In this document: positions 1-64,000 of the stretch, in pieces
Layout of the letters: every line of letters begins with the position of its first letter
How positions within the stretch are numbered: the stretch's first letter is position 1
Assembly: GCA_002753565.1 (NCBI GenBank)
Contig: PEAM01000008.1
Coordinates: 62,001 to 126,000 of the forward strand
Direction of reading: 5' to 3'
Source of the DNA: Magnetococcales bacterium
Lineage (GTDB): Bacteria; Pseudomonadota; Magnetococcia; Magnetococcales; JADFYX01
DNA length: 64,000 nucleotides
Position numbers and translations under genes: made by a program
The notes under the pieces: generated by a model
Told to the model about the DNA's origin: nothing
The model's input: the letters and a program-made list of their open reading frames with translations, nothing else
Databases searched by the model: none

Positions 1-155
1 TTATCGTTCTGTGAAAAAAAGGTGGGTAGATCCCATCCAAACCGTTGCAGAACGGTCCCCTTGTATTTTAGGGTAGTGAAATATCTCCACGCCCAAAAGG
101 GGAGGGTGAGGAGTATCAAGAGGCCAAGCAGAAAACTATAAACTAAATAGGGCAT
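1..155 (-). CDS. waaA: 3-deoxy-D-manno-octulosonic acid transferase, N-terminal fragment
   Basis: Only the first 51 codons lie in the window; the gene runs off the left edge. The translation begins with one membrane anchor (MPYLVYSFLLGLLILLTLP) and then has a Lys/Arg-rich stretch ending in the motif KGTVLQRFG. A short signal anchor followed by a basic segment and an RFG motif is the known N-terminus of WaaA/KdtA, the inner-membrane enzyme that adds Kdo to lipid IVA. The assignment rests on about 50 residues only, so it is probable rather than certain. It would fit with the other lipid A genes at the right end of the window. Confidence 0.6.
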   Translation of the reverse strand, partial: MPYLVYSFLLGLLILLTLPFWAWRYFTTLKYKGTVLQRFGWDLPTFFSQND

Positions 156-186
156 GATATCGCTTCGTTGCGTGTGGGTTGGGTCA

Positions 187-411
187 TCAAAAGGTTTCAA
201 TCAGTGTGACCCACTCATAGCCCATTCGTCCAGTTTCTTCATGCAAAATGGCCGGAAAAGTTGCACCAGCTTGTATTAATATAATCGTCACTTTTCTTAA
301 TAAAGATTCTCTTTTTTTCCTGCCTTTTCCTAAAAAAAAAAGGGTTGGAAAAAAGGCAATGATTCTAGCGGTTAATCGGGCTGAAAAACCGGCTATGGTT
401 TTCAATGTCAC
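187..411 (-). CDS. Doubtful small ORF upstream of waaA
   Basis: A 74-codon frame with a GTG start, ending 31 bp before the waaA start and on the same strand. The product is basic and has one hydrophobic stretch (IIAFFPTLFFLG). I recognise no family. The AT-rich composition, weak ribosome site and an overlapping frame on the other strand (248-448) argue that it may be non-coding spacer. It is listed only because it is co-directional and close to waaA. Confidence 0.25.
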   Translation of the reverse strand: MTLKTIAGFSARLTARIIAFFPTLFFLGKGRKKRESLLRKVTIILIQAGATFPAILHEETGRMGYEWVTLIETF

Positions 412-430
412 TTTCTTCTTTCAGGGGTGC

Positions 431-459
431 TTGACAGGGAAACTTTGAGCGGGGATTAT
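431..459 (+). promoter_or_regulatory. Sigma70-type promoter of glyQS
   Basis: The sequence has TTGACA at 431-436, a 17-bp spacer, and GATTAT at 454-459. A transcript would start near 466, giving a leader of about 38 nt before the glyQ GTG at 504. The -10 lies in the element GGGGATTATCGCC, which recurs upstream of other genes in this window. Confidence 0.65.
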
Positions 460-503
460 CGCCCCAATTTAGTGATTTTGTCGATGAGGAGTTGTAACAG
501 GTC

Positions 504-1403
504 GTGACCTTCCAAGAGCTGATTTTTGCCCTAGAGGCCTACTGGGCCAAACAGGGGTGTGTGGTTATTCAACCCTATGACATGGAGATGGGGGCAGGTA
601 CGTTCCATCCGGCCACCTTTCTCAAGGTTTTGGGACCAGAACCCTGGAAAACCGCCTACGTGCAACCCTCTCGCCGTCCCACCGACGGTCGCTATGGCGA
701 TAACCCCAACCGATTGCAGCACTACTACCAATATCAGGTCATTCTCAAACCCTCTCCACCCGATATCCAGGATCTCTATCTGGAGTCTCTGGCGGCCATT
801 GGCATCGATCCCACGGCTCATGATATCCGTTTTGTCGAGGATGACTGGGAGAGTCCCACCTTGGGGGCTTGGGGGTTGGGCTGGGAGGTGTGGCTGGACG
901 GTATGGAGGTGACCCAGTTTACCTATTTTCAGCAGGTAGGCGGTCTGGATCTCAAACCGGTATCCGGTGAGATCACCTACGGCCTGGAACGGTTGGCCAT
1001 GTATATTCAGGGGAAGGATAACGTCTACGATCTGGCCTGGACCGATGAGGTCACCTATGGTGATGTGTTCCATCAAAACGAGGTGGACTACTCCCGTTTC
1101 AACTTTGAGCGGGCCAACACCGACCTGCTCTTCGAGCTGTTTAAAAACCATGAGGCCGAGGCGGTTGCGCTCTCCAAAGCAGAGCTGCCTCTCCCGGCCT
1201 ACGATCAGGTGATCAAATGTTCTCATGCCTTTAATCTCCTCGATGCACGAGGAGCCATCAGCGTCACCGAACGGGCCGCCTATATTGGTCGGGTTCGCCA
1301 TCTGGCCAGAAAAGTGGCGGAAACCTATTATGCACAGCGGGAGACCTTGGGCTTTCCTCTTCTAAAGAAGGGTCACACAAAAAAAGCAGAGGTGAAGTCG
1401 TGA
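504..1403 (+). CDS. glyQ: Glycine--tRNA ligase alpha subunit
   Basis: Catalytic subunit of the heterotetrameric (alpha2beta2) bacterial glycyl-tRNA synthetase, which charges tRNA-Gly in the cytosol. The 299-aa product is full length. It shows the class II motifs of the GlyQ family: [19 protein letters not shown], then [18 protein letters not shown] (motif 2 region) and [16 protein letters not shown] (motif 3). Translation starts at GTG 504 with GAGGAG about 13 nt upstream; no ATG lies nearby. The gene overlaps glyS by 4 bp (GTGA), so the two subunits are probably translationally coupled, as suits a fixed stoichiometry. Confidence 0.97.
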
Positions 1404-3511
1404 GTCATTTTTTTTGGGAGATTGGCACCGAAGAGATTCCGGCTGGCAAGCTGGCGGCTGCTATTGAGGCTCTCCAGCAGAATGTTGAAAAGGCTCTTCA
1501 GGAGCAGGGTCTGTTTAAGCAGGGGATGACCATTGAGACTGCGGGAACCCCCCGACGTCTGATGGTGGCTGTCCATGGCTTGGCGGACAAACAGCCCGAC
1601 TCTGTCGAGGAGCGGCGTGGCCCACCGGTAGACCGAGCCTTCGACCCAGAGGGAAAACCAACCAAAGCCGCTGAAGGCTTTGCCAAAGGGTGTGGCGTTG
1701 CCGTCGCCGACCTGGGACGTCTGGAAACCCCAAAAGGGGACTACCTGGCCTACTCCATTCGCCAGAGCGGTCAGCCGGCCAGTCAGATTCTTCCTGGTAT
1801 CATGACCGATATTTTAACCCACTTTCCCTGGCCTAAATCTCAGCGCTGGGGGGATGGTGAGATGCGGTTTGTTCGTCCCATCAACTGGATTGTCTCCCTG
1901 CTGGATGGTGCCGTACTACCGTTTTCGACCATCGACGGCCTTGAGGCAGGCAATACCACCCAAGGACACCGCTTTCTGGCCCGTGGCCCCTATAAAGTCT
2001 CCGACCTGAAGAGCTATCAAGCCGCGATGGTCAAGGGGAAGGTGGTTCTTCAATCGGACAAGCGAAAAGAGCTCATCCGAGCCGGGGTGGAAAAGCTGGC
2101 CGGGGAGGTTGGGGGGGTGGCGGTTATTTCTGATTCACTCCTGATGGAGAATGTCGGCTTGACCGAGTGGCCTGTGCCCCTCTTGGGACAGTTTGATGGG
2201 GTCTATCTGGAGATTCCACCGGAGGTACTCATGACCTCCATGCAGTATCACCAGAAATATTTCCCTGTTCAGGACGAAACCGGTCGACTGATGCCCTATT
2301 TTGTCGCTGTCAGCAACATCGATACCAAGGATAATACGGTTCTGGTTACCGGCTATGAGCGGGTGCTCCGGGCTCGCTTGGAAGATGCCGCTTTCTACTG
2401 GAAATCCGATCAAAGCCTTTCCCTGGAAGGGCGGCTTGAGGGGCTGAAGTCGGTTGTTTTCCAGGCCCGTCTGGGTAGTGTCTACGAAAAGAGTCTGCGG
2501 ATTGAATCCCTGGCCAGAGAGATTATCCTCAGTGTGACCCAGGCTCCTCTGGATGATACCCTCTATGCGGCCCGACTCTGTAAGTGTGATCTGATCACTG
2601 GAATGGTTGGTGAGTTTCCTGAACTTCAGGGGGTTATGGGCAGCTATTATGCTCTGGCCTCTGGGGCAAACCAGACGGTAGCCGCCACCATCCGAGAGCA
2701 CTATCGTCCTCAGGGCGCTGCTGACGACCTGCCGGAGACGGTAGGGGGGCGGGTGGTCTCCTTGGCAGACAAGTTGGACACCCTGGTGGGGTGCTTTGCT
2801 GTGGGGCTGGTTCCCAGCGGCGCCAAAGATCCCTATGCCCTGCGCCGTGCCGCTCTTGGTGTGATTCGTATGGTGTTGGATGGTGAAGGCGTTCACCTCC
2901 CCCTAAGAAAGACCCTTAACAGCGGTTATGAGGCTTATGCCAACGATATTTTGGTAGAGGGTCAGAAGGAGACAGTTGAAAAGCTGATCGCCTTTTTCTA
3001 TGGTCGGCTGAAAAACTTCCTCAAAACGGAAGGGTTTGACTATGACCTGATTGATGCAGTCCAATCCTTGGGGTTGGATGATATCTACGATGTGGTGCTT
3101 CGAGTTCGCGCGCTCTCTTCCTTTAAAAAACGCCCCTCTTATTCGGCTCTGGTTGCGGCGAATAAGCGCATTGCCAATATTTTGTCCAAATCTGATGAGG
3201 GTGGAAAAAAAGAGGGTCGGACCGGCGTCTCTGTCAATGAATCTCTCTTGACCCACGAAGCTGAAATGGCGCTTCATCACCAGATTCGTCAAAGTGCTGG
3301 CTTGGTGTCTGGTTTTGTTGACAAACAGGCTTACGATGAGGCGTTGACGGCGCTGGCTCAGTTGCGGGAAACCATCGACCTCTTTTTTGATCAGGTGATG
3401 GTGATGGATGAAAATCTGGCTGTCCGAGAGAATCGCTTGGGACTATTGGCACTTGTTCGGGGGACATTTGGCATGGTAGCCGATGTCAGTCGGTTGGTTT
3501 TACCGGAGTAA
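1400..3511 (+). CDS. glyS: Glycine--tRNA ligase beta subunit
   Basis: Beta subunit of glycyl-tRNA synthetase, needed for tRNA recognition. The 703-aa product has the usual length. It opens with the family signature [15 protein letters not shown] and carries the hallmark segment [18 protein letters not shown] followed by [16 protein letters not shown]. The C-terminal DALR-type anticodon-binding helices end the protein. The start is the GTG that overlaps the glyQ stop. A purine-rich GGAG at its own 3' end probably serves as ribosome site for the next gene, 3 nt downstream. Confidence 0.97.
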
Positions 3512-3514
3512 GAA

Positions 3515-3958
3515 ATGGCACAACAAATAAATCTGGTGACTTTGGGGGTGGATGACCTGGATGAGTCTATTCTTTTCTATGAGGATGTGCTGGGTTTTAC
3601 CAGCATGGCTCAAGAGGGGAACGTGGCTATTTTTAACCTAAGTAGTTCCTGGCTGGCTCTTCTGCCTAAAGGGGCTTTAAATGAGGAGAGTAACTGGATT
3701 TATGCTAAAGGGGATGGTGTTATCCCGTCACTACATACGTTAACTCATCATGTCGCAAGCAAGTCAGATGTTGACAAGGTGATCTGGCAGGCGGTTGAGG
3801 CGGGAGCCAAACTGCTGAAAAAACCAGCAGATCAGCCTTCAGGAGGCTACTCTGGCTACTTTACTGATCCCAGCGGACATTTGTGGCAGATTGTCTGGAA
3901 CCCCTATTTTTGCACCTATTCCGATAACAACAAGCACAGAACATCCCTACCGCACTAA
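3515..3958 (+). CDS. VOC (glyoxalase/bleomycin-resistance fold) family protein
   Basis: A 147-aa single-domain protein with two beta-alpha-beta-beta-beta halves typical of the vicinal oxygen chelate superfamily. The first half starts with VTLGVDDLDESILFYEDVLGF and the second ends with GYFTDPSGHLWQIVWNP, both family signatures. The substrate cannot be told from sequence. The ATG lies 3 nt after the glyS stop with GGAG overlapping that stop, so it is co-transcribed with glyQS, although no functional link is known. Confidence 0.85.
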   Translation: MAQQINLVTLGVDDLDESILFYEDVLGFTSMAQEGNVAIFNLSSSWLALLPKGALNEESNWIYAKGDGVIPSLHTLTHHVASKSDVDKVIWQAVEAGAKLLKKPADQPSGGYSGYFTDPSGHLWQIVWNPYFCTYSDNNKHRTSLPH

Positions 3959-3976
3959 AGCGCAATTAGCCCCTCT

Positions 3977-4018
3977 ATTGATCAACGGGAGAGAGAATCT
4001 TCTCTCCCGTTGATCAAT
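3977..4018. repeat. 18-bp perfect inverted repeat between convergent genes
   Basis: The arms ATTGATCAACGGGAGAGA (3977-3994) and its exact complement (4001-4018) flank a 6-nt loop. The element sits between the VOC gene (+) and the 63-aa gene (-). It is strong enough to stop transcription from both sides, but no T-run follows on either strand, so it is not a textbook intrinsic terminator. Confidence 0.7.
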
Positions 4019-4033
4019 GGGGTTGACCTGACT

Positions 4034-4225
4034 TTATGCGGGGCAGGTTACGATCCCATAATAATATTCTACGTACCGTTTGAGTCGGTTGAAGGCGGTA
4101 TTTTCAAGACCATCCAGTTTTGTCAAGTCCTTGACACCACAGTGACGTCTAATGATCTCAAAAACGTTTGGATTTTCACGAAGTACATCCATTTTTTTCT
4201 GAAGAGTAGCTAAATCACCTGACAT
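4034..4225 (-). CDS. Small hypothetical protein (63 aa)
   Basis: I do not recognise a family. The start chosen is ATG 4225, because AAAGGAAC lies 8 nt upstream; a longer frame to 4270 lacks a better ribosome site. The product, MSGDLATLQKKMDVLRENP onward, is a soluble, mostly helical, charged protein with one internal Cys in RRHCGVKDL and a Tyr-rich tail (RYVEYYYG). A GGATTATCGAC element lies at 4301-4314, about 76 nt upstream in the right orientation. The good ribosome site and flanking palindrome support a real gene. Confidence 0.6.
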   Translation of the reverse strand: MSGDLATLQKKMDVLRENPNVFEIIRRHCGVKDLTKLDGLENTAFNRLKRYVEYYYGIVTCPA

Positions 4226-4364
4226 TATTTTGTTCCTTTGGAGCGAATTATATTGAAAAATAAAGCACACAGAACCTAGCTTTCAATTCTTGTGCCATAA
4301 GTGTCGATAATCCTGGAAACGGCAGTTGGGCGTGCCTGAAACTCTGGTTTGATTTGGCTATATT

Positions 4365-5252
4365 TCAGGAGGATCCTGCACCAAAAAGCTCTTTTTTTAC
4401 CTCATCCACCGGCATCAAGTGACCGGTCCAGATCTGGAAGGCCCGGGCCGCTTGGTGAATAAGCATGCCCAGTCCGTCAACAAACGGAAGGTTATGGGCT
4501 AAAGCCAGCTTTTGCAGTGGCGTTTTGTTGGCAGAGTAGACAATATCATAAATCAGGGTCTGTTCTTGCAACGCCTCAACCGCCAAAGGAAACGCCTCTG
4601 CCCCCTTCAACCCCAAGCTGGTGGTATTCACAACCATATCGACCTTGGCTAAAGGCAGGTCGGAAAAGAGCAGGGGAATGGGGCGAATATCGGCGTGCGG
4701 GTAGTAGCGGGTAAAGAGGGCGGCCAGATTTTCTGCTCGACTCAGGGTTCGGTTGGCCAGCAGAATATGCTCTGCCCCGCCATCCAACAGGGCGACCAAA
4801 ACTGCTCGGCACGCTCCGCCAGCCCCTAGGACCAAAATTGTTTTCCCGGCGAGATCATCCGTATGTTTTTCCCGCAAGGCGGTTATAAACCCATAAGCAT
4901 CGGTGTTGTAACCGACCAAATCCCCCCCCGCCTCAATAACCACGGTATTGACGGCACCAATCTTTTCTGCTGCCGGGTCCAGATGGTTCATCAGCGGAAG
5001 AAGAGGCTCTTTATGGGGAACGGTCGCATTGAATCCCACTCCTCCCAAGGCGCGGAAGCCGAATAGAGCCTCTTGAAGATCTTTTGGGCGAACATGAAAG
5101 GGGAGGTAGCGAAAGTTGAGATCCAGGTAGGCCAGGGAGAGGTTGTGGATGGTTGGGGAGAGGGAGTGGGCGATGGGGTCGCCAAAAACCCCCAAAAGAC
5201 GACTCTCTCCATCACCCAACAAAAAACGCTGGCTTAACCGGCTGATCTCCAT
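4365..5252 (-). CDS. aroE: Shikimate dehydrogenase (NADP+)
   Basis: Reduces 3-dehydroshikimate to shikimate in aromatic amino acid synthesis. The 295-aa product has the substrate motif HSLSPTIHN near residue 30, the catalytic pair Lys81 (NATVPHKE) and Asp118 (YNTDAYG), and the NADP loop GAGGACRA at 143-150. The C-terminal DGLGMLIHQAARAFQIWTG is also canonical. It lies 9 bp downstream of cheR on the same strand, and its likely ribosome site (AAGGA) is in the end of cheR. No other aro gene is nearby. Confidence 0.96.
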   Translation of the reverse strand: MEISRLSQRFLLGDGESRLLGVFGDPIAHSLSPTIHNLSLAYLDLNFRYLPFHVRPKDLQEALFGFRALGGVGFNATVPHKEPLLPLMNHLDPAAEKIGAVNTVVIEAGGDLVGYNTDAYGFITALREKHTDDLAGKTILVLGAGGACRAVLVALLDGGAEHILLANRTLSRAENLAALFTRYYPHADIRPIPLLFSDLPLAKVDMVVNTTSLGLKGAEAFPLAVEALQEQTLIYDIVYSANKTPLQKLALAHNLPFVDGLGMLIHQAARAFQIWTGHLMPVDEVKKELFGAGSS

Positions 5253-5261
5253 ATTTGGCTT

Positions 5262-6143
5262 CTATTCCTTCATTTTATAGATGGTTGGCGCCACTTGTGA
5301 TACAGGAACATTCAGGTTATTGAGGGTTTCGGAGTGACCGACAAAAAAATAGCCCCCCGGTAACAGGTTTCGACACAATTTGTTGACGATGGCTTCAGAG
5401 GTGGGACGATCGAAGTAGATCAGGCAGTTGCGGCAGAAAATAATATCGTAGGTGTTGTGAATCGTGTAGCTGGCATCCATAAAGTTAAGATGTTGAAATG
5501 TCACCATGGATCGAAGGGTTGGGCCCATCCTCACCAGAGGTTTGCTTCTGTCTTTACTCTTGAGCATGTAGTCCCGCTTGATGCCCAATGGAACCCCAGC
5601 AACCCGGCTCTCTTCATAGACGGCGTTTTGGCCTTTTTTAAGTGCCTTGGTCGAGAGGTCTGTTCCGAGGATTTTGACTTTATAGTTGGCCAGCTGCTTG
5701 GATTTGGCAAACTCCATGGCAACAATTCCCATGGTGTAGGGCTCTTCTCCCGTCGAACAGGGGGCGCTCCAGATCTGTAGAGGTCTTTTGGTGCCGGCTT
5801 GATGGGTTTCCAATAAGAATGGTAAGGCGGTGCTGGTCATGAAATCGAAGTGGGCCGGCTCACGGAAAAAATCGGTCTTGTTGGTGGTGACCATATCCAA
5901 AAAGTTGATCAACTCTTCGCCCGAATGTTGTGGGTTCAAGACCCAATCCACATAATCTGAAAATGAGGTCATTTTCAGATGGCGCAACCGTTTTTGCAGG
6001 CGGGCAGTGAGTAGGGATTTTTTGGAGGGGGGCATCTGAATCCCCACCTGTCCCTGAATAAACGTTGCCAATCGATTGAAATCTTGATCAGACAGCCCTG
6101 CCGAACTGGGAACACTCTTTACTTCAGAACCCATGACACACAT
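5262..6143 (-). CDS. cheR: CheR-type chemotaxis receptor methyltransferase
   Basis: Transfers methyl groups from S-adenosylmethionine to glutamates of methyl-accepting chemotaxis proteins. The 293-aa product has an N-terminal CheR helical domain (about residues 15-75) and the methyltransferase fold, with SAPCSTGEEPY (126-136) as the SAM loop and IIFCRNCLIYF (234-244). No receptor-tethering or TPR extension is present. Start ATG 6143 follows GAGGATGG; ATG 6134 is an alternative. No che, receptor or flagellar gene lies in the window, so this is an isolated copy. It may act in a pathway encoded elsewhere. Confidence 0.92.
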   Translation of the reverse strand: MCVMGSEVKSVPSSAGLSDQDFNRLATFIQGQVGIQMPPSKKSLLTARLQKRLRHLKMTSFSDYVDWVLNPQHSGEELINFLDMVTTNKTDFFREPAHFDFMTSTALPFLLETHQAGTKRPLQIWSAPCSTGEEPYTMGIVAMEFAKSKQLANYKVKILGTDLSTKALKKGQNAVYEESRVAGVPLGIKRDYMLKSKDRSKPLVRMGPTLRSMVTFQHLNFMDASYTIHNTYDIIFCRNCLIYFDRPTSEAIVNKLCRNLLPGGYFFVGHSETLNNLNVPVSQVAPTIYKMKE

Positions 6144-6286
6144 CCATCCTCTTTAACTCGGGACATCTATTGATTCAGCCATGTCTCAAAATAGAGCAAA
6201 GCGGGCGGTTTAGCCAGGGGACGTTGCTATTCAAGCTGAATGTCAACATCCCCTGGTCAAACAAGGTAAGCGAGCAGAGACTAATG

Positions 6287-7522
6287 CTACCAACGAATGC
6301 GTACCTCACGGGCCCGTTTTTCATCGGCAGACTCAATGGTAAAGCTGAACTGTTTATAGTTTAATATCTGTCCCTTGTGAGGGATATCCCCAGCCAACTC
6401 CATCAGAAAGCCGCTTAAGGTCTCGTAAGGACCATCAGGGATGGTAATACCCCAATCTTCACTTAAAGTGATCAGATCGATTCTTGGGTTGGCCAACAAA
6501 TCTCTGTCACTTTTTTTTGTCACCCAATCAGAGGAGACCGGTTTGCCCAGATCATACTCATCCTCCAAATCTCCGACAATGCGCTCCATGATATCTTCCA
6601 TGGTGATGATACCCTCGGCGGCCCCATACTCATCGATCATGACGGCAAAGCGAATACCGGACTCTTGGAATTCGACGAGAAGATCTTCAACGCTTTTGGA
6701 AGAGCTTACGAAGCGAACCGGCTCTATTAAGGGTTCAATAAGATCCTCTTTGGCTTCCCGCATGTTCTCTCTGGCGTTGTAGATGCCGATGATATGATAG
6801 ATCTGCCCTTTATAAACCGGCAGGCGAATATGGGAAGATTTCCAGGCGATAATACTGGCTTCTCCACAGGTGATATTGTGAGGAATGGCCGTGATGTCAA
6901 TCAACGGTTTGGCAATATCACGAACCTTGGTCTCACCAAAGTTGAACATACGCCGAATCATGGTCTTCTCTTCTTGACGGACATCGCCCCCGGATGCGGG
7001 CATTTTAAGGATGATGTCGATCTCTTTTTTCAGGGTAAACGGTGTATTTCCCCTGGCACCGGTCAAATGGGTCAATAAACGGGTAACCCAGGTAAAGATA
7101 AGAAGAATGGGATAGAAAAGGTAGGAGGCACCCTTGAGGATATAGATGACCCGTGGCGTGATGGTATTGGCTTTTTGCTGAAAAATACTTTTGGGAACAA
7201 TTTCACCAAACACCCAGATCAAGGGGGCGACAATGGCAATAGCGGCCCAACTATTCTCTTTTCCGAACAGTTGTACAGCCAGCAAAGTAGCCAGAGTGGT
7301 GTTGGTGACAATGGCAATGTTGGTTCCCACCAGGGTGGTAGAGAGAAGAAATTCGGGATTGTCCAACATTTCGAGAGCCAGCTTGGCCCCTTTGTTTCCC
7401 TTGGCGGCATCATGGCGTAATTTGATTCGGTCTGCGCTCACTACACCGATTTCCGCCCCGGAAAAAAAGGCCTCCATCATCAAACAGCCGATCATCAAAA
7501 GTATAATTACTGAAATATCCAT
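6287..7522 (-). CDS. CNNM/CBS transporter-family membrane protein (CorC/HlyC type), copy 1
   Basis: A 411-aa inner-membrane protein with a DUF21/CNNM transmembrane domain (about 1-190; signature FFSGAEIGVVSADRIKL), a pair of CBS domains (about 205-330; ITMEDIMERIVGDLEDEYD) and a C-terminal CorC/HlyC domain. The family is linked to Mg2+ (and Co2+) efflux or homeostasis; older annotation as hemolysin is not supported by function. It follows a second paralogue by 66 bp on the same strand, so the two may form a heteromeric pair. The substrate is inferred from family only. Confidence 0.88.
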   Translation of the reverse strand: MDISVIILLMIGCLMMEAFFSGAEIGVVSADRIKLRHDAAKGNKGAKLALEMLDNPEFLLSTTLVGTNIAIVTNTTLATLLAVQLFGKENSWAAIAIVAPLIWVFGEIVPKSIFQQKANTITPRVIYILKGASYLFYPILLIFTWVTRLLTHLTGARGNTPFTLKKEIDIILKMPASGGDVRQEEKTMIRRMFNFGETKVRDIAKPLIDITAIPHNITCGEASIIAWKSSHIRLPVYKGQIYHIIGIYNARENMREAKEDLIEPLIEPVRFVSSSKSVEDLLVEFQESGIRFAVMIDEYGAAEGIITMEDIMERIVGDLEDEYDLGKPVSSDWVTKKSDRDLLANPRIDLITLSEDWGITIPDGPYETLSGFLMELAGDIPHKGQILNYKQFSFTIESADEKRAREVRIRW

Positions 7523-7588
7523 TTTATTAACAACTCATCTTCAGGTCCATCGTCTTGAATAGTTCCAACCCAAATCAAACAGAGGGGG

Positions 7589-8905
7589 TTATGCCTTTTT
7601 TACGGTTGCTTCCACAGCCACCTCTTTACTCTCTGGTCCTTCTCGCCGGCAGGAAATTTTAGTGATCCGATTGTTGGTTATTTTATCCACCGTAAAGAGC
7701 CACCCCTCAATGGGGATGCTGACCCCTTGTGGAGGAAGCTCTCCAAAATGGTGCAACAGCCATCCCCCCATGGTCTCCGCCACATTGGTTGAAAAGTTGC
7801 TGCCTATTTTATTATTGAAGCCGGAGACCAGCAGATCCCCTTTGATGATAATCAACTGATCGCCATTTTCAGACACCTCTGCCGTCTCAGACATCCCTTC
7901 TTTGGGTGTAAGGGAGCCAAAGATGGTAGCTAGCATGTCATCGATGGTAATCAGGCCGATAATGCCGCCATATTCATCCAACACCATGGCAAAAGAGCGT
8001 TTTCTTTTCCGCAGCATAAAGAAAAGATCGGTGACCAACTTGGTGGCCGGAACAAAAATGGGTTGGCGCAGGAGCGGGCGCAGAGATTTGGCATCCAGAC
8101 TGTTTCTGTCGATTGAGGGGTCCATCAGATCTCGAATATGCAAAATACCAATCACGGCATCTTCATGGCTTCGGTAGATGGGTACCCGAGTAAAGTTGGT
8201 ATCCTTGACAGTCTCCAGAATATCCTTGACCGGTGTGTCGATGGAGAAGGCAAGAAAATTGGAGCGAGGGGTCATCAAGTCCTGGACAGTCTGGTTACCA
8301 AAATCAAAAATATTGTTGATAAATTTCTGTTCTACACTGTCTAGAGCACCTAGCCCGGCGGCATGGTCAACCAAGGTTCGAACCATATCTTCGGTTACGA
8401 TATTTCCCTTGCTGCGCTCTTTGCCGATTATCATGGTCGTCAGACCATCAGCCACAAAGCGGACGACGACTCGGAGAGGAGAGATATATTTGGCAAACAT
8501 CTCGAGCAGGGGGGTGGCACGGGAGGCAAAAGGAATATTATTCTTGAGGGCAATGGTCTTGGGGGTAATCTCCCCAAAGAGCAGAAGAATGGGTAGCATG
8601 ATGAAGATATTGACCCACCACTTATCCTCACCACCCATCAGTTGAATAACCAGACTGGCCGAGATAACCGAGGCGGAGACATTCACCAACTCATTTCCGA
8701 TGAGAATGGTGACAATCAGCCGTCGAGGCTCGTTGAGCAGACGGATAATGCGTTCAACCATCGGATTCTGTTCCAGCTTCATCTGTTCAAGTTGAGAACG
8801 ATTGAGCGAGAAAAAGGCCGTTTCTGAGCCGGAGAAAAAGCCTGACAGACCAAGAAGAAGAACAAATATAATGAGTTCAACAGCAATAATAGGATCCATT
8901 TCCAC
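7589..8905 (-). CDS. CNNM/CBS transporter-family membrane protein, copy 2
   Basis: The product of about 438 aa has the same order as its neighbour: DUF21/CNNM membrane domain (signature SGFFSGSETAFFSLNRSQLEQM), tandem CBS domains (DEYGGIIGLITIDDMLATIFG) and a CorC/HlyC domain. The start is uncertain. GTG 8905 has AAGGA about 10 nt upstream and is preferred; ATG 8899 and TTG 8929 are alternatives. It is probably the first gene of a two-gene unit. Role in divalent cation homeostasis is by family. Confidence 0.87.
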   Translation of the reverse strand: MEMDPIIAVELIIFVLLLGLSGFFSGSETAFFSLNRSQLEQMKLEQNPMVERIIRLLNEPRRLIVTILIGNELVNVSASVISASLVIQLMGGEDKWWVNIFIMLPILLLFGEITPKTIALKNNIPFASRATPLLEMFAKYISPLRVVVRFVADGLTTMIIGKERSKGNIVTEDMVRTLVDHAAGLGALDSVEQKFINNIFDFGNQTVQDLMTPRSNFLAFSIDTPVKDILETVKDTNFTRVPIYRSHEDAVIGILHIRDLMDPSIDRNSLDAKSLRPLLRQPIFVPATKLVTDLFFMLRKRKRSFAMVLDEYGGIIGLITIDDMLATIFGSLTPKEGMSETAEVSENGDQLIIIKGDLLVSGFNNKIGSNFSTNVAETMGGWLLHHFGELPPQGVSIPIEGWLFTVDKITNNRITKISCRREGPESKEVAVEATVKKA

Positions 8906-8930
8906 GATAAAAAATTCCTTGTCCGACAAT

Positions 8931-8947
8931 GTCAGCCAATCGCTGAC
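8931..8947. repeat. GTCAGC-5-GCTGAC inverted repeat in divergent spacer
   Basis: A perfect 6-bp inverted repeat with a CAATC loop lies just upstream of the CNNM copy 2 start, in the 179-bp divergent region with topB. It could be an operator; no regulator can be named. Confidence 0.35.
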
Positions 8948-9084
8948 TAATTTGCTGCACTATATCATAGACCTGATACTTTTCAAGTTGAGGCATCTTT
9001 GTTATCTCATTTTTTTAATGCACACCACCTCAAAAACGGATGGAATCCATTGTTGACCGGCATGAATATCTATAAATTGCTTCC

Positions 9085-11226
9085 ATGATCTTATACCTCT
9101 GCGAAAAACCTTCCCAAGCTCGTGATATCGGCAAAGTTCTGGGTGTGACCAGCCGTCGGGATGGCTATCTGGTTGGTCCGGACAAGCAGGTGACCTGGTG
9201 TGTTGGTCATCTGTTGGAGATGATAGCGCCGGATGGCTATAAGGGAGAGTGGAAATCCTGGCGGATGGATACTCTGCCTATGATTCCTGATCGCTGGAAG
9301 TTAGAAGTAAAAAACCGGGTGGGTAAACAGTATACCGTCATTCGAACCCTGCTCAAAAGTGCCGATGAGGTGGTCTTGGCAACCGATGCCGACCGGGAGG
9401 GGGAGACCATTGGGCGAGAGGTTCTCGACCGCTGTCGCTATCGAGGCAAGATCTCCCGTCTTTGGCTCTCTGCTCTGGATGATGCCAGCATTCAAAAGGC
9501 GCTGAACAACCTTTTGCCGGGAGAGAAAACCCAACCTCTCTACCAGGCAGGATTGGGGCGGGCCAGGGCTGACTGGCTGGTAGGGATGAATCTGTCTCGG
9601 GCTTATACGATTCTTGGCAGGCAGAGGGGGTATGATGGTGTCTTGACGGTAGGGCGGGTACAGACACCCACCCTTAAGCTGGTTGTGGACCGGGACCGTC
9701 AGATTGAAAACTTTATAGCGGTCGATTTTTTCGATCTGCTGGTTCTTCTTAAAACAGAGGGGGAGAGCTGTCACAGGTTTGTGGCTAAATGGCTCCCCGA
9801 TAAAAAAGGGGCGGATGAGCAGGGGCGCTGTCTGGACCGAGCCAGGGTAGAGGCTCTCTGTGAACAGGTTGGGGGGCAAAGTGGCCCGGTTGTCAAGGCT
9901 GAGACAAATCGCATCAAGGAGCCACCCCCTCTCCCGTTGGAGCTCTCTACCCTCCAGCAGGAGGCCTCCCGAAAATGGAGCCTGGGAGCCAAACGGGTGT
10001 TGGAGCTGGCCCAGGCTCTTTATGAAAAACACAAAGCCATTACCTACCCAAGAACTGACTGCCGTTATCTGCCCCAAAGCCAGTTTTTGGAGGCTCCGGT
10101 ACTTTTTCGTGCCCTGAGCCAATCGGACCCCAACCTGCACCCCCTGGTTGAAGGTGCCGACAGTTCCCAGCGCTCCAAAGCCTGGAACGATAAAAAAATA
10201 ACCGCTCACCACGCCATCATCCCCACCACGGCTATTGTCAATGTGGCAGCCATGTCTTTTGAGGAGCAACAACTCTATGACCTGATCCGGCGTTACTATC
10301 TCGCCCAGTTCTACCCCGCCTACGAATACGACAAATCCACCATCGATACTCAGATCAACGCCGAACTATTTCGGGCTTCGGGTAGGGTCGAGCGGCTAGC
10401 CGGTTGGAAAATCCTGCTGCGTAACAACCCAGCCAACCAGCGCCAATCTTTGGAGGCCAGGCGAAGTGAGCAGAAGCTGCCAGCCGTCAAAAAGGGGGAG
10501 ACGCTCTGGGTAGAGAAAGCCAAGATTGAAGAGAAAAAAACCAAGCCTCCGCCGCGATATTCAGAAGGAACCCTCATTCAAACCATGAAAAATGTCGGTC
10601 GATTGGTGGAGGATAGACGGCTGAGAAAAATCTTGAGAGAGACCGCTGGAATTGGTACCGAGGCGACCAGGGCCTCCATCATAGAGAACCTGTTGATGAG
10701 AAAACTGTTGGTTAAAGAGGGAAAAAAAAACCTCATCAGCCAACCGGCCGGGCGTGCGCTCATCGATATGCTCCCCCATAGTGTGACAGATCCCGCTACC
10801 ACAGCGGTTTGGGAGCAGGCTCTGGATGATATTGCTCAAGGGGAGGCAACCCTGGATGGCTTCTTGACCAAGTCTGTTACCTGGATAAATCGACTGGTTG
10901 GTAATGTAAAAGAGAGAGAGCGGTTGGGGATTTCCCAATTCTCCACACACCATTCGGATGCCTCCATGGGGAGCGGGAATGGGGAAGAGGGGGGTGGACG
11001 GGTTCTATGTCCTCTTTGCGGTAAGGTGATGCGGCCGCGCAAGGGGCCAAACGGTCTCTTTTTGGGTTGCTCCGGTTATCCCAACTGCCGGGCGACTCAG
11101 TCGGTCCCCAAACAGTCAACCCCAACCAAAAAGGGGGCATCGTCCCTTAATGAAAGAGCCAAGGGAAGCGGTACAGGCCGTAGCACGTCTGCCACCCCAA
11201 CACCAGCCGGTTTAATGGTATCCTAG
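9085..11226 (+). CDS. topB: DNA topoisomerase III (type IA)
   Basis: Type IA enzyme that decatenates DNA through a transient 5'-phosphotyrosine bond. The 713-aa product has the TOPRIM domain with Glu7 and the DAD pair Asp101/Asp103 (ATDADREGETIG). The catalytic tyrosine is Tyr321 in ITYPRTDCRYL, and NVGRLVEDRRLRKILRETAG is the later core motif. A C-terminal zinc ribbon begins at Cys642 (CPLCGKVMRPRKGPNGLFLG). The N-terminus MILYLCEKPSQARDIG fixes the start at 9085, yet no ribosome site precedes it. A short variable, Ser/Thr-rich tail follows the zinc finger. Confidence 0.96.
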   Translation: MILYLCEKPSQARDIGKVLGVTSRRDGYLVGPDKQVTWCVGHLLEMIAPDGYKGEWKSWRMDTLPMIPDRWKLEVKNRVGKQYTVIRTLLKSADEVVLATDADREGETIGREVLDRCRYRGKISRLWLSALDDASIQKALNNLLPGEKTQPLYQAGLGRARADWLVGMNLSRAYTILGRQRGYDGVLTVGRVQTPTLKLVVDRDRQIENFIAVDFFDLLVLLKTEGESCHRFVAKWLPDKKGADEQGRCLDRARVEALCEQVGGQSGPVVKAETNRIKEPPPLPLELSTLQQEASRKWSLGAKRVLELAQALYEKHKAITYPRTDCRYLPQSQFLEAPVLFRALSQSDPNLHPLVEGADSSQRSKAWNDKKITAHHAIIPTTAIVNVAAMSFEEQQLYDLIRRYYLAQFYPAYEYDKSTIDTQINAELFRASGRVERLAGWKILLRNNPANQRQSLEARRSEQKLPAVKKGETLWVEKAKIEEKKTKPPPRYSEGTLIQTMKNVGRLVEDRRLRKILRETAGIGTEATRASIIENLLMRKLLVKEGKKNLISQPAGRALIDMLPHSVTDPATTAVWEQALDDIAQGEATLDGFLTKSVTWINRLVGNVKERERLGISQFSTHHSDASMGSGNGEEGGGRVLCPLCGKVMRPRKGPNGLFLGCSGYPNCRATQSVPKQSTPTKKGASSLNERAKGSGTGRSTSATPTPAGLMVS

Positions 11227-11229
11227 CGC

Positions 11230-11916
11230 ATGAGACTCTATCGGTTTATCACTGTTTTTGCCATCACCTCCGTCCTCGCCCTTTTTTTGAATAACCGTTT
11301 TTTTGGTGATCTATCAACCGGCGAAGGGTGGGATCGAATGGGCTATGCTGCCGGTTCCATCGTTATCATCAGCTGGCTTCTCTCCACGCCCCTCTCTGGC
11401 TCAACCTGGAAAAGCCTGCAGCGAATCGGGGGTTGGTCGCTGTTTTTACTCCTTATCATTACGCTCTACAGTTTTCGGTCTGATCTGGGAGCTGTAAAAA
11501 ATCGGGTGATGGCGGCCATTATTCCTCAAAGCGGCTTTGTCATGAAGCCCGGCAGCATGAGCTTTTATCGGTCCCGCAATGGACATTTTCATGTGGAGGC
11601 GCTTGTTAACGGTGTGTCTGTCCGTTTTTTGGTGGATACCGGTGCCAGTGATGTGGTGATTGCTCCCCATCTGGCCCCATCATTGGGGTATCATCTGCGC
11701 GCTTCCGACTATACCAAGGTCTATCACACCGCCAACGGAAAAGGCCGAGGTGCCCCTGTCACCCTCCAGACTTTTCAAGTGGGCGAGCTCACTTTGGAAA
11801 ACCTGCCGGCCAGTGTCAATGGAGCGCCCATGAGAACCTCCCTGTTGGGCATGCGTTTTTTTAATCGTCTCCGAAGCTTCCAGGTTGAGGATGAACTCTT
11901 GACCCTCCACTGGTAA
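11230..11916 (+). CDS. Membrane-anchored retropepsin-like aspartic protease (TIGR02281-type)
   Basis: A 228-aa protein with about three predicted membrane segments (near residues 5-21, 40-55 and 68-82) and a C-terminal single-lobe aspartyl protease domain. The catalytic motif is VDTGASDVVIAP with Asp136, and the later LLGMRFFNRL matches the closing LLG(M)-FL motif of clan AA bacterial proteins. Such proteins work as dimers facing the periplasm; targets are mostly unknown. It starts 3 nt after the topB stop, so it is probably co-transcribed. ATG 11230 is the only sensible start. Confidence 0.8.
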   Translation: MRLYRFITVFAITSVLALFLNNRFFGDLSTGEGWDRMGYAAGSIVIISWLLSTPLSGSTWKSLQRIGGWSLFLLLIITLYSFRSDLGAVKNRVMAAIIPQSGFVMKPGSMSFYRSRNGHFHVEALVNGVSVRFLVDTGASDVVIAPHLAPSLGYHLRASDYTKVYHTANGKGRGAPVTLQTFQVGELTLENLPASVNGAPMRTSLLGMRFFNRLRSFQVEDELLTLHW

Positions 11917-12001
11917 AAAGGGACGTCAAAGGCAAAAGGAAACGTAGTGTTAATCTTAATTTAAATCAATAACAGAGCACAATTGGGGGTCCAGAAAGCT
12001 T

Positions 12002-12664
12002 ATGAAAACGGAATATCTGCATGCGACCGATATCTTCGGAAAATACGTTAAAACCGCCGAGAGAACCGCGTTGATTACTGAAATCCGCAACTACTCCCGC
12101 ACCAACGGAGATGCACCGGTAGCGGTTCCGGTCGTACACGTTATTCTGATGACCAGTAACGGTGCCATACGCCTGGTTCAGCGGGGCGACAAGGCAGAGA
12201 ACCCCTTCATGTGGGATAAGTCGGTTGGGGGCCATGTGGTGACGGAGGACAAAACCCTGAGCCGTAAGAGCTTTGATGATAACGCCAAAAAAGAGATGGC
12301 TGAGGAGATTGGTGTTAAAAAGGTTCTGATCGCTCAAGATAGTCTGGATTTTCACCATAGGGTTCAATCGGAAGATCATGATTTTTCCAATCAAGCTCTT
12401 CTGCAACTCATCGACTATGACCCCTGGCTTGGCTCTATCTGTCAGGTTAAAGAGGGGGCCCCCTGGCTAAAGCGAGCCAACACCGCCACCTATCTGGGTA
12501 TCTATGATGGAAAAATCAACTTTGTCGATGGGGAGGCTATCGACCATCGCTCAGTTGAGCGGGCCGAGCTGATGGGAGACTTGCGAGAGAACCCTTGGAA
12601 ATATGCCGATGGGGTTCGCATTCTCATGCAGCGTTATTATGCTCTGCTGCGGGTTGTAAAATAG
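12002..12664 (+). CDS. Nudix-superfamily hydrolase with an expanded Nudix box
   Basis: The 220-aa protein has the opening SVGGHV (74-79) and the helix KKEMAEEIGV (96-105), which match the two ends of the Nudix signature. The spacing between the glycine and the KEMAEE helix is about six residues longer than the standard GX5EX7REUXEEXGU. The Arg of RE is Lys97. The core is nevertheless Nudix-like, closest in feel to the IPP-isomerase/NTP-pyrophosphohydrolase group. The substrate is unknown. The gene stands alone, followed by a strong terminator. Confidence 0.65.
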   Translation: MKTEYLHATDIFGKYVKTAERTALITEIRNYSRTNGDAPVAVPVVHVILMTSNGAIRLVQRGDKAENPFMWDKSVGGHVVTEDKTLSRKSFDDNAKKEMAEEIGVKKVLIAQDSLDFHHRVQSEDHDFSNQALLQLIDYDPWLGSICQVKEGAPWLKRANTATYLGIYDGKINFVDGEAIDHRSVERAELMGDLRENPWKYADGVRILMQRYYALLRVVK

Positions 12665-12693
12665 CGGTTGGGCAGAGGAAAATAAGGAACAAA

Positions 12694-12729
12694 AAAAGGC
12701 CGCTACTCCTTGAGGAGTAGCGGCCTTTT
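12694..12729. terminator. Bidirectional intrinsic terminator
   Basis: A perfect 16-bp stem (AAAAGGCCGCTACTCC, 12694-12709, and its complement at 12714-12729) with loop TTGA. A-runs on the left and T-runs on the right make it a terminator on both strands, serving the convergent Nudix gene (+) and csp gene (-). Confidence 0.9.
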
Positions 12730-12743
12730 CTATCATCAGGATA

Positions 12744-12956
12744 CTAGATCTTTACAACGGCATCCGCCTTGGGACCTTTTTCTCCTTGAGCGACACCAAA
12801 TTCAACCCGCTGTCCCTCTGCGAGGGTTTTGAATCCGTCGCCTTCGATGCTGGTGTGGTGAACAAAGACGTCACCTTTACCGTCATCACGCTCAATAAAG
12901 CCGAAGCCTTTGCTGTCGTTGAACCATTTTACTGTGCCATTCTCGCGATCTGCCAT
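12744..12956 (-). CDS. Cold-shock domain protein (CspA family)
   Basis: A 70-aa OB-fold RNA/DNA chaperone. It shows [20 protein letters not shown], which holds RNP1 (KGFGFIE), followed by RNP2 (DVFVHH). Start ATG 12956 is chosen because GGAGAG lies 9 nt upstream; a longer frame to 12974 has no ribosome site. The gene has a leader of about 177 nt if the promoter at 13140-13169 is used, which resembles the long regulated leaders of cspA-type genes. Whether it is cold-induced or constitutive cannot be told. Confidence 0.95.
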
Positions 12957-13055
12957 TGATTTCTCTCCAAACAAAAAAAATAAAGAAGGTTAACAATTCA
13001 GCAGAACGTCTTCTACAACAGGCCGTTAAAACAGTGTAGTCTTGTACTGGAACCG

Positions 13056-13080
13056 CTCTGAGAAAAGGTGCCTTTCAGAG
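13056..13080 (-). promoter_or_regulatory. Hairpin in csp 5' leader
   Basis: CTCTGA and TCAGAG pair, followed by an inner AAAGG/CCTTT stem with a small bulge. The hairpin lies in the transcribed leader upstream of the csp ribosome site. A thermosensing or stability role is inference by analogy with cspA leaders. Confidence 0.4.
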
Positions 13081-13139
13081 GGGTCTGCAATTTTACAAAG
13101 TTAGGCTGTATCACACACGACTGCATACTTGTTCCTGAG

Positions 13140-13169
13140 CTTTTAGCACTTCCCATCAAGACTTGTCAA
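13140..13169 (-). promoter_or_regulatory. Predicted csp promoter
   Basis: On the minus strand TTGACA (13164-13169) is followed after 18 bp by TAAAAG (13140-13145). Transcription would begin near 13133, giving a leader of about 177 nt. The -35 is perfect and the -10 is weak. The rest of the 474-bp spacer (13170-13370) shows nothing else I can name. Confidence 0.5.
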
Positions 13170-13371
13170 CAACTAAATTGAACTGAAAATCTCCTTTTCG
13201 ACTAAAGATCTCATCAATCATCCCTAGGGATAAAACCAGATTTTCCAGGTATTAATAGAATCAGTAGAGAGGTTTTTTCGCGATAATGAGGGCTGAAAAT
13301 TCAAGCTACCATTAACAAGGCTGTTTGTACATATAAAATTTGTTGTAGGCCCGGTTTGTCTTTTTACACAA

Positions 13372-13403
13372 AAAGGGCTGGGAAAATTTTTTCCCAGCCC
13401 TTT
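13372..13403 (-). terminator. Intrinsic terminator of the Prx-SOR-ferredoxin operon
   Basis: A 13-bp perfect stem (AAAGGGCTGGGAA and its complement) with a short AT loop, followed on the minus strand by a T-run (CCCTTTTTGTG). It lies 28 bp beyond the ferredoxin stop. Confidence 0.8.
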
Positions 13404-13431
13404 CGTTATACTGATAGGTCAGACCTGGGGT

Positions 13432-13740
13432 CTACATCAGTCGCAATCTTTCAACCGGTTGATCTTTTAGAAGATGTTGCTCAAAAATTTCAGTCACATC
13501 TTCAGGTTTGACCCCTTTGTACCAAACCCCTTCAGGATAGACTACCATCGTCGGGCCTTGATCGCAGGGTCCCAGACAGAAGGTGCCTGTGACCTGGATT
13601 TGACCAAACAGGTCACGTTTTTCCATCTCACCCATCATTGTCTCAAACACACCCGATGCACCCGATCCTCCGCAAGATCCTCTAGGGTGGCCTGGTGGAC
13701 GTTGGTTCATACAGACAAAAACATGATGTTTGGGCTTCAT
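13432..13740 (-). CDS. Thioredoxin-like [2Fe-2S] ferredoxin
   Basis: A 102-aa electron-transfer protein of the thioredoxin-fold ferredoxin family. Four cysteines, Cys10, Cys23, Cys55 and Cys59 (HVFVCMNQRPPGHPRGSC and GTFCLGPCDQGP), match the C-X10-12-C and C-X3-C cluster pattern. It is the last gene of a three-gene minus-strand unit behind a peroxiredoxin and a superoxide reductase. A role as electron donor to the neighbouring superoxide reductase is an inference from context. ATG 13740 is the only plausible start. Confidence 0.88.
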   Translation of the reverse strand: MKPKHHVFVCMNQRPPGHPRGSCGGSGASGVFETMMGEMEKRDLFGQIQVTGTFCLGPCDQGPTMVVYPEGVWYKGVKPEDVTEIFEQHLLKDQPVERLRLM

Positions 13741-13793
13741 GGGTTTTCCCCTTTATCGAAGGTAAAAAAATGAGTCTGCCTAGCGTTATCGGA

Positions 13794-14186
13794 TTAGGAA
13801 GCGACGGAAACCTCGACCGGGTCACACTCCCAAAGTCCATGCTTGGTGCAGTAGGAGAGTGCTGTCAAACGGAGCTTGGCACCACTGGGGATCACGTTGA
13901 AGATCACCTCGGCTTGTCCCTTTTGACCCTGACCACCCAAGGTGCCGGAGACAAAATTGGCCTCAGCCAACAGGGTAGCACCATTATAGAGCTGAATGGA
14001 TTTGATGAAATGGTCTGCATCATCCGGGTGGCTGTACTCTTGCCCCATTCTGACAGTGACGGGAAACTTCTCTCCCGCTTTGGCGTTGTTGGCACACTCG
14101 ATAAAAGGGGAGTGACGATCGATATAGTCCTTTTTGGCCTCTTTATCGACGTCGGAAATGTCTACGTAGCGATTGATCTGTGGCAT
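13794..14186 (-). CDS. Superoxide reductase (neelaredoxin-type, 1Fe-SOR)
   Basis: Reduces superoxide to hydrogen peroxide without making O2. The 130-aa product lacks the desulforedoxin domain of 2Fe-SORs. All five ligands of the catalytic iron are visible: His25 (RHSPFIE), His53 and His59 (YSHPDDADHF), Cys113 and His116 (SYCTKHGLWE). The Glu-Lys pair that normally precedes the first His is replaced by Asp23-Arg24. It lies between a peroxiredoxin gene, whose product could remove the peroxide formed, and a ferredoxin gene. Typical of anaerobes and microaerophiles. Confidence 0.88.
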   Translation of the reverse strand: MPQINRYVDISDVDKEAKKDYIDRHSPFIECANNAKAGEKFPVTVRMGQEYSHPDDADHFIKSIQLYNGATLLAEANFVSGTLGGQGQKGQAEVIFNVIPSGAKLRLTALSYCTKHGLWECDPVEVSVAS

Positions 14187-14222
14187 CCGATTTTCTCCAA
14201 ATAATAGGTGAACTGAAGTGGA

Positions 14223-14822
14223 TTAAAGGTCGCTGGCGTTGGCTGTCAGGTATTCGGCCACACCCTCTGTAGAACCTTTCATACCGGGCTTGCCCTTGTT
14301 CCAACCAGCTGGGCACACTTCGCCATGCTCTTCAGTAAACTGGAGAGCGTCAATCATACGCAGCATCTCGTCGATGTTACGACCCAAAGGTAGATCGTTG
14401 ACCACCTGATGGCGAACAATACCCTCTTTGTCGATCAGGAAAGAGCCGCGCAACGCAATGCCGGGGCCAAAATAGAGGTCATAGGCTTTGGTGATCTCTT
14501 TGGAGATGTCGGCAACCAGGGGATATTGAACATTGCCAATACCACCGTTGTTGACATCGGTGTTTTTCCAGGCCAAATGGGTAAAATGGGAGTCAACCGA
14601 AACACCAATCACCTCAACGCCACGATCCTTGAACTCTTTTAAGCGGTGATCAAACGCGATGATCTCGGAGGGGCAGACAAAGGTGAAGTCCAGGGGATAA
14701 AAAAACAGAACGACATATTTACCCTTGGAGTCGGACAGGGAAAAGTCGGCTTTGATGCTGTTGTCGGGCATGACGGCATTGGCGGTAAAATCGGGGGCTG
14801 GCTGGGTAACGAGTACACTCAT
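14223..14822 (-). CDS. Typical 2-Cys peroxiredoxin (AhpC/TSA family)
   Basis: Reduces hydrogen and organic peroxides. The 199-aa product has the peroxidatic Cys50 in DFTFVCPSE and the resolving Cys170 in HGEVCPAGW, with the decamer-type C-terminal tail. Start ATG 14822 is chosen because GGAG lies about 11 nt upstream and the family begins near MSVLVTQPAPDF; an upstream frame to 14858 is not needed. It is the first gene of the operon with superoxide reductase and ferredoxin, transcribed away from the XRE-cupin regulator. Confidence 0.94.
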   Translation of the reverse strand: MSVLVTQPAPDFTANAVMPDNSIKADFSLSDSKGKYVVLFFYPLDFTFVCPSEIIAFDHRLKEFKDRGVEVIGVSVDSHFTHLAWKNTDVNNGGIGNVQYPLVADISKEITKAYDLYFGPGIALRGSFLIDKEGIVRHQVVNDLPLGRNIDEMLRMIDALQFTEEHGEVCPAGWNKGKPGMKGSTEGVAEYLTANASDL

Positions 14823-14969
14823 GATACGTTTTTCTCCATTTGAAATTATATGGGTCAATATAAGCTAAGTTCGGGATTATAACAGACCAGGAGTGGCTAA
14901 AAAAGCCGGCAATGAAAATAATCCATCACCCCCTTTTTTCTCCAGACCTGCATCCATCTGATGAGAGGC

Positions 14970-15057
14970 AATATTTCATTTTTTTATCTTCTCGTCAACC
15001 AAAAAAATATGGTATAACATCAAAAAAGTTGACAGATCGACGACATTTTTTCATTTT
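14970..15057. promoter_or_regulatory. Divergent control region, Prx operon / XRE-cupin gene
   Basis: On the minus strand TTGACG (14993-14998) and AATATT (14970-14975) are 17 bp apart, which would promote the Prx operon with a leader of about 140 nt. On the plus strand TTGACA (15029-15034) with a weak CATTTT (15052-15057) could serve the regulator. The two -35 hexamers form the inverted pair GTCAAC (14994-14999) and GTTGAC (15028-15033), which could be an operator half-site pair. Predicted from sequence only. Confidence 0.45.
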
Positions 15058-15084
15058 TTCTGAAAAAGAGAGGGACCTTTCTCT

Positions 15085-15639
15085 GTGATCACCAATCTTG
15101 TCGGGACCCGTATTCGCTCCATTCGGGCCCAAAGAAAATTGACCCAGCAGCAGTTGGCCGACCTGGCCGGCATACCCCGGCCCACTCTGGCGACGGTGGA
15201 GAGGGATGACTCCAACCCCAGTCTTTCTGTCGTCTTCAAGGTGGCCAACGCCTTTGGCATGACCCTGGACCAACTGGTTGAGTCCTCCCATAGAAAGGTT
15301 CGGGTTTATCGAGCCAATAAAATGCGCCAAATCACCTCCGGAGATGGGGATTATCACGCCACCACCATCACCCCTTCGCAGCTATTCCACATCAATCAAC
15401 TGGAATTTTTCCTGCAAGTCGGTGGTATCTATGAGGGTAAACCCCATCCACCCGGTAGTGAAGAGCATCTTTATATTCTCCAAGGAGAGATCTCCTTGGA
15501 TGTCTCTCAGGAGACCATCCATCTGAGCAAAGGGGATTATGCCTGTTTCCTGGGTAATGTTCGCCATGTCTATCGTAATGTCGGCCAGGAGGAGGGGTGG
15601 GCCATGGTAACCATTCTGGAGGGGATGACCTCTTTTTAG
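15085..15639 (+). CDS. XRE-family transcription regulator with C-terminal cupin domain
   Basis: A 184-aa protein with an N-terminal helix-turn-helix (about 5-60; RKLTQQQLADLAGIPRPTLA) and a C-terminal cupin (about 105-180; PHPPGSEEHLYILQGEISL). This architecture is that of small-molecule-sensing regulators such as SutR/PuuR; the ligand is unknown. GTG 15085 starts it, with GAGGGA about 9 nt upstream. Its divergent position next to the Prx-SOR-ferredoxin operon suggests it controls that operon and itself. Confidence 0.88.
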   Translation: MITNLVGTRIRSIRAQRKLTQQQLADLAGIPRPTLATVERDDSNPSLSVVFKVANAFGMTLDQLVESSHRKVRVYRANKMRQITSGDGDYHATTITPSQLFHINQLEFFLQVGGIYEGKPHPPGSEEHLYILQGEISLDVSQETIHLSKGDYACFLGNVRHVYRNVGQEEGWAMVTILEGMTSF

Positions 15640-15660
15640 GGGGAAAGAGCAGACCGTTTC

Positions 15661-15689
15661 TTGATACCTGGTCTGTTAACCACTACTAT
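15661..15689 (+). promoter_or_regulatory. Predicted bolA-grxD promoter
   Basis: TTGATA (15661-15666), 17-bp spacer, TACTAT (15684-15689). Just downstream lies GGGATAATCGTC (15702-15713), a relative of the element seen upstream of glyQ and the nucleotide-sugar dehydrogenase, which could instead be the -10. Confidence 0.4.
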
Positions 15690-15748
15690 CCGCGAGAACT
15701 TGGGATAATCGTCGCAATGAGTACTTACCAGACTTGAAGGATTAAACT

Positions 15749-15988
15749 ATGGAAACCGAAGCACTCCGGCAGATTTTACAAGCGGGGTTGGAGCATGACT
15801 ATTTGGCGCTGGATGGAGATGGACGCCATTTTGACCTGACTGTGGTCAGTGCCGCCTTTCGAGGATTGAGCAAAGTTCAGCAACATCAGGTGGTCTATAA
15901 GGTGTTGGGGGATCTGATGAAAGAGGATGTTCACGCTCTGGTTATCAAAGCCCACACACCAGAAGCCTGGGCAGAACAGAACAGATAA
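15749..15988 (+). CDS. BolA-family protein
   Basis: A 79-aa single-domain BolA protein (IbaG/YrbA-like size). The region FRGLSKVQQHQVVYKVLGDL holds the family's helix and the conserved histidine that, in known complexes, helps ligate a [2Fe-2S] cluster shared with a monothiol glutaredoxin. The next gene, 30 bp downstream, encodes exactly such a glutaredoxin. The pair therefore probably works in iron-sulfur trafficking or iron sensing. Confidence 0.9.
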   Translation: METEALRQILQAGLEHDYLALDGDGRHFDLTVVSAAFRGLSKVQQHQVVYKVLGDLMKEDVHALVIKAHTPEAWAEQNR

Positions 15989-16018
15989 TTTTTTAATATT
16001 GTTACAGGAGAAGCTCGC

Positions 16019-16339
16019 ATGAGCGATACCAACAGCAAAATTCAAGAACAAATTTCCAATAACAGCATTGTACTCTACATGAAAGGCAGCCCCATTTTTC
16101 CCCAGTGCGGTTTTTCTGGTCGAGCGGCTGATCTTTTAAAAAGATGTGGTGCCAAAGGCTATTTTTCTGTGGATGTATTGCAAGACCCAGAGATTAGAGA
16201 GGGTATCAAAGCCTTTTCCAGTTGGCCCACCATCCCCCAACTCTACGTTAAGGGGGAGTTTGTCGGCGGTTCCGATATCATGATGGAGCTGTACGAATCC
16301 GGCGAGCTTAAAACCCTGATTGAATCAACCAATAGCTAA
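16019..16339 (+). CDS. grxD: Monothiol glutaredoxin, Grx4 family
   Basis: A 106-aa CGFS-type glutaredoxin that carries a glutathione-bound [2Fe-2S] cluster for delivery to apo-proteins. The active site is Cys30 in PQCGFSGRA, and WPTIPQLYVKGEFVGGSDI is the glutathione-binding part. A notable local variant is MKGSPIFPQCGFS where MKGTP is usual. It is in an operon with the BolA gene just upstream and is followed by a stem-loop at 16359-16388. Confidence 0.95.
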   Translation: MSDTNSKIQEQISNNSIVLYMKGSPIFPQCGFSGRAADLLKRCGAKGYFSVDVLQDPEIREGIKAFSSWPTIPQLYVKGEFVGGSDIMMELYESGELKTLIESTNS

Positions 16340-16358
16340 CCCCCCCTAACTGGCCCAG

Positions 16359-16388
16359 GCCCCCTGTTTTGCATCTGAAACAGGGGGC
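16359..16388. terminator. Stem-loop between convergent grxD and batD
   Basis: An 11-bp perfect stem (GCCCCCTGTTT at 16359-16369 and complement at 16378-16388) with an 8-nt loop. It lies 20 bp after the grxD stop and 15 bp from the batD stop. No long T-run follows, so termination strength is uncertain. Confidence 0.55.
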
Positions 16389-16402
16389 TGGCAACCCTAA
16401 CC

Positions 16403-18211
16403 CTAGGGCTCATAAAGAGGCTGCAGGGCAGCTTTGACCGGTTTGGTCTGCTGACTCTTCCCCTCTTGTCTTGCCATCTCTTCAAACCGTTGCCATAACG
16501 CCTCTCCCTGCCAGTTGCTGCCATCCGGGGCAAAAAGCGCCTGATCCAGCCGCCTCAACTCCTGACGCAGGCTGCTGCTCCCTCGACTGCCGATGGTATC
16601 CAACCCTGGAGAGGCCTCTTCAGGCCACTGGGTTTTGGCCCATTGAATCAACAGGCGGCGGGTGTCGTTGGGGCGGTTCTCCCGGCAGCTTTGTCTTAAC
16701 TGTTTGCCTATCTCATCAATGTTGGGCCGATTCACTTGGGAGTAGGGGGTGGGAGGCTCTTGAGAGTGTTTGCGAGCGTGGTGGCTCCACCACCATCCCA
16801 ACGCGGTAACCATCCACCCGGTTGCCAAAAACAGACTCAACCAAAACAGCAGCGCAGGGTCAGATTGCGGGGGGATGGTAGCGGGAACAGTTGGACTCTT
16901 GGCCGGGGCCGGAAGGGGTGGTGTGGCTGTGACCAAGGGTTGGGGTGGGGGCGGAAGGGGTTGCCGATTGGGGTTGGGGTTGGTTGAGGGGCTGACATCG
17001 AAAGAGAAGCCTGGCACTCTGGCAATCTTCATGACATCCTCATCCACATCCCACCAGGGGATCTCGATGGGAGCCAGTTGATGGTGACCGGGGGTGGTGG
17101 GAATGAGAGCATTTTTTTGTCGGCGCACACCAACAATGCCGGATATTTCCACCTGATCGGTCACTTCGGGCCGGTCGGTATACTGTTTGAGCCCCTTGTT
17201 GCTTTCATGGGGCAACTCGGGTAGCTGCTTGGCGGGAATACCGTCGGCCATAATGGATAAGGTTCGGGTGATCGGCTCATCGGTGATAAACTGGGGCGGC
17301 TCCTGACTCCACTTTTCGCTCAGGATAAGCTCATGGGCAGGCAGCCACCTTTTACCCTTGAACGAGGCGGGAATGGGTCGTACCTGCAGAGTAAGGCTTT
17401 TGGAGACGACCCGCTTGACCGAACTGCGTTGACGCCCGAAGGGGTCGTTGAAAAGAGAGCCAAAAACCCGGTTTCCTCCACCAATGGTAGCCGTTAATTG
17501 GATCGGTTTAAGGGTAAGTGTGCCGCTCTCTTGAGGAAAGAAGGCGTAGCGATGCTCTTCAACAATGTAGGGGCGGCCGTTATGCTCTGTCTTGTAGCGC
17601 TGGCCCTCACCCAGCCGTTCAACCACCACCTCACCCCCCTCAAACTGGGGTTGGGTCATGTTGGCACCGGATAGATTGATTGCCCGGAAAAAACGGATGG
17701 TCAACACCACCTGAGCCTGAACATAGGGTGTTTCCCTATCGGTCTCCACCTCCAGAAACAGATCGGAACCGGCGTCACTGTTGATGTTCGAGTCGGGTCG
17801 CTCTTGGGTTACCTTGATCTGGGCCGGTTTGGACTGAAAGCGGCCAAAGGATAGAGGGGGGATGTCGATCAGGCCAGCCTGTTTGGGCATGAGGGTCAAT
17901 GCCCAGGAGACCGTTTGGCGGCGGGCGCCGTTAATATATTGCAGGTTGGTACTCTGCTTGGTGTGCAGGATGTCGAAGTTTTCTTTCAACACAGAGAAGT
18001 CCGGGCTGCCATCCACCTCCCCTTCAACCTCAAAAAAAAGTTGAAAAGATTCGTTGACCGCCACCGGTGAGCGATCAACCTTGAGGGTGATCTCAACCGC
18101 TTGGGCAGGGAAAGGGAGACATGCCACAAACAGAAGGGCGACTCCAACCCAAAAAAGCCGATTCTGCCAGCCGCTCTGCCATCGCCTCTTGTTGGTTATC
18201 TGCGTTACCAT
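16403..18211 (-). CDS. batD: BatD-family (oxygen tolerance) membrane protein
   Basis: A 602-aa periplasmic protein with a signal peptide (to about residue 38, FPAQAVEIT) and Ig-like beta domains. A Pro-rich linker and one C-terminal membrane helix (about 452-476) follow, and then a cytoplasmic tail. The opening EITLKVDRSPVAVNESFQL and the later PQFEGGEVVVERL are typical of BatD. Bat proteins were named for aerotolerance in Bacteroides, but the biochemical role is unsettled. It overlaps the upstream BatB/C fusion gene by 7 bp and is the last gene of a seven-gene unit. Confidence 0.88.
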   Translation of the reverse strand: MVTQITNKRRWQSGWQNRLFWVGVALLFVACLPFPAQAVEITLKVDRSPVAVNESFQLFFEVEGEVDGSPDFSVLKENFDILHTKQSTNLQYINGARRQTVSWALTLMPKQAGLIDIPPLSFGRFQSKPAQIKVTQERPDSNINSDAGSDLFLEVETDRETPYVQAQVVLTIRFFRAINLSGANMTQPQFEGGEVVVERLGEGQRYKTEHNGRPYIVEEHRYAFFPQESGTLTLKPIQLTATIGGGNRVFGSLFNDPFGRQRSSVKRVVSKSLTLQVRPIPASFKGKRWLPAHELILSEKWSQEPPQFITDEPITRTLSIMADGIPAKQLPELPHESNKGLKQYTDRPEVTDQVEISGIVGVRRQKNALIPTTPGHHQLAPIEIPWWDVDEDVMKIARVPGFSFDVSPSTNPNPNRQPLPPPPQPLVTATPPLPAPAKSPTVPATIPPQSDPALLFWLSLFLATGWMVTALGWWWSHHARKHSQEPPTPYSQVNRPNIDEIGKQLRQSCRENRPNDTRRLLIQWAKTQWPEEASPGLDTIGSRGSSSLRQELRRLDQALFAPDGSNWQGEALWQRFEEMARQEGKSQQTKPVKAALQPLYEP

Positions 18212-20013
18212 GGTTGATCCATTCTATCGGTTGGTCGTTGACTTTTCTGATATTGATAATGAAATTTTCGCCTCAGCAGCCCACCCGGATCATCCGGAAT
18301 ACGCCGCAACCATCGATCAACAGCGCGTTTGGCCTCATCTTCTTTCATCTGCTCTTCCGTAATCTCTTGGCTTGCCGCCTCTTTTTCAGCCATTTCCTCT
18401 GTCTCTTGGGGTGGGTGTGGCGGCTGTTTGCTTTGGGCTTGTTGCGCATCCTCCGGTTTTTTCTCTTCAGCCTGACCTTCTGCCTTGGCAGGCTCCTTCT
18501 CTTGTTCTCCTGTCTGCTCAGAGGAGGGGGTCTGTTGGGAGCGTTGCTCCATACCCTCATCATCTGAACGATTGTTTTGCTCGGAAGGGGGGGCTCCCTC
18601 TCCCTCTTGCTTCTCTTGGTTTTTATTCTCTTGCTTGCCTGATTGGTTTTCCGATTCAGGGGGGGGCGGCAGAGCCTTTTTGACCACCTCTCGATTGTGT
18701 TTGGCATCCCTGTGATTGGGCTCCTGTTGCAGCGCCTTGTCATAGGCTTCCAGAGCCTCTGGCAGCCGTCCCAGCCGAGCCAGGGCGTTGCCTCGGTTAT
18801 ACCAGGCATCAGCCCCCTCCACCCCCTTGAGGCTCTCCAGGGAGGCTTCATAATCTCCCCCTCGATAGTGGGCGGCCGCCTGCCACTGGGGATCTTGGAA
18901 CAGTTCGGCGGCCTGATCCGGTTTTTCTGCCATCAGAGCCGAATAGCCCCGCTGGTCTGGTCGCTGCCAGAGCGCATCCCACTCCCAGGCGAACCCCTCT
19001 CCCACATAAGAGAAAAAAAGCAGGATAGCCAGAAGCGACTGGCGCCGAAAAGTGGTGGCTGCCCAGATCAGCACCGGGATCAGCAGCCAAGGCCCCTCTT
19101 CATACCATCGGTCGGCTAAAAAATCGGTTTCGGTAACCGACATGAAGAGGGGGTTCTGTTTGATTCGGCTCAGCAGTTGGTTGATGTCTCCGTCGTCACT
19201 GCGCAGGGAGAGATAGCTGCCCCCTGTCTGGGTAGCGATCTTTTGCAGAGGGAGGCTGTTGAGTTTTGGAATAACAATGGCACCATTATGGTCGGAGAAA
19301 AACCCCCCTTCTGGCAGGGGAATAGGCGCCCCTTCTGTTGTACCCACCCCCAAAATCGAGAGGCGATGCGGTTGAACATCCTCGGCAGAAAAAGAGGAGG
19401 AGTCGGGCCATCCGTCGGTAATCAAGAGCAGGTCACCCCGGTGAATACCACTGTTTTTAAACAGCTCCACCCCTTTATTGAGGGCAGCCTGGGGGCGACT
19501 TCCCTGGGCGGGCATCAGATCGGTTGTGAGGCTTTTGACCAGATTGGCAATGTTATGGGTATCATCCGTCAAAGGGGAGACCACAAACGGTTCGGCAGCA
19601 TAGACAATCAGGGCGGTCTGCCCTTCAACCCGGCGGGAGAGAATATCGGTTATTTTATGCCGAGCCCGAGTCAGCCGGTTGGGTTTAAGGTCGGTGGCTT
19701 CCATGGAGCGGGAGAGATCCAGAAGAAGGACCAACGCCGACTGGTTGCTGAAAACCGGCTGTGGAATACGTTGCCAGACCGGACCTGCCAGGGCGATGAT
19801 GACCAGAGAGGCCGAGAGGAGCGCACCCCAGGGGAGTGACTGTTTCAACCCTTGTTGAGAGCGGTTCATGATATAGGGGAGCAGCTGGGGGTCGCACACC
19901 TCACCCCAGCTTTTGCCCCCTCTTACTCTCTTGCCCAGAGACCAGACAAGCAGACCAAGCGGGATAAAGGCCAAAAACCACCCAGGCCGTAAAAAATGGA
20001 ACGTCTCCAGCAT
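18205..20013 (-). CDS. BatB/BatC fusion: VWA domain plus TPR membrane protein
   Basis: A 602-aa protein. The N-terminal half is BatB-like, with two membrane helices (about 10-27 and 62-78) and a von Willebrand A domain with MIDAS motif Asp99-Leu-Ser101-Arg-Ser103 and LLLITDGWPD. After further membrane segments near 305-345, the C-terminal half is BatC-like, with TPR units (ADAWYNRGNALARLGRLPEA, near 400-440). A very long Gln/Glu/Lys/Pro low-complexity tail follows. The gene abuts batA and overlaps batD. Fusion of BatB and BatC into one chain occurs in several proteobacteria. Confidence 0.88.
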   Translation of the reverse strand: MLETFHFLRPGWFLAFIPLGLLVWSLGKRVRGGKSWGEVCDPQLLPYIMNRSQQGLKQSLPWGALLSASLVIIALAGPVWQRIPQPVFSNQSALVLLLDLSRSMEATDLKPNRLTRARHKITDILSRRVEGQTALIVYAAEPFVVSPLTDDTHNIANLVKSLTTDLMPAQGSRPQAALNKGVELFKNSGIHRGDLLLITDGWPDSSSFSAEDVQPHRLSILGVGTTEGAPIPLPEGGFFSDHNGAIVIPKLNSLPLQKIATQTGGSYLSLRSDDGDINQLLSRIKQNPLFMSVTETDFLADRWYEEGPWLLIPVLIWAATTFRRQSLLAILLFFSYVGEGFAWEWDALWQRPDQRGYSALMAEKPDQAAELFQDPQWQAAAHYRGGDYEASLESLKGVEGADAWYNRGNALARLGRLPEALEAYDKALQQEPNHRDAKHNREVVKKALPPPPESENQSGKQENKNQEKQEGEGAPPSEQNNRSDDEGMEQRSQQTPSSEQTGEQEKEPAKAEGQAEEKKPEDAQQAQSKQPPHPPQETEEMAEKEAASQEITEEQMKEDEAKRAVDRWLRRIPDDPGGLLRRKFHYQYQKSQRPTDRMDQPW

Positions 20014-21024
20014 CTATTGTTCTCTCCTCAGTCGACCCAGACCAACCCTCTGCCAAACCACAAGCAGAGCCAGCAACAAGGCCCCGGTCAACGGCCAGAT
20101 GAACAGAGCCCGTGAAGGGCGGTAAGAGCGGCTCTCCTTCTCCACCGGTTCCAGTTCATCCAGCAGTTGGTAGATTTTTTCCAGCTCTTCGGTGTTGCGG
20201 GCCCGAAAATAGCGCCCTTGGGTTGCTTCTGCCATGGCTTTCAAGGTTTTTTCGTCCAACTCCGCCGATGGGTTGATGCGTCGATTCCCAAAAAAGGAGC
20301 GGACAATCATCTCGTCGGCACCGATTCCGATGGTATGAATTTTCAGCCCCTCGGCAGCAGCCAGACGAGCCGCCTGCAGGGGCGAGACCTCTCCGGCAGT
20401 ATTGGCGCCGTCGGTGAGTAGAACCAGCACCCGGCTGTCGGGGGTGGCGTTGCGGAGTTTTTTAACCGCCAAACCGACCGCATCGCCGATGGCGGTCTCC
20501 TTGCCAGCCAAGCCGATGGCCGACTCTCTTAACAGGGTGGCAACCGTATCTCGGTCAAAGGTTAGTGGTGTTTGCAGATAGGCGTTGCGACCAAAGAGGA
20601 TCAGCCCCACCCGGTCGCCCTGACGCCGTTTGATAAACGCCCCAGCCACCTGTTTGGTTGCCGTTAATCGATCGACCACCTCGCCATTCAAGACAAAATC
20701 CTTCACCTCCATACTACCAGAGAGGTCCACCGCCAACATGAGATCCCGACCATTGACCGGTAACGCCACCGGCTCCCCCAACCATTGGGGGCGAGCCGTA
20801 GCCGTGAGCAGTAGCAGCCAGGCCAACATTGGCAACAGCAGGCTTCGCCAACTGTTTTTGTGGGCGTTGGTCTGGGTAGAGTAGGTCAGGATGGCGTGAA
20901 AATCTTCGGGAAAGGGGATCTTCAGGGCGGCTTCGGATGGATGAGAGACAACCCGTCCCAAGCGGCGCACCAACCAGGGGAGTGGTAACAGAACAACAAT
21001 CCAGGGCCATTCAAACTGTATCAT
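20014..21024 (-). CDS. batA: BatA-like VWA-domain membrane protein
   Basis: The 336-aa product has membrane helices near 7-20, 60-76 and 308-326, and a VWA domain between them. The MIDAS is intact: Asp100-Leu-Ser102-Gly-Ser104 (AVDLSGSMEVKDF) plus LVLLTDGANTAGE. It is the first Bat gene of the operon. The gap to the BatB/C gene is zero, and 16 bp separate it from the upstream membrane-protein gene. The MoxR-type AAA+ ATPase and DUF58 genes that usually sit upstream are missing here. Confidence 0.9.
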   Translation of the reverse strand: MIQFEWPWIVVLLPLPWLVRRLGRVVSHPSEAALKIPFPEDFHAILTYSTQTNAHKNSWRSLLLPMLAWLLLLTATARPQWLGEPVALPVNGRDLMLAVDLSGSMEVKDFVLNGEVVDRLTATKQVAGAFIKRRQGDRVGLILFGRNAYLQTPLTFDRDTVATLLRESAIGLAGKETAIGDAVGLAVKKLRNATPDSRVLVLLTDGANTAGEVSPLQAARLAAAEGLKIHTIGIGADEMIVRSFFGNRRINPSAELDEKTLKAMAEATQGRYFRARNTEELEKIYQLLDELEPVEKESRSYRPSRALFIWPLTGALLLALLVVWQRVGLGRLRREQ

Positions 21025-21040
21025 TCAGAACCCCTCTTTA

Positions 21041-21619
21041 TTAACGAATAACCGCACCAGCCAACAGCAAAAAAAGCAGCCCCGCGCCCGCACCCAGATG
21101 AATCGAACGTTTAAGGGGAATACCAAAGACAGCATTCAGCCCGACCACGGTCAGTATGCTCTCGATGACCACAATGGTAATATGCCAGGGAATGATGACT
21201 TCTGGACTGCCCCACCCCAGTTTGACCAGAAAACTATCGATTAAAAGGCTGGGAATCCAGGGACCAAAAAAACAGAATCCGACCAGGGTCCAGGTTCGGC
21301 GGTAGGTCATGATGGAGATCACCGCATGGCTGCGGCCATACTGCCAGATAAAGTAGGAGAGGGTGCTGATAATCACCAGACCGTAGGGACCGTAGGCGAA
21401 AATTTCAAAAAAACGGTAACTTTGAGGGTCAATCCCAAAAGGGACCGGAAGCAGCATGGGGCTGTTTTCCTGGTAGAGGGAGACCACGGTTGTCAGGGCG
21501 GTAGACTCCCAACGGAACACCTGCAAAAAAACAGCCAGGGGAAGCATGTCAAAAGCTCTCAAGCGGGTGTAGAGTCCCGATGGGCGCAGAAACATGAAGC
21601 AGAGCAGATTTTTCAACAT
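21041..21619 (-). CDS. Hypothetical polytopic membrane protein (192 aa)
   Basis: About five hydrophobic segments are visible (near 72-92, 103-125, 142-165 and 172-190, plus a weaker N-terminal one). There is no soluble domain and no motif I can name; the layout is loosely Yip1-like, which I do not claim. It lies 15 bp after the cyclic-nucleotide-binding gene and 16 bp before batA, so it is very likely co-expressed with both. A role as membrane partner of the Bat proteins is an inference from position. Confidence 0.75.
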   Translation of the reverse strand: MLKNLLCFMFLRPSGLYTRLRAFDMLPLAVFLQVFRWESTALTTVVSLYQENSPMLLPVPFGIDPQSYRFFEIFAYGPYGLVIISTLSYFIWQYGRSHAVISIMTYRRTWTLVGFCFFGPWIPSLLIDSFLVKLGWGSPEVIIPWHITIVVIESILTVVGLNAVFGIPLKRSIHLGAGAGLLFLLLAGAVIR

Positions 21620-21634
21620 GGAACCAATTTCCCT

Positions 21635-22048
21635 CTAGCTCTCCGTCTTGTTCTGACAGGCGCGCAGCTCTTTTCTGAGGCGAACCACCTCGCTGATGAG
21701 GGTGCGGGTTCGAAAGGCCATTTTAATTAAAATGCGTAAGGTGAACGATGGCTCTTCACCGATCCACTGCAAAAAACCCTTTTTATCCACCGACAACACC
21801 CGAACAGTACCCAAAGCTCGGGCGCTGGCAATCCGGGGTTGATCATCAAACAGAGCCAGCTCACCAAACACCTCATCCTCTTTCAATAAGGCTAATTGAA
21901 AGGCGTCATCTGACTCCCCATCGACGATAATCTCTACCTTTCCTTCCAAAATAACAAACATGCAATCGGCCTCTTCACCCTGACGAATAATGATTTCGCC
22001 ATCTTCGTAGGTTTTGCCAAGGGCCGATTTTTTTGAATGGAATAGCAT
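21635..22048 (-). CDS. Cyclic-nucleotide-binding domain protein
   Basis: A 137-aa stand-alone cNMP-binding domain. The phosphate-binding cassette FGELALFDDQPRIASARA is intact, with Glu and Arg in the canonical places, and GEEADCMFVILEGKVEIIV is the beta-roll entry. A C-terminal helix (RTRTLISEVVRLRKELRAC) replaces the DNA-binding HTH of Crp/Fnr proteins, so it probably works by protein contact. Gaps of 6 bp and 15 bp tie it to its neighbours. It could gate the membrane protein encoded next. Confidence 0.88.
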   Translation of the reverse strand: MLFHSKKSALGKTYEDGEIIIRQGEEADCMFVILEGKVEIIVDGESDDAFQLALLKEDEVFGELALFDDQPRIASARALGTVRVLSVDKKGFLQWIGEEPSFTLRILIKMAFRTRTLISEVVRLRKELRACQNKTES

Positions 22049-22054
22049 GGGTTT

Positions 22055-23392
22055 TTACCTGTGTAACAGCTGTCGAGCAAGGTTTGTTAACAGTACTCTC
22101 ACCAGATTGAAAAGTACCACGGGATGGAGAGAGCGCCGAAAGATATTACGATAAGAGGAGCTTCCCGTAAAAGTATCCCAGAGGGCCGAACTCAGATGCC
22201 TGGGGGAGTCAGGGTCGCTCTGCTCTTGGCGGATGACGGTAATAATGGCCTCTTGAATCCAAGAGTAGGGCCGCAACAGAGCATCACCAAAGAACAGAAG
22301 ATGGCCTAAACGGTTGTCCCAGTCCAGGGAGCGACAGGTGGGCATGAAAAAACGTTGAAAATCCTCCTCCGAGACGCCGTGAGAGATCGCCGTATAGGCG
22401 AGGGATTTCGCCAGCCGATAGGCGGCCCCGATCCCATCTTTATAGAGACGGGAAGAGGAGCAGTCCCCCACCATGACGACACGATTGGTAAAGGGGTTGA
22501 CCGGTGCGCCTATGTTGATTTTAGGTTGGCAGGTGCAGGTCTGGACCGGGATCTCCCAGCCCTGAGGGAGACATTTTTTAATCTCCGGAGCGCCATAGAC
22601 CTGCTTGACCAACGCCTGATCAATGCCATCGCCAAGAATAATCAGGGTGGCATAAGGCCCCTTGGGGGTAATGGCGATAAACTTGACGCGGGGAATGTTG
22701 AGAATAAAAACATGCATGGAGTGGCCCAGCAGCCGCTCCACCTCCTCATCGCCAAAATAGAGTTCAGAGATGAAGGCCTTGGTCGATTTGGGTGGGAGAT
22801 AGCCAAAATCCAGCCCGTCAAACATTTTCAAGCCCGGACTGTTTAACCCCAAGCCACCTACCACCAGATCGTAACGCTGCTGGTTATCCTCCGGCCAATG
22901 GATGCAGGGGAACCCCTCATCCCACTCCAGCCCCCTGGCCCGCTCGGGGATATGTCTGGCCCCTTTTGTTTTGGCCAGTTCCAGCAGGTAGCCATCAAAG
23001 CTGATTTTGGGTAGGGGGGTCTGGGTCTCTGCGCCTGTGGGTCCGCCGCCTCGATAGATGCAGGCAATCCGCATCTCTTCCCGGTCGTCATCTATTCGCA
23101 CCGAACTGATGTCGCTATGCAGGGTATAGGCCTCAATGGTGTCGATTAGGATTTCATCGGGCAGGTGGATGCCATCACTGGCCATTTTTTGCACCAGAGA
23201 TTCCGAGATGACGCCACCACACATGTTGCAGCCACGAGGGCCTGTCAGGGTAAAATCCCGTGGCTCGAAGATGTCGACCTGGATATCGAGATCCACCTGT
23301 CTGGCCAGGTCCAATAGGAATATGGCAGAAAAAGAGCCGGCCGGCCCACCGCCTATAATGCCTATACGAGACCCATTTTTAAGTTCCATCAT
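22055..23392 (-). CDS. FAD-dependent oxidoreductase, geranylgeranyl-reductase-like
   Basis: A 445-aa flavoprotein with the N-terminal dinucleotide motif GIIGGGPAGSFSA (11-23). A second FAD motif, RVVMVGDCSSSRLYKDGIGA (304-323), lies further on. The order resembles the geranylgeranyl reductase family. Four cysteines form two tight groups, Cys55-x-x-Cys58 (RGCNMCGG) and Cys286-x-Cys288 (TCTCQPKI). A C-terminal helical tail follows. The substrate is unknown. Its start ATG overlaps the stop of the upstream MBL hydrolase gene by 4 bp, and the cNMP-binding gene follows after 6 bp. Confidence 0.75.
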   Translation of the reverse strand: MMELKNGSRIGIIGGGPAGSFSAIFLLDLARQVDLDIQVDIFEPRDFTLTGPRGCNMCGGVISESLVQKMASDGIHLPDEILIDTIEAYTLHSDISSVRIDDDREEMRIACIYRGGGPTGAETQTPLPKISFDGYLLELAKTKGARHIPERARGLEWDEGFPCIHWPEDNQQRYDLVVGGLGLNSPGLKMFDGLDFGYLPPKSTKAFISELYFGDEEVERLLGHSMHVFILNIPRVKFIAITPKGPYATLIILGDGIDQALVKQVYGAPEIKKCLPQGWEIPVQTCTCQPKINIGAPVNPFTNRVVMVGDCSSSRLYKDGIGAAYRLAKSLAYTAISHGVSEEDFQRFFMPTCRSLDWDNRLGHLLFFGDALLRPYSWIQEAIITVIRQEQSDPDSPRHLSSALWDTFTGSSSYRNIFRRSLHPVVLFNLVRVLLTNLARQLLHR

Positions 23393-24351
23393 TTCCCTTT
23401 ATGTTTTTCCAGGCGGTCCAACCACACCTCTAGCCCCTGGGCGTTGATCTCTTGATCGGAGGCAAGCAGGGTGACAGCCAAGGTGTTGTCTATGGGGGCG
23501 TTGAGCTCTTTGAGCGCAGTCAAGGCCTGTTTTCTGAGGTCCGACAGCAACTGCTGATGGTTGCTCACCCCCTGGATTCTGGCCTTTTTTGCCATCGCCA
23601 CATACTGATCCAACTGGGTATGCAGGCTGGATAGAAATTCTGGCTGGTAGGGCAGGGCGCCAAAATGGGTGAGATAGAGCCATTTTGGTTTAAGGGCCGC
23701 CAGACGATCCAGGCTCTGATGAAACCGTTCCGGGTCCAGCTGTACCGGTGTGGTGGGAGGGAAGATAAAGGGGCGACTGCCGCCATCAAACTCCCGATAG
23801 GAGATGCCAAAGGCGTCTCCGGTAAAAAGCCCCTGGCTGGTTGGGTCCCAGACACAAAAATGGTGTCGGGCATGGCCGGGGGTATCATAAAAGTGCAACA
23901 CTCTTCCGCCGATGGAGAGGGTCTCTCCATCCCCAGGCTTGACCACCCGCTCCTCTGGGGTGGGGATGATATCGCCCAAGGCGGCTTTGAACAGCTCCTC
24001 CCCATAGACAGCCATGGCGCTGGCTTTGAGTTTGGTGGGGTCGATCATATGGTCTGCCCCGGCCTCGTGGACGTAGAGCTTGGCGGATGGGCAGCAGCGC
24101 ATCAACTCCCCTGCGCCTCCTGCGTGGTCCAGGTGGACATGGGTGACAATGACGGCCTCGACATCCTGGGGTTTTAGCCCCACTCGTTTAAGCCCCTCCA
24201 TAAGACGTGGAACAGCCAAAAGCGGTCCGGTTTCAATGAAGGCCGCTTTTCCTTGTTCTACCAGTAAAAAGGAGGCCGCCATTTGTGGGCGGTTGTAGTG
24301 GGTATCGATACAGGTGATCCCGTAGGGAAGATCGTGATAGTCTCTGTTCAT
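23389..24351 (-). CDS. Metallo-beta-lactamase-fold hydrolase
   Basis: A 320-aa hydrolase with the zinc motif THVHLDHAGG (His71, His73, Asp75, His76). Further ligand histidines lie in DTPGHARHHFC, and a GDAFGISYRE segment carries the bridging Asp. The C-terminal helical part is of the MBL-fold glyoxalase-II-like type. The start is ambiguous. ATG 24351 shares its CATG with the ATG of the divergent glycosyltransferase gene; ATG 24384 would extend the product to 331 aa and overlap that gene. It is the first gene of the Bat-associated unit. Confidence 0.85.
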   Translation of the reverse strand: MNRDYHDLPYGITCIDTHYNRPQMAASFLLVEQGKAAFIETGPLLAVPRLMEGLKRVGLKPQDVEAVIVTHVHLDHAGGAGELMRCCPSAKLYVHEAGADHMIDPTKLKASAMAVYGEELFKAALGDIIPTPEERVVKPGDGETLSIGGRVLHFYDTPGHARHHFCVWDPTSQGLFTGDAFGISYREFDGGSRPFIFPPTTPVQLDPERFHQSLDRLAALKPKWLYLTHFGALPYQPEFLSSLHTQLDQYVAMAKKARIQGVSNHQQLLSDLRKQALTALKELNAPIDNTLAVTLLASDQEINAQGLEVWLDRLEKHKGK

Positions 24352-25375
24352 GCGAAAAACATTCTCCCATCCTTTGATATCCATCTTGTTACCATTCCAT
24401 AATGCATCAGCTACCTTGGACCAATGCCTGGACTCTATTCTAAGCCAAACGTTCGACAATTTCGAGCTTTTGGCCATTAATGACGGTTCTACCGACCTGG
24501 CATCATCCCCCCTTATAACACGAATGGAGCAAGAGAGCCGCATTCGTCTGATCTCTCCCGGACGGGTGGGACTGGTAGCCGCTCTGAACCTGGGTCTTAA
24601 ATCGGCCCGCTCTCCCCTGATTGCCCGCATGGATGCCGATGACATCATGCACCCAACCCGGCTGGAAAAACAGTGGAACCACCTGGAAAAACATCCAGAA
24701 TGTGCTCTGATCGCCTCTCAGGTTCGCCTCTTCCCGGCGGCGTTGGTCAAAGCGGGGTTTTTAACGTATATTGAGTGGCAAAACAACTGTTTGACTTCCG
24801 AAGATATTCAAGAGGAGATCTACTGGGAGTCGCCGTTAGCCCACCCCTCGGTGATGTTTCGTCGATCGTGCGTCATGGCCTTGTCGGGTTATCGGGATGG
24901 TCTTTTTCCGGAAGATTATGATCTGTGGCTAAGGATGAACCAGGCAGGACTGAGAATGGAAAAACTTTCAGAGGTACTGCTCGATTGGCGGGAGGGTGCC
25001 GACCGTCTAACCCGTACCGACCCTCGATATCGTCGGTCGGCTTTCGATCGACTGCGTGGCCACTATCTGGCTCAAGAGCCTCGTCTGCTCAGTGGGCGTC
25101 CTCTGGTTATCTGGGGAGCAGGCCGTCCAACCCGATTACGGGCCAGACACCTGATGGACAGGGGCTTTAAACCGGTTGCCTGGATTGATGTGGACCCCAA
25201 AAAAATAGGAAACCAGGTTTGGGATATACCGGTAGAATCGCCTCTTTGGCTCCAGCAGGAGCCCAAACCTTTTGTTCTTAGTTATGTGACCGCTCGGGGC
25301 GCTCGTGAAAAAAATAGCCAACGGTTGCAAAAAATGGGGTATTATCGAGGGCGAGATTATCTCATGATTGGGTGA
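24350..25375 (+). CDS. Family 2 glycosyltransferase with C-terminal Rossmann-like domain
   Basis: A 341-aa protein. The N-terminal GT-A domain has LISILLPFHNASATLDQCL and INDGSTD, and the DxD-type metal motif Asp95-Ala-Asp97-Asp98 (ARMDADDIMHPTRL). From about residue 245 a second domain begins with PLVIWGAGRPTRLRARHLM and VAWIDVDPKKIG, which looks like a nucleotide-binding fold. No ribosome site precedes ATG 24350. It is not in a polysaccharide cluster. The acceptor and donor are unknown. Confidence 0.85.
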   Translation: MRKTFSHPLISILLPFHNASATLDQCLDSILSQTFDNFELLAINDGSTDLASSPLITRMEQESRIRLISPGRVGLVAALNLGLKSARSPLIARMDADDIMHPTRLEKQWNHLEKHPECALIASQVRLFPAALVKAGFLTYIEWQNNCLTSEDIQEEIYWESPLAHPSVMFRRSCVMALSGYRDGLFPEDYDLWLRMNQAGLRMEKLSEVLLDWREGADRLTRTDPRYRRSAFDRLRGHYLAQEPRLLSGRPLVIWGAGRPTRLRARHLMDRGFKPVAWIDVDPKKIGNQVWDIPVESPLWLQQEPKPFVLSYVTARGAREKNSQRLQKMGYYRGRDYLMIG

Positions 25376-25390
25376 GGGGCCTGGGGAAAC

Positions 25391-25411
25391 AAAGAGAAAC
25401 GCTCTTTTTTT
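25391..25411 (+). terminator. Weak terminator after the glycosyltransferase gene
   Basis: AAAGAG-AAACG-CTCTTT followed by TTTT. The stem is only 6 bp and AT-rich, so it may merely attenuate before the FecR gene. Confidence 0.35.
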
Positions 25412-25432
25412 GGTGGTTCAAAAAAGGTTGAT

Positions 25433-26359
25433 GTGAAGAAACTGCTCCTATCCTTTATGGCTGTTATTGTTTTGTTGACGGTTGTTGCCTTCAGCTGGGA
25501 CCGCACCCTTCCTGATAGTGTGTCAATGGTCACAAATGTTTATGGTCATGCGTATTTGCTGCAAAAAAAAGAGGATGATCAGCCCGAATCACGTTTTAGC
25601 GAGCTGGTTATCCAGACAGACAACGAAGGGAAGAGCTGGATACCGATCTCTCGTGGCATGATGATCCAATCCGGCTCGATCATCCGTACCGGAGCCATCC
25701 AACAGAAGGGTGCCCAGGATGAGGAGGAGGAGGTTGAGAGCTCTGTCGATATTCTTGCCGACAACGGCCTGGCCTTTCGGCTGAAGGATCAGACCCTGGT
25801 CGAGTTACAGAAAAAAGAGATGCTTGAGGAGGATGAAGGGGACTCTTTTGAAGATGAGGCGGTGGATGTTGCCCTGGTCTTCGGCAAACTGCTTGGCAAG
25901 GTGGACCCAGCCCTCAAGGAGACCGGCTTTGGCCTGGAGGCGATTCGTATCCGAACACCAACAGCGGTTGTTGGGGTTCGGGGAACCACCTATGCGGTCG
26001 GTTTTCCACCGGGGGGACTCTTCTCCAAGGTGACGGTTCTGGAGGGGACGGTTCACGCCTTCTCCAGGGAGAATCCGGACGAGGAGATTGTTATCGATAA
26101 GGGGAGAAAATCCATTGTGCGTCTGCACTCCTATCTATTGAGAAACCTCAATAAAAGGGATGTTGCGGAATTAAGGGAGGTTGACTCCTTGCAGATTGCC
26201 GTGACACCAATTGATGTGTTGGTCGACCTCTTCAATATTCGTCCTGACCTATCCTTAATTGCCGAAATAAAACGATTTATCGATAAAATGGATGATGAGA
26301 CCAAAAAGCGATTGGATCAGTTGAAGGTTATTCTTGAGGGCGGGAAAGTGGATGAGTAG
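25433..26359 (+). CDS. FecR-domain protein, exported or membrane-anchored
   Basis: A 308-aa protein with an N-terminal signal or anchor (KKLLLSFMAVIVLLTVVAF) and a FecR domain whose signature RIRTPTAVVGVRGTTYAVGF lies near 175-194. An acidic stretch (DEEEEVE and EEDEGDSFEDE) interrupts the domain. The C-terminal helices (residues 255-308) are charged. There is no TonB receptor or ECF sigma factor nearby, so it is probably a structural FecR-fold protein rather than an anti-sigma factor. GTG 25433 starts it, with AAGG 5 nt upstream. Confidence 0.75.
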   Translation: MKKLLLSFMAVIVLLTVVAFSWDRTLPDSVSMVTNVYGHAYLLQKKEDDQPESRFSELVIQTDNEGKSWIPISRGMMIQSGSIIRTGAIQQKGAQDEEEEVESSVDILADNGLAFRLKDQTLVELQKKEMLEEDEGDSFEDEAVDVALVFGKLLGKVDPALKETGFGLEAIRIRTPTAVVGVRGTTYAVGFPPGGLFSKVTVLEGTVHAFSRENPDEEIVIDKGRKSIVRLHSYLLRNLNKRDVAELREVDSLQIAVTPIDVLVDLFNIRPDLSLIAEIKRFIDKMDDETKKRLDQLKVILEGGKVDE

Positions 26360-26407
26360 GCCAAGGTGTTGGATTGTTTTCTGCGGTTATTCCAGAGGAG
26401 TCGTTTG

Positions 26408-26941
26408 ATGATCTCCCTGCCGGCTATCAAAAATATGGGCCAGGAGTGGTTGGCCAGATGGGACAATCGAAAGGGTGCGGGCGGTTCTGCTCTCCCCCCT
26501 CAGGCTGACCTACCCTGGAGCCGTTGGTCATCACCTGTTGTGCTCAAGCAGCTCTCCCAGCAGGCCCGGAAGCTTTTTGCTACCCTTCATGGTTTGCTCC
26601 AAGAGAAGGCGGCGTCGGGAAAGAGAGGGGCGGCTGATCTCTACAACCGTCTGGCCCGTACCCGGTCCGTGGGGCAAGAGGCGATTCAGAGTCGGGGCTG
26701 GCAGGGTGAAAGAAAAAAGAGTCATGGTCGATGGGAAGAGAAAGCCTATCACCTGACCCTGTCAAATATTGGTCAATTGGCTGGGGGAATCGTTCAAAAC
26801 CACACCATGGTGCCAGAAGATCGACGCCCTTTTGTGGCCGAGGTGGTTCAGGGGCGCGCTTTGGGGCGATATGATGAAGGGACCTTCAAGGAGGTTCGTA
26901 AACTCTTTAAAAGGGACCATTCAACGGCCCCCACCTCTTAA
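26408..26941 (+). CDS. Hypothetical protein (177 aa), no recognisable family
   Basis: ATG 26408 is chosen because GAGGAG lies 7-10 nt upstream; a GTG frame from 26366 has no ribosome site. The product is basic (many Arg and Lys, e.g. GWQGERKKSHGRWEEK), has no signal peptide or membrane helix, and seems mainly helical. It follows the FecR gene by 48 bp on the same strand and is convergent with another orphan gene. I cannot assign a function. Confidence 0.6.
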   Translation: MISLPAIKNMGQEWLARWDNRKGAGGSALPPQADLPWSRWSSPVVLKQLSQQARKLFATLHGLLQEKAASGKRGAADLYNRLARTRSVGQEAIQSRGWQGERKKSHGRWEEKAYHLTLSNIGQLAGGIVQNHTMVPEDRRPFVAEVVQGRALGRYDEGTFKEVRKLFKRDHSTAPTS

Positions 26942-26962
26942 ACTCTCAATAGGGGTGTTGGC

Positions 26963-27469
26963 TTAGCAAGCCACCTTTTCCACAGCATTTCTCAAAGGCT
27001 CCTGGAGGATACCCAGAGCCTCTTCCATTAATCGGTTCGACTCCTCAGCCGTCATGCCAACGCCACTCTCTACCACTAAAATCCTGTCCCATTTATCCAG
27101 CGGTTGTCCCGTCCAGAGGTGAAAAAGGAGGTTCTCTTGTCGCCAATGTCGAATTCTCGGCAGAGGACCCTCCATAATGGCATGGGATCTTTTTAGAAGA
27201 TCCTGACTCTCTTCTTCGTTGTTTTCACATCGTAAATAGCTAACATGGTTGCGAGGGTTCCAATAGGCAACCAGCTTGAGGGGGATAAGATCACCCAGCC
27301 AAGAGGAGAGGGAAGAGATGGTTGGTTCCAGCTCCTGTTTAGACGCCTGCAGCCGCATGCGCAGATCATTTAAGTTCATATCGATTTCACTCTGCTTGAA
27401 AGGAATAAGGTGTGCAGAAGAGCCAGACCCTTCCACCCCCTCGCTCTGATCACTGCTTTTAAGACTCAT
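26963..27469 (-). CDS. Hypothetical protein (168 aa)
   Basis: ATG 27469 is preferred because AAGGA lies 8 nt upstream; starts at 27484 and 27499 are possible. The product is soluble and acidic. It has a Leu-rich helix (NDLRMRLQASKQELEPTISS), then a compact alpha/beta part (LKLVAYWNPRNHVSYLRC and LLFHLWTGQPLDKWDRILVV) that looks GAF- or PAS-sized. I do not claim either fold. The gene is alone, convergent with the 177-aa orphan. Confidence 0.6.
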   Translation of the reverse strand: MSLKSSDQSEGVEGSGSSAHLIPFKQSEIDMNLNDLRMRLQASKQELEPTISSLSSWLGDLIPLKLVAYWNPRNHVSYLRCENNEEESQDLLKRSHAIMEGPLPRIRHWRQENLLFHLWTGQPLDKWDRILVVESGVGMTAEESNRLMEEALGILQEPLRNAVEKVAC

Positions 27470-27675
27470 TGCCGTATCCTTCATCAGATCGCCATTCAAG
27501 AAAAAAACGATCCGTTGCTAAGGTATGGATTGCTTGCAAGTAGATTCTAAAGCAAATCACTGCTATATTTATGCCAACCTTCCGCTGTCGGTGTTTGGTT
27601 GCTCTTATGGGCAGGTATGCGCTGACAACTGCTGTTTCCAGGTTTGGTGCCAACCTCCATGTTTAGGATTCAACC

Positions 27676-28359
27676 ATGATCAATAGACTCTCTCACACCT
27701 CTTCTCTCTGGGCTGTGTTTGTTTTTTTTACGATAACGACATTTTTATTTACACCAATATTGCTCCAGGCCGAGCCAAGGGACCCGACCATTGCCCGCCT
27801 TTTCTCCTTTATAGAGCGTCTGCAAACCATCGAGGCGGAGTTTACCCAGCAGGTTGAAGAGGCCGATGGCAGCATGCCCAAACTCAGCCGGGGTCGTTTT
27901 TCGGCTAAACGGCCCGGCCTGTTTCGGTGGGATTATCGGGAACCTTTCGAGCAGATGATTCTCTCCGATGGGGAGTCGGTCTATTATTATGAGGTCGATC
28001 TGGCTCAAGTGACCAAAACCAGGGCCGACCTGCTGGAGGAGACCCCCGCCGCCTTTTTTGTCTCTGACCGCCCACTCGATCAAACCTTCACCCTGAGCGT
28101 GACGGAAGATGCCACCTGGAAACTACCCAGTGTGCGGATGGTTCCCCTCACCCAGGGAACCATCCAGGAGATCACCCTGACCCTACACCCACAAAAAGAT
28201 GAAATCTTGAATTTGGTGGTCTTGGACTCTTTGGGTAACCACTCCCGTTTTACTTTTTTGAAAATTCGCTATAATCAACCCCTTCCATCGGACCGCTTTA
28301 CCTTTAGCCTCCCTGAAGGGGTTGACCTGATCGATGAATCCGACAATAACACCCCCTGA
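27676..28359 (+). CDS. lolA: Outer-membrane lipoprotein carrier protein LolA
   Basis: Periplasmic chaperone that carries lipoproteins from LolCDE to the outer membrane. The 227-aa product has a signal peptide (to about residue 32, LLQAEP). The lipoprotein-binding beta domain shows EAEFTQQVEEADG, then GRFSAKRPGLFRWDY and EQMILSDGESVYYYEVDLAQV, all typical of LolA. The Arg43-equivalent region is in the FRWDYREP loop. It is followed 47 bp later by yajQ, probably in the same transcript. Confidence 0.93.
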   Translation: MINRLSHTSSLWAVFVFFTITTFLFTPILLQAEPRDPTIARLFSFIERLQTIEAEFTQQVEEADGSMPKLSRGRFSAKRPGLFRWDYREPFEQMILSDGESVYYYEVDLAQVTKTRADLLEETPAAFFVSDRPLDQTFTLSVTEDATWKLPSVRMVPLTQGTIQEITLTLHPQKDEILNLVVLDSLGNHSRFTFLKIRYNQPLPSDRFTFSLPEGVDLIDESDNNTP

Positions 28360-28406
28360 TCTATTTGTTTCGCCATCAACAACAGACACCGTGAGGAGAG
28401 CCCACA

Positions 28407-28892
28407 ATGCCCTCGTTTGATATTGTTTCAGAAGTGGATATGCAAGAGGCAGACAATGCCGTTAATCAGGCTATCAAGGAGATCACCACCCGTTATGACT
28501 TTAAAGGCTCTAAAAGTAGCCTGGAGCGGGAAGAGGCCGAGATTACTGTCATCAGCGATGATGAATATAAAATGGAACAGGTGATGGAGGTTTTGAAGGG
28601 GAAGCTGGTCAAACGGAAAATTGATCCCTCTGTCCTGGATTTTTCCAGCATGGAGCCGGCATCCGGTGCCCTGGTACGGCAAAAGGTGACCATTCGTCAG
28701 GGGGTGGATAAAGAGTTGGCCAGACAGATTGTCAAACTGATCAAAAACAGCAAAATCAAGGTGCAGGCCTCCATTCAGGGGGAGCAGGTTCGGGTGACGG
28801 GTAAAAAACGGGATGACCTGCAGGCGGTGATCACCCTCATGAAAGGTTCCAAGCTGGATATGCCTTTACAATATATTAACTTCAGGGATTAA
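28407..28892 (+). CDS. yajQ: YajQ-family nucleotide-binding protein
   Basis: A 161-aa two-domain protein of the UPF0234 family; some members bind cyclic di-GMP and act as effectors. The opening MPSFDIVSEVDMQEADNAVN and the TTRYDFKGSKSSLE segment are diagnostic, as is the closing DMPLQYINFRD. The ATG follows GAGGAG. It lies 7 bp upstream of rimO. Whether this copy binds c-di-GMP is unknown; a PilZ protein elsewhere in the window shows that the organism probably uses that messenger. Confidence 0.94.
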   Translation: MPSFDIVSEVDMQEADNAVNQAIKEITTRYDFKGSKSSLEREEAEITVISDDEYKMEQVMEVLKGKLVKRKIDPSVLDFSSMEPASGALVRQKVTIRQGVDKELARQIVKLIKNSKIKVQASIQGEQVRVTGKKRDDLQAVITLMKGSKLDMPLQYINFRD

Positions 28893-28899
28893 ATCGTCC

Positions 28900-30240
28900 A
28901 TGTCCTCCTCTGTCAATGCAGGTAAAGTGGGTGTGATCTCCTTGGGTTGTCCCAAGAATCTGGTCGATACCGAAAAGATGCTCGGTCGCTTTATCGAAGG
29001 GGGGTACACCCTCACCAGTCAGCCGGAAGAGGCTGACCTGCTGGTGGTCAACACCTGCGGTTTTAAAGCCGATGCCGAAGCCGAATCCCGTGAGGCCATT
29101 CTCGAAATGGCCCAGATCAAGGCTCGCCATCCCGGCGCCAGATTGGTGGTGACAGGGTGTCTCTCGCAACGGTATGGAGAGCAGTTGCAAAAGGAGATTC
29201 CCGCCATCGACCTGTTGACCGGAACCACGGCATATGAACAGTTGATTCCCCTTTTAGAATCCTCCACACCCCCTCCAGCCGTTGCTCCCCCCTATTCCAG
29301 AAGCGGTGAAGAGGCGCCACGGGTTTTAACCACCCTTCCGCATACCGCCTATGTGAAAATTGCGGAAGGGTGTAACAACCCTTGTGCCTTTTGCATTATT
29401 CCCAAACTGCGTGGACCGTTTGTCTCCCGAGAGCCAGAAGAGATTGATGACGAGGTGGTCGCCCTGGTGGAGCAGGGGGTAAAGGAGATCAACCTGATCT
29501 CTCAAGACACCACTCTGTATGGCCGAGATCTGGACCGCCGCCTGAGTCTGGCTGAGTTGTTGCGTGGATTGATTGAGATTGAAGGGGTAAAGTGGATTCG
29601 GTTGCTCTATCTCTACCCCACCCTGGTGACCGACACCCTGCTCGATCTGATTGCCGAGGATAATCCCCTTCTGCCCTATTTTGATATTCCTCTCCAACAC
29701 AGCCATTCCGATCTGCTCAAAAGCATGAAGCGGGCGGAACGGGAAAAAGATCTGCACGATCTGATCGGGCGTATTCGACGCCGAATACCCCATGCCACCC
29801 TGCGAACCACCTTCATAGTCGGTTTTCCCGGCGAGACCGAAGAGGCGTTTCAGCATCTCTACCAGTTTATCGAACAAATCCGTTTTGATCATGTAGGGGT
29901 CTTCACCTATTCCGACGAGGTGGGTACCACCGCTTATGATCTGCCGGATAAGATAGCCCTCGACGTCGCCCAGCAACGCCGAGATCAGCTTATGGCTCTG
30001 CAGCAGAAGATCAGCGCCGAAAAGTTGGCTCAACTGATTGGTAAAACCTTGCCGGTTTTGGTGGAGGGGGTTTCCGAAGAGAGTGCGTGGCTTCTGCAGG
30101 GAAGGTTGGCAGATCAGGCTCCGGATGTGGATGGTGTGGTCTTTATCAACGAAGGGTCCGCACCACCAGGAAGCCTTGTCCAGGTGGAGATTACCGAGGC
30201 CCATGAGTATGATCTGGTTGGACGACTGGTTGCCGACTGA
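28900..30240 (+). CDS. rimO: Ribosomal protein uS12 methylthiotransferase RimO
   Basis: Radical-SAM enzyme that adds a methylthio group to the conserved Asp of ribosomal protein S12. The 446-aa product carries both iron-sulfur sets. The N-terminal cluster uses Cys17 (SLGCPKNLVDTE), Cys53 (NTCGFKADAE) and Cys87 (VTGCLSQRYG). The radical-SAM triad is Cys158, Cys162 and Cys165 (EGCNNPCAFCIIPKLRG). A C-terminal TRAM domain ends the protein. The sequence RGPFVSREPEEI is specific for RimO over MiaB. Confidence 0.96.
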   Translation: MSSSVNAGKVGVISLGCPKNLVDTEKMLGRFIEGGYTLTSQPEEADLLVVNTCGFKADAEAESREAILEMAQIKARHPGARLVVTGCLSQRYGEQLQKEIPAIDLLTGTTAYEQLIPLLESSTPPPAVAPPYSRSGEEAPRVLTTLPHTAYVKIAEGCNNPCAFCIIPKLRGPFVSREPEEIDDEVVALVEQGVKEINLISQDTTLYGRDLDRRLSLAELLRGLIEIEGVKWIRLLYLYPTLVTDTLLDLIAEDNPLLPYFDIPLQHSHSDLLKSMKRAEREKDLHDLIGRIRRRIPHATLRTTFIVGFPGETEEAFQHLYQFIEQIRFDHVGVFTYSDEVGTTAYDLPDKIALDVAQQRRDQLMALQQKISAEKLAQLIGKTLPVLVEGVSEESAWLLQGRLADQAPDVDGVVFINEGSAPPGSLVQVEITEAHEYDLVGRLVAD

Positions 30241-30322
30241 ACGGTTTGTCCCTTTAGGTGTCTGTCGGTTTCTTGGTTAACGGCCAGCTCGGCCTGTGGC
30301 CTGTCAGGGAGTCGTGTTTTTT

Positions 30323-31654
30323 ATGTCAACACGTTCACATAGCCAATCCAGCGCACCCTTGGCTGATCGGATGCGTCCCGAAACCCTGGCGGAGGTTCTG
30401 GGGCAGTCCCATCTGACGGCAGAAGGGAAGATTCTGTATGAATCTCTGGCAAAAAACCGCATCCCCTCGCTTATTTTCTGGGGTCCACCCGGCTGTGGAA
30501 AAACCACCCTGTCCCGTGTTGTTGCCCGAGAGACAAACTGCCGCTTTGTGGCACTTTCAGCCGTATTGGCAGGGGTAAAAGAGGTTCGGGAGGTGGTGGG
30601 TCGTGCCCGAGGGGAGTTGCAGGCGGGTGGGGTTGGTACCATCCTCTTTGTCGACGAGATCCACCGATTCAATAAAGGCCAGCAGGATGCTTTTCTCCCT
30701 TTTGTGGAGGATGGTACCATCACCCTGATTGGGGCTACCACAGAAAACCCCTCTTTTGAACTTAACGGCGCCTTGCTCTCTCGTTGTCAGGTGATGGTGC
30801 TGCAGCCATTGGACAGTAGCTCGCTGATTCAACTGCTGCGACGGGCTGTGGACGATGATGAGCGGGGGTTGGGCCGTCTCAATCTGGATTTGGCGGACTC
30901 TTTATTGGCGGAGATAGCCTGTCAGGCCGATGGAGATGCCCGTTACGCTTTAAACCTGCTGGACGCCTTGGTCGATGTGATGGGTCAGAAGGTCTCCGAG
31001 GGGAAACAGTTGGTGGTGGCAGACCTGAAAAACAGTCTCAACCGACGGGCTACCCTCTACGATAAAAAGGGCGACTCCCACTATAACCTGATTTCCGCCT
31101 TTCATAAATCCATGCGTGGTTCCGATGTGGATGCCTCTCTCTATTGGCTGGCCCGAATGTTGGAAGGGGGGGAGGAGGGGATCTATATCGCTCGGCGTAT
31201 GGTGCGGTTTGCCTCGGAAGATATCGGCAATGCCGACCCCCAAGCGTTGGCGATTACCCTGCAGGCTAAAGAGTCCTATCATTTTCTTGGCTCTCCAGAG
31301 GGGGATCTGGCTTTGGCCCAGGCGGTTATCTATCTGGCTTGCGCCCCCAAGAGCAATAGTGCCTACAGGGCCTTTAAAGCGGCCCAGGCCTGTGCAAAAA
31401 AAAATGGTTCACTGCCCCCTCCGGCCCATATCTTGAATGCGCCTACCTCCTTGATGAAGCAGTTGGGGTACGGAGAAGGGTACCGATACGCCCATGATTA
31501 TGAAGGGGGTATCGTCAGTCAGACCTATCTGCCTGAACCCCTGACCAGAGAAAAATTCTACCATCCGGTAGAGCGAGGCCAGGAGCGAGAGATTGCCCGA
31601 CGTCTGGCCTATTGGCAACGATTGAAAAAAGAGCGGGAAGAGGAGAGCGTGTGA
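30323..31654 (+). CDS. rarA: Replication-associated recombination protein A (RarA/MgsA AAA+ ATPase)
   Basis: Clamp-loader-like ATPase acting at stalled forks. The 443-aa product from ATG 30323 shows [19 protein letters not shown]. The Walker A is GPPGCGKTT (54-62), the Walker B is [20 protein letters not shown], and sensor 1 is [13 protein letters not shown]. The C-terminal tetramerisation region has [22 protein letters not shown] longer frame from 30296 starts at TTG and lacks support. The end overlaps crcB by 4 bp (GTGA). Confidence 0.96.
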
Positions 31655-32025
31655 AAACCCTCTTGTTTGTAGCGGCTGGTGGTTCTCTTGGTGCGGTTCT
31701 GCGTTTTTTAATCTCCAACTGGACCTATCAATGGCTGGGGCGAGGTTTTCCGTGGGGAACCCTGGCGGTCAATGTGTTGGGCTCTTTTTTAATGGGGTTG
31801 CTGTTTGTTGTTTTTACCGATCGAATGGTGATCAATCCCGACTTGAAGCTGGGTATTTTGGTTGGTGGGCTGGGGGCTTTGACCACCTTCTCCACCTTCT
31901 CCATCGATACCCTTAACCTGATGGAGAGAGGGGCCCATGGTGCGGCCTTGGTGAATAGCGTGGTCAGTGTGGTTGCGTGTATCTTTGCCGTGTGGTTGGG
32001 GCTGCTGGTGGCTAAATTAATCTAG
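31651..32025 (+). CDS. crcB: Fluoride exporter (Fluc/CrcB family)
   Basis: Four-helix inner-membrane protein, a dual-topology dimer that lets fluoride leave the cell. The 124-aa product starts at the GTG overlapping the rarA stop; a frame from 31612 lies inside rarA and is rejected. Signatures are GGSLGAVLRF, GTLAVNVLGSFLMG and GALTTFSTFSIDT, the last holding the Phe and Ser/Thr residues that line the pore. No fluoride riboswitch precedes it, as expected for an internal operon gene. Confidence 0.95.
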   Translation: MKTLLFVAAGGSLGAVLRFLISNWTYQWLGRGFPWGTLAVNVLGSFLMGLLFVVFTDRMVINPDLKLGILVGGLGALTTFSTFSIDTLNLMERGAHGAALVNSVVSVVACIFAVWLGLLVAKLI

Positions 32026-32043
32026 CTGTAGGAGATATTTAGC

Positions 32044-32081
32044 TTCTGGATTACTTTAACAGATGTTATCGTAATCCAGAA
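32044..32081 (+). terminator. Stem-loop after crcB
   Basis: TTCTGGATTAC (32044-32054) pairs with GTAATCCAGAA (32071-32081); the 16-nt loop contains a smaller AAC/GTT pairing. An A-rich rather than T-rich stretch follows, so it is either a weak plus-strand terminator or mRNA 3' end stabiliser. The right arm shares ATGTTATCGTAA with the inverted repeat at the end of the manC-type gene. Confidence 0.5.
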
Positions 32082-32242
32082 AAAGGATTTCAAGCTTTTT
32101 CTTCCTGTTTTTTCTCAGAAAAATCAAAACTGGTCCAATAATTGAATTTCAACCTGCACAGCCAATGCTGAAGCAAGCCTTGCCTGGGGCTTCCTGGGCA
32201 TTCTCCTCCCCATTATCCTAATTCGACCCTGCTGCCGAATTT

Positions 32243-32256
32243 GGGATTATCGACAG
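32243..32256 (+). promoter_or_regulatory. GGGATTATCGAC element upstream of nucleotide-sugar dehydrogenase
   Basis: GATTAT at 32245-32250 could be the -10 of a promoter with a poor -35 (TTCGAC, 32222-32227, 17 bp away). The element matches those at 452, 4301 (minus) and 15702. A transcript would start near 32257, leaving a leader of only about 15 nt. Confidence 0.4.
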
Positions 32257-32271
32257 AACATAGAGATAGAG

Positions 32272-33579
32272 ATGATAGACAGCTTATTAGAAAAAATAGA
32301 ATCAAAACAAGCCGTTATAGGGATTATTGGCCTGGGTTATGTGGGGCTTCCGCTGGCTCTACGGTATTTGGAAGAGGGATTCTCGGTGGTTGGCTTTGAT
32401 ATTGACCCCATCAAAATAGAAAAGCTGGAGCAGGGGAAGCCCTATATAGAACATATTGACCCTGCTCCTTTTTTTAATGCGATACAGTCCAAAAAATGTA
32501 TGGCAACCACTGACTTTTCAAGGGCAAACGGAGTCGATGCCATCATCCTCTGTGTTCCCACCCCCTTAAATAAAAACAGAGAGCCAGACCTCAGCTTTGT
32601 GACAGGCTCTTTAGCCCATGTCATTCCCCATATGCGACCCGGACAGGTGGTCTCTCTAGAAAGTACCACCTATCCTGGAACCACGCGGGAGATTATTCTT
32701 CCTCCTATTGAGGAGGCCGGTTTCAAGGTGGGTGAGACGGTCTTCGTCATCTATTCTCCGGAGCGGGAAGATCCTGCCAATCCAGATTTTACCACCCGTA
32801 CCATTCCCAAGGTCGTAGGTGGTACTACCCCCAACTGTCTGGCCGTAGGGAAGGCTATCTACGAAACCATTATTGATGAAGTGGTTCCGGTCTCGTCCAC
32901 AGGGGCGGCAGAGATGGTCAAAATTTTGGAGAACACCTTCCGATCCGTCAATATTGCGCTGGTTAATGAACTCAAAGTGGTGGCCGACCGGATGGATCTG
33001 GATATCTTTGAGGTCATTCGAGCCGCCGCCACCAAGCCGTTCGGGTACACCCCGTTTTACCCTGGCCCCGGATTGGGCGGTCACTGTATTCCCATCGACC
33101 CATTCTATCTAACCTGGAAAGCGCGGGAGTACGGCATTAACACCCGCTTTATTGAACTGGCTGGAGAGGTCAACACCTCCATGCCAGAATTTGTTCTGAG
33201 CAAGATAACCGCCGCGTTAAACGATATAAGCCGCTCGGTGCGAGGGGCACGTATTCTGGTGTTGGGTTTGGCGTACAAAAAAAATGTCGATGATGTCCGT
33301 GAATCCCCCAGTTTTGTGCTGTTGGAGCGGTTGCAAAAGTTAGGTGCCGAAGTCAGTTATTCCGACCCCCATGTGCCCGTTACCCCTCCCATGCGCGCCC
33401 ACTCCATCAAGTTGACCAGTGTCGAACTCAGCCCGGCGGTTATTCAGTCCTATGACTGTCTCCTGGTGGCGACAGACCATGACCGCTTTGATTGGGAGAT
33501 GATCAAAGAGAACGCTCGATTGATTATTGATCCACGAGGCGTTTTTACGGCAGATGAAAAGCAAGTTCATCGTGCCTAG
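32272..33579 (+). CDS. Nucleotide-sugar dehydrogenase (UDP-N-acetylglucosamine 6-dehydrogenase, WbpA-type)
   Basis: NAD-dependent enzyme that oxidises C6 of a UDP-sugar to the uronate, for surface polysaccharide. The 435-aa product has the Rossmann motif [11 protein letters not shown] (19-29), and the catalytic Cys272 in [28 protein letters not shown] and [18 protein letters not shown] are typical of WbpA/WbpO rather than UDP-glucose dehydrogenase. The substrate choice is by similarity. The codon use and GC look like the neighbours, but the gene is not within a full polysaccharide locus. Confidence 0.85.
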
Positions 33580-33648
33580 AGGTTTTTTGGGGTCATCTGT
33601 TCATCTCAAAAACGGTCGCATAAATATGGCCAACAATCGGAGTGGAAT

Positions 33649-35100
33649 ATGAATGAAAAGGTGGAAAACATGAAAGCGTCGCAACTGGTTCCAGTCATCC
33701 TCTCCGGCGGCTCTGGGACCCGACTCTGGCCTCTCTCGCGCGAGTCTTATCCTAAACAGTTTTTGCCGATATTGAGCGAGCACTCTCTTTTTCAGTCGAC
33801 GATCGAACGGCTGGAAGGGGTGGAAAATCTTGGCTCTCCCCTGATAGTCTGTAATGAACAGCACCGCTTTCTGGTGGCGGAGCAGGCCAGGGCAATTGGT
33901 GTTGTGCCGGACTCCATTATTCTTGAGCCCATGGGGCGTAATACAGCCCCGGCCACAGCCTGTGCCGCCCTGATTGCCCTCAAAACAAACCCAAATGCGG
34001 TGGTGCTGGTTCTGCCTGCGGATCATGTGATCCAAAAGGTAGCGTCTTATCAGAAGAGTGTGGCTTTGGGGATGGCTGAAGCCGAAAAAGGGAAGCTGGT
34101 TACCTTTGGTATTGTACCATCCAGCCCGGAAACCGGCTTTGGGTATATCCGAAGAGGTGAGCCTGTTGCGGGTGGATCAGCCTTTGGGGTGGCACAGTTT
34201 GTTGAAAAGCCAGACCACCAAACGGCGACAGGCTATGTGGATTCGGGCGAGTATTACTGGAACAGTGGCATGTTTCTGTTTCGGGCCGATCGTTTTTTGG
34301 AAGAGATGGAAAAATGGGCTCCCGCCATTTTGTCAGCCTGCCAGCAGGCTGTGGAGAAAGGGGAGAAAGATATGGATTTTTGCAGGCTGGATCCTGAATC
34401 CTTCTCAGCCAGCCCCAAAGACTCCATCGACTATGCGGTGATGGAGAAGACCGACCTTTCGGTTGTCATTCCTCTGGATGCCGGTTGGAATGATGTGGGC
34501 TCCTGGTCAGCCTTATGGGAGGTGGGGGAGAAGGATGAGCAGAACAATGTGGTGATGGGGGATGTCTGCTTGGCCGAAACCGATAACTGCTACATCAATG
34601 CCGATCACCGGTTGGTGGCCACGGTAGGGCTCTCTGATCATGTGGTGGTGGAGACAGCGGACTCGGTTTTTGTTGCGCCAAAATCACAGGTGCAGAAAGT
34701 AAAAAACCTGGTCGATCTGCTCAAGAGTGGGGGGCGCTCCGAGACCTTGTTCCATCGGAAAGTGTATCGACCGTGGGGGGCCTATGAGTCGATTTTTGTC
34801 GCCAGGCGGTTTCAGGTGAAGCTGATTACTGTTAATCCGGGTTCTGTACTCTCGTTGCAAAAGCATCACCATCGGGCAGAGCATTGGGTGGTGGTTCAAG
34901 GAACCGCCAAGGTGACACGAGGTACCGAGGTGATGATGCTGACGGAAGATCAATCGACCTACATACCGGTAGGGGTTATCCATCGCATGGAGAATCCGGG
35001 GATTATTCCACTGGAACTTATCGAAGTTCAAAGCGGCAGCTATCTGGGAGAAGATGATATTGTTCGCTATGAAGATCAGTATGGAAGAGCCTCGACATAA
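33649..35100 (+). CDS. manC: Mannose-1-phosphate guanylyltransferase / mannose-6-phosphate isomerase
   Basis: Bifunctional enzyme making GDP-mannose. The 483-aa product has the nucleotidyltransferase signature GGSGTRLWPLSRESYPKQFL near residue 20, FVEKPD and the EYYWNSGMFLF segment. The C-terminal type II PMI cupin shows RPWGAYESI and KHHHRAEHWVVVQGTAKVT with metal-binding histidines. ATG 33649 is preceded by GGAG with 6-nt spacing. It lies 69 bp after the nucleotide-sugar dehydrogenase gene, and both could supply precursors for an exopolysaccharide or O-antigen. Confidence 0.93.
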   Translation: MNEKVENMKASQLVPVILSGGSGTRLWPLSRESYPKQFLPILSEHSLFQSTIERLEGVENLGSPLIVCNEQHRFLVAEQARAIGVVPDSIILEPMGRNTAPATACAALIALKTNPNAVVLVLPADHVIQKVASYQKSVALGMAEAEKGKLVTFGIVPSSPETGFGYIRRGEPVAGGSAFGVAQFVEKPDHQTATGYVDSGEYYWNSGMFLFRADRFLEEMEKWAPAILSACQQAVEKGEKDMDFCRLDPESFSASPKDSIDYAVMEKTDLSVVIPLDAGWNDVGSWSALWEVGEKDEQNNVVMGDVCLAETDNCYINADHRLVATVGLSDHVVVETADSVFVAPKSQVQKVKNLVDLLKSGGRSETLFHRKVYRPWGAYESIFVARRFQVKLITVNPGSVLSLQKHHHRAEHWVVVQGTAKVTRGTEVMMLTEDQSTYIPVGVIHRMENPGIIPLELIEVQSGSYLGEDDIVRYEDQYGRAST

Positions 35101-35137
35101 ACTTACGATAATTCATGTTATCGTAAGTTTATGTCGA
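35092..35137. terminator. 20-bp perfect inverted repeat overlapping the manC stop codon
   Basis: TCGACATAAACTTACGATAA (35092-35111) is exactly complementary to 35118-35137 with loop TTCATG. The manC TAA (35098-35100) lies inside the left arm. No T-run follows, so a Rho-independent mechanism is doubtful. The downstream spacer 35138-35433 (296 bp) holds no gene or clear promoter that I can see. Confidence 0.6.
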
Positions 35138-35433
35138 AGTGAAGATCTGGTTTATCTGTCAAATATCGAACCATATTTTACTTTTTTTTATGTTTGAGAC
35201 CTGCCAACCATTCAAGGTTTCATTAAAAAACATCAAGTAAAATAAACAGGTTAAACTTATCCGTACTGTTTGCCGTCGGGGTGCTTGCTGCTTTTCTTCA
35301 TCCCAAGGCGATTAAGAGCCGTTTTAGGGAGGGCAAGTTCGTGTTAACATGCTCTCTTTAGTGTGGCTTGGCTGTCTGACTGTTTTTTGCCGGGCCGTGT
35401 TCAAGAAAACATTCAGCCGACAGTTGATGCCGA

Positions 35434-37236
35434 GTGATCGAACAGAAAACCACTCACGAAGTCTCCGCCAATTCCGGGATTCTCGGGAAAAGAAGGGCTA
35501 AGCCGCCTCCGCTTAGGCTGGGTAAAAGACTTTATTTTTCGGTTAGGAGCCACGCTCCCGTTTGGCGTGTCTTCCGAGCTTCGATTGTTCAGGGTGAGGG
35601 GGTTGTTCTCATCACTGGTGAGCCGGGGGTGGGTAAAACCCACTTCCTCAATCATCTCAAAGGGGTGCTGCCCGATAATCGGGATATGGTCCAGCTTCCC
35701 GATCCAACCCTCCCCTCCGATATCTTTTTGCAGTTGTTGATGACGGCTGTCAAAGGGAGCGACCAGGAATCCTCAGGGCTACCCCAGGCGGATGTGACCC
35801 ACAAGCAGCTTTTGGATGCCCTGGAAGAGAGAGCGGCTACCGGAAGGCGGCTGCTGGTGGCTGTGGATCAGGCTCATATGCTCACCGATGAGAACGCCAC
35901 TCTTCTCTCTCTGCTCATTCCCTTTTCTGCCAAGGATATCCGCCCGGTACAACTTTTATTGGTCGGGCGGCCCGAGCTGTTGGGCTGCTTGGAGAGTGAA
36001 CCGTTTGCCATCATCCAAAAAGAGATTATCGGCTCCAGCGAGATAACTCCGCTCACAAGATCCGAAGTGTTGGACTTTATTCACTATACCATTCAAAAGC
36101 AGGTAGGGCGCCGTATCCGGGTCTCCTGGTTTGCCTGGGTTGATATCTATTCCATCAGCCAAGGAAACCCCTTGAGAATAGAACAAATTCTCAACCAAAC
36201 TCTGGCTCTGATCAAACTGAAGCCCCGTTGGATTATTACCCGGTCTCTGGTTAAAAAAGCTCAACAAAAAGAGCAGGATTTCCCGACGAGACGCTCTCCG
36301 ATCAATGGGAAGATGGCTGCTGTCATGGTGGCCATGGCGGCAGTTGGCATCTCTTTGTTCAGCTGGCTTTTTGACTCTGACAGCAAGCCAAAAACCCTGT
36401 CAAAAATAGATATTTCCAGTCCGGCTACTCCCTCTATCAAGCAGGAAGCCGACCAGCCCTCTCTTTTCTCCAGCAAAGAGCAGCGAGAGGATAGCCTGTT
36501 GGAGCCGGAAAGAGTCGCACCGAGAGAGGTTGTTCCTCCCACCAGCAAAACCTTTTTGCAACCCCTGAGAACCCAAGAGCAACGGGTACTCAAAACCGTT
36601 GCCTCGCCCCCTCCAGCCAAACCTCGTCCTCAACGGGTGATTGTAAAGTATGATCCCCCCCCCAGGATTAGCACCACCCAAACCGTCAAGCGGGTTTTGC
36701 ACAGTACCCCCAGTCTGCCAAAAAGAAAGATCAAATCCAACGCCTCAAGCTCACTTTCGGGGATAGAACCCAGACGGAAAGGCTCTTTTATCATTCCCAC
36801 CAGTCAAGCCAAGCCTCGTCGGGTTGACCATACACCAACGCCCATGCCTCTGCGGGTTGGCTCCAAGGTGGAGCGAGCCCTTGAGCAGGTGGTTGCCAAG
36901 GTTCAACAGCAGGAGCCTAACGAAATCCTGTCCGAATTGAGCCTCTCTTCCCGCTCTCCGCTCCCTCTTACCACTGAGGAGACTCTCAAGGCGGCTGGGC
37001 AGATTTATGTGGTCCAGATTGGCTCCTTTTTAAATCGGGATAATGCCGAACGGTTAATGTTGGAACTCTCTAACGAAGGGATGGAGCCGTATGTCCATCT
37101 ATTTGAAAAAGGGGCGAAAAGGTGGTTTTCAGTTCGTCTGAACTATCGCAATCTGGAGCCAGCCAGTAAAATGGCGGAAACCCTCAGCCGTACCAAAAAC
37201 ATTCCGACACGGGTTATCGAGCTTTTTTATGAATAG
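35434..37236 (+). CDS. DamX-like AAA ATPase with SPOR domain
   Basis: A 600-aa inner-membrane protein. The N-terminal ExeA-type ATPase has Walker A GEPGVGKTH (62-70) and a Walker B variant LLVAVDQAHML with Gln where Glu is usual. One membrane helix follows (about 292-312), then a Pro/Lys/Ser-rich periplasmic linker of some 200 residues. The C-terminal SPOR domain (about 523-600; IYVVQIGSFLNRDNAERLML) binds denuded peptidoglycan at division sites in known proteins. It starts at GTG 35434 without a clear ribosome site. DamX usually sits behind aroKB, which is absent here. Confidence 0.8.
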   Translation: MIEQKTTHEVSANSGILGKRRAKPPPLRLGKRLYFSVRSHAPVWRVFRASIVQGEGVVLITGEPGVGKTHFLNHLKGVLPDNRDMVQLPDPTLPSDIFLQLLMTAVKGSDQESSGLPQADVTHKQLLDALEERAATGRRLLVAVDQAHMLTDENATLLSLLIPFSAKDIRPVQLLLVGRPELLGCLESEPFAIIQKEIIGSSEITPLTRSEVLDFIHYTIQKQVGRRIRVSWFAWVDIYSISQGNPLRIEQILNQTLALIKLKPRWIITRSLVKKAQQKEQDFPTRRSPINGKMAAVMVAMAAVGISLFSWLFDSDSKPKTLSKIDISSPATPSIKQEADQPSLFSSKEQREDSLLEPERVAPREVVPPTSKTFLQPLRTQEQRVLKTVASPPPAKPRPQRVIVKYDPPPRISTTQTVKRVLHSTPSLPKRKIKSNASSSLSGIEPRRKGSFIIPTSQAKPRRVDHTPTPMPLRVGSKVERALEQVVAKVQQQEPNEILSELSLSSRSPLPLTTEETLKAAGQIYVVQIGSFLNRDNAERLMLELSNEGMEPYVHLFEKGAKRWFSVRLNYRNLEPASKMAETLSRTKNIPTRVIELFYE

Positions 37237-37272
37237 CCGCCCCTTCTTGCCCACCTCCTCGTGATGTATTCC

Positions 37273-37677
37273 TCAAGACAGTGCGGACAAAGCGAGGTTA
37301 ATCCGTCTATCCACCTCTTTGGCAACAGCTAGTATCTCTTTATTATCAATCAATTTTTCAAAAACTAGCGGTTTCATGGCAGCCACCTCTACCTGACCTT
37401 TTGCGCGCTCTCGTACCACGACATTACAAGGAAGCAACACCGCAATATCGGCAACTGCACTCAAGGCCCGATAGGCCAGAGGGGGATTGCAGGCACCCAG
37501 AATGAGCGTACGGGGATAATCCACATCGATTTTTTTCTTCAAAGTGGCGGATACATCGATCTCGGTCAAAACACCAAACCCCTGTTCTGCTAAGGACGTT
37601 CTAACTTTTTCAATGGTTTCAGCATAGTCTGTAGAGACCTTTATGACGATGGAATAGTCGGTGTCCTGTTGGTTCAT
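37273..37677 (-). CDS. DUF302-domain protein
   Basis: A 134-aa single-domain protein. The family pattern is clear: YAETIEKVRTSLAEQGFGVLTEIDVSATLKKK (in parts) followed by LILGACNPPLAYRALSA and ADIAVLLPCNVVVRE. DUF302 proteins are small dimers of unknown function, sometimes tied to redox or copper. The ATG overlaps the stop of the TPR gene upstream by 4 bp, so the two are translationally coupled. Confidence 0.88.
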   Translation of the reverse strand: MNQQDTDYSIVIKVSTDYAETIEKVRTSLAEQGFGVLTEIDVSATLKKKIDVDYPRTLILGACNPPLAYRALSAVADIAVLLPCNVVVRERAKGQVEVAAMKPLVFEKLIDNKEILAVAKEVDRRINLALSALS

Positions 37678-39212
37678 TGATTCTCTCCTTGGGTGGTCAT
37701 GACGGGTGGCAGGTGGTCTAATAGCTTGGCTATAGGTAGTTTTTTTCCTTTTGGTTGGGGGATGATCCCCAGTTGTTCATTAAACTGTGCCATGGCTGTT
37801 CGGGTTTTGGGGCCGACCAAACCATCGATTGGCCCCAGTTTAACACCAAGATTGGTCAACCGTTTTTGGATAAGTTTCACCTGATCCCGGCGTTTTTTGG
37901 GAAGGGAATAGTCGGGTTGGCTCATTGTTATCAGGTTTGCAACCAGCTCTCGGTGCAGGTTCAAGGATCTTACAGCCTGAGGTGAACCGGCTCCGCTCTC
38001 TTTGACCCACATGGCCAGGGCGCGGCGATTGGTACGCTCCGCCACGCTGTATTCTCCTTTATCACGCAGTACTGTGGCCAAGGCATCCAGGGTCTCTGCC
38101 AAAAGGGGGGAAGCGTGGGGTGTTTGCTCTTCCAGCAGGGATATGGTCCGTTTGTACAGGGGGATGGCCTGTTCTGGCTTGCCCTCCTGACGAAACCCTT
38201 CAGCCAGGGTGTAGGTAATGGAGGCTCTTTGGGTTTGGTCGGCATTTGGCTGGGCATCGACCAGTTCCAAAGCCCGCTTAAGAAAAGGGAGTGCTGGAAC
38301 AGATTTTCCGGATAGCTGATAATTTTCGGCTATCTGGATGAGAATAGGAGAGAGGGCTGGACTCGTAACACCCTTCATGTTTTCTGAAATAGCCAAGGCA
38401 CTTTTCAGGTGGTCGATTGCCTCGGAATAGTTTCCCTCTTGCTGTCTGGAGTTCGCCAGGGAGCGCAAAAGTTTAATGCGTGCCAGGTGATAGGGACCGC
38501 TGGTTTTCATGTAGAGCTTGAGGGCATTCTTCTGCATCTCGGCGGCTTTTTTTCGCTGCCCTTCCAGAATAAGGAGTTCGGCCTCCTGCTCTTGAAGAAC
38601 CGCTCGGGTTGGTGAGGAGGATGGAATGGTTTTCATCAGCTGGTTGGTTACCAGACGCTTGTATTCCAGGTGTTTTTTCTTGTCACCCTTAGCCTGATAG
38701 ATTTCGGAAAGAGAGTCCAGAATATCGACAGTCATGAGATGGTTGGCACCATAGCGGTCGACAATCAGTTTTAAGGCTCGCTCAAGAGCCTGCTCAGCTC
38801 GGGAGTACTCTTGGCGTTTAAACCAAATGTGAGCCAGCATTTTAAGAGGTTCTGCCAAAAGAGGATTTTTTTTACCCAGATTTTTTTCATGGAGCCGAAA
38901 AGCACGAACAAGATAATGCTCTTCCTCCTCATGCCTCCCTTGAGCATGAAGAAAACCGGTTAATCGGTTCAACCCCCAGGCAAACTTCATATCTTTTTGA
39001 GGCAGTTTATTTCCTGCTTTGCTTATTTCATTAAAGAGCTGTTGTGCGTTATGATACTCCTCATCCGTAGAGGCTTGCCAAATAGCGGTGACAAAGGGCT
39101 GCCAAGGTGAGGATTCTGCCTCGTCAGCCTGTAGAGGAGGGGCGAGCAGCAGGGCAAACATAAAGCTGGCAAAGGTGGTGGATAGGATCAGGTAAAAGGG
39201 TCGCAACGACAA
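37674..39212 (-). CDS. Exported TPR protein with C-terminal peptidoglycan-binding domain
   Basis: A 512-aa protein with a signal peptide (to about residue 29, PLQADEAE), about eight TPR-like helical pairs of the kinesin-light-chain type and a C-terminal peptidoglycan-binding type 1 domain (about 440-480). The last contains IQKRLTNLGVKLGPIDGLVG. TTG 39212 is the start; AAGGA lies 8 nt upstream and a stop precedes it in frame. It probably sits in the periplasm on the murein and holds protein partners. The next gene is DUF302, overlapped by 4 bp. Confidence 0.8.
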   Translation of the reverse strand: MSLRPFYLILSTTFASFMFALLLAPPLQADEAESSPWQPFVTAIWQASTDEEYHNAQQLFNEISKAGNKLPQKDMKFAWGLNRLTGFLHAQGRHEEEEHYLVRAFRLHEKNLGKKNPLLAEPLKMLAHIWFKRQEYSRAEQALERALKLIVDRYGANHLMTVDILDSLSEIYQAKGDKKKHLEYKRLVTNQLMKTIPSSSPTRAVLQEQEAELLILEGQRKKAAEMQKNALKLYMKTSGPYHLARIKLLRSLANSRQQEGNYSEAIDHLKSALAISENMKGVTSPALSPILIQIAENYQLSGKSVPALPFLKRALELVDAQPNADQTQRASITYTLAEGFRQEGKPEQAIPLYKRTISLLEEQTPHASPLLAETLDALATVLRDKGEYSVAERTNRRALAMWVKESGAGSPQAVRSLNLHRELVANLITMSQPDYSLPKKRRDQVKLIQKRLTNLGVKLGPIDGLVGPKTRTAMAQFNEQLGIIPQPKGKKLPIAKLLDHLPPVMTTQGENQ

Positions 39213-39362
39213 AGCTCACATCCTTATTCGGGCGGAGGGGTCTGGTCAACAGGGGCTACTCTTCACTGGCAGTATATACCCCTTGGTCTCGAAACAAAAT
39301 GGCGAAAAAAGGGTCGACCACTCCGATGGCGCTCTGGTCGATAAGAGAGGATAGAGGATTCG

Positions 39363-42092
39363 ATGGAAGCAAATGAGTGGGTAGAGGCACTGGATGGTGG
39401 CTGGATCGTTTTAACGGCCAACCGACGGTTGGCCCGGTCGGTGGAGCGCCGTCATGATCAGATTAAAACGGCGGCTGGGGAGACCGTGTGGCCGACACCG
39501 GAAATCCTGCCTCTCTCCGCCTGGCTGGAAACAAGCTGGAGTGCGTTATTGGACCAATCTCCTCCAGCGTTGACGTTGCTCAGTGAGGATCAAGAGCGGG
39601 TTCTGTGGGAAAAAATAGTGGCAAACTCTCCCCAAAAAGGGGCACTGTTATGGAGTGACAGTGCGGCACACGATGCCCAAAAGACAGCTGAAATGTTGGC
39701 CGCCTGGAGACTCTCTCTGCCTGAAAGTGTGGCGGAGGGTGATGAGGATGTGTTGGCGTTTTGGCAATGGTCGGATCAATTTGAGCGCCAGTGCCGAGAA
39801 AACAGCTGGCTCTCCCGTGGGCGGTTGATCGAGGTGCTTGTGGAAAACCTTGAGGAAATCCCCTTACCAAAAGGGGTGTTTCTGGCAGGATTCAACGAGA
39901 TCACCCCCATCCAACAAAGGTTGCTCGACCAACTGGCACAACGAGGGGTGCCACACCGTCAGTGGCAGGATTTGCCACCAACGCCTTGCGGGTATCGTGT
40001 CGCCTGCCCCGATATCGAGTCTGAAATCCTGGCGGCATCCCAGTGGTCACGACGACAGATTGAATCCCGGCTAAAAGGAGCCGGTGAACGACCTGGAAAG
40101 GGGCTGACCATCGGTATTGTCGTACCTGATTTGCAGCGTTTAAGAGGCCAGATCATCCGGCTGTTCTCCGATACTTTCTACCCCGGTCGCCCCCAACAGG
40201 CCCCCTTTCCCGACCAATCCCTCTTTAACCTGTCTCTCGGGGTCTCTCTGTCTGAGTTCCCTATGATACATCACGGACTCAAGCTTCTGGGCTGGAGTCT
40301 GGGTTCTGGGGAGTGGCAATCGAGTGGGGCTCTGCTCTCCTCACCCTATTGGGGGGGAGGGGAGTCGGAGTGGAACCAACGAGCCTTGCTGGATGCCCGT
40401 TTGCGTCAAGAGGGGGGCCTTGTTTTTTCGTTGGCAGAGTTGATTGAGCAGGGCAACCTGGCCCACACCCCGCTGTTGGTTAAGCATCTGTCGGCTTTTC
40501 AATCGGGATGTCTGGAGCTGGAGCAGGGAGCCAAGAGCCAAAAGAGACCGGGCGCATGGGCTAAATGGTTTGATAAGCAGCTCAAACAGTTGGGATGGCC
40601 GGGAGAGCGTGTTCTCAATAGCCATGAATTTCAGGCGATGGAGTCCTGGAGAAAACTGCTGGCTGCCTTTTCGGGGCTGGAGTTGGTGTTGGGGTCGGTC
40701 AATCTGAGTGAGGCACTGTATCAGCTAAACCAGCTGGCAGCCCAGACAATCTTTCAACCCGTCGAGTCGGAGGCCAATATTCATATTCTTGGGGTTCTGG
40801 AGGCAGAGGGGGAGCACTTTGATGCTCTCTGGATACTCGGCCTGACCGATCAGGTTTGGCCGAGTATTCCCCAGCCGACCCCTTTTTTGCCGGTTTTCTT
40901 CCAAAGGCAACACAATCTTCCTCGCTCCTCAAGCCAGCGAGAAATGCGTTATGCCAAAGCGCTTACTCAGCACCTTCTATCTTCCGCTAATAAAATTATC
41001 GTAAGCTATGCAGAGCGTGATGGAGATCTGGATCAGCGGCCAAGCCCCTTGATAACACATTTAAATTCTATTGATTTTTCTGAAATTTCCAACCATGATC
41101 CCAATTTGACCCAAACCCTCTTCATAAGAGGGGGGATGGTTGAAAGAGTGGACTGTCCTCCTCCACCTTTTGCCGATTCAACCTCGGTTTCAGGTGGCAC
41201 AGGGGTGATCAAAGCGCAATCTCTCTGCCCCTTCTCCGCCTATGCCCGATTCCGTCTCTTGGCCCAACCCTTGGAAGAGCCATCACCCGGTTTGAATGCG
41301 GGTCAGCGAGGTGAGATTACCCATGAGAGTCTCTCTCTCTTTTGGCAGCGCGTGGTCTCCTCCACACAGTTGAAATCTCTCTCAGTCGATCAACTTGATC
41401 AACTTATCGAAGAGGTAACCCGTCACAGCGTCCTTAAGGTGGCAGCTCGCAGGGGGAAGAGGTTGCACCGTAACTATCTGGCGCTGGAGATGGCTCGACA
41501 AAAACGGCTGCTTATCCATTGGATGGCTGTCGAGTTGAGCCGAGATACCGACTTTGAAGTGGTGGAGAGAGAGTCGACCAGGTCGATGGAGGTGGGGGGG
41601 CTTGTCATCCAGTTCCGTATGGATCGATTAGATAAGCTGGTGGGGCCGGAGGTTGGTGAGGAGGAGCAGGTGGTTGTGGACTATAAAACCGGCCAGGTCA
41701 ACCTCAAACACTGGTTTTCTGAGCGCCCTCAAGAGCCGCAGATGCTGCTCTATGGACTCTCCTGCGGCCCCCATCTGGCTGCCTTGGTTTATGGGCAGTT
41801 AAGCAGGATTAAACAGCGCTATGTGGGCCTGTCCCATCGGCAGGGTATCATGGCCTCTCTTGACCTGTTGGAGAGCGGCCGTTACAGCCCGGAACACCCG
41901 GATTGGCCCTCACTGCTGCACTACTGGTCCCAGGTTATCACTCAACTTGCCCAACAGTATCGACAGGGAGAGGCGGCGGTTGATCCTCTGCCCAACGCCT
42001 GTGACTGGTGCCCTTTTCCTCTTTTTTGTCGCCTTTCTGAACGGCAAGCCCCTCTGGGATCCACTCCACTGATAAAAGAAGATTATTCATGA
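39363..42092 (+). CDS. AddB-like nuclease with Fe-S staple (TIGR03623-type DNA repair protein)
   Basis: A 909-aa protein with an inactive-helicase-like body (WIVLTANRRLARSVERRHDQ) and a C-terminal PD-(D/E)XK nuclease (Asp773 and Lys775 in VVVDYKTG). Four cysteines form the AddB-type [4Fe-4S] staple: Cys622 before the nuclease core, then Cys880, Cys883 and Cys889 (NACDWCPFPLFC) at its end. With the helicase encoded next, it should process double-strand DNA ends for recombination. The start of the partner overlaps its stop by 4 bp. Confidence 0.85.
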   Translation: MEANEWVEALDGGWIVLTANRRLARSVERRHDQIKTAAGETVWPTPEILPLSAWLETSWSALLDQSPPALTLLSEDQERVLWEKIVANSPQKGALLWSDSAAHDAQKTAEMLAAWRLSLPESVAEGDEDVLAFWQWSDQFERQCRENSWLSRGRLIEVLVENLEEIPLPKGVFLAGFNEITPIQQRLLDQLAQRGVPHRQWQDLPPTPCGYRVACPDIESEILAASQWSRRQIESRLKGAGERPGKGLTIGIVVPDLQRLRGQIIRLFSDTFYPGRPQQAPFPDQSLFNLSLGVSLSEFPMIHHGLKLLGWSLGSGEWQSSGALLSSPYWGGGESEWNQRALLDARLRQEGGLVFSLAELIEQGNLAHTPLLVKHLSAFQSGCLELEQGAKSQKRPGAWAKWFDKQLKQLGWPGERVLNSHEFQAMESWRKLLAAFSGLELVLGSVNLSEALYQLNQLAAQTIFQPVESEANIHILGVLEAEGEHFDALWILGLTDQVWPSIPQPTPFLPVFFQRQHNLPRSSSQREMRYAKALTQHLLSSANKIIVSYAERDGDLDQRPSPLITHLNSIDFSEISNHDPNLTQTLFIRGGMVERVDCPPPPFADSTSVSGGTGVIKAQSLCPFSAYARFRLLAQPLEEPSPGLNAGQRGEITHESLSLFWQRVVSSTQLKSLSVDQLDQLIEEVTRHSVLKVAARRGKRLHRNYLALEMARQKRLLIHWMAVELSRDTDFEVVERESTRSMEVGGLVIQFRMDRLDKLVGPEVGEEEQVVVDYKTGQVNLKHWFSERPQEPQMLLYGLSCGPHLAALVYGQLSRIKQRYVGLSHRQGIMASLDLLESGRYSPEHPDWPSLLHYWSQVITQLAQQYRQGEAAVDPLPNACDWCPFPLFCRLSERQAPLGSTPLIKEDYS

Positions 42093-45000
42093 GCCTACAA
42101 CCCCTAGCCGATGCTCAAGCCCGTACCCAAGCCTTGGACCCTCGCTCCTCCTTCATTGTCCAGGCCCCGGCGGGTTCAGGCAAGACAGGGCTGTTAACTC
42201 TTCGTTTTCTCAAGCTTCTCTCTCTTGTCAAACAGCCAGAAGAGGTGGTTGCCATCACCTTTACCCGCAAGGCGGCTGCCGAAATGAAAAGCCGTATTCT
42301 CGAAGCCCTTGATCTGGGGATGGGGACGGCACCCCAAGAGCCGTTTCAGTATCATATGTGGCAGTTGGCCGTGGCTGTGGCTAGAAGGGCCGAGGCCATG
42401 GACTGGGATTTGACGGATAATCCGGGTCGATTGCGTATTGTGACCATCGACTCCCTCTGTGCCTCCCTTGCCAGACAGATGCCGGTTCTCTCTCGCCTGG
42501 GCGGGGCGCCGCACATTACAACCGACCCAAAACCTCTCTATGTTCAAGCCGCCCGAGCCACCTTGGACTATCTGAGTGATGAGGGCGAGCGTGGCCAGGC
42601 TGTTACACGGCTGCTGGATCATCTGGACAATAATCTGGAGCAGGCTGAATCTCTTCTTGCTGACATGTTATCCAGAAGAGATCAGTGGTTACGTCATATC
42701 ACCGGACGCCGGGGTGAGGAGATTCGTTCAGTTTTAGAGCAGACTCTGCTGAGTATCGTCCAGTCTCAAGTCAACCAGCTGGCCAGCCAGATCTCTCCCA
42801 CCCAGTTGGCGGCGACCATTCGGTTGGCCCAGCAGGCGGCCTCCATGCTGCCAACAGATGAGCGAAATAAAAAAGGGGGGGTGAGTGAGTGGCTTGAGTG
42901 TGACGCCATCCCCGACTCGGTGCTTGCGGCCCTGCCGGCCTGGTTGGGGTTGGCCGACCTTCTGCTGACGGCCAATGGCACCTGGCGGAAAAATTTGACG
43001 GCAAAGCTCGGGTTTCCCCCCCAAAGCCAGGGGAAAAACAGTGCAGAAAAGACCGCCCTTAAAAAACATAAAGCCCAGGCTGTCACCCTGATTGAGCAGC
43101 TCTCCTCTTCAGACGAATTCCGGCGCTCTCTCCATCAAATCCGCTTGCTGCCACCAATCCACTATACAGAGGATCAGTGGCATATTCTCTCAGCCCTGTT
43201 AACCCTGCTGCCCATTGGCGCGGCCCATTTGAAACTCCACTTTGCCCAGTTGCGAAAAGTGGACTTTACCGAGGTCTCCCAAAGTGCCCTCACCGCCCTG
43301 GGAGAGCCTGACCAGCCCACCGACCTGGCCCTGAAACTGGATTATGGCATTGCCCATCTTCTGGTTGATGAGTTCCAGGACACCTCCCGCTCTCAGTTTG
43401 ACCTTCTGCAACGCATCATCGCTGGTTGGGAGGAGTCGGAAGGGAATACCCTGTTTTTGGTGGGAGATCCCATGCAGTCTATCTACCGCTTTCGGGAGGC
43501 AGAGGTGGGGCTTTTTCTGCAGGCCCGCCGCAACGGTATCGCACCCATCAACCTGATTCCCCTCACCCTCTCTGTTAATTTTCGCTCAGAAGCCGGCATT
43601 GTCAACTGGGTCAATAACGCCATGGCAGAGATTTTTCCCTCCGAAGAGCAGCTTTCGGTGGGTGCGGTTCCCTACAGTGAGTCTGTTTCTTTTCACCCGG
43701 TGGGAGAAGAGATGGCGGTGGAAGATCATCCCCTGCCACCCCAAGACAGGTTGGCCGAAGCGGGACGGGTAGCGGCTTTGGCTTCTCAGGCAAGAGGAGA
43801 GGGGTTGAGTGTGGCGGTGTTGGTGCGATCACGCAGCCATCTTGCTCATATTCTACCGGCCTTTGATGAAGCCGGACTTCGCTATCAGGCTGTCGAGCTC
43901 CACCCTTTGGCGGGTCAACCCATGATTCAAGACCTGCTGGCGCTGACCAGAGCTTTGAGCCATCCGGCTGACCGCATCGCCTGGCTCGCTCTGTTGCGTG
44001 CCCCCTGGTGCGGGCTCTCTCTGGCTGATATCCATCAACTGGTTGGTGAAGATCAGCCAGAGAATAAAACCGTATGGCAGCAGATGCAGTGTGACGCATC
44101 CCTGGAGAGGATCTCCACAGAGGGTCAGCGTCGACTGTTGAGAGTTCGAGGGATTCTGGCCAAAACAGTGGAGATGCGAGGGCGAGGAGGCCCTTTTGCC
44201 GGTGCAGGGGGGTGGCGACGTTGGATTGAGGGGTGTTGGTTGGCTTTGGGGGGGCCGGCTACTCTTGAAAGAGAGGCGCAACTGCTGGATGCCAGAACCT
44301 TTTTCGATCTATTGGAAAGGGAGGAGGAGGGGGGGGAAGAGCCGGTTATCTCCCGTTTGCAGCAGAGCGTAGAAGCCCTGTATGGCGCCACAGATCCTCA
44401 GGCCGACCCTCAGTTGATGGTGATGACCCTGCATAAAGCCAAAGGGTTGGAGTTTGATGTGGTCATCTTGCCCGGTCTGGACCGTCGACCTCGGGGAGAG
44501 AGTCGGCAGTTGTTGACCTGGCTGGACAGCTCTTTGGATGAGTCTGTCTCCGACCTGCCCCTGCTGGCCCCCATCGGGCGGTCGGACCAGGAGAGCGGTG
44601 ATGCGATTCAAAACTATATCAAAACAGTGGAAAAACAAAAAAACACCCATGAAACCAACCGATTACTCTATGTGGCGGTCACACGGGCCAAAAAAAAGCT
44701 TCATCTTCTGTCTGCTACGGTAGATGAGGATAAAACCCCGCCTCCCCACTCTTTTTTAGCCACCCTGTGGCCAGTTTTAAGCGAGCCGTTTACCACCTCA
44801 GCAGGGGAGGATCCCCCCTTGGAAGAGCAGCCCGGAGGTGCTGAACTCCTGCCACGCTCCCTAAGCGCCTTAAAACCCGATTGGCAGCCACCCGAGCTAC
44901 CCCCTATCATTCCCACCTTTTCTGCCCCTCCATCTACCGAGGAGCAGGTTCTGTTCGACTGGGCTGGAGAGAGCGCCAGAGTGGTCGGACTGGTTGTGCA

Positions 45001-45505
45001 TCGTTTTTTATGCCGTATTGTAGCAGAGGGGTTGGCACAGTGGCCCCAGCAGAGAGTGTCAGACCAACAGGAGACCATTGCTGCTCACCTACGCCACCTG
45101 GGCCTCTCTTCCCATGAAATATTGGTAACGGTAAGCCGCGTTCAGTCTGCTCTGCAGCAAACCTTGGCAGACAGGCGTGGCCGGTGGATTCTGGATGCCA
45201 ACCATCAGGAGTCCCAATCGGAGTTGGCCATGAGCGCTCTGTTGGCAGGGCGGAAACACCGACTGGTTATCGACCGCTGTTTTGTCGATGGAGAGGGAGT
45301 ACGCTGGATTATCGACTATAAAACCAGCTTTCACGCTGGCGGTGACCTGGAGGGATTCCTGGACAATGAGCGGATTCGCTATCAAGATCAGTTAAACCGC
45401 TACGGGGCGCTGTTTGCCACTCGGGAGAAGAGACCTATTCGCTTGGGGCTCTATTTTCCCATGCTCTCGGCTTGGCGGGAGTGGTCGTATGGTGAAACAT
45501 TTTAG
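42089..45505 (+). CDS. AddA-like UvrD-family helicase-nuclease
   Basis: A 1138-aa SF1A helicase with Walker A APAGSGKT (26-33), motif Ia AITFTRKAAAEMK, the Walker B DEFQDTSRSQ from Asp427 and motif IV/V-type LMVMTLHKAKGLEFDVVILP. Motif VI is LLYVAVTRAKKKLHLL. The C-terminal PD-(D/E)XK nuclease has Asp1076 and Lys1078 (WIIDYKTS). It is the partner of the AddB-like protein (ATGA overlap). The pair would load RecA at breaks; the Chi-like signal recognised is unknown. Confidence 0.92.
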   Translation: MSLQPLADAQARTQALDPRSSFIVQAPAGSGKTGLLTLRFLKLLSLVKQPEEVVAITFTRKAAAEMKSRILEALDLGMGTAPQEPFQYHMWQLAVAVARRAEAMDWDLTDNPGRLRIVTIDSLCASLARQMPVLSRLGGAPHITTDPKPLYVQAARATLDYLSDEGERGQAVTRLLDHLDNNLEQAESLLADMLSRRDQWLRHITGRRGEEIRSVLEQTLLSIVQSQVNQLASQISPTQLAATIRLAQQAASMLPTDERNKKGGVSEWLECDAIPDSVLAALPAWLGLADLLLTANGTWRKNLTAKLGFPPQSQGKNSAEKTALKKHKAQAVTLIEQLSSSDEFRRSLHQIRLLPPIHYTEDQWHILSALLTLLPIGAAHLKLHFAQLRKVDFTEVSQSALTALGEPDQPTDLALKLDYGIAHLLVDEFQDTSRSQFDLLQRIIAGWEESEGNTLFLVGDPMQSIYRFREAEVGLFLQARRNGIAPINLIPLTLSVNFRSEAGIVNWVNNAMAEIFPSEEQLSVGAVPYSESVSFHPVGEEMAVEDHPLPPQDRLAEAGRVAALASQARGEGLSVAVLVRSRSHLAHILPAFDEAGLRYQAVELHPLAGQPMIQDLLALTRALSHPADRIAWLALLRAPWCGLSLADIHQLVGEDQPENKTVWQQMQCDASLERISTEGQRRLLRVRGILAKTVEMRGRGGPFAGAGGWRRWIEGCWLALGGPATLEREAQLLDARTFFDLLEREEEGGEEPVISRLQQSVEALYGATDPQADPQLMVMTLHKAKGLEFDVVILPGLDRRPRGESRQLLTWLDSSLDESVSDLPLLAPIGRSDQESGDAIQNYIKTVEKQKNTHETNRLLYVAVTRAKKKLHLLSATVDEDKTPPPHSFLATLWPVLSEPFTTSAGEDPPLEEQPGGAELLPRSLSALKPDWQPPELPPIIPTFSAPPSTEEQVLFDWAGESARVVGLVVHRFLCRIVAEGLAQWPQQRVSDQQETIAAHLRHLGLSSHEILVTVSRVQSALQQTLADRRGRWILDANHQESQSELAMSALLAGRKHRLVIDRCFVDGEGVRWIIDYKTSFHAGGDLEGFLDNERIRYQDQLNRYGALFATREKRPIRLGLYFPMLSAWREWSYGETF

Positions 45506-45587
45506 GATCTTTTTTTAGCTATTAAGTGCATTGTATACAGTTGTGATGCATTAAGGTTAATCAGATCGATTTTTAGGAGAAAACAAC

Positions 45588-46259
45588 GTGGTAGATGATT
45601 TTAAAACAACCGAAGCGTGGCGGGTATTCCGCATTCAAGCTGAATTGATTGATGGTATTGAGGTGCTGCGCGGGTTGGGGGAGGCAGTGACCATCTTTGG
45701 TAGCGCCCGATCAAAGAAACATTCCCGTTACTATAAAGAGGCCAAAACCCTTGGGCGAATGTTGGCCAAAAAAGGCATCGCCGTTATTACCGGTGGCGGC
45801 CCCGGCATTATGGAGGCTGCCAATAAGGGCTGTTATAAAAAAGGGGCTAAATCAATCGGCTTGAATATTGCTCTCCCTTTTGAGCAATATCCCAATACCT
45901 TTCAGGATATCAGTCTCTCATTCCGTTATTTTTTCGTAAGAAAATTAATGTTTGCCAAACATGCCGACTCCATTGTCATTTTCCCAGGCGGATTTGGCAC
46001 CATGGATGAGCTGTTTGAGGCCTTGACACTGGTTCAAACCGAGAAGGTCAGCCCTTTCCCCATTATTCTTTATGGCTCCCAATATTGGCAGGGGTTGATC
46101 GATTGGTGGAAACAGACGGTTTTGGAGGAGGGATGTATCAGTAAAAAAGATCTGGGGTTGATGTATCTGGTGGATGAACCCGAAGAGGCGGTCAAGATTA
46201 TTGAAGCTTTCTTGCATAGCCGCAAAGGGACGGTTCGAAAAAAAGGCAACCTGAGATAA
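45588..46259 (+). CDS. LOG-family protein (TIGR00730, Rossmann fold)
   Basis: A 223-aa protein with the diagnostic PGGFGTMDELFEALTLVQT motif and the earlier VITGGGPGIMEAANKG. Related enzymes cleave nucleoside monophosphates to base and ribose 5-phosphate (cytokinin-activating LOG or PpnN-type). The substrate here is unknown. GTG 45588 starts it, with AGGAG 9 nt upstream. It stands alone between the AddA-like gene and a convergent gene. Confidence 0.9.
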   Translation: MVDDFKTTEAWRVFRIQAELIDGIEVLRGLGEAVTIFGSARSKKHSRYYKEAKTLGRMLAKKGIAVITGGGPGIMEAANKGCYKKGAKSIGLNIALPFEQYPNTFQDISLSFRYFFVRKLMFAKHADSIVIFPGGFGTMDELFEALTLVQTEKVSPFPIILYGSQYWQGLIDWWKQTVLEEGCISKKDLGLMYLVDEPEEAVKIIEAFLHSRKGTVRKKGNLR

Positions 46260-46309
46260 CGCCGCACCCCCACTTGGTTCAAACGCTGCGGCCTATAAAG
46301 GGGGTGTTT

Positions 46310-47725
46310 CTAGAGGGAGTCTTGGGTCAGAATCCACTCTAAAATTTTCTTGTTTAGTATTTCTGGCCGGTTAAGGGATGGGTCGTCGTTGATGCAGTCG
46401 ACCAACTGATGCTGCAACTTTCCTAGCCAGGGGCCGGGAGGTTTGCGGACCAAATTGAGAATATCCCCCCCCGAAATAGCCAGATCATTGGCTCTGGGGC
46501 GAAATTTGGAACGGCGGATTCCTCGGCATCGGTCGAGAATGAGCTGGAGGGTTTGCTCCTCCTGTCGACGGCGTTCAAGGGAGTTGGGTGATTGATCCGT
46601 AAGACCGGCCTGATTCCACGCATGATGGATGCGATAGAGACCTTCCAGTGGAACCGAGTCATTCAACAGCCTTTTTAACACCCGATCCGAGGGGTCTGAA
46701 TCTAAATTCAGGTGTTGAAGCAGATTGATGATTCGGCGTTGCCGACGTTTTGAAAAGCAAAATTTTTCTAAAATCTGCTTGCAGCAAAAAGAGGACTCCT
46801 CTTGAGAGGATTTTAATCCATCTGAGGAAAAAAGCTGTTCTGTTTCACTGCAGGTGGAGCTGATACCGATCAGCAAGGCCGACCAACGCAACTCAAGAAG
46901 AGAGAGATCTTCATCGGGTGGGATGGTAGAGAGGGAGAGAATGGTCTGAATGGTTCGCTGCCAAACTGTTCTTTGCGGGTTACTCTTATCCCGAACCGAC
47001 TTGAGCAGAGCCAACTCGGGGAGAAGATTTTTCCCCAAAGTGGAGTTGAGAAGATAGATGAACAGTTTTTGAGTCGGCTCAGTCCGTAATGGGAAGGAAA
47101 AAATTCGGTCCAGTTCAACCCGAATTCGGTCTGGCATGACATTATTGAGCAGGGTTTCAGAGGAGCGGGCCAGATCGACGCTTTCGGGATCGGAACTGAG
47201 TTGAAGAGAAAAGCGAAAAAAACGTAAGGCCCGTAAAGGGTCATCAATTAAGGTCGTGGCACCGTTGACCAATCGAGTCTTGCGGTTGGTCAGATCCTCC
47301 TGACCATTAAAAGGGTCGATAACCGGACCGTTAGGCCAGAGATAGGCCATGGCATTGACGGTAATGTCCCGCTGCAACAGATCCTCTTCCACGCTGGGTG
47401 ATTGGCTGGGCCGATGCCTGAAGGTTGATATTTCGACCGTTTTTGGTCTTTCGCACCCTTTTAAAGGAAGAAATAGTACATTATGACGCGAGGAGGCCAT
47501 GCCCGGAGAGTAGCCGCCCTCATTCAGCATCTTCCGGCACTCGGCAAGGGAGCGGGCCACAAGAATGTTGAGATCGTTAGTGGGGGGTTTGCCCTGCAGA
47601 CCGTTACGAACAGCCCCTCCAACCAGATAGATCGGACCGATAAGATGGTGGAGATCATCCAGCAGGGTTTGGAGGAAGGGAGGTAGACTGTTATTGAGTG
47701 AGGGTATCATATTTCCGTTGTTCAT
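46310..47725 (-). CDS. CCA-adding enzyme / poly(A) polymerase family protein with altered active site
   Basis: A 471-aa class II nucleotidyltransferase-family protein from ATG 47725 (a TTG frame reaches 47776). Family motifs are IYLVGGAVRNGLQGKPPTND, RDITVNAMAYLWPNGPVID, and DDPLRALRFFRFSLQ, followed by a helical RNA-binding region. The metal-binding DxD reads Asp-Leu-Asn and the VRD motif reads VRN. The first Asp is kept and the second, normally catalytic, is Asn (codon AAC). It may be inactive or have shifted function. It would otherwise be a tRNA CCA or poly(A) enzyme. Confidence 0.75.
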   Translation of the reverse strand: MNNGNMIPSLNNSLPPFLQTLLDDLHHLIGPIYLVGGAVRNGLQGKPPTNDLNILVARSLAECRKMLNEGGYSPGMASSRHNVLFLPLKGCERPKTVEISTFRHRPSQSPSVEEDLLQRDITVNAMAYLWPNGPVIDPFNGQEDLTNRKTRLVNGATTLIDDPLRALRFFRFSLQLSSDPESVDLARSSETLLNNVMPDRIRVELDRIFSFPLRTEPTQKLFIYLLNSTLGKNLLPELALLKSVRDKSNPQRTVWQRTIQTILSLSTIPPDEDLSLLELRWSALLIGISSTCSETEQLFSSDGLKSSQEESSFCCKQILEKFCFSKRRQRRIINLLQHLNLDSDPSDRVLKRLLNDSVPLEGLYRIHHAWNQAGLTDQSPNSLERRRQEEQTLQLILDRCRGIRRSKFRPRANDLAISGGDILNLVRKPPGPWLGKLQHQLVDCINDDPSLNRPEILNKKILEWILTQDSL

Positions 47726-47854
47726 GATTTGACCTGAGAGGCCAAGGGGGAGTATTTTATCCACTAACCAAGCCAACCATCAATCTACGCCTTAGCCGGG
47801 CCATTATCCATCTTCTTACCATTAGAAGGTAAGAGTTTTTCTTCCATCAGGTCA

Positions 47855-49210
47855 ATGAATAAGAGAAAAAATAACCGTCCCATGTCGGTCATTACCATGG
47901 GGTGCCGGGTAAATCAGTTTGAAACCGAACTGTTACGACATGGTGGTTTTGAGAGAGGCTTTGTGTCGGCCTCTAAAAACCAGCAACCGGAACTCATTAT
48001 TGTCAACACCTGCTCGGTGACAGCTGAAAGCGACCGTCAAGCCAGGCAGCTTATCCGCAGGGCTGCCCGTAAAAATCCCCAGGCCCATATCGTTGTGACC
48101 GGCTGCTATGCCCAACGGACACCCGAACGGTTGGCCGAGCTTCCCCAGGTTCGGTTGGTTCTGGGCAACCAGGAAAAAAGTGAACTGTGGCACCATGTGG
48201 ATCGCATGCTTCTCGAGACGCTTTCCGGTGTAGCACAGAGAGACTCCACCATTTGTGTTGGTAATATCGCTGAGCTGAGTCAGGTTCCAGATCGCCCCAT
48301 CGTCGACCACTTTGCCGAGAGGGCCAGAGCCTTCGTGCAACTTCAAGATGGGTGTGACCGTAGCTGTACCTACTGTTTAATTCCTGCTGTTCGAGGGCCA
48401 AGCCGGTCGTTGACCCCTGAGCAGATTCTTGCCCAAGCCAGACAGTTTATCCAGGCCGGGTACCAAGAGTTGGTCTTGACCGGCATTGATCTGGGTTCTT
48501 ACGGCTCTGATTTAACCCCCAACCTACCCCTTGCCGATATGATTGAACAGATTGCCAGCCTCGAAGGTCTGGGCAGGGTGCGTCTCTCTTCTATCGATCC
48601 GGCGGATATCGATGATGCCCTGATTCAACTGTTTGAAAAAGAGAAAAAAATCTGCCCCTACCTGCATCTATCCATCCAGTCCGGCGATGATATGATTCTC
48701 AAGCGCATGGGCCGAAGAGGAACCCACGACCAGATTGTGGCGCAGATTGGTCGCCTTAAAAAAGCTCGCCCGGAAACCCTCTTGGGGGCTGACTTTATTG
48801 TCGGTTTTCCGACAGAGAGCCAACCAGCTTTTTTACAAAGCCTGACATTGGTTAACGAAACCCGTCTGGCGTTTCTGCATACCTTCCGCTATTCAGACCG
48901 TCCCGGAACCCCAGCCGCACAGATTCCTCAACGGTTCAGGGTGGCGGATGGGGAGGCTAAAACACGTTCGGAAATTTTGCGACAGGCTGGGGAAAAAAAC
49001 CACCTGGAAGCCATGGAAAAAGAGCTGGGGAAAAGTGGTCAGGTTTTAATCGAGTCCATCAATGAAGAGGGAAGGGGACGGGGTAAACTGGACTCATTTC
49101 TCTCAATTACCTTCGATTGTACAGCTGGGGAGAAGGTTGGAGAGATAAGGAAGGTCGTTGTTGAAGGGTTAGATAGAGTAAATAGTGAGCTGGTTGGGAT
49201 TTTGCCCTGA
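47855..49210 (+). CDS. mtaB: tRNA t6A37 methylthiotransferase MtaB
   Basis: Radical-SAM methylthiotransferase that converts t6A37 to ms2t6A37 in tRNA. The 451-aa product shows the MtaB signature ITMGCRVNQFETELLR with Cys17, then Cys53 (NTCSVTAESDRQARQ) and Cys84 (VTGCYAQRTPERL). The radical-SAM triad is Cys167, Cys171 and Cys174 (DGCDRSCTYCLIPAVRG), followed by RPSRSLTPEQIL-type sequence. A C-terminal TRAM domain follows. It starts at ATG 47855; ATG 47882 is an alternative. Confidence 0.95.
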   Translation: MNKRKNNRPMSVITMGCRVNQFETELLRHGGFERGFVSASKNQQPELIIVNTCSVTAESDRQARQLIRRAARKNPQAHIVVTGCYAQRTPERLAELPQVRLVLGNQEKSELWHHVDRMLLETLSGVAQRDSTICVGNIAELSQVPDRPIVDHFAERARAFVQLQDGCDRSCTYCLIPAVRGPSRSLTPEQILAQARQFIQAGYQELVLTGIDLGSYGSDLTPNLPLADMIEQIASLEGLGRVRLSSIDPADIDDALIQLFEKEKKICPYLHLSIQSGDDMILKRMGRRGTHDQIVAQIGRLKKARPETLLGADFIVGFPTESQPAFLQSLTLVNETRLAFLHTFRYSDRPGTPAAQIPQRFRVADGEAKTRSEILRQAGEKNHLEAMEKELGKSGQVLIESINEEGRGRGKLDSFLSITFDCTAGEKVGEIRKVVVEGLDRVNSELVGILP

Positions 49211-49285
49211 TTATCCACACATTTTGGGGATAAAACAAACGCTGTTAAATGGACGTTAATCACGCATAACGAATGTTGGAAACCG

Positions 49286-49597
49286 CTATTCAACCTCCTC
49301 TTCACTCTCAAAGTCAAACGCAACCCCCCGTCCAGGGATGACCCGGGCAACCACACAGTGGAAAGAGACTTCAAATGTTTGACCATCCTTGTCCATCTCC
49401 ACAAAAACCACCCCTTCATCCCCTTCCACCAGGGGTAGATTTTCCGCGGTGGTTTGAATAAAAGCACCGCTCATGCTCACATCCGTCGTAAGCCCCTCAA
49501 TGACCACATCCTTATGATCCGCCTCAAAACGGAGTTGAGTACTGAAAGGGATGCGCTCATCTCGCTTGGCATGGTTTTCTGGGGTGTCAGAACTCAT
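49286..49597 (-). CDS. PilZ-domain protein (c-di-GMP binding candidate)
   Basis: A 103-aa stand-alone PilZ domain. The N-terminal basic motif is KRDERIPF (Arg12, Arg15) and the second motif is TDVSMSGAFI, matching the (D/N)xSxxG consensus that binds cyclic di-GMP. The basic motif is one residue shorter than RxxxR, so binding should be checked. It lies 108 bp downstream of pepN on the same strand. Confidence 0.88.
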   Translation of the reverse strand: MSSDTPENHAKRDERIPFSTQLRFEADHKDVVIEGLTTDVSMSGAFIQTTAENLPLVEGDEGVVFVEMDKDGQTFEVSFHCVVARVIPGRGVAFDFESEEEVE

Positions 49598-49705
49598 CGA
49601 TAGGCTCCAAATAAACAGTAGGCAAAACAGACCGCACTCGTAACCGGTGATCGGATTATTGAAGATTATGGAGCATGAATCAACACTTCTATTCCTGCTA
49701 GAAAA

Positions 49706-52372
49706 TTAAGCTAGTATTTTGGTAACAATTTCATAGACATCTCTTGAAAGACCCGGATGCTTGGCAATCTGTTGCAGGGCGGCATGCATTAACTTCTGGC
49801 GCTTTGGCTCCATGTGTCGCCATTGGCTCATGGACATTAAAAGACGGGCAGCTATTTGTGGATTGATACGGTTTAGCGCCACCACCTGATCGGAGAGAAA
49901 GAGGTAACCTTCCCCCGAGATAGTATGAAAACGATAGGGGTTGCTGTGGCAAAAGGCACCGATCAACGCCCGCACCCGATTGGGTGTCTTCAGGGTAAAG
50001 AGGGGGTGATTCATCAACCGTTTTACCTGATTCAGGGTGTCCGGCAGAGGGGCCATGGCCTGTAAGGAGAACCATTTGTCCATAACCAACGGTTCCTGCT
50101 TCCAGCACTGTTCAAAATCGGAGAGGGCCTCTATCCGCTCCGGGCAATCGACAGCAGAGAGAGAGGAGAGGGCCGCCAGTCGATCGGTCATATTGTCTGC
50201 TTGATGATATTGATCCAGTGCTAAGCTCCGATAACCAACATTATCGGAACTTAAAAGATAGTGTAGACAGAGATTTCTTAACCCTCGCCTTCCCACATCC
50301 TCTGGGGTGAATTGATAGGTGTTTGAAAGGCTGTTCTCTTTGTATATCCTTTCAAAATCAGGTAGTAATCTGTTTGATAACAGCTTGCGCATCTCCTGTC
50401 GAACCCGATGAACCTGTTGTGGGTCCGGTTGCTTGGCCCGATCTAGAAGGTATTTTTCAGATGGGAGGGTTAAAGCCAACGAACGAGGTGACGGTAGAAG
50501 AGAGTCATCGTTCAGGGTTTTGGCAAAAGCCTCGACAAAGAGCTCAACCCCAGCAGAGGAAAGTTGTTTTTCAAGGGATTGGCTCGACTCGATTAAGGGA
50601 AGCAACAGACGGGTAGCCAGCTCCTGCCCACCCTCCCAGCGATTAAACGTGTCCCTATCGTGGCTCCACAAAAAGGCCAGATCCTTATCCGATAGGTTGG
50701 CCTGCAGCCGGACCGGTGCTGAGAATCCTCGCAGCAGAGAGGGAATCGGCTGGTGGGGAATATCGCGGAAGGTAAACTGCTCTTGTGCTTGGGTAAGCTC
50801 CAAAACCCGTTCCGTGACCGGCGGTTTCTCTCCCTTCTCACCAACCAGAGTAAGAGGAAGCGCCTCCCCGTTTCGGTCCAATAGTCCCATGGCCAGAGGA
50901 ATGTGCAACGGTTTTTTCTCCTCCTGACCGGGGGTGGGAGGGGTAGACTGGGTGATCGTCAATGTATAGGTCTCGACCTGGGGGTCGTAGTGACCGGATA
51001 CTGTTAATAGTGGGGTACCGGCCTGCTGATACCAGCGTTTAAACTGAGCCAGATCTCGCCCCGAGCCCGCTTCCATGGCGGCAATAAAATCATCCACCGT
51101 TACCGCCTCTCCATCGTGACGTTGAAAATAGAGATCGATACCACGATGATAGTTTTCAGCCCCCAACAGCCGTTTGATCATCCCAACCAGTTCGGCACCC
51201 TTTTCATAGATGGTCAGGGTGTAGAAGTTGTTGATCTCCAGATAGGAGTGGGGCTGGACCGGGTGGGCTGTGGGGCCGGCATCCTCTGGGAACTGGTTGC
51301 TGCGCAGCAGGGAGACATCTTGAATTCTCTGAACCTCTTCCGAGGTGGACTCGCCAGAAAACTCCTGTTCACGAAAGACCGTCAACCCCTCTTTGAGGCT
51401 CAGTTGAAACCAATCCCGGCAGGTGACCCGGTTACCACTCCAGTTATGAAAATATTCATGTCCGATTACCGCTTCAATCAGGTGATAGTCGGTGTCGGTT
51501 GCAGTCTGGGGTTGGGCCAGTACATATTTGGCGTTAAAGAGGTTCAACCCCTTGTTTTCCATGGCGCCCATATTAAAATCATCCACAGCAACAATCATGT
51601 AGATATCCAGATCGTACACCAGTCCATAGCGCTTCTCGTCCCATGCCATGGCCTTTTTAAGAGAGGCCAGCGCATGGTCACACTTTTCACTGTTCTGTTT
51701 TTCCACAAAAATCTTTAAATCGACAACCCGGTCGGTGCAGGTGGTAAAACGGTCCTCTCGACAGACCAGATCCCCCGCGACAACGGCAAACAGATAGGAG
51801 GGTTTTCGAAAAGGGTCCTCCCAAACAGCAAAGTGTCTGTCTCCATCCAACAGGCCAGACTCAACCAGGTTGCCATTGGAAAGCAGGACAGGAAACTGTT
51901 TGATGTTGCCGATCAATCGGGTGGTATAGGGGGCCATGACATCGGGGCGATCGGGAAAAAAAGTGATTTTTCTAAACCCCTCCGCCTCGCACTGGGAACA
52001 GAGAATGTTACCCGATGCAAACAGCCCCTCCAGGGAGCTGTTGGCCTTGGGGTTGATCTCCACTTCGGTCTCTAGAACAAACCGATCTGGGCAGTGGGAG
52101 ATGGTGAGGTATTCACCAGTCAGCAGATAACGGTCTGGCGGCAGGGCAAGACCATCCATCGAAAGGGAGAGCAGTTTTAAGTCAAGACCATTTAATACCA
52201 GCGGCCCGTTTGCCTCAGCACAGTCAGGGTCTCGTTCAAACTGAATTTTAGCCCCTACCCGCGTAGAGTCTGGGTGAAGGTCCAGGGTAAGATCTACCCG
52301 CTCTACCCGAAAGGGATAGGGGCGGTAATCTTTTAAATATTGTATTTTTTTGGACTTTTCAACCATGGTCAA
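49706..52372 (-). CDS. pepN: Aminopeptidase N (M1 family)
   Basis: Zinc aminopeptidase that removes N-terminal residues from peptides in the cytosol. The 888-aa product has the exopeptidase motif GAMEN at 269-273 and the zinc motif HEYFHNWSGNRVT with HExxH at 305-309. The second-zinc Glu follows in SLKEGLTVFREQEF. The four-domain length and the closing helical domain are typical of the proteobacterial PepN. It begins 20 bp after the stop of the FAD/Fe-S gene, so both may be co-transcribed. Confidence 0.95.
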   Translation of the reverse strand: MTMVEKSKKIQYLKDYRPYPFRVERVDLTLDLHPDSTRVGAKIQFERDPDCAEANGPLVLNGLDLKLLSLSMDGLALPPDRYLLTGEYLTISHCPDRFVLETEVEINPKANSSLEGLFASGNILCSQCEAEGFRKITFFPDRPDVMAPYTTRLIGNIKQFPVLLSNGNLVESGLLDGDRHFAVWEDPFRKPSYLFAVVAGDLVCREDRFTTCTDRVVDLKIFVEKQNSEKCDHALASLKKAMAWDEKRYGLVYDLDIYMIVAVDDFNMGAMENKGLNLFNAKYVLAQPQTATDTDYHLIEAVIGHEYFHNWSGNRVTCRDWFQLSLKEGLTVFREQEFSGESTSEEVQRIQDVSLLRSNQFPEDAGPTAHPVQPHSYLEINNFYTLTIYEKGAELVGMIKRLLGAENYHRGIDLYFQRHDGEAVTVDDFIAAMEAGSGRDLAQFKRWYQQAGTPLLTVSGHYDPQVETYTLTITQSTPPTPGQEEKKPLHIPLAMGLLDRNGEALPLTLVGEKGEKPPVTERVLELTQAQEQFTFRDIPHQPIPSLLRGFSAPVRLQANLSDKDLAFLWSHDRDTFNRWEGGQELATRLLLPLIESSQSLEKQLSSAGVELFVEAFAKTLNDDSLLPSPRSLALTLPSEKYLLDRAKQPDPQQVHRVRQEMRKLLSNRLLPDFERIYKENSLSNTYQFTPEDVGRRGLRNLCLHYLLSSDNVGYRSLALDQYHQADNMTDRLAALSSLSAVDCPERIEALSDFEQCWKQEPLVMDKWFSLQAMAPLPDTLNQVKRLMNHPLFTLKTPNRVRALIGAFCHSNPYRFHTISGEGYLFLSDQVVALNRINPQIAARLLMSMSQWRHMEPKRQKLMHAALQQIAKHPGLSRDVYEIVTKILA

Positions 52373-52392
52373 TTGCTCTCTTCAGCCTGTTA

Positions 52393-55300
52393 CTAAAAAA
52401 GTATGCGCTCAATGCCACCCTGAGAAATTCGCTCTTCAAACTGCTTTCTCCAGTCGCTGCCAAACTGTTTTTTAATCAGTTCAACCGCCAAAAATTCAGG
52501 CTCTATGGCCACCTCATGACGGTAGCGGGAGAGTCCCTGAAAACAGGAGGGGCAGGTGGTTAACATTTTAACCGGCTGGCCTTTTTTAGTGGCGCCACCT
52601 GATACGATCCCCTCGACACCATCCCGCAACACGGCGGCCTTTTTATACCGTACCTGGGAGGCGATATCCGGGCGAGCCACGGCAAAGGTTCCCGCTTCTC
52701 CGCAACATCGATCTGACAAAACTGCCTCACCCCCCATCAGGGTAGAGGCCAGGGTGAGGGGGGGGTGAATTTTGGTTGGGGTGTGGCAGGGGTCGTGAAA
52801 CAGAAACGGTTGACCCGAAGCTGCCTCGGATTTTAGACCCTTTTCTGCCAGATATTCATGGATATCCATCAAACGACAGCCGGGAAAAATCTTTTCGAAT
52901 TGATAGCTCTCCAACTGACCCAGACAGGTTCCGCACGATACCAGAACCGTCTTGATATCCAGATAGCTTAAGGTATTGGCAACCCGATGAAAAAGAACCC
53001 GGTTGGTGGTACTGATTTTTCGGCTGGTCGCTTCATCTCCCGCAGAGGCCTGGGGAAAGCCGCAACAGACATACCCTGGGGGTAAAACTGTCTGTACCCC
53101 TTGTTCATACAAAAGCGCCAAAACAGCCAGGGAGACATCACTGAAAAGACGCTCACAGCCACAACCGGGAAAATAGAAAACCGCTTCACTTTGTGGGGTG
53201 CAGATATTTGGATTACGTATGATCGGAATGGTTTCCGGATTTTCTAATGTAAGGGCCGAACGGGTGGTGCTGCCGTGAATATGGTCGGGCAGGGGGCGTT
53301 CTATCAGCGGAAAGAGCTTGGCTTTTAAGGTGGGGGTGCCTCCGGTTGCCTGGGGACGGGTTTCATTTTTGATTACCCCCATTTTTTTAGCCAGATGATA
53401 CCCCAACCGCTGGGCGGCATAGCCGCTGACAATAAAACCCTTTTGGGAAAGCTGGATCAGCCGAGGGTCTGTCATGGTGAGGTAAGAGAGGGCCATCTGG
53501 CTTCCGACACTGCTTTTTTTCTTGCCGTTGTTTTTCAGAATCTCCCGCATCCGTGTGGTGATTTTGCCAAAGTCAATGTTGACCGGGCAGGGTACGACAC
53601 AACGATGGCAGACGGTACAGTGGTCGGAGAGGTCTCCCATCTCGTCAAAATGGTGGAGCGATACCCCTCTGCGGGTCTGCTCTTCATAAAGAAAAGCCTC
53701 GATAACCAAGCCTGTGGCCAAAATTTTGTTACGTGGAGAGTAGAGCAGGTTGGCACTGGGAACATGGGTCGAACAGACCGCCTGACATTTACCACAGCGC
53801 AAACAGTTGCTAAAGGCATCATTCAGAGCGCCCAGGTCGCTCTCTCGAAGGATTAAGGCCTCCTGTTGTACCAAGCGTAACGACGGGGTATAGGCGTTGT
53901 CCAGGCTGGAACCGGGTAGAAGCTTGCCACGGTTAAAGTGGCCATGGGGATCAATTTTTTCTTTGTAGGCGACAAAATCATCGACAATATTCTGTTCCAG
54001 GAAGGGAAACTTGGTTAAGCCGATGCCATGCTCACCCGAAACTCGTCCACCCAGGTTTTGAGCCAGTTCCATAATTTGACCCACCATCCTCTCCGCCTCT
54101 TGGAGCATGGTATAGTCATTGGAGTTGACCGGAATATTGGTATGGACGTTGCCATCTCCTGCATGCATATGCAGCGCAACAAACAGGCGATTGGGTCGAT
54201 GCCGACCATGAATGGTATCGAATTGATCGCAGATCCCTCCCCATAAATCACCGGAAAAAAGACGTTTCAGGGGTTTTTCAACCTGCTGTCGATAGGAGAT
54301 TCTCAGGCCACGACGCAACATCAGTTGAAGAAATGGCTCCTCGGGCTGGGCCAGTTTTTGCTCTTTCTCTGATAGATGCTCCTGGAGATCCTTCATCGGC
54401 AGGTCCAGACCATCCAGCAGGGCGTTCCAACGCTTTTGCAAACCATCCAACCGATCAATGGCCACCTGACGCTTGGCGGCAATAATCGACTCTCCCTCCT
54501 CGCTGGAGGGAAATCCGGGGGCCAGATGCTGCATGAAAGCGGGGCTATGGATGAATTCGCGTACCTCGCCGACCATCACCAACTTGTTTTTGATGGACTG
54601 CTCAATATTAATCCGCTCGATACCCTCTGAATATTCTGCCAGTTTTTCGAGGGGAATAACCACATCCTCATTGATTTTAAAGGCATTGGTGTGGGCCGCA
54701 ATGGCTGCCGTCCGGGAGCGGTCAGCCCAATAACGGCTTCGCCCCTCTTTGCTGACGGCAATAAACCCCTCGCCCCCTCGCTCAACCGCCATCTTGACAA
54801 CCGAGGCCGTCGCCTCCTTAATAGCCGGCTCCTCCTCACCGACAATATCAGCCAACAGCACCATCTTGGGGCGGTCACCACGGGGAGCCTTGGCATTGTA
54901 GCCAATGGCCTTGACATAGCGTTCATCCAGATGTTCCAGCCCCGCACACCCCACCAGGGGGTGTTGGTCCAGATAGTTTTTAATCTCGACAATAGCCGGA
55001 ACAGCCCTGCCGAGACTGGCGCCATAAAACTCTAAACAGACCGTATGGGTGATGGTCGGTTTGTTGTGCAGCAGAAAACGGGCGCTGGTAATCAGCCCAT
55101 CGCACCCCTCTTTTTGCACCCCCGGTAATCCCCCTAAAAATTTATTGGTTACATCCTTACCCAGCCCCGGCTTTCTGATCTCAGCTGTTGGGATGGTCAG
55201 ATGCTCTACCTCTCCCATGGGGGTGACACCATCGGCCTGAAAGCGGGCCACTTGAAAGTGGGCCTCTGGTTGGTCATGAATTTTACCCAGGTTATGGTTG

Positions 55301-56244
55301 AGTCGGCTCACCTCAAGCCAATCACCATTCGGAGAGACCATCCGCCAGGAGACCAGGTTATCCAAGGTCGTACCCCACAGTACCGCCTTCTTTCCGCCAG
55401 CATTCATCGCCACATTGCCACCAATGGTGCAGGCATTTTTTGATGTCGGGTCCACGGCGAAAACCAAGCCAGCTCCCTCCGCCACATCCGCCACCCGACC
55501 GGTAACCGCTCCGGCGCCGGTGTTGATCACGGTAATCTCTTTCTCCACACCTGGAAGCCTGACTTTCTCCACGTTACCGATGGCATCCAACCGTTCCATG
55601 TTGATGACCGCCGTATCCGGGTAGATGGGTACGCCGGAACCGGTATAACCGGTTCCTCCCCCCCGGGGAATAATGGTCAACCCCAGATCGATGCAGGCAG
55701 AGACAAGGGCAGCCACCTCCTCTTCCCGGTCTGGTGTCAACACCACAAAAGGGTATTCGATACGCCAGTCGGTAGCATCGGTGACATGGGCGACCCTGGC
55801 CCGGCCAGAAAAGTCGATATTATCGTGGGCAGTAACGGGAAGGAGAGCTTGGAGAACCTTCTCACGCAGTATTTGTGTACGGGAAAAGTTCTCAGTAAAT
55901 TGCTTGATGGCTCCCTTGACCGACTCCACCAGCAGCATGACGTTCAGGTTGCCATCTGCACGGGCGATGATACGATCAACCCGTTGATTCATGGTCTCCA
56001 GCAGGGAAAACAGACGCCCACTGTTTTTAAGAAGATCTTCTTGAAGATAGGGATTGCGGGAGATCATCCAGATATCCCCTAATATTTCCAGCAACATCCG
56101 TGCAGATTGACCGGTTTTTCGGCTCTCTCTGAGTTCGTTGAGGATATCCCACATCTTGACACCAAGAAATCGAATGACGATCTCCCGGTCTGAAAATGAG
56201 GTGTAATTATAGGGAATTTCTCGGACACGTTGATAATCGTTCAT
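52393..56244 (-). CDS. Giant FAD-linked oxidoreductase with Fe-S and CCG domains (DUF3683-type)
   Basis: About 1283 aa. The order is: DUF3683 domain (REIPYNYTSFSDREIVIRFLG), FAD-binding type 4 (TIIPRGGGTGYTGSGVPI), FAD-linked oxidase C-terminal domain and a double ferredoxin motif. In the last, Cys814, 817, 820 and 824 are in CLRCGKCQAVC, followed by CTVCHRCVVPCPVN. Two CCG segments follow (CCGFPQASAG and CCGEAGTF). The design is that of D-lactate/glycolate dehydrogenases that pass electrons to quinone. ATG 56244 is preferred; a TTG at 56304 would add 20 residues. The substrate is unknown. Confidence 0.88.
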   Translation of the reverse strand: MNDYQRVREIPYNYTSFSDREIVIRFLGVKMWDILNELRESRKTGQSARMLLEILGDIWMISRNPYLQEDLLKNSGRLFSLLETMNQRVDRIIARADGNLNVMLLVESVKGAIKQFTENFSRTQILREKVLQALLPVTAHDNIDFSGRARVAHVTDATDWRIEYPFVVLTPDREEEVAALVSACIDLGLTIIPRGGGTGYTGSGVPIYPDTAVINMERLDAIGNVEKVRLPGVEKEITVINTGAGAVTGRVADVAEGAGLVFAVDPTSKNACTIGGNVAMNAGGKKAVLWGTTLDNLVSWRMVSPNGDWLEVSRLNHNLGKIHDQPEAHFQVARFQADGVTPMGEVEHLTIPTAEIRKPGLGKDVTNKFLGGLPGVQKEGCDGLITSARFLLHNKPTITHTVCLEFYGASLGRAVPAIVEIKNYLDQHPLVGCAGLEHLDERYVKAIGYNAKAPRGDRPKMVLLADIVGEEEPAIKEATASVVKMAVERGGEGFIAVSKEGRSRYWADRSRTAAIAAHTNAFKINEDVVIPLEKLAEYSEGIERINIEQSIKNKLVMVGEVREFIHSPAFMQHLAPGFPSSEEGESIIAAKRQVAIDRLDGLQKRWNALLDGLDLPMKDLQEHLSEKEQKLAQPEEPFLQLMLRRGLRISYRQQVEKPLKRLFSGDLWGGICDQFDTIHGRHRPNRLFVALHMHAGDGNVHTNIPVNSNDYTMLQEAERMVGQIMELAQNLGGRVSGEHGIGLTKFPFLEQNIVDDFVAYKEKIDPHGHFNRGKLLPGSSLDNAYTPSLRLVQQEALILRESDLGALNDAFSNCLRCGKCQAVCSTHVPSANLLYSPRNKILATGLVIEAFLYEEQTRRGVSLHHFDEMGDLSDHCTVCHRCVVPCPVNIDFGKITTRMREILKNNGKKKSSVGSQMALSYLTMTDPRLIQLSQKGFIVSGYAAQRLGYHLAKKMGVIKNETRPQATGGTPTLKAKLFPLIERPLPDHIHGSTTRSALTLENPETIPIIRNPNICTPQSEAVFYFPGCGCERLFSDVSLAVLALLYEQGVQTVLPPGYVCCGFPQASAGDEATSRKISTTNRVLFHRVANTLSYLDIKTVLVSCGTCLGQLESYQFEKIFPGCRLMDIHEYLAEKGLKSEAASGQPFLFHDPCHTPTKIHPPLTLASTLMGGEAVLSDRCCGEAGTFAVARPDIASQVRYKKAAVLRDGVEGIVSGGATKKGQPVKMLTTCPSCFQGLSRYRHEVAIEPEFLAVELIKKQFGSDWRKQFEERISQGGIERILF

Positions 56245-56302
56245 GTAGCCCGTATCGGATGAAGGAGTGGGATAGTACCGTGTTAAAACGGTTTTTTCAT
56301 AC

Positions 56303-56344
56303 AACCTTCCCCATCAACGACAACAGAACCGGATGGGGAAGGTT
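56303..56344. terminator. Stem-loop between trxA and the FAD/Fe-S gene
   Basis: AACCTTCCCCATC (56303-56315) pairs with GATGGGGAAGGTT (56332-56344), with a 16-nt loop. A T-run follows only on the plus strand, where no gene needs it. On the minus strand the 3' arm holds GGGGAAGG just before the alternative TTG start, so the stem could attenuate or hide a ribosome site. Confidence 0.5.
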
Positions 56345-56381
56345 TTTATCATTTTTGAATAGTTGTTACTAAAAAAGTGGC

Positions 56382-56759
56382 CTACTCAGCTTTTTGCTCC
56401 GCCTGCTGCTTGGCAACATCCTTTTTAACATCTTCCATATCCAACGCTTTAGCTTTGGTGATTACCTCAACAAAGGGCTGTTCCGGCATCATGCCTGGCT
56501 GAGAAAAGATGATTATTTTTTCGCGAAAAATCATTAAGGTAGGAATAGAACGAATTTGAAAAGCACCCGCCAACTCCTGCTGCTCGTCCGTCTCGACTTT
56601 AGCAAAAACCACATCGGGAAACTGCTCAGAAACTTTCTCGAAAATGGGGGCAAAGGTTTTGCAGGGACCACACCAAGAGGCCCAAAAGTCGACGATAACC
56701 ATATCGTTATCGGTTACGGTTTGTTCAAAATTTTCTTTGGTCAGGTTGATTGTTGCCAT
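56382..56759 (-). CDS. trxA: Thioredoxin
   Basis: A 125-aa thioredoxin with the active site Cys30-Gly-Pro-Cys33 (ASWCGPCKTFAPIF) and the cis-Pro loop in RSIPTLMIFREK. The C-terminal tail (DMEDVKKDVAKQQAEQKAE) is a charged extension of about 18 residues, unusual for a plain TrxA. ATG 56759 is chosen, with GGAG about 8 nt upstream. It lies between lpxB and the FAD/Fe-S gene; a functional link to either is not clear. Confidence 0.92.
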   Translation of the reverse strand: MATINLTKENFEQTVTDNDMVIVDFWASWCGPCKTFAPIFEKVSEQFPDVVFAKVETDEQQELAGAFQIRSIPTLMIFREKIIIFSQPGMMPEQPFVEVITKAKALDMEDVKKDVAKQQAEQKAE

Positions 56760-56807
56760 CAAAACGCTCCATTAATAGTATCGATCACATTGGGTTGGGT
56801 ACTATGA

Positions 56808-58010
56808 CTATGTGGCTTTCGTTAAATAATCTTCAATTACATCAATAGGGTGCCGTAGGGGCTGAGAAAGTTTCTTGCGAATTTCCTCATAGCCTTTCTG
56901 CATGGTTAAAACAGTCTGATCATTGTGCAATAGTTGGTCTAAATCCTCAGCCAACTGAGTGGGGCTGGCTGCCCCTTGAATACGTTCCTCCACTACTTTC
57001 CCCTCGGCAACCAAGTTGGCCAAGGCAATAAAAGGGACTTGAATGACCCTTTTTCCAATTTCATAGGTTAGACGGTTTACCTGGTACACCACCACCATGG
57101 GCGTGCCCACCAAGGCCGCTTCCAAGGTGGCCGTACCAGAGGCAACCAAAGCGACATCTGCTGCCACCAACAGATTATAGGTCTCTCCCCGACGGCAGAG
57201 GAGAGGCCTGGTCAAGAGCGGCTTGAAAGAGGGGGCCAGATCGGTAGGCCACAAGCTGTCCATCACCGAATCGGAGAGGGTATCGGCCTGGGCAAGAAGA
57301 AAACGAACCCGGCGCCCTTTTTTGATTAACTCTCCGTAGGTTGCCAACATAATAGCCAGCAATCTTTTTACCTCGCTGTGGCGACTGCCCGGCAGAAGCA
57401 CAACCACCTTTTCATCCTCGGCAATCCCCAAGGCGTGACGTATTTCTCGCCGTTTATCCAGGCTCTTTCGGGCATCAACCCACGGCTTGAGTTGATCAAC
57501 CAGCGGGTGGCCAACAAAGGTAACCGGCAGCGACGTATGCGCATAAATGCCTACCTCAAACGGAAACAGAACCAGCAGGTGATCAACCAGAGCCGCTATT
57601 TTATCCACCCGGCCAGAACGCCAGGCCCAAACCTGGGGGCTGACATAGTGGATAACAGGAATACCCAGAGCCTTGGCCCGTTTAGCCAGTAAAAAATTAA
57701 AGTCCGGTAGATCAATGGTGATCAGCAAACGGGGCTTTTTTTCACGTAAAAGCTGGGTTAAATACCGAAAAACCCGAATAAGTCCCGGCAATCGACGGAT
57801 CACCTCCACCAGACCGATTACCGAAAGATCATTGACATCATAAGGACCTGACAGCCCCTGCTCTCTCATCCGAGGTCCGCCAACACCCGACACGGCCAAA
57901 CCAGGAAAACGCCGCTTGAGTTGGGCCAGCAGCGCCCCACCCAACAGATCTCCAGAAGCCTCTCCCGCTACAACAACCACCGGAAGAGGGGTGTCACCGC
58001 TGCCGTTCAA
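56808..58010 (-). CDS. lpxB: Lipid-A-disaccharide synthase
   Basis: Inner-membrane-associated GT19 glycosyltransferase that joins lipid X and UDP-2,3-diacylglucosamine. The 400-aa product has VVVAGEASGDLLGGALLAQL near the start and VGGPRMREQG. The mid-region KRAKALGIPVIHYVSPQVWAW and the later VASGTATLEAALVGTPMVVVY are diagnostic. It starts 3 bp after the Gfo/Idh stop and closes the lipid A part of the run. Confidence 0.96.
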   Translation of the reverse strand: MNGSGDTPLPVVVVAGEASGDLLGGALLAQLKRRFPGLAVSGVGGPRMREQGLSGPYDVNDLSVIGLVEVIRRLPGLIRVFRYLTQLLREKKPRLLITIDLPDFNFLLAKRAKALGIPVIHYVSPQVWAWRSGRVDKIAALVDHLLVLFPFEVGIYAHTSLPVTFVGHPLVDQLKPWVDARKSLDKRREIRHALGIAEDEKVVVLLPGSRHSEVKRLLAIMLATYGELIKKGRRVRFLLAQADTLSDSVMDSLWPTDLAPSFKPLLTRPLLCRRGETYNLLVAADVALVASGTATLEAALVGTPMVVVYQVNRLTYEIGKRVIQVPFIALANLVAEGKVVEERIQGAASPTQLAEDLDQLLHNDQTVLTMQKGYEEIRKKLSQPLRHPIDVIEDYLTKAT

Positions 58011-58013
58011 GAT

Positions 58014-58970
58014 TTAGGGACGTCCCGCAGCACGGGCAATGGACTCTCGAATCATGGCAACAACAGCCAATGCCTTTCGACCGTCTCGACCCGTAACCAG
58101 AGGCGGGGTTCCCTTATCAACGGCATCACAAAAAGAGCGAATCTCCGCCTCTAAGGTGTCATATTTCTTGATGGGAATGGTGGTGTTTTCAATAGCCGGA
58201 ACCTGTATGCCATCCAGCTCCATGGTCCCTTCGCCGCGTTGTAGGATGACAATATCGTTATCGATAAAATCCAGCGAGATAAAGCTATCATCTTGAAAAA
58301 TGCGAATCCGCCGGGTGGCATCCCGTGCAACCCGAGAGGCGGTTACGTTGGCAACACAACCATTTTGAAATTTTAAGCGTGCATTGGCAATATCGATATG
58401 TTCCGTCACCACACGGCTTCCCACCGCATCCACATCAATCAGCTCAGAATCGACAAAATTAAGAATGAGATCAACATCGTGAATCATCAAGTCCAGCACA
58501 ACGTCTACATCCAACGCTCGGCTTTTAAAGGGGGCAAATCGTTGTGACTCAATAAAACGGGGCCTTGTGAGTACACCGCTGTTGCTCAAGGCAACAATAG
58601 CCGGATGAAACCGCTTCAGATGTCCCACTTGGAGCACCAGTCCCTTTTGATCCGCCAACTCAATCAGCTCATCGGCCTCTTCCAAGGTGACCGTCATCGG
58701 CTTTTCAAGCAGGACATGTACCCCTGCATTCAGACAGGTTTCGGTAATGCGATAGTGGGAATAGGTGGGGGTTGAGACGGTTACCAGATCAACCGAGGAG
58801 AGTAGGTCAGTGTAGTCGGTATACCCCTTTACCCCCAACTCAGCACTGACCGCTTTTACTCTCTCTTCACTGATATCAGCAATACCGACCAATTCGACGC
58901 CAGGAATAGAGGCATATTTCATGGCATGAAAACGACCAAGGTATCCAGCTCCAATCACTGCAGCTCGCAA
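58014..58970 (-). CDS. Gfo/Idh/MocA-family oxidoreductase in the lipid A cluster
   Basis: A 318-aa NAD(P)-dependent sugar oxidoreductase. The Rossmann motif is VIGAGYLGRFHAMKYA (5-20) and the family Lys lies in EKPMT (89-93). DLMIHDVDLIL provides the catalytic His-Asp region. It sits between lpxI and lpxB. In some bacteria a Gfo/Idh enzyme (GnnA) next to lpxA starts the pathway to 2,3-diamino lipid A; the transaminase partner GnnB is not adjacent here, so that role is only a possibility. Confidence 0.85.
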   Translation of the reverse strand: MRAAVIGAGYLGRFHAMKYASIPGVELVGIADISEERVKAVSAELGVKGYTDYTDLLSSVDLVTVSTPTYSHYRITETCLNAGVHVLLEKPMTVTLEEADELIELADQKGLVLQVGHLKRFHPAIVALSNSGVLTRPRFIESQRFAPFKSRALDVDVVLDLMIHDVDLILNFVDSELIDVDAVGSRVVTEHIDIANARLKFQNGCVANVTASRVARDATRRIRIFQDDSFISLDFIDNDIVILQRGEGTMELDGIQVPAIENTTIPIKKYDTLEAEIRSFCDAVDKGTPPLVTGRDGRKALAVVAMIRESIARAAGRP

Positions 58971-59012
58971 GGGACTTCCTCCACACTTTGGGTTGGAAAA
59001 ACAGGAAAAGAG

Positions 59013-59891
59013 TTACACACCACCAGCTGCCGTTTCTTGGCTCAGGAGCTGTTCAGAACATCCAACAATGATAATCTGATGGGCATTAGCCAGGCGGATG
59101 GTTTTTTCTGGTTCTAAAATCATCGTACTTTCCGCCTCAACAGCCAACACTTCAATACCGGCCCTGTGCAAATGTTCAATGGTATCCGGGCCAATAGTCG
59201 GGAGATCAAGTCGGCGATCCTGTTGTGGCTTGGATGTCTTGACCAATACAGCCGCTCCCCTGTTAGCCCAGCCTCGCCCCGAACCGGAAAGAAGCGGTCC
59301 GCTGCGCTGGATCATGGCATCCGTCCCCTCCATCGCTTCAACGGAGACTACCATTTTTCTTTTGACAACAACACCCTGACCAATATCCAACCGGCCTAGC
59401 TCCCTGGCTGACTGCCAACCAAATTGGATCTCCTGCCAATGAGATGAATCCGGGCACCTCTCAGTCAGACACCCTGAAGGGACCAAAAGTTCCGGCATGA
59501 AATCTGTGACCGAGCCAACCTGAAAGCCTTGCTGTTCCAACTCACCTGCAACAGCTCTCAGTAATCGGTCATCGTGAAGCGTGCCCAAACGCACCACCAG
59601 GGAGAGCGCAAGCGCGTCTGGTCGAATCTTCCAAATCCGGGTTTTGGTAATCCCCCCCGCCATGGCAATCCAGACAATCTTGTTGCGGATCATGTAGCGG
59701 ATAATTTTTTTAAACTGTCCCAGACGAACCCACTGAACCTCTTTAGCCAGGTCACAGATAGATGGGTCCGCTTCCCCCTCATGGGCAGCAACATACAGAG
59801 GATAACAGCCTGTGGCAGCACCCGTTTCCTTGGACTTACCCAGTAGGGTTCGTGCAAAAAGAAGGGGGAGCCGACCACTTCCAGCGATCAA
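59013..59891 (-). CDS. lpxI: UDP-2,3-diacylglucosamine pyrophosphatase LpxI
   Basis: Cleaves UDP-2,3-diacyl-GlcN to lipid X; replaces LpxH in many alpha- and some other proteobacteria. The product begins IAGSGRLPLLFARTL and includes WIAMAGGITKTRIWKIRPDAL and GWANRGAAVLVKTSKPQQDRRLDLP (in parts), all typical of LpxI. No ATG is available. The frame extends upstream through RIGLIAG, with TTG 59891 the likeliest start and GGGA about 12 nt before it. It lies 111 bp after lpxA. Confidence 0.93.
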   Translation of the reverse strand: MIAGSGRLPLLFARTLLGKSKETGAATGCYPLYVAAHEGEADPSICDLAKEVQWVRLGQFKKIIRYMIRNKIVWIAMAGGITKTRIWKIRPDALALSLVVRLGTLHDDRLLRAVAGELEQQGFQVGSVTDFMPELLVPSGCLTERCPDSSHWQEIQFGWQSARELGRLDIGQGVVVKRKMVVSVEAMEGTDAMIQRSGPLLSGSGRGWANRGAAVLVKTSKPQQDRRLDLPTIGPDTIEHLHRAGIEVLAVEAESTMILEPEKTIRLANAHQIIIVGCSEQLLSQETAAGGV

Positions 59892-60002
59892 TCCGATTCG
59901 AGTCCCTGGCGGAGGGAGGGAATGGAGTCTGTTTTGTCTGTTATCCAGGTTCCTGTTTCTCTTCTGTTAGGAAAGAGGTCGTGGGGCATTGTTCAACACC
60001 CC

Positions 60003-60827
60003 TTAACGGCAGATTCCTCTCTGACCGGTCTGCAAAAATTCTAAAACACACTGGACTTCGACAACCGAGGCAAAGTGGCTCTCAATTTCAGCAATAGCCT
60101 GCTCCAGCCGGAGGTTGGAACGGAATATAAGCCGGTGGGCATGGCGGATGGCCTTGATAGTCTCCTCCGAATAACCGCTACGACGCAGGCCAACCACGTT
60201 GACACCGGTAATTTTCGCTCTATTGCCAGCCGCCGAGGCAAAGGGAACCACATCCATGGAGATGGCAGAGGCCCCACCGATGAAAGAGTTTCTACCTACT
60301 CGGGCAAATTGGTGTATCGCCGTCAAACCGCCAATAATAGCCTGTTCCTGGATCTCAACATGACCAGCCAATGTGGCTCCATTGGCCATGATTACCTGAT
60401 CACCCACGCGACAATCATGGGCCACATGGGAGTAGGCCATCAGCATACAGCCATCACCAACCCGAGTCAGCCCTCCCCCTTTACTGGTTCCTCGGTGGAC
60501 ACTGACAAATTCACGAATAAGACACCCCTTGCCAATCTCAACCCGTGTCGGTTCACCCTTATAGCCCATATCTTGAGGCTCTAAACCCACCGAGGCAAAG
60601 TTGAAAATTCGGCTGTGGCTGCCAATGGTGGTATGACCATCAATAACGGCATGGGGACCAACCTCCACGCCGTCCATCAAATGGACATCCGGTCCGATAA
60701 CCGCATAGGCACTTATCCGAACATTTTTTCCAATCTGGGCACCGGCAGAGACCACCGCCGTCGGATGAATAAGAGGCTCGGGGCTCTTAGCAGCGTGCCG
60801 TTTGGATGGACCAATCTCCTCTGCCAT
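60003..60827 (-). CDS. lpxA: UDP-N-acetylglucosamine acyltransferase
   Basis: First enzyme of lipid A synthesis, a left-handed beta-helix trimer of hexapeptide repeats. The 274-aa product has IHPTAVVSAGAQIG, the catalytic His137 (SHVAHDC) and GGLTAIHQFARVG. The C-terminal helices end in QTGQRGICR. The N-terminus is about 12 residues longer than in E. coli (MAEEIGPSKRHAAKSPEP). ATG 60827 follows the fabZ stop directly (TAGATG). Acyl-chain and sugar specificity cannot be read with confidence. Confidence 0.96.
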   Translation of the reverse strand: MAEEIGPSKRHAAKSPEPLIHPTAVVSAGAQIGKNVRISAYAVIGPDVHLMDGVEVGPHAVIDGHTTIGSHSRIFNFASVGLEPQDMGYKGEPTRVEIGKGCLIREFVSVHRGTSKGGGLTRVGDGCMLMAYSHVAHDCRVGDQVIMANGATLAGHVEIQEQAIIGGLTAIHQFARVGRNSFIGGASAISMDVVPFASAAGNRAKITGVNVVGLRRSGYSEETIKAIRHAHRLIFRSNLRLEQAIAEIESHFASVVEVQCVLEFLQTGQRGICR

Positions 60828-61274
60828 CTATTCCGCATCCCGAGTCATCGCCATCAACTCCGCTTCAGCAACCAAGGCATCCTCCACATAGGCCTTGCCC
60901 GAAAAACGCCAGATATCCCGACGACGCTTGACCAAAACCATCTCCAGCCTTAACTGGTCTCCTGGAACAACCGGTTTGCGAAAGCGAACTTTGTCGATGG
61001 TCATGAAATAGACCAGACGCCCCTCCAAGGAGGCAGGGTCGGTATAGGCCGCAAAGAGGGCGCCAGCCTGTGCCATGGATTCTAGAATCAAGACACCGGG
61101 CATGACCGGATTATCCGGAAAATGGCCCTGAAACTGTGGCTCGTTGAAGGTGACGTTTTTAATGGCTGTCAATCTCTCCCCTGGAACCACATCCAAGATC
61201 CGATCAACAAGCAAAAAAGGGTAACGGTGGGGCAGATATTTAAGAATAACCCCTGGATTATTTAGAAAATCCAT
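60828..61274 (-). CDS. fabZ: 3-hydroxyacyl-[ACP] dehydratase FabZ
   Basis: Hot-dog-fold dehydratase of fatty acid synthesis; competes with LpxA for 3-hydroxyacyl-ACP. The 148-aa product has [13 protein letters not shown], and the catalytic His51 and Glu65 in [20 protein letters not shown]. It lies 3 bp after skp and immediately before lpxA. In the usual order lpxD comes between skp and fabZ; it is absent. Confidence 0.96.
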
Positions 61275-61277
61275 GTT

Positions 61278-61811
61278 TTAGAACCAATTCTTTGTCTTTT
61301 TGTTAAGTTGAAGCAGCACTTTATCGGTAATATCGATGGTGGGAGCCACAAAGAGAATCTGACCTTTACTGAAGATTGCCGTATATTTTTTCTCCCGGCC
61401 AACCTCTTCAATGACCTCTCGGAGGGTCTCTGTCAACTTTTTGGTCCAGCGACGATTTTCACGATCCACTGCGGCCTGATTATCCTCGACAAGTCGTTGA
61501 AATTCTCTGAACTTACGACGGATTTTTCCAGCCAGCTCAGAGCGGGACTCTGGTGTCATCAAGCTTTTGCGCTGCTCCAGGTTTTCCTTCATTTTGTTGA
61601 TGTTGGCCTCCATGGCCGTCACCTCTTTCTGCTTGACCGCCAGCTTTTGCTTTAGAAGTTCCCTTGCTCGCTTTCCCGCTTCAGAAGAGGCCATGACCCG
61701 AGGGACATCGACATAGGCAAACTTGACGTTGGCCGCTGCCATGGCAGTTCCATTCCAAAAGAGGCCCGTAAGAACCAACGATACCAATAAAAACCATCTT
61801 CCCATCATCAT
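61278..61811 (-). CDS. skp: OmpH/Skp-family periplasmic chaperone
   Basis: Trimeric, jellyfish-shaped holdase for unfolded outer-membrane proteins. The 177-aa product has a signal peptide (about residues 1-25, cleavage after AMAA), a beta-strand YVDVPRVMASSEAGK and a long coiled-coil region (60-145), with ILFVAPTIDITDKVL closing the body. Start could be any of three tandem ATGs (61811, 61808, 61805). It follows bamA by 45 bp. Confidence 0.92.
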   Translation of the reverse strand: MMMGRWFLLVSLVLTGLFWNGTAMAAANVKFAYVDVPRVMASSEAGKRARELLKQKLAVKQKEVTAMEANINKMKENLEQRKSLMTPESRSELAGKIRRKFREFQRLVEDNQAAVDRENRRWTKKLTETLREVIEEVGREKKYTAIFSKGQILFVAPTIDITDKVLLQLNKKTKNWF

Positions 61812-61856
61812 CTACCACCCATTTCCCGTTGAGGAAGAAAAAAACAAGAGGCTTTA

Positions 61857-64000
61857 CTAAAAAGCCGTACCCATTGAAAAGTCAAACAGTCGTGTCTTAT
61901 CCTGTTTTCCCTTGATCAGTGCTGTTCCAAAAATCAACCTTAAAGGTCCAAAAGGAGAGTTCCAGTTAACACCCACACCAGATGAGACACGAATGGATTC
62001 ATCATCGGTTACATCACTTGGCAGGTCCGAATCATGGAGGTGGGCGGAGTCAACAAAGACAAAACCGCGGACCCCCTTGTCTGTCAAGCCGTAAATGGGA
62101 AAAAGAAGCTCTGCCGTCAGAATTTCGTACATGGTTCCACCATAAGCCTCATCGATGGTGGTACGGGGACCAAGCCCACCCCGTTTAAAGCCACGTATGG
62201 AACCTGCACCACCTAACTGGAACCGCTCGAAGATCGGCAGATCCTTGCCCATGATTCCCGAGGAGTAACCGGCCTTACCACGAAGATACCCAACCCAATC
62301 ACTCCCTTTGGTAAGCGGTGTGTAAAACTGATGATCTGTCGTCACACGGACAAACTTAACATCTCCACCCAGTCCAGAAAAGTCTGTATTCAACTTATGG
62401 ATACGGCCTGTGGTCGGCACCAGGGAGCTGTCGACATTATTCCACACCAGCGAATTGCTTATCATGGACTGAACATAAGGGCTGTCGTCTGCCTGGGCCT
62501 GGGTCAGTCTGGAGTACGAGGTTCCGGTATTGGTTACCTCCACATTGACCAGACGATAGCTGATGGTATCACGCAGGTAGGGTGAAATGGGGAATCCAAG
62601 CCTTAAGCCGCCACCCAAAGCGTTGGTTTCGTAGGAGTTGGCCGATGTCGGTGTGGTTTTCTTGTTGAATAGATCAATACCAGCCGACAGATTCTTGCCT
62701 AGAAAATAGGGCTCTGTAAAAGAGATGTTGTAGTCTGTCGTGTTGGAGGAGAGCGCAAAGGAGAAAGAGAGCTTCTGTCCTCTACCCAGGAAATTGTTTT
62801 GAGAGACACTGGCGGTTCCGATAAAGGCGTCCGCACTGGAATAGCCGGCTCCGATGGTGAAGGCTCCAGTTGGTTTCTCCTCTACCACCACCTTGACATC
62901 CACTTTTTCAGGATCGGCAGAGACAGGGGTTGTCAGATCAATGGTCTCGAAAAAGCCCAGTGAGCCGATCCGTTTTTTGGTTGTGCGCATTTTTGAGGCA
63001 GAGAAAAGATTGCCCTCCACCATATCGACCTGCCGACGAATCACCTCATCCCGAGTTTGCGTATTACCTGAGATTTCAATCCGATTAACATAGACTCGAC
63101 GCCCTTTTTCAATATTTAAAACAACATCAACACGCTTATCCTCTTCATTGACCTCGGACTTGGGGGAGATGCGCAAGAAAGCATAGCCAAAATCACCAAT
63201 GACATCGGTTAAGCTGTCCATGGACTCCTTCATTCTCTTACGAGAGTACCACTCCCCTTCGGTAATGGTTAACTTGCTGTAGAGCTCGCTCTCTGACAGT
63301 TCATCAAAATCCCCTTTTAATTCCACTTTACCCAAGCGATAGCGTGCACCCTCTCGGACGGTATGGGTGACGATAAAAGCGCTCTTGTCCGGTGTCAACT
63401 CAGCAACAGAAGAGTCGACAGAGGCCATGACATACCCCTCATCCAGATATTTATTCTTAAGCTGGACCTGATCAAACTGAAGTTTTTCCCGATCATAGGT
63501 ATCTTCATCGGTGTACCAGGAGAGCCAATCGGTCGGATGAATCATCAACCCTTTCATGAGTTCCTTGTCGGTCAACTCTCTGTTTCCGACAATCCGAACC
63601 TCCTTGACCTTGGATTTTTCTCCCTCTTGAACCTTGTAGTGCAGGCTGACCTGATTGTTCTCTTGAGGTTTGATCTGAACATCTACCTTGGCTAGAAAAA
63701 GACCTTTGACCCGATAGGCCTGTTGGAGCGAAGCAAGGTCTTGTTCGGACTGAGCACGATTGAAGATAGTGTGGGGTTTTTGTTTGATCATTTTGGCCAG
63801 CTCGTCATCTTCGAAGGCTCTGTTGCCATCAAAGTTGATTTGACTGACCATGGGGTTTTCTGTCACACGGATAACAAGGCTCGATCCCTCCTGGTCAAAG
63901 ACCACATCCTTGAAAAAGTCGGTGGCAAACAGGGCCTTGACACTGGCTCGAATCGATTGGGAATTGAAGGCATCACCTTCAGCCAACTCGACATAACTGA
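61857..64000 (-). CDS. bamA: Outer-membrane protein assembly factor BamA, 5' end missing
   Basis: Core of the BAM complex. The gene runs off the right edge, so the signal peptide and most of POTRA 1 are missing; the frame continues upstream of 63986 to the edge (SYVELAEGDAFNS). Four to five POTRA domains follow (MVSQINFDGNRAFEDDELAK, KVKEVRIVGNRELTDKELM and so on). The 16-strand barrel has the L6 motif IRGFKRGGLGPR and a C-terminal Phe (FDFSMGTAF) as the barrel signal. It is the first gene seen of the bamA-skp-fabZ-lpx run. Confidence 0.94.
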   Translation of the reverse strand, partial: SYVELAEGDAFNSQSIRASVKALFATDFFKDVVFDQEGSSLVIRVTENPMVSQINFDGNRAFEDDELAKMIKQKPHTIFNRAQSEQDLASLQQAYRVKGLFLAKVDVQIKPQENNQVSLHYKVQEGEKSKVKEVRIVGNRELTDKELMKGLMIHPTDWLSWYTDEDTYDREKLQFDQVQLKNKYLDEGYVMASVDSSVAELTPDKSAFIVTHTVREGARYRLGKVELKGDFDELSESELYSKLTITEGEWYSRKRMKESMDSLTDVIGDFGYAFLRISPKSEVNEEDKRVDVVLNIEKGRRVYVNRIEISGNTQTRDEVIRRQVDMVEGNLFSASKMRTTKKRIGSLGFFETIDLTTPVSADPEKVDVKVVVEEKPTGAFTIGAGYSSADAFIGTASVSQNNFLGRGQKLSFSFALSSNTTDYNISFTEPYFLGKNLSAGIDLFNKKTTPTSANSYETNALGGGLRLGFPISPYLRDTISYRLVNVEVTNTGTSYSRLTQAQADDSPYVQSMISNSLVWNNVDSSLVPTTGRIHKLNTDFSGLGGDVKFVRVTTDHQFYTPLTKGSDWVGYLRGKAGYSSGIMGKDLPIFERFQLGGAGSIRGFKRGGLGPRTTIDEAYGGTMYEILTAELLFPIYGLTDKGVRGFVFVDSAHLHDSDLPSDVTDDESIRVSSGVGVNWNSPFGPLRLIFGTALIKGKQDKTRLFDFSMGTAF

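Follow-up and report, generated by a model that had tools for sequence, protein, structure and literature searches.

A putative flavoenzyme and cyclic-nucleotide sensor block joined to half of a split MoxR/Bat operon in a Magnetococcales genome

Bat loci usually include a MoxR AAA+ ATPase and a DUF58 gene, and the MoxR/Bat operon has been linked to the aerotolerance of Bacteroides. In the Magnetococcales, the order of the magnetotactic cocci, a 64,000-nucleotide stretch of one genome (here the window; part of contig C22 of genome G000, 3.87 Mb, 99% complete) carries batA, batB/C and batD directly behind genes for an MBL-fold metallohydrolase, an FAD flavoprotein (FAD), a small cyclic-nucleotide-binding protein (CNB) and a polytopic membrane protein. 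Do these seven genes form one dedicated system, or have separate units come to lie together? Our data indicate that two older units, a putatively sensor-gated flavoenzyme block and one half of a MoxR/Bat operon, were joined, most likely into one transcription unit in this species, and we place the probability of this reading at about two in three. The joining itself is young.

Organization of the seven-gene locus

The seven open reading frames at 16403-24351 all lie on the minus strand with gaps of -4, 6, 15, 16, 0 and -7 bp (Table 1), and their coordinates reproduce the original prediction exactly. Since all gaps are at most 16 bp and two are overlaps, which is typical of one transcript, the seven genes are probably co-transcribed in this species. 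The MBL start at 24351 is backed by the start codons of aligned orthologues. Matches in a promoter consensus scan were at chance level, while terminator-like consensus matches exceeded those of shuffled sequence, are located inside genes and were not used as evidence. All orthologues at 50-73% identity belong to genomes or MAGs labelled Magnetococcales, Ca. Magnetaquicoccus inordinatus among them.

At one edge of the locus, the start codons of the glycosyltransferase and MBL genes overlap in the palindrome CATG (window 24345-24355), leaving no intergenic room for a promoter, and the same overlap of divergent start codons is apparently present in G001 and G004. At the other edge, positions 13432-16339 adjoining batD hold genes for a glutaredoxin, a peroxiredoxin, a desulfoferrodoxin-type superoxide reductase and an XRE-cupin regulator.

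Table 1. Features of the locus and its edges, in window coordinates
Feature	Position	Strand	Identification
MBL-fold metallohydrolase	23389..24351	-	PF00753, 98 bits
FAD flavoprotein, 445 aa	22055..23392	-	GGGPAG motif
CNB, 137 aa, single cyclic-nucleotide-binding domain, no HTH	21635..22048	-	PF00027, 81.6 bits
Yip1-like (probable) polytopic membrane protein, 192 aa	21041..21619	-	helical model
BatA, membrane VWA protein with MIDAS	20014..21024	-	PF00092, E 5e-19; BatA-type NCBIfam match; DLSGS at 100
BatB/C fusion, VWA with MIDAS + TPR	18205..20013	-	PF13519, TPR; BatB/BatC NCBIfam matches
BatD	16403..18211	-	PF13584, 90 bits; DUF7939, 74 bits
Glutaredoxin gene (edge, convergent with batD, outside the unit)	16019..16339	+	PF00462
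Family 2 glycosyltransferase gene (edge, divergent from MBL, outside the unit)	24350..25375	+	PF00535
Desulfoferrodoxin-type superoxide reductase	13794-14186		

A Bat operon split between two contigs

We found that batA, batB/C and batD are ordinary Bat genes, a known system in rearranged form. The MIDAS motif DxSxS is present in both BatA and BatB, and the TPR region of BatC and BatD (PF13584, DUF7939) of the MoxR/Bat system are there as well. The locus had been described as a Bat unit lacking MoxR, and a Pfam search indeed found no MoxR or DUF58 gene inside the seven-gene unit; the rest of the genome, however, holds both. Looking for MoxR elsewhere, as had been proposed, revealed the single canonical MoxR of the genome on contig C21 (G000:C21:34587-34979; PF07726, E 1.5e-61), followed by DUF58 and DUF4381 in overlapping frames. 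MoxR and DUF58 within the same operon, by which MoxR/Bat systems are recognized, thus occur in trans only, and we rejected a Bat system truly devoid of MoxR.

Elsewhere in the order the operon is whole: G006 and G011, from other families, carry moxR-DUF58-DUF4381-batA-batB/C-batD without a break. The contig covered for G015 keeps moxR through batA together, those covered for G008 and G023 keep DUF58 through batD, and BatA lies within 6 kb of MoxR in 10 of the 35 genomes that have both. With the trio intact on C21 and the operon contiguous in other families, we conclude that the Bat operon has been split in this genus, and likewise in family f7; the part present in the window is the batA-batB/C-batD half. 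A role for Bat proteins in oxidative defence has been proposed (PMC3557215). In each of the five genomes of the genus, bat has glutaredoxin, peroxiredoxin and superoxide reductase genes next to it, which fits an oxidative-stress role of Bat.

The flavoenzyme-sensor block

Neither FAD nor the membrane protein matched a family in the Pfam search of the window ORFs. FAD has a group A monooxygenase/halogenase/GGR-like fold with a GGGPAG motif, and a C-G-G motif after its strand 2 is one that we take to resemble that of geranylgeranyl reductases and group A flavoproteins. In the NCBIfam geranylgeranyl-reductase model (GG-red-SF, TIGR02032) all 23 homologues gave a match (best E 1e-13), with the first member at 39.5 bits against a cut-off of 158.8 bits; the window copy was not listed at 1e-3. 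These scores fall below the family cut-off, so we rejected a plain geranylgeranyl reductase and read FAD as a distant relative of that superfamily. A model of a fused FAD-CNB protein (mean pLDDT 79) matched kynurenine monooxygenase (KMO) and a chain of the electron-bifurcating EtfABCX complex in Foldseek. Four cysteines (C55, C58, C286 and C288) are invariant in 92 of 92 distinct rows, with the invariance of Cys58 biased by its place in the patterns that chose the homologues from outside the order; Cys55, Cys286 and Cys288 were not in those patterns. G000 also encodes a FAD paralogue, 45% identical (L102:5836-8270, contig C18), preceded by genes for a CNB-GGDEF protein and a glnB-like PII protein; the arrangement is conserved in G004, and a similar glnB-CNB-FAD order occurs in G010 and G024.

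The CNB match to PF00027 reaches 81.6 bits against a cut-off of 27.5 bits, and the phosphate-binding residues E63 and R72 are present in the window copy. Arg72 is kept in 105 of 107 CNB homologues and Glu63 in 82 of 107, so some members could have lost ligand binding. A CRP/FNR-type transcription factor was rejected: CNB misses the NCBIfam CRP cut-off (49 vs 266 bits), and Pfam found in its 137 residues the CNB domain alone, with no helix-turn-helix. In family f4 a gene for a CZB domain (a zinc-binding chemoreceptor domain) takes the place of CNB after MBL-FAD (L073:10654-11556, L081:3959-4780), an apparent sensor swap.

The MBL metal ligands (HxHxDH and the rest: H71, H73, D75, H76, H160, D179, H229) are intact and invariant in 15 aligned sequences. 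The membrane protein gave a helical model (pLDDT 84) for which a PDB fold search returned nothing at E≤0.001. Yip1 (PF04893, searched at E≤5) matched 2 of 11 orthologues weakly (best E 4.4e-5) and not the window copy, and the protein is probably Yip1-like.

We found MBL-FAD-CNB-membrane to be an older, separate block that occurs across Magnetococcales, and the four upstream genes are conserved as a unit outside this genome. MBL and FAD stand side by side on the same strand in 26 of the 33 genomes that have both, from ten families, and FAD and the membrane gene are linked, in the order FAD-CNB-membrane, in 14 of 25 genomes from five families. Elsewhere in the order the block usually neighbours lolA, yajQ and rimO rather than bat. 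In the window both settings are retained, with lolA-yajQ-rimO past the glycosyltransferase gene and bat after the membrane gene.

Linkage to bat is far narrower. Of the 29 genomes that have FAD and BatA, 7, from two genera only, show them linked, and the membrane gene is linked to BatA in 5 of 22, from this genus only. The order MBL-FAD-CNB-membrane-batA, whose conservation had been proposed as a check, was found nowhere beyond this genus and is intact in two of the four species where FAD was found; G000 and G003 hold all seven genes together. In G001 and G004, CNB-membrane-bat and MBL-FAD sit on separate contigs with differing genes at the break, and in G002, a 65% complete MAG, CNB-membrane-bat is present and FAD was not found. 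The membrane-batA gap in these three genomes is 111-145 bp. G000 and G003 branch off earlier than the G001+G004 pair in the FAD tree, so the break between FAD and CNB is derived. All five members of the genus retain CNB-membrane-batA-batB/C-batD, including those from which MBL-FAD has departed. At L070:5180-7318, from another species of the genus, a CNB-GGDEF gene adjoins the glycosyltransferase gene beside MBL-FAD, with similar genes in L068 and L069.

In a second genus, g17, five genomes have FAD-CNB and batA divergently oriented, 185-258 bp apart. The FAD tree forces separate origins for this adjacency and that in the genus of the window (g1). In three g17 genomes the gap between MBL and the membrane gene has closed to 3-14 bp, with FAD-CNB gone from between them. 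Within g17, the gene after FAD-CNB encodes a Na+/H+ exchanger in G028 (L086:10112-13299), and in G040 (L096:5542-10648) converging Rnf-type genes come next. Other relocations of block genes within the order do not involve bat.

At the core of the block is the FAD-CNB pair, which we read as ancient. We scanned 84,980 species, obtained 338 coding stretches and kept the best 80, of which 47 lie outside Magnetococcales, in Chloroflexi, Acidobacteria, Aminicenantes, delta-proteobacterial lineages, Verrucomicrobia and others. Among these 47 (from the best 80 of 338), FAD carries a C-terminal CNB fusion in 15 and is directly followed by a CNB gene in 28; the remaining four include L180 and L183, each with an overlapping CNB frame, and L165, whose FAD is close to the end of a contig. 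A search of 398 sampled Pseudomonadota genomes at 1e-15 returned the FAD family from Magnetococcales alone. Outside the order, class III nucleotide cyclases are the family most often encoded next to FAD-CNB (9 of 77 neighbours). A crude two-seed profile picked out 11 cyclase ORFs in these loci, and ten of them are no more than 900 bp from FAD, although near and far DNA were sampled about equally (253 vs 266 kb); some of the loci are related, so the effective number is smaller. No class III cyclase was found beside the Magnetococcales FAD copies (loci L068-L127); the window genome encodes nine class III cyclase domains. The CZB swap in f4 and the CNB-GGDEF gene next to the G000 paralogue point in the same direction as the cyclases.

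We read FAD-CNB as a candidate cAMP/cGMP-controlled flavoenzyme on the basis of fusion, adjacency and conserved residues. That FAD and CNB look signal-controlled, with fusions across phyla and nucleotide cyclases nearby, is in keeping with the signal-gated redox module first suggested for this locus. The pair appears to be widespread, multi-phylum and undescribed, and no such flavoenzyme-CNB pair is described in the literature searched. On a Dehalococcoidia contig (L156:1805-10161), FAD, CNB and a cyclase protein are followed 6 kb on by a homologue of the Magnetococcales MBL (E 9e-60).

Competing readings and known systems

Could all seven genes be one dedicated system, in which a second-messenger-gated redox module supplies or repairs something for the Bat/MoxR chaperone and was recruited through coupled functions? 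The retention of CNB-membrane-bat throughout the genus, also after MBL-FAD departed, argues for it, as do the separately arisen FAD-CNB/batA adjacency in g17 and the proposed role of Bat in oxidative defence. On an unrelated Pseudomonadota contig (MAG CSMAG_1789, L184:3560-10707), moreover, a fused FAD-CNB gene comes 3 bp after DUF4350-MoxR-DUF58-SpoIIM-RDD, which ties FAD-CNB to a MoxR-type operon for a third time. If Bat were irrelevant, somewhat fewer than two independent joinings to batA would be expected; the two hint at a functional link without establishing one. However, FAD and BatA lie apart in 22 of the 29 genomes that have both, and either occurs without the other: FAD without BatA or MoxR at the thresholds used in the high-completeness genomes G005 and G007, and BatA without FAD in G008, G019, G023 and G027, of which G008 and G023 are of high completeness. 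Near the 47 outside loci (from the best 80 of 338) there is no BatA, BatB or BatD homologue and MoxR is near one only, and in g17 FAD-CNB and batA are divergent rather than co-directional. We therefore consider a dedicated system unlikely. The four genes had been suggested to work with the Bat proteins, and this cooperation is possible but weakly supported, with the block apart from bat in most of the order. We are similarly doubtful of a broader version, in which FAD-CNB, as an undescribed flavoenzyme of many phyla under cyclic-nucleotide control whose four invariant cysteines possibly form a metal or redox site, was joined independently at least twice to Bat and once to MoxR-DUF58 because it supplies redox control or a product to MoxR-type membrane chaperones.

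At the other extreme, two operons may simply have been brought together by rearrangement and share neither transcript nor function. In most of the order the block is not linked to bat, and the 111-145 bp between the membrane gene and batA in G001, G002 and G004 would leave room for a promoter. The window itself, with gaps typical of one transcript, and the survival of CNB-membrane-bat in every genus member weigh against chance, and we hold this reading to be quite improbable.

We favor two older units that probably share a transcript here. Class III cyclases encoded elsewhere in the genome would make cAMP or cGMP, the CNB subunit would bind it, and the bound subunit would switch the flavoenzyme through contact between the two, as suggested by the fused forms, so that it reduces or oxidises a substrate that is perhaps lipid- or membrane-borne. 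The MBL hydrolase and the Yip1-like protein may act in the same pathway, while MoxR-DUF58-DUF4381 from the other locus would act in trans with the products of batA-batB/C-batD. A shared transcript may give shared expression, and the data need no physical cooperation of the block with Bat. The wider value lies in the FAD-CNB pair, a flavoenzyme with a cyclic-nucleotide sensor that occurs in many phyla with cyclases adjacent and has no Pfam family of its own. If our reading is true, it would provide a direct route from cAMP or cGMP to a redox enzyme without a transcription factor, and the natural fusions make gating testable with one protein.

Compared with the MoxR/Bat operon, as in the Leptospira bat cluster (PMC3557215), the locus has batA, batB/C and batD in order with MIDAS VWA domains, a batB-batC fusion also reported for L. 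biflexa, and moxR and DUF58 in the same genome; it differs in having moxR-DUF58-DUF4381 on a separate contig and four unrelated same-strand genes upstream of batA. The best PDB sequence relatives of MBL are PqsE and ST1585-type hydrolases, with which it shares a full metal site, although the similarity is at superfamily level only. The membrane protein is helical and polytopic like Yip1 (PF04893), which two orthologues weakly match, but the window copy has neither this match nor a PDB fold match. FAD shares the GGGPAG FAD site and the modelled fold with the geranylgeranyl reductase superfamily (TIGR02032) and group A flavoproteins (KMO, QhpG and the EtfABCX flavoprotein chain), and differs in scoring well below the TIGR02032 cut-off, in the invariant Cys-x2-Cys and Cys-x-Cys pairs and in a partner or fused CNB. 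CNB, finally, shares PF00027 with the CRP family and the cAMP-controlled acetyltransferase Pat, and its fused forms place the domain on an enzyme, as in Pat; it differs in having no helix-turn-helix, in an enzyme that is a flavoprotein and in a sensor that is often a separate small gene.
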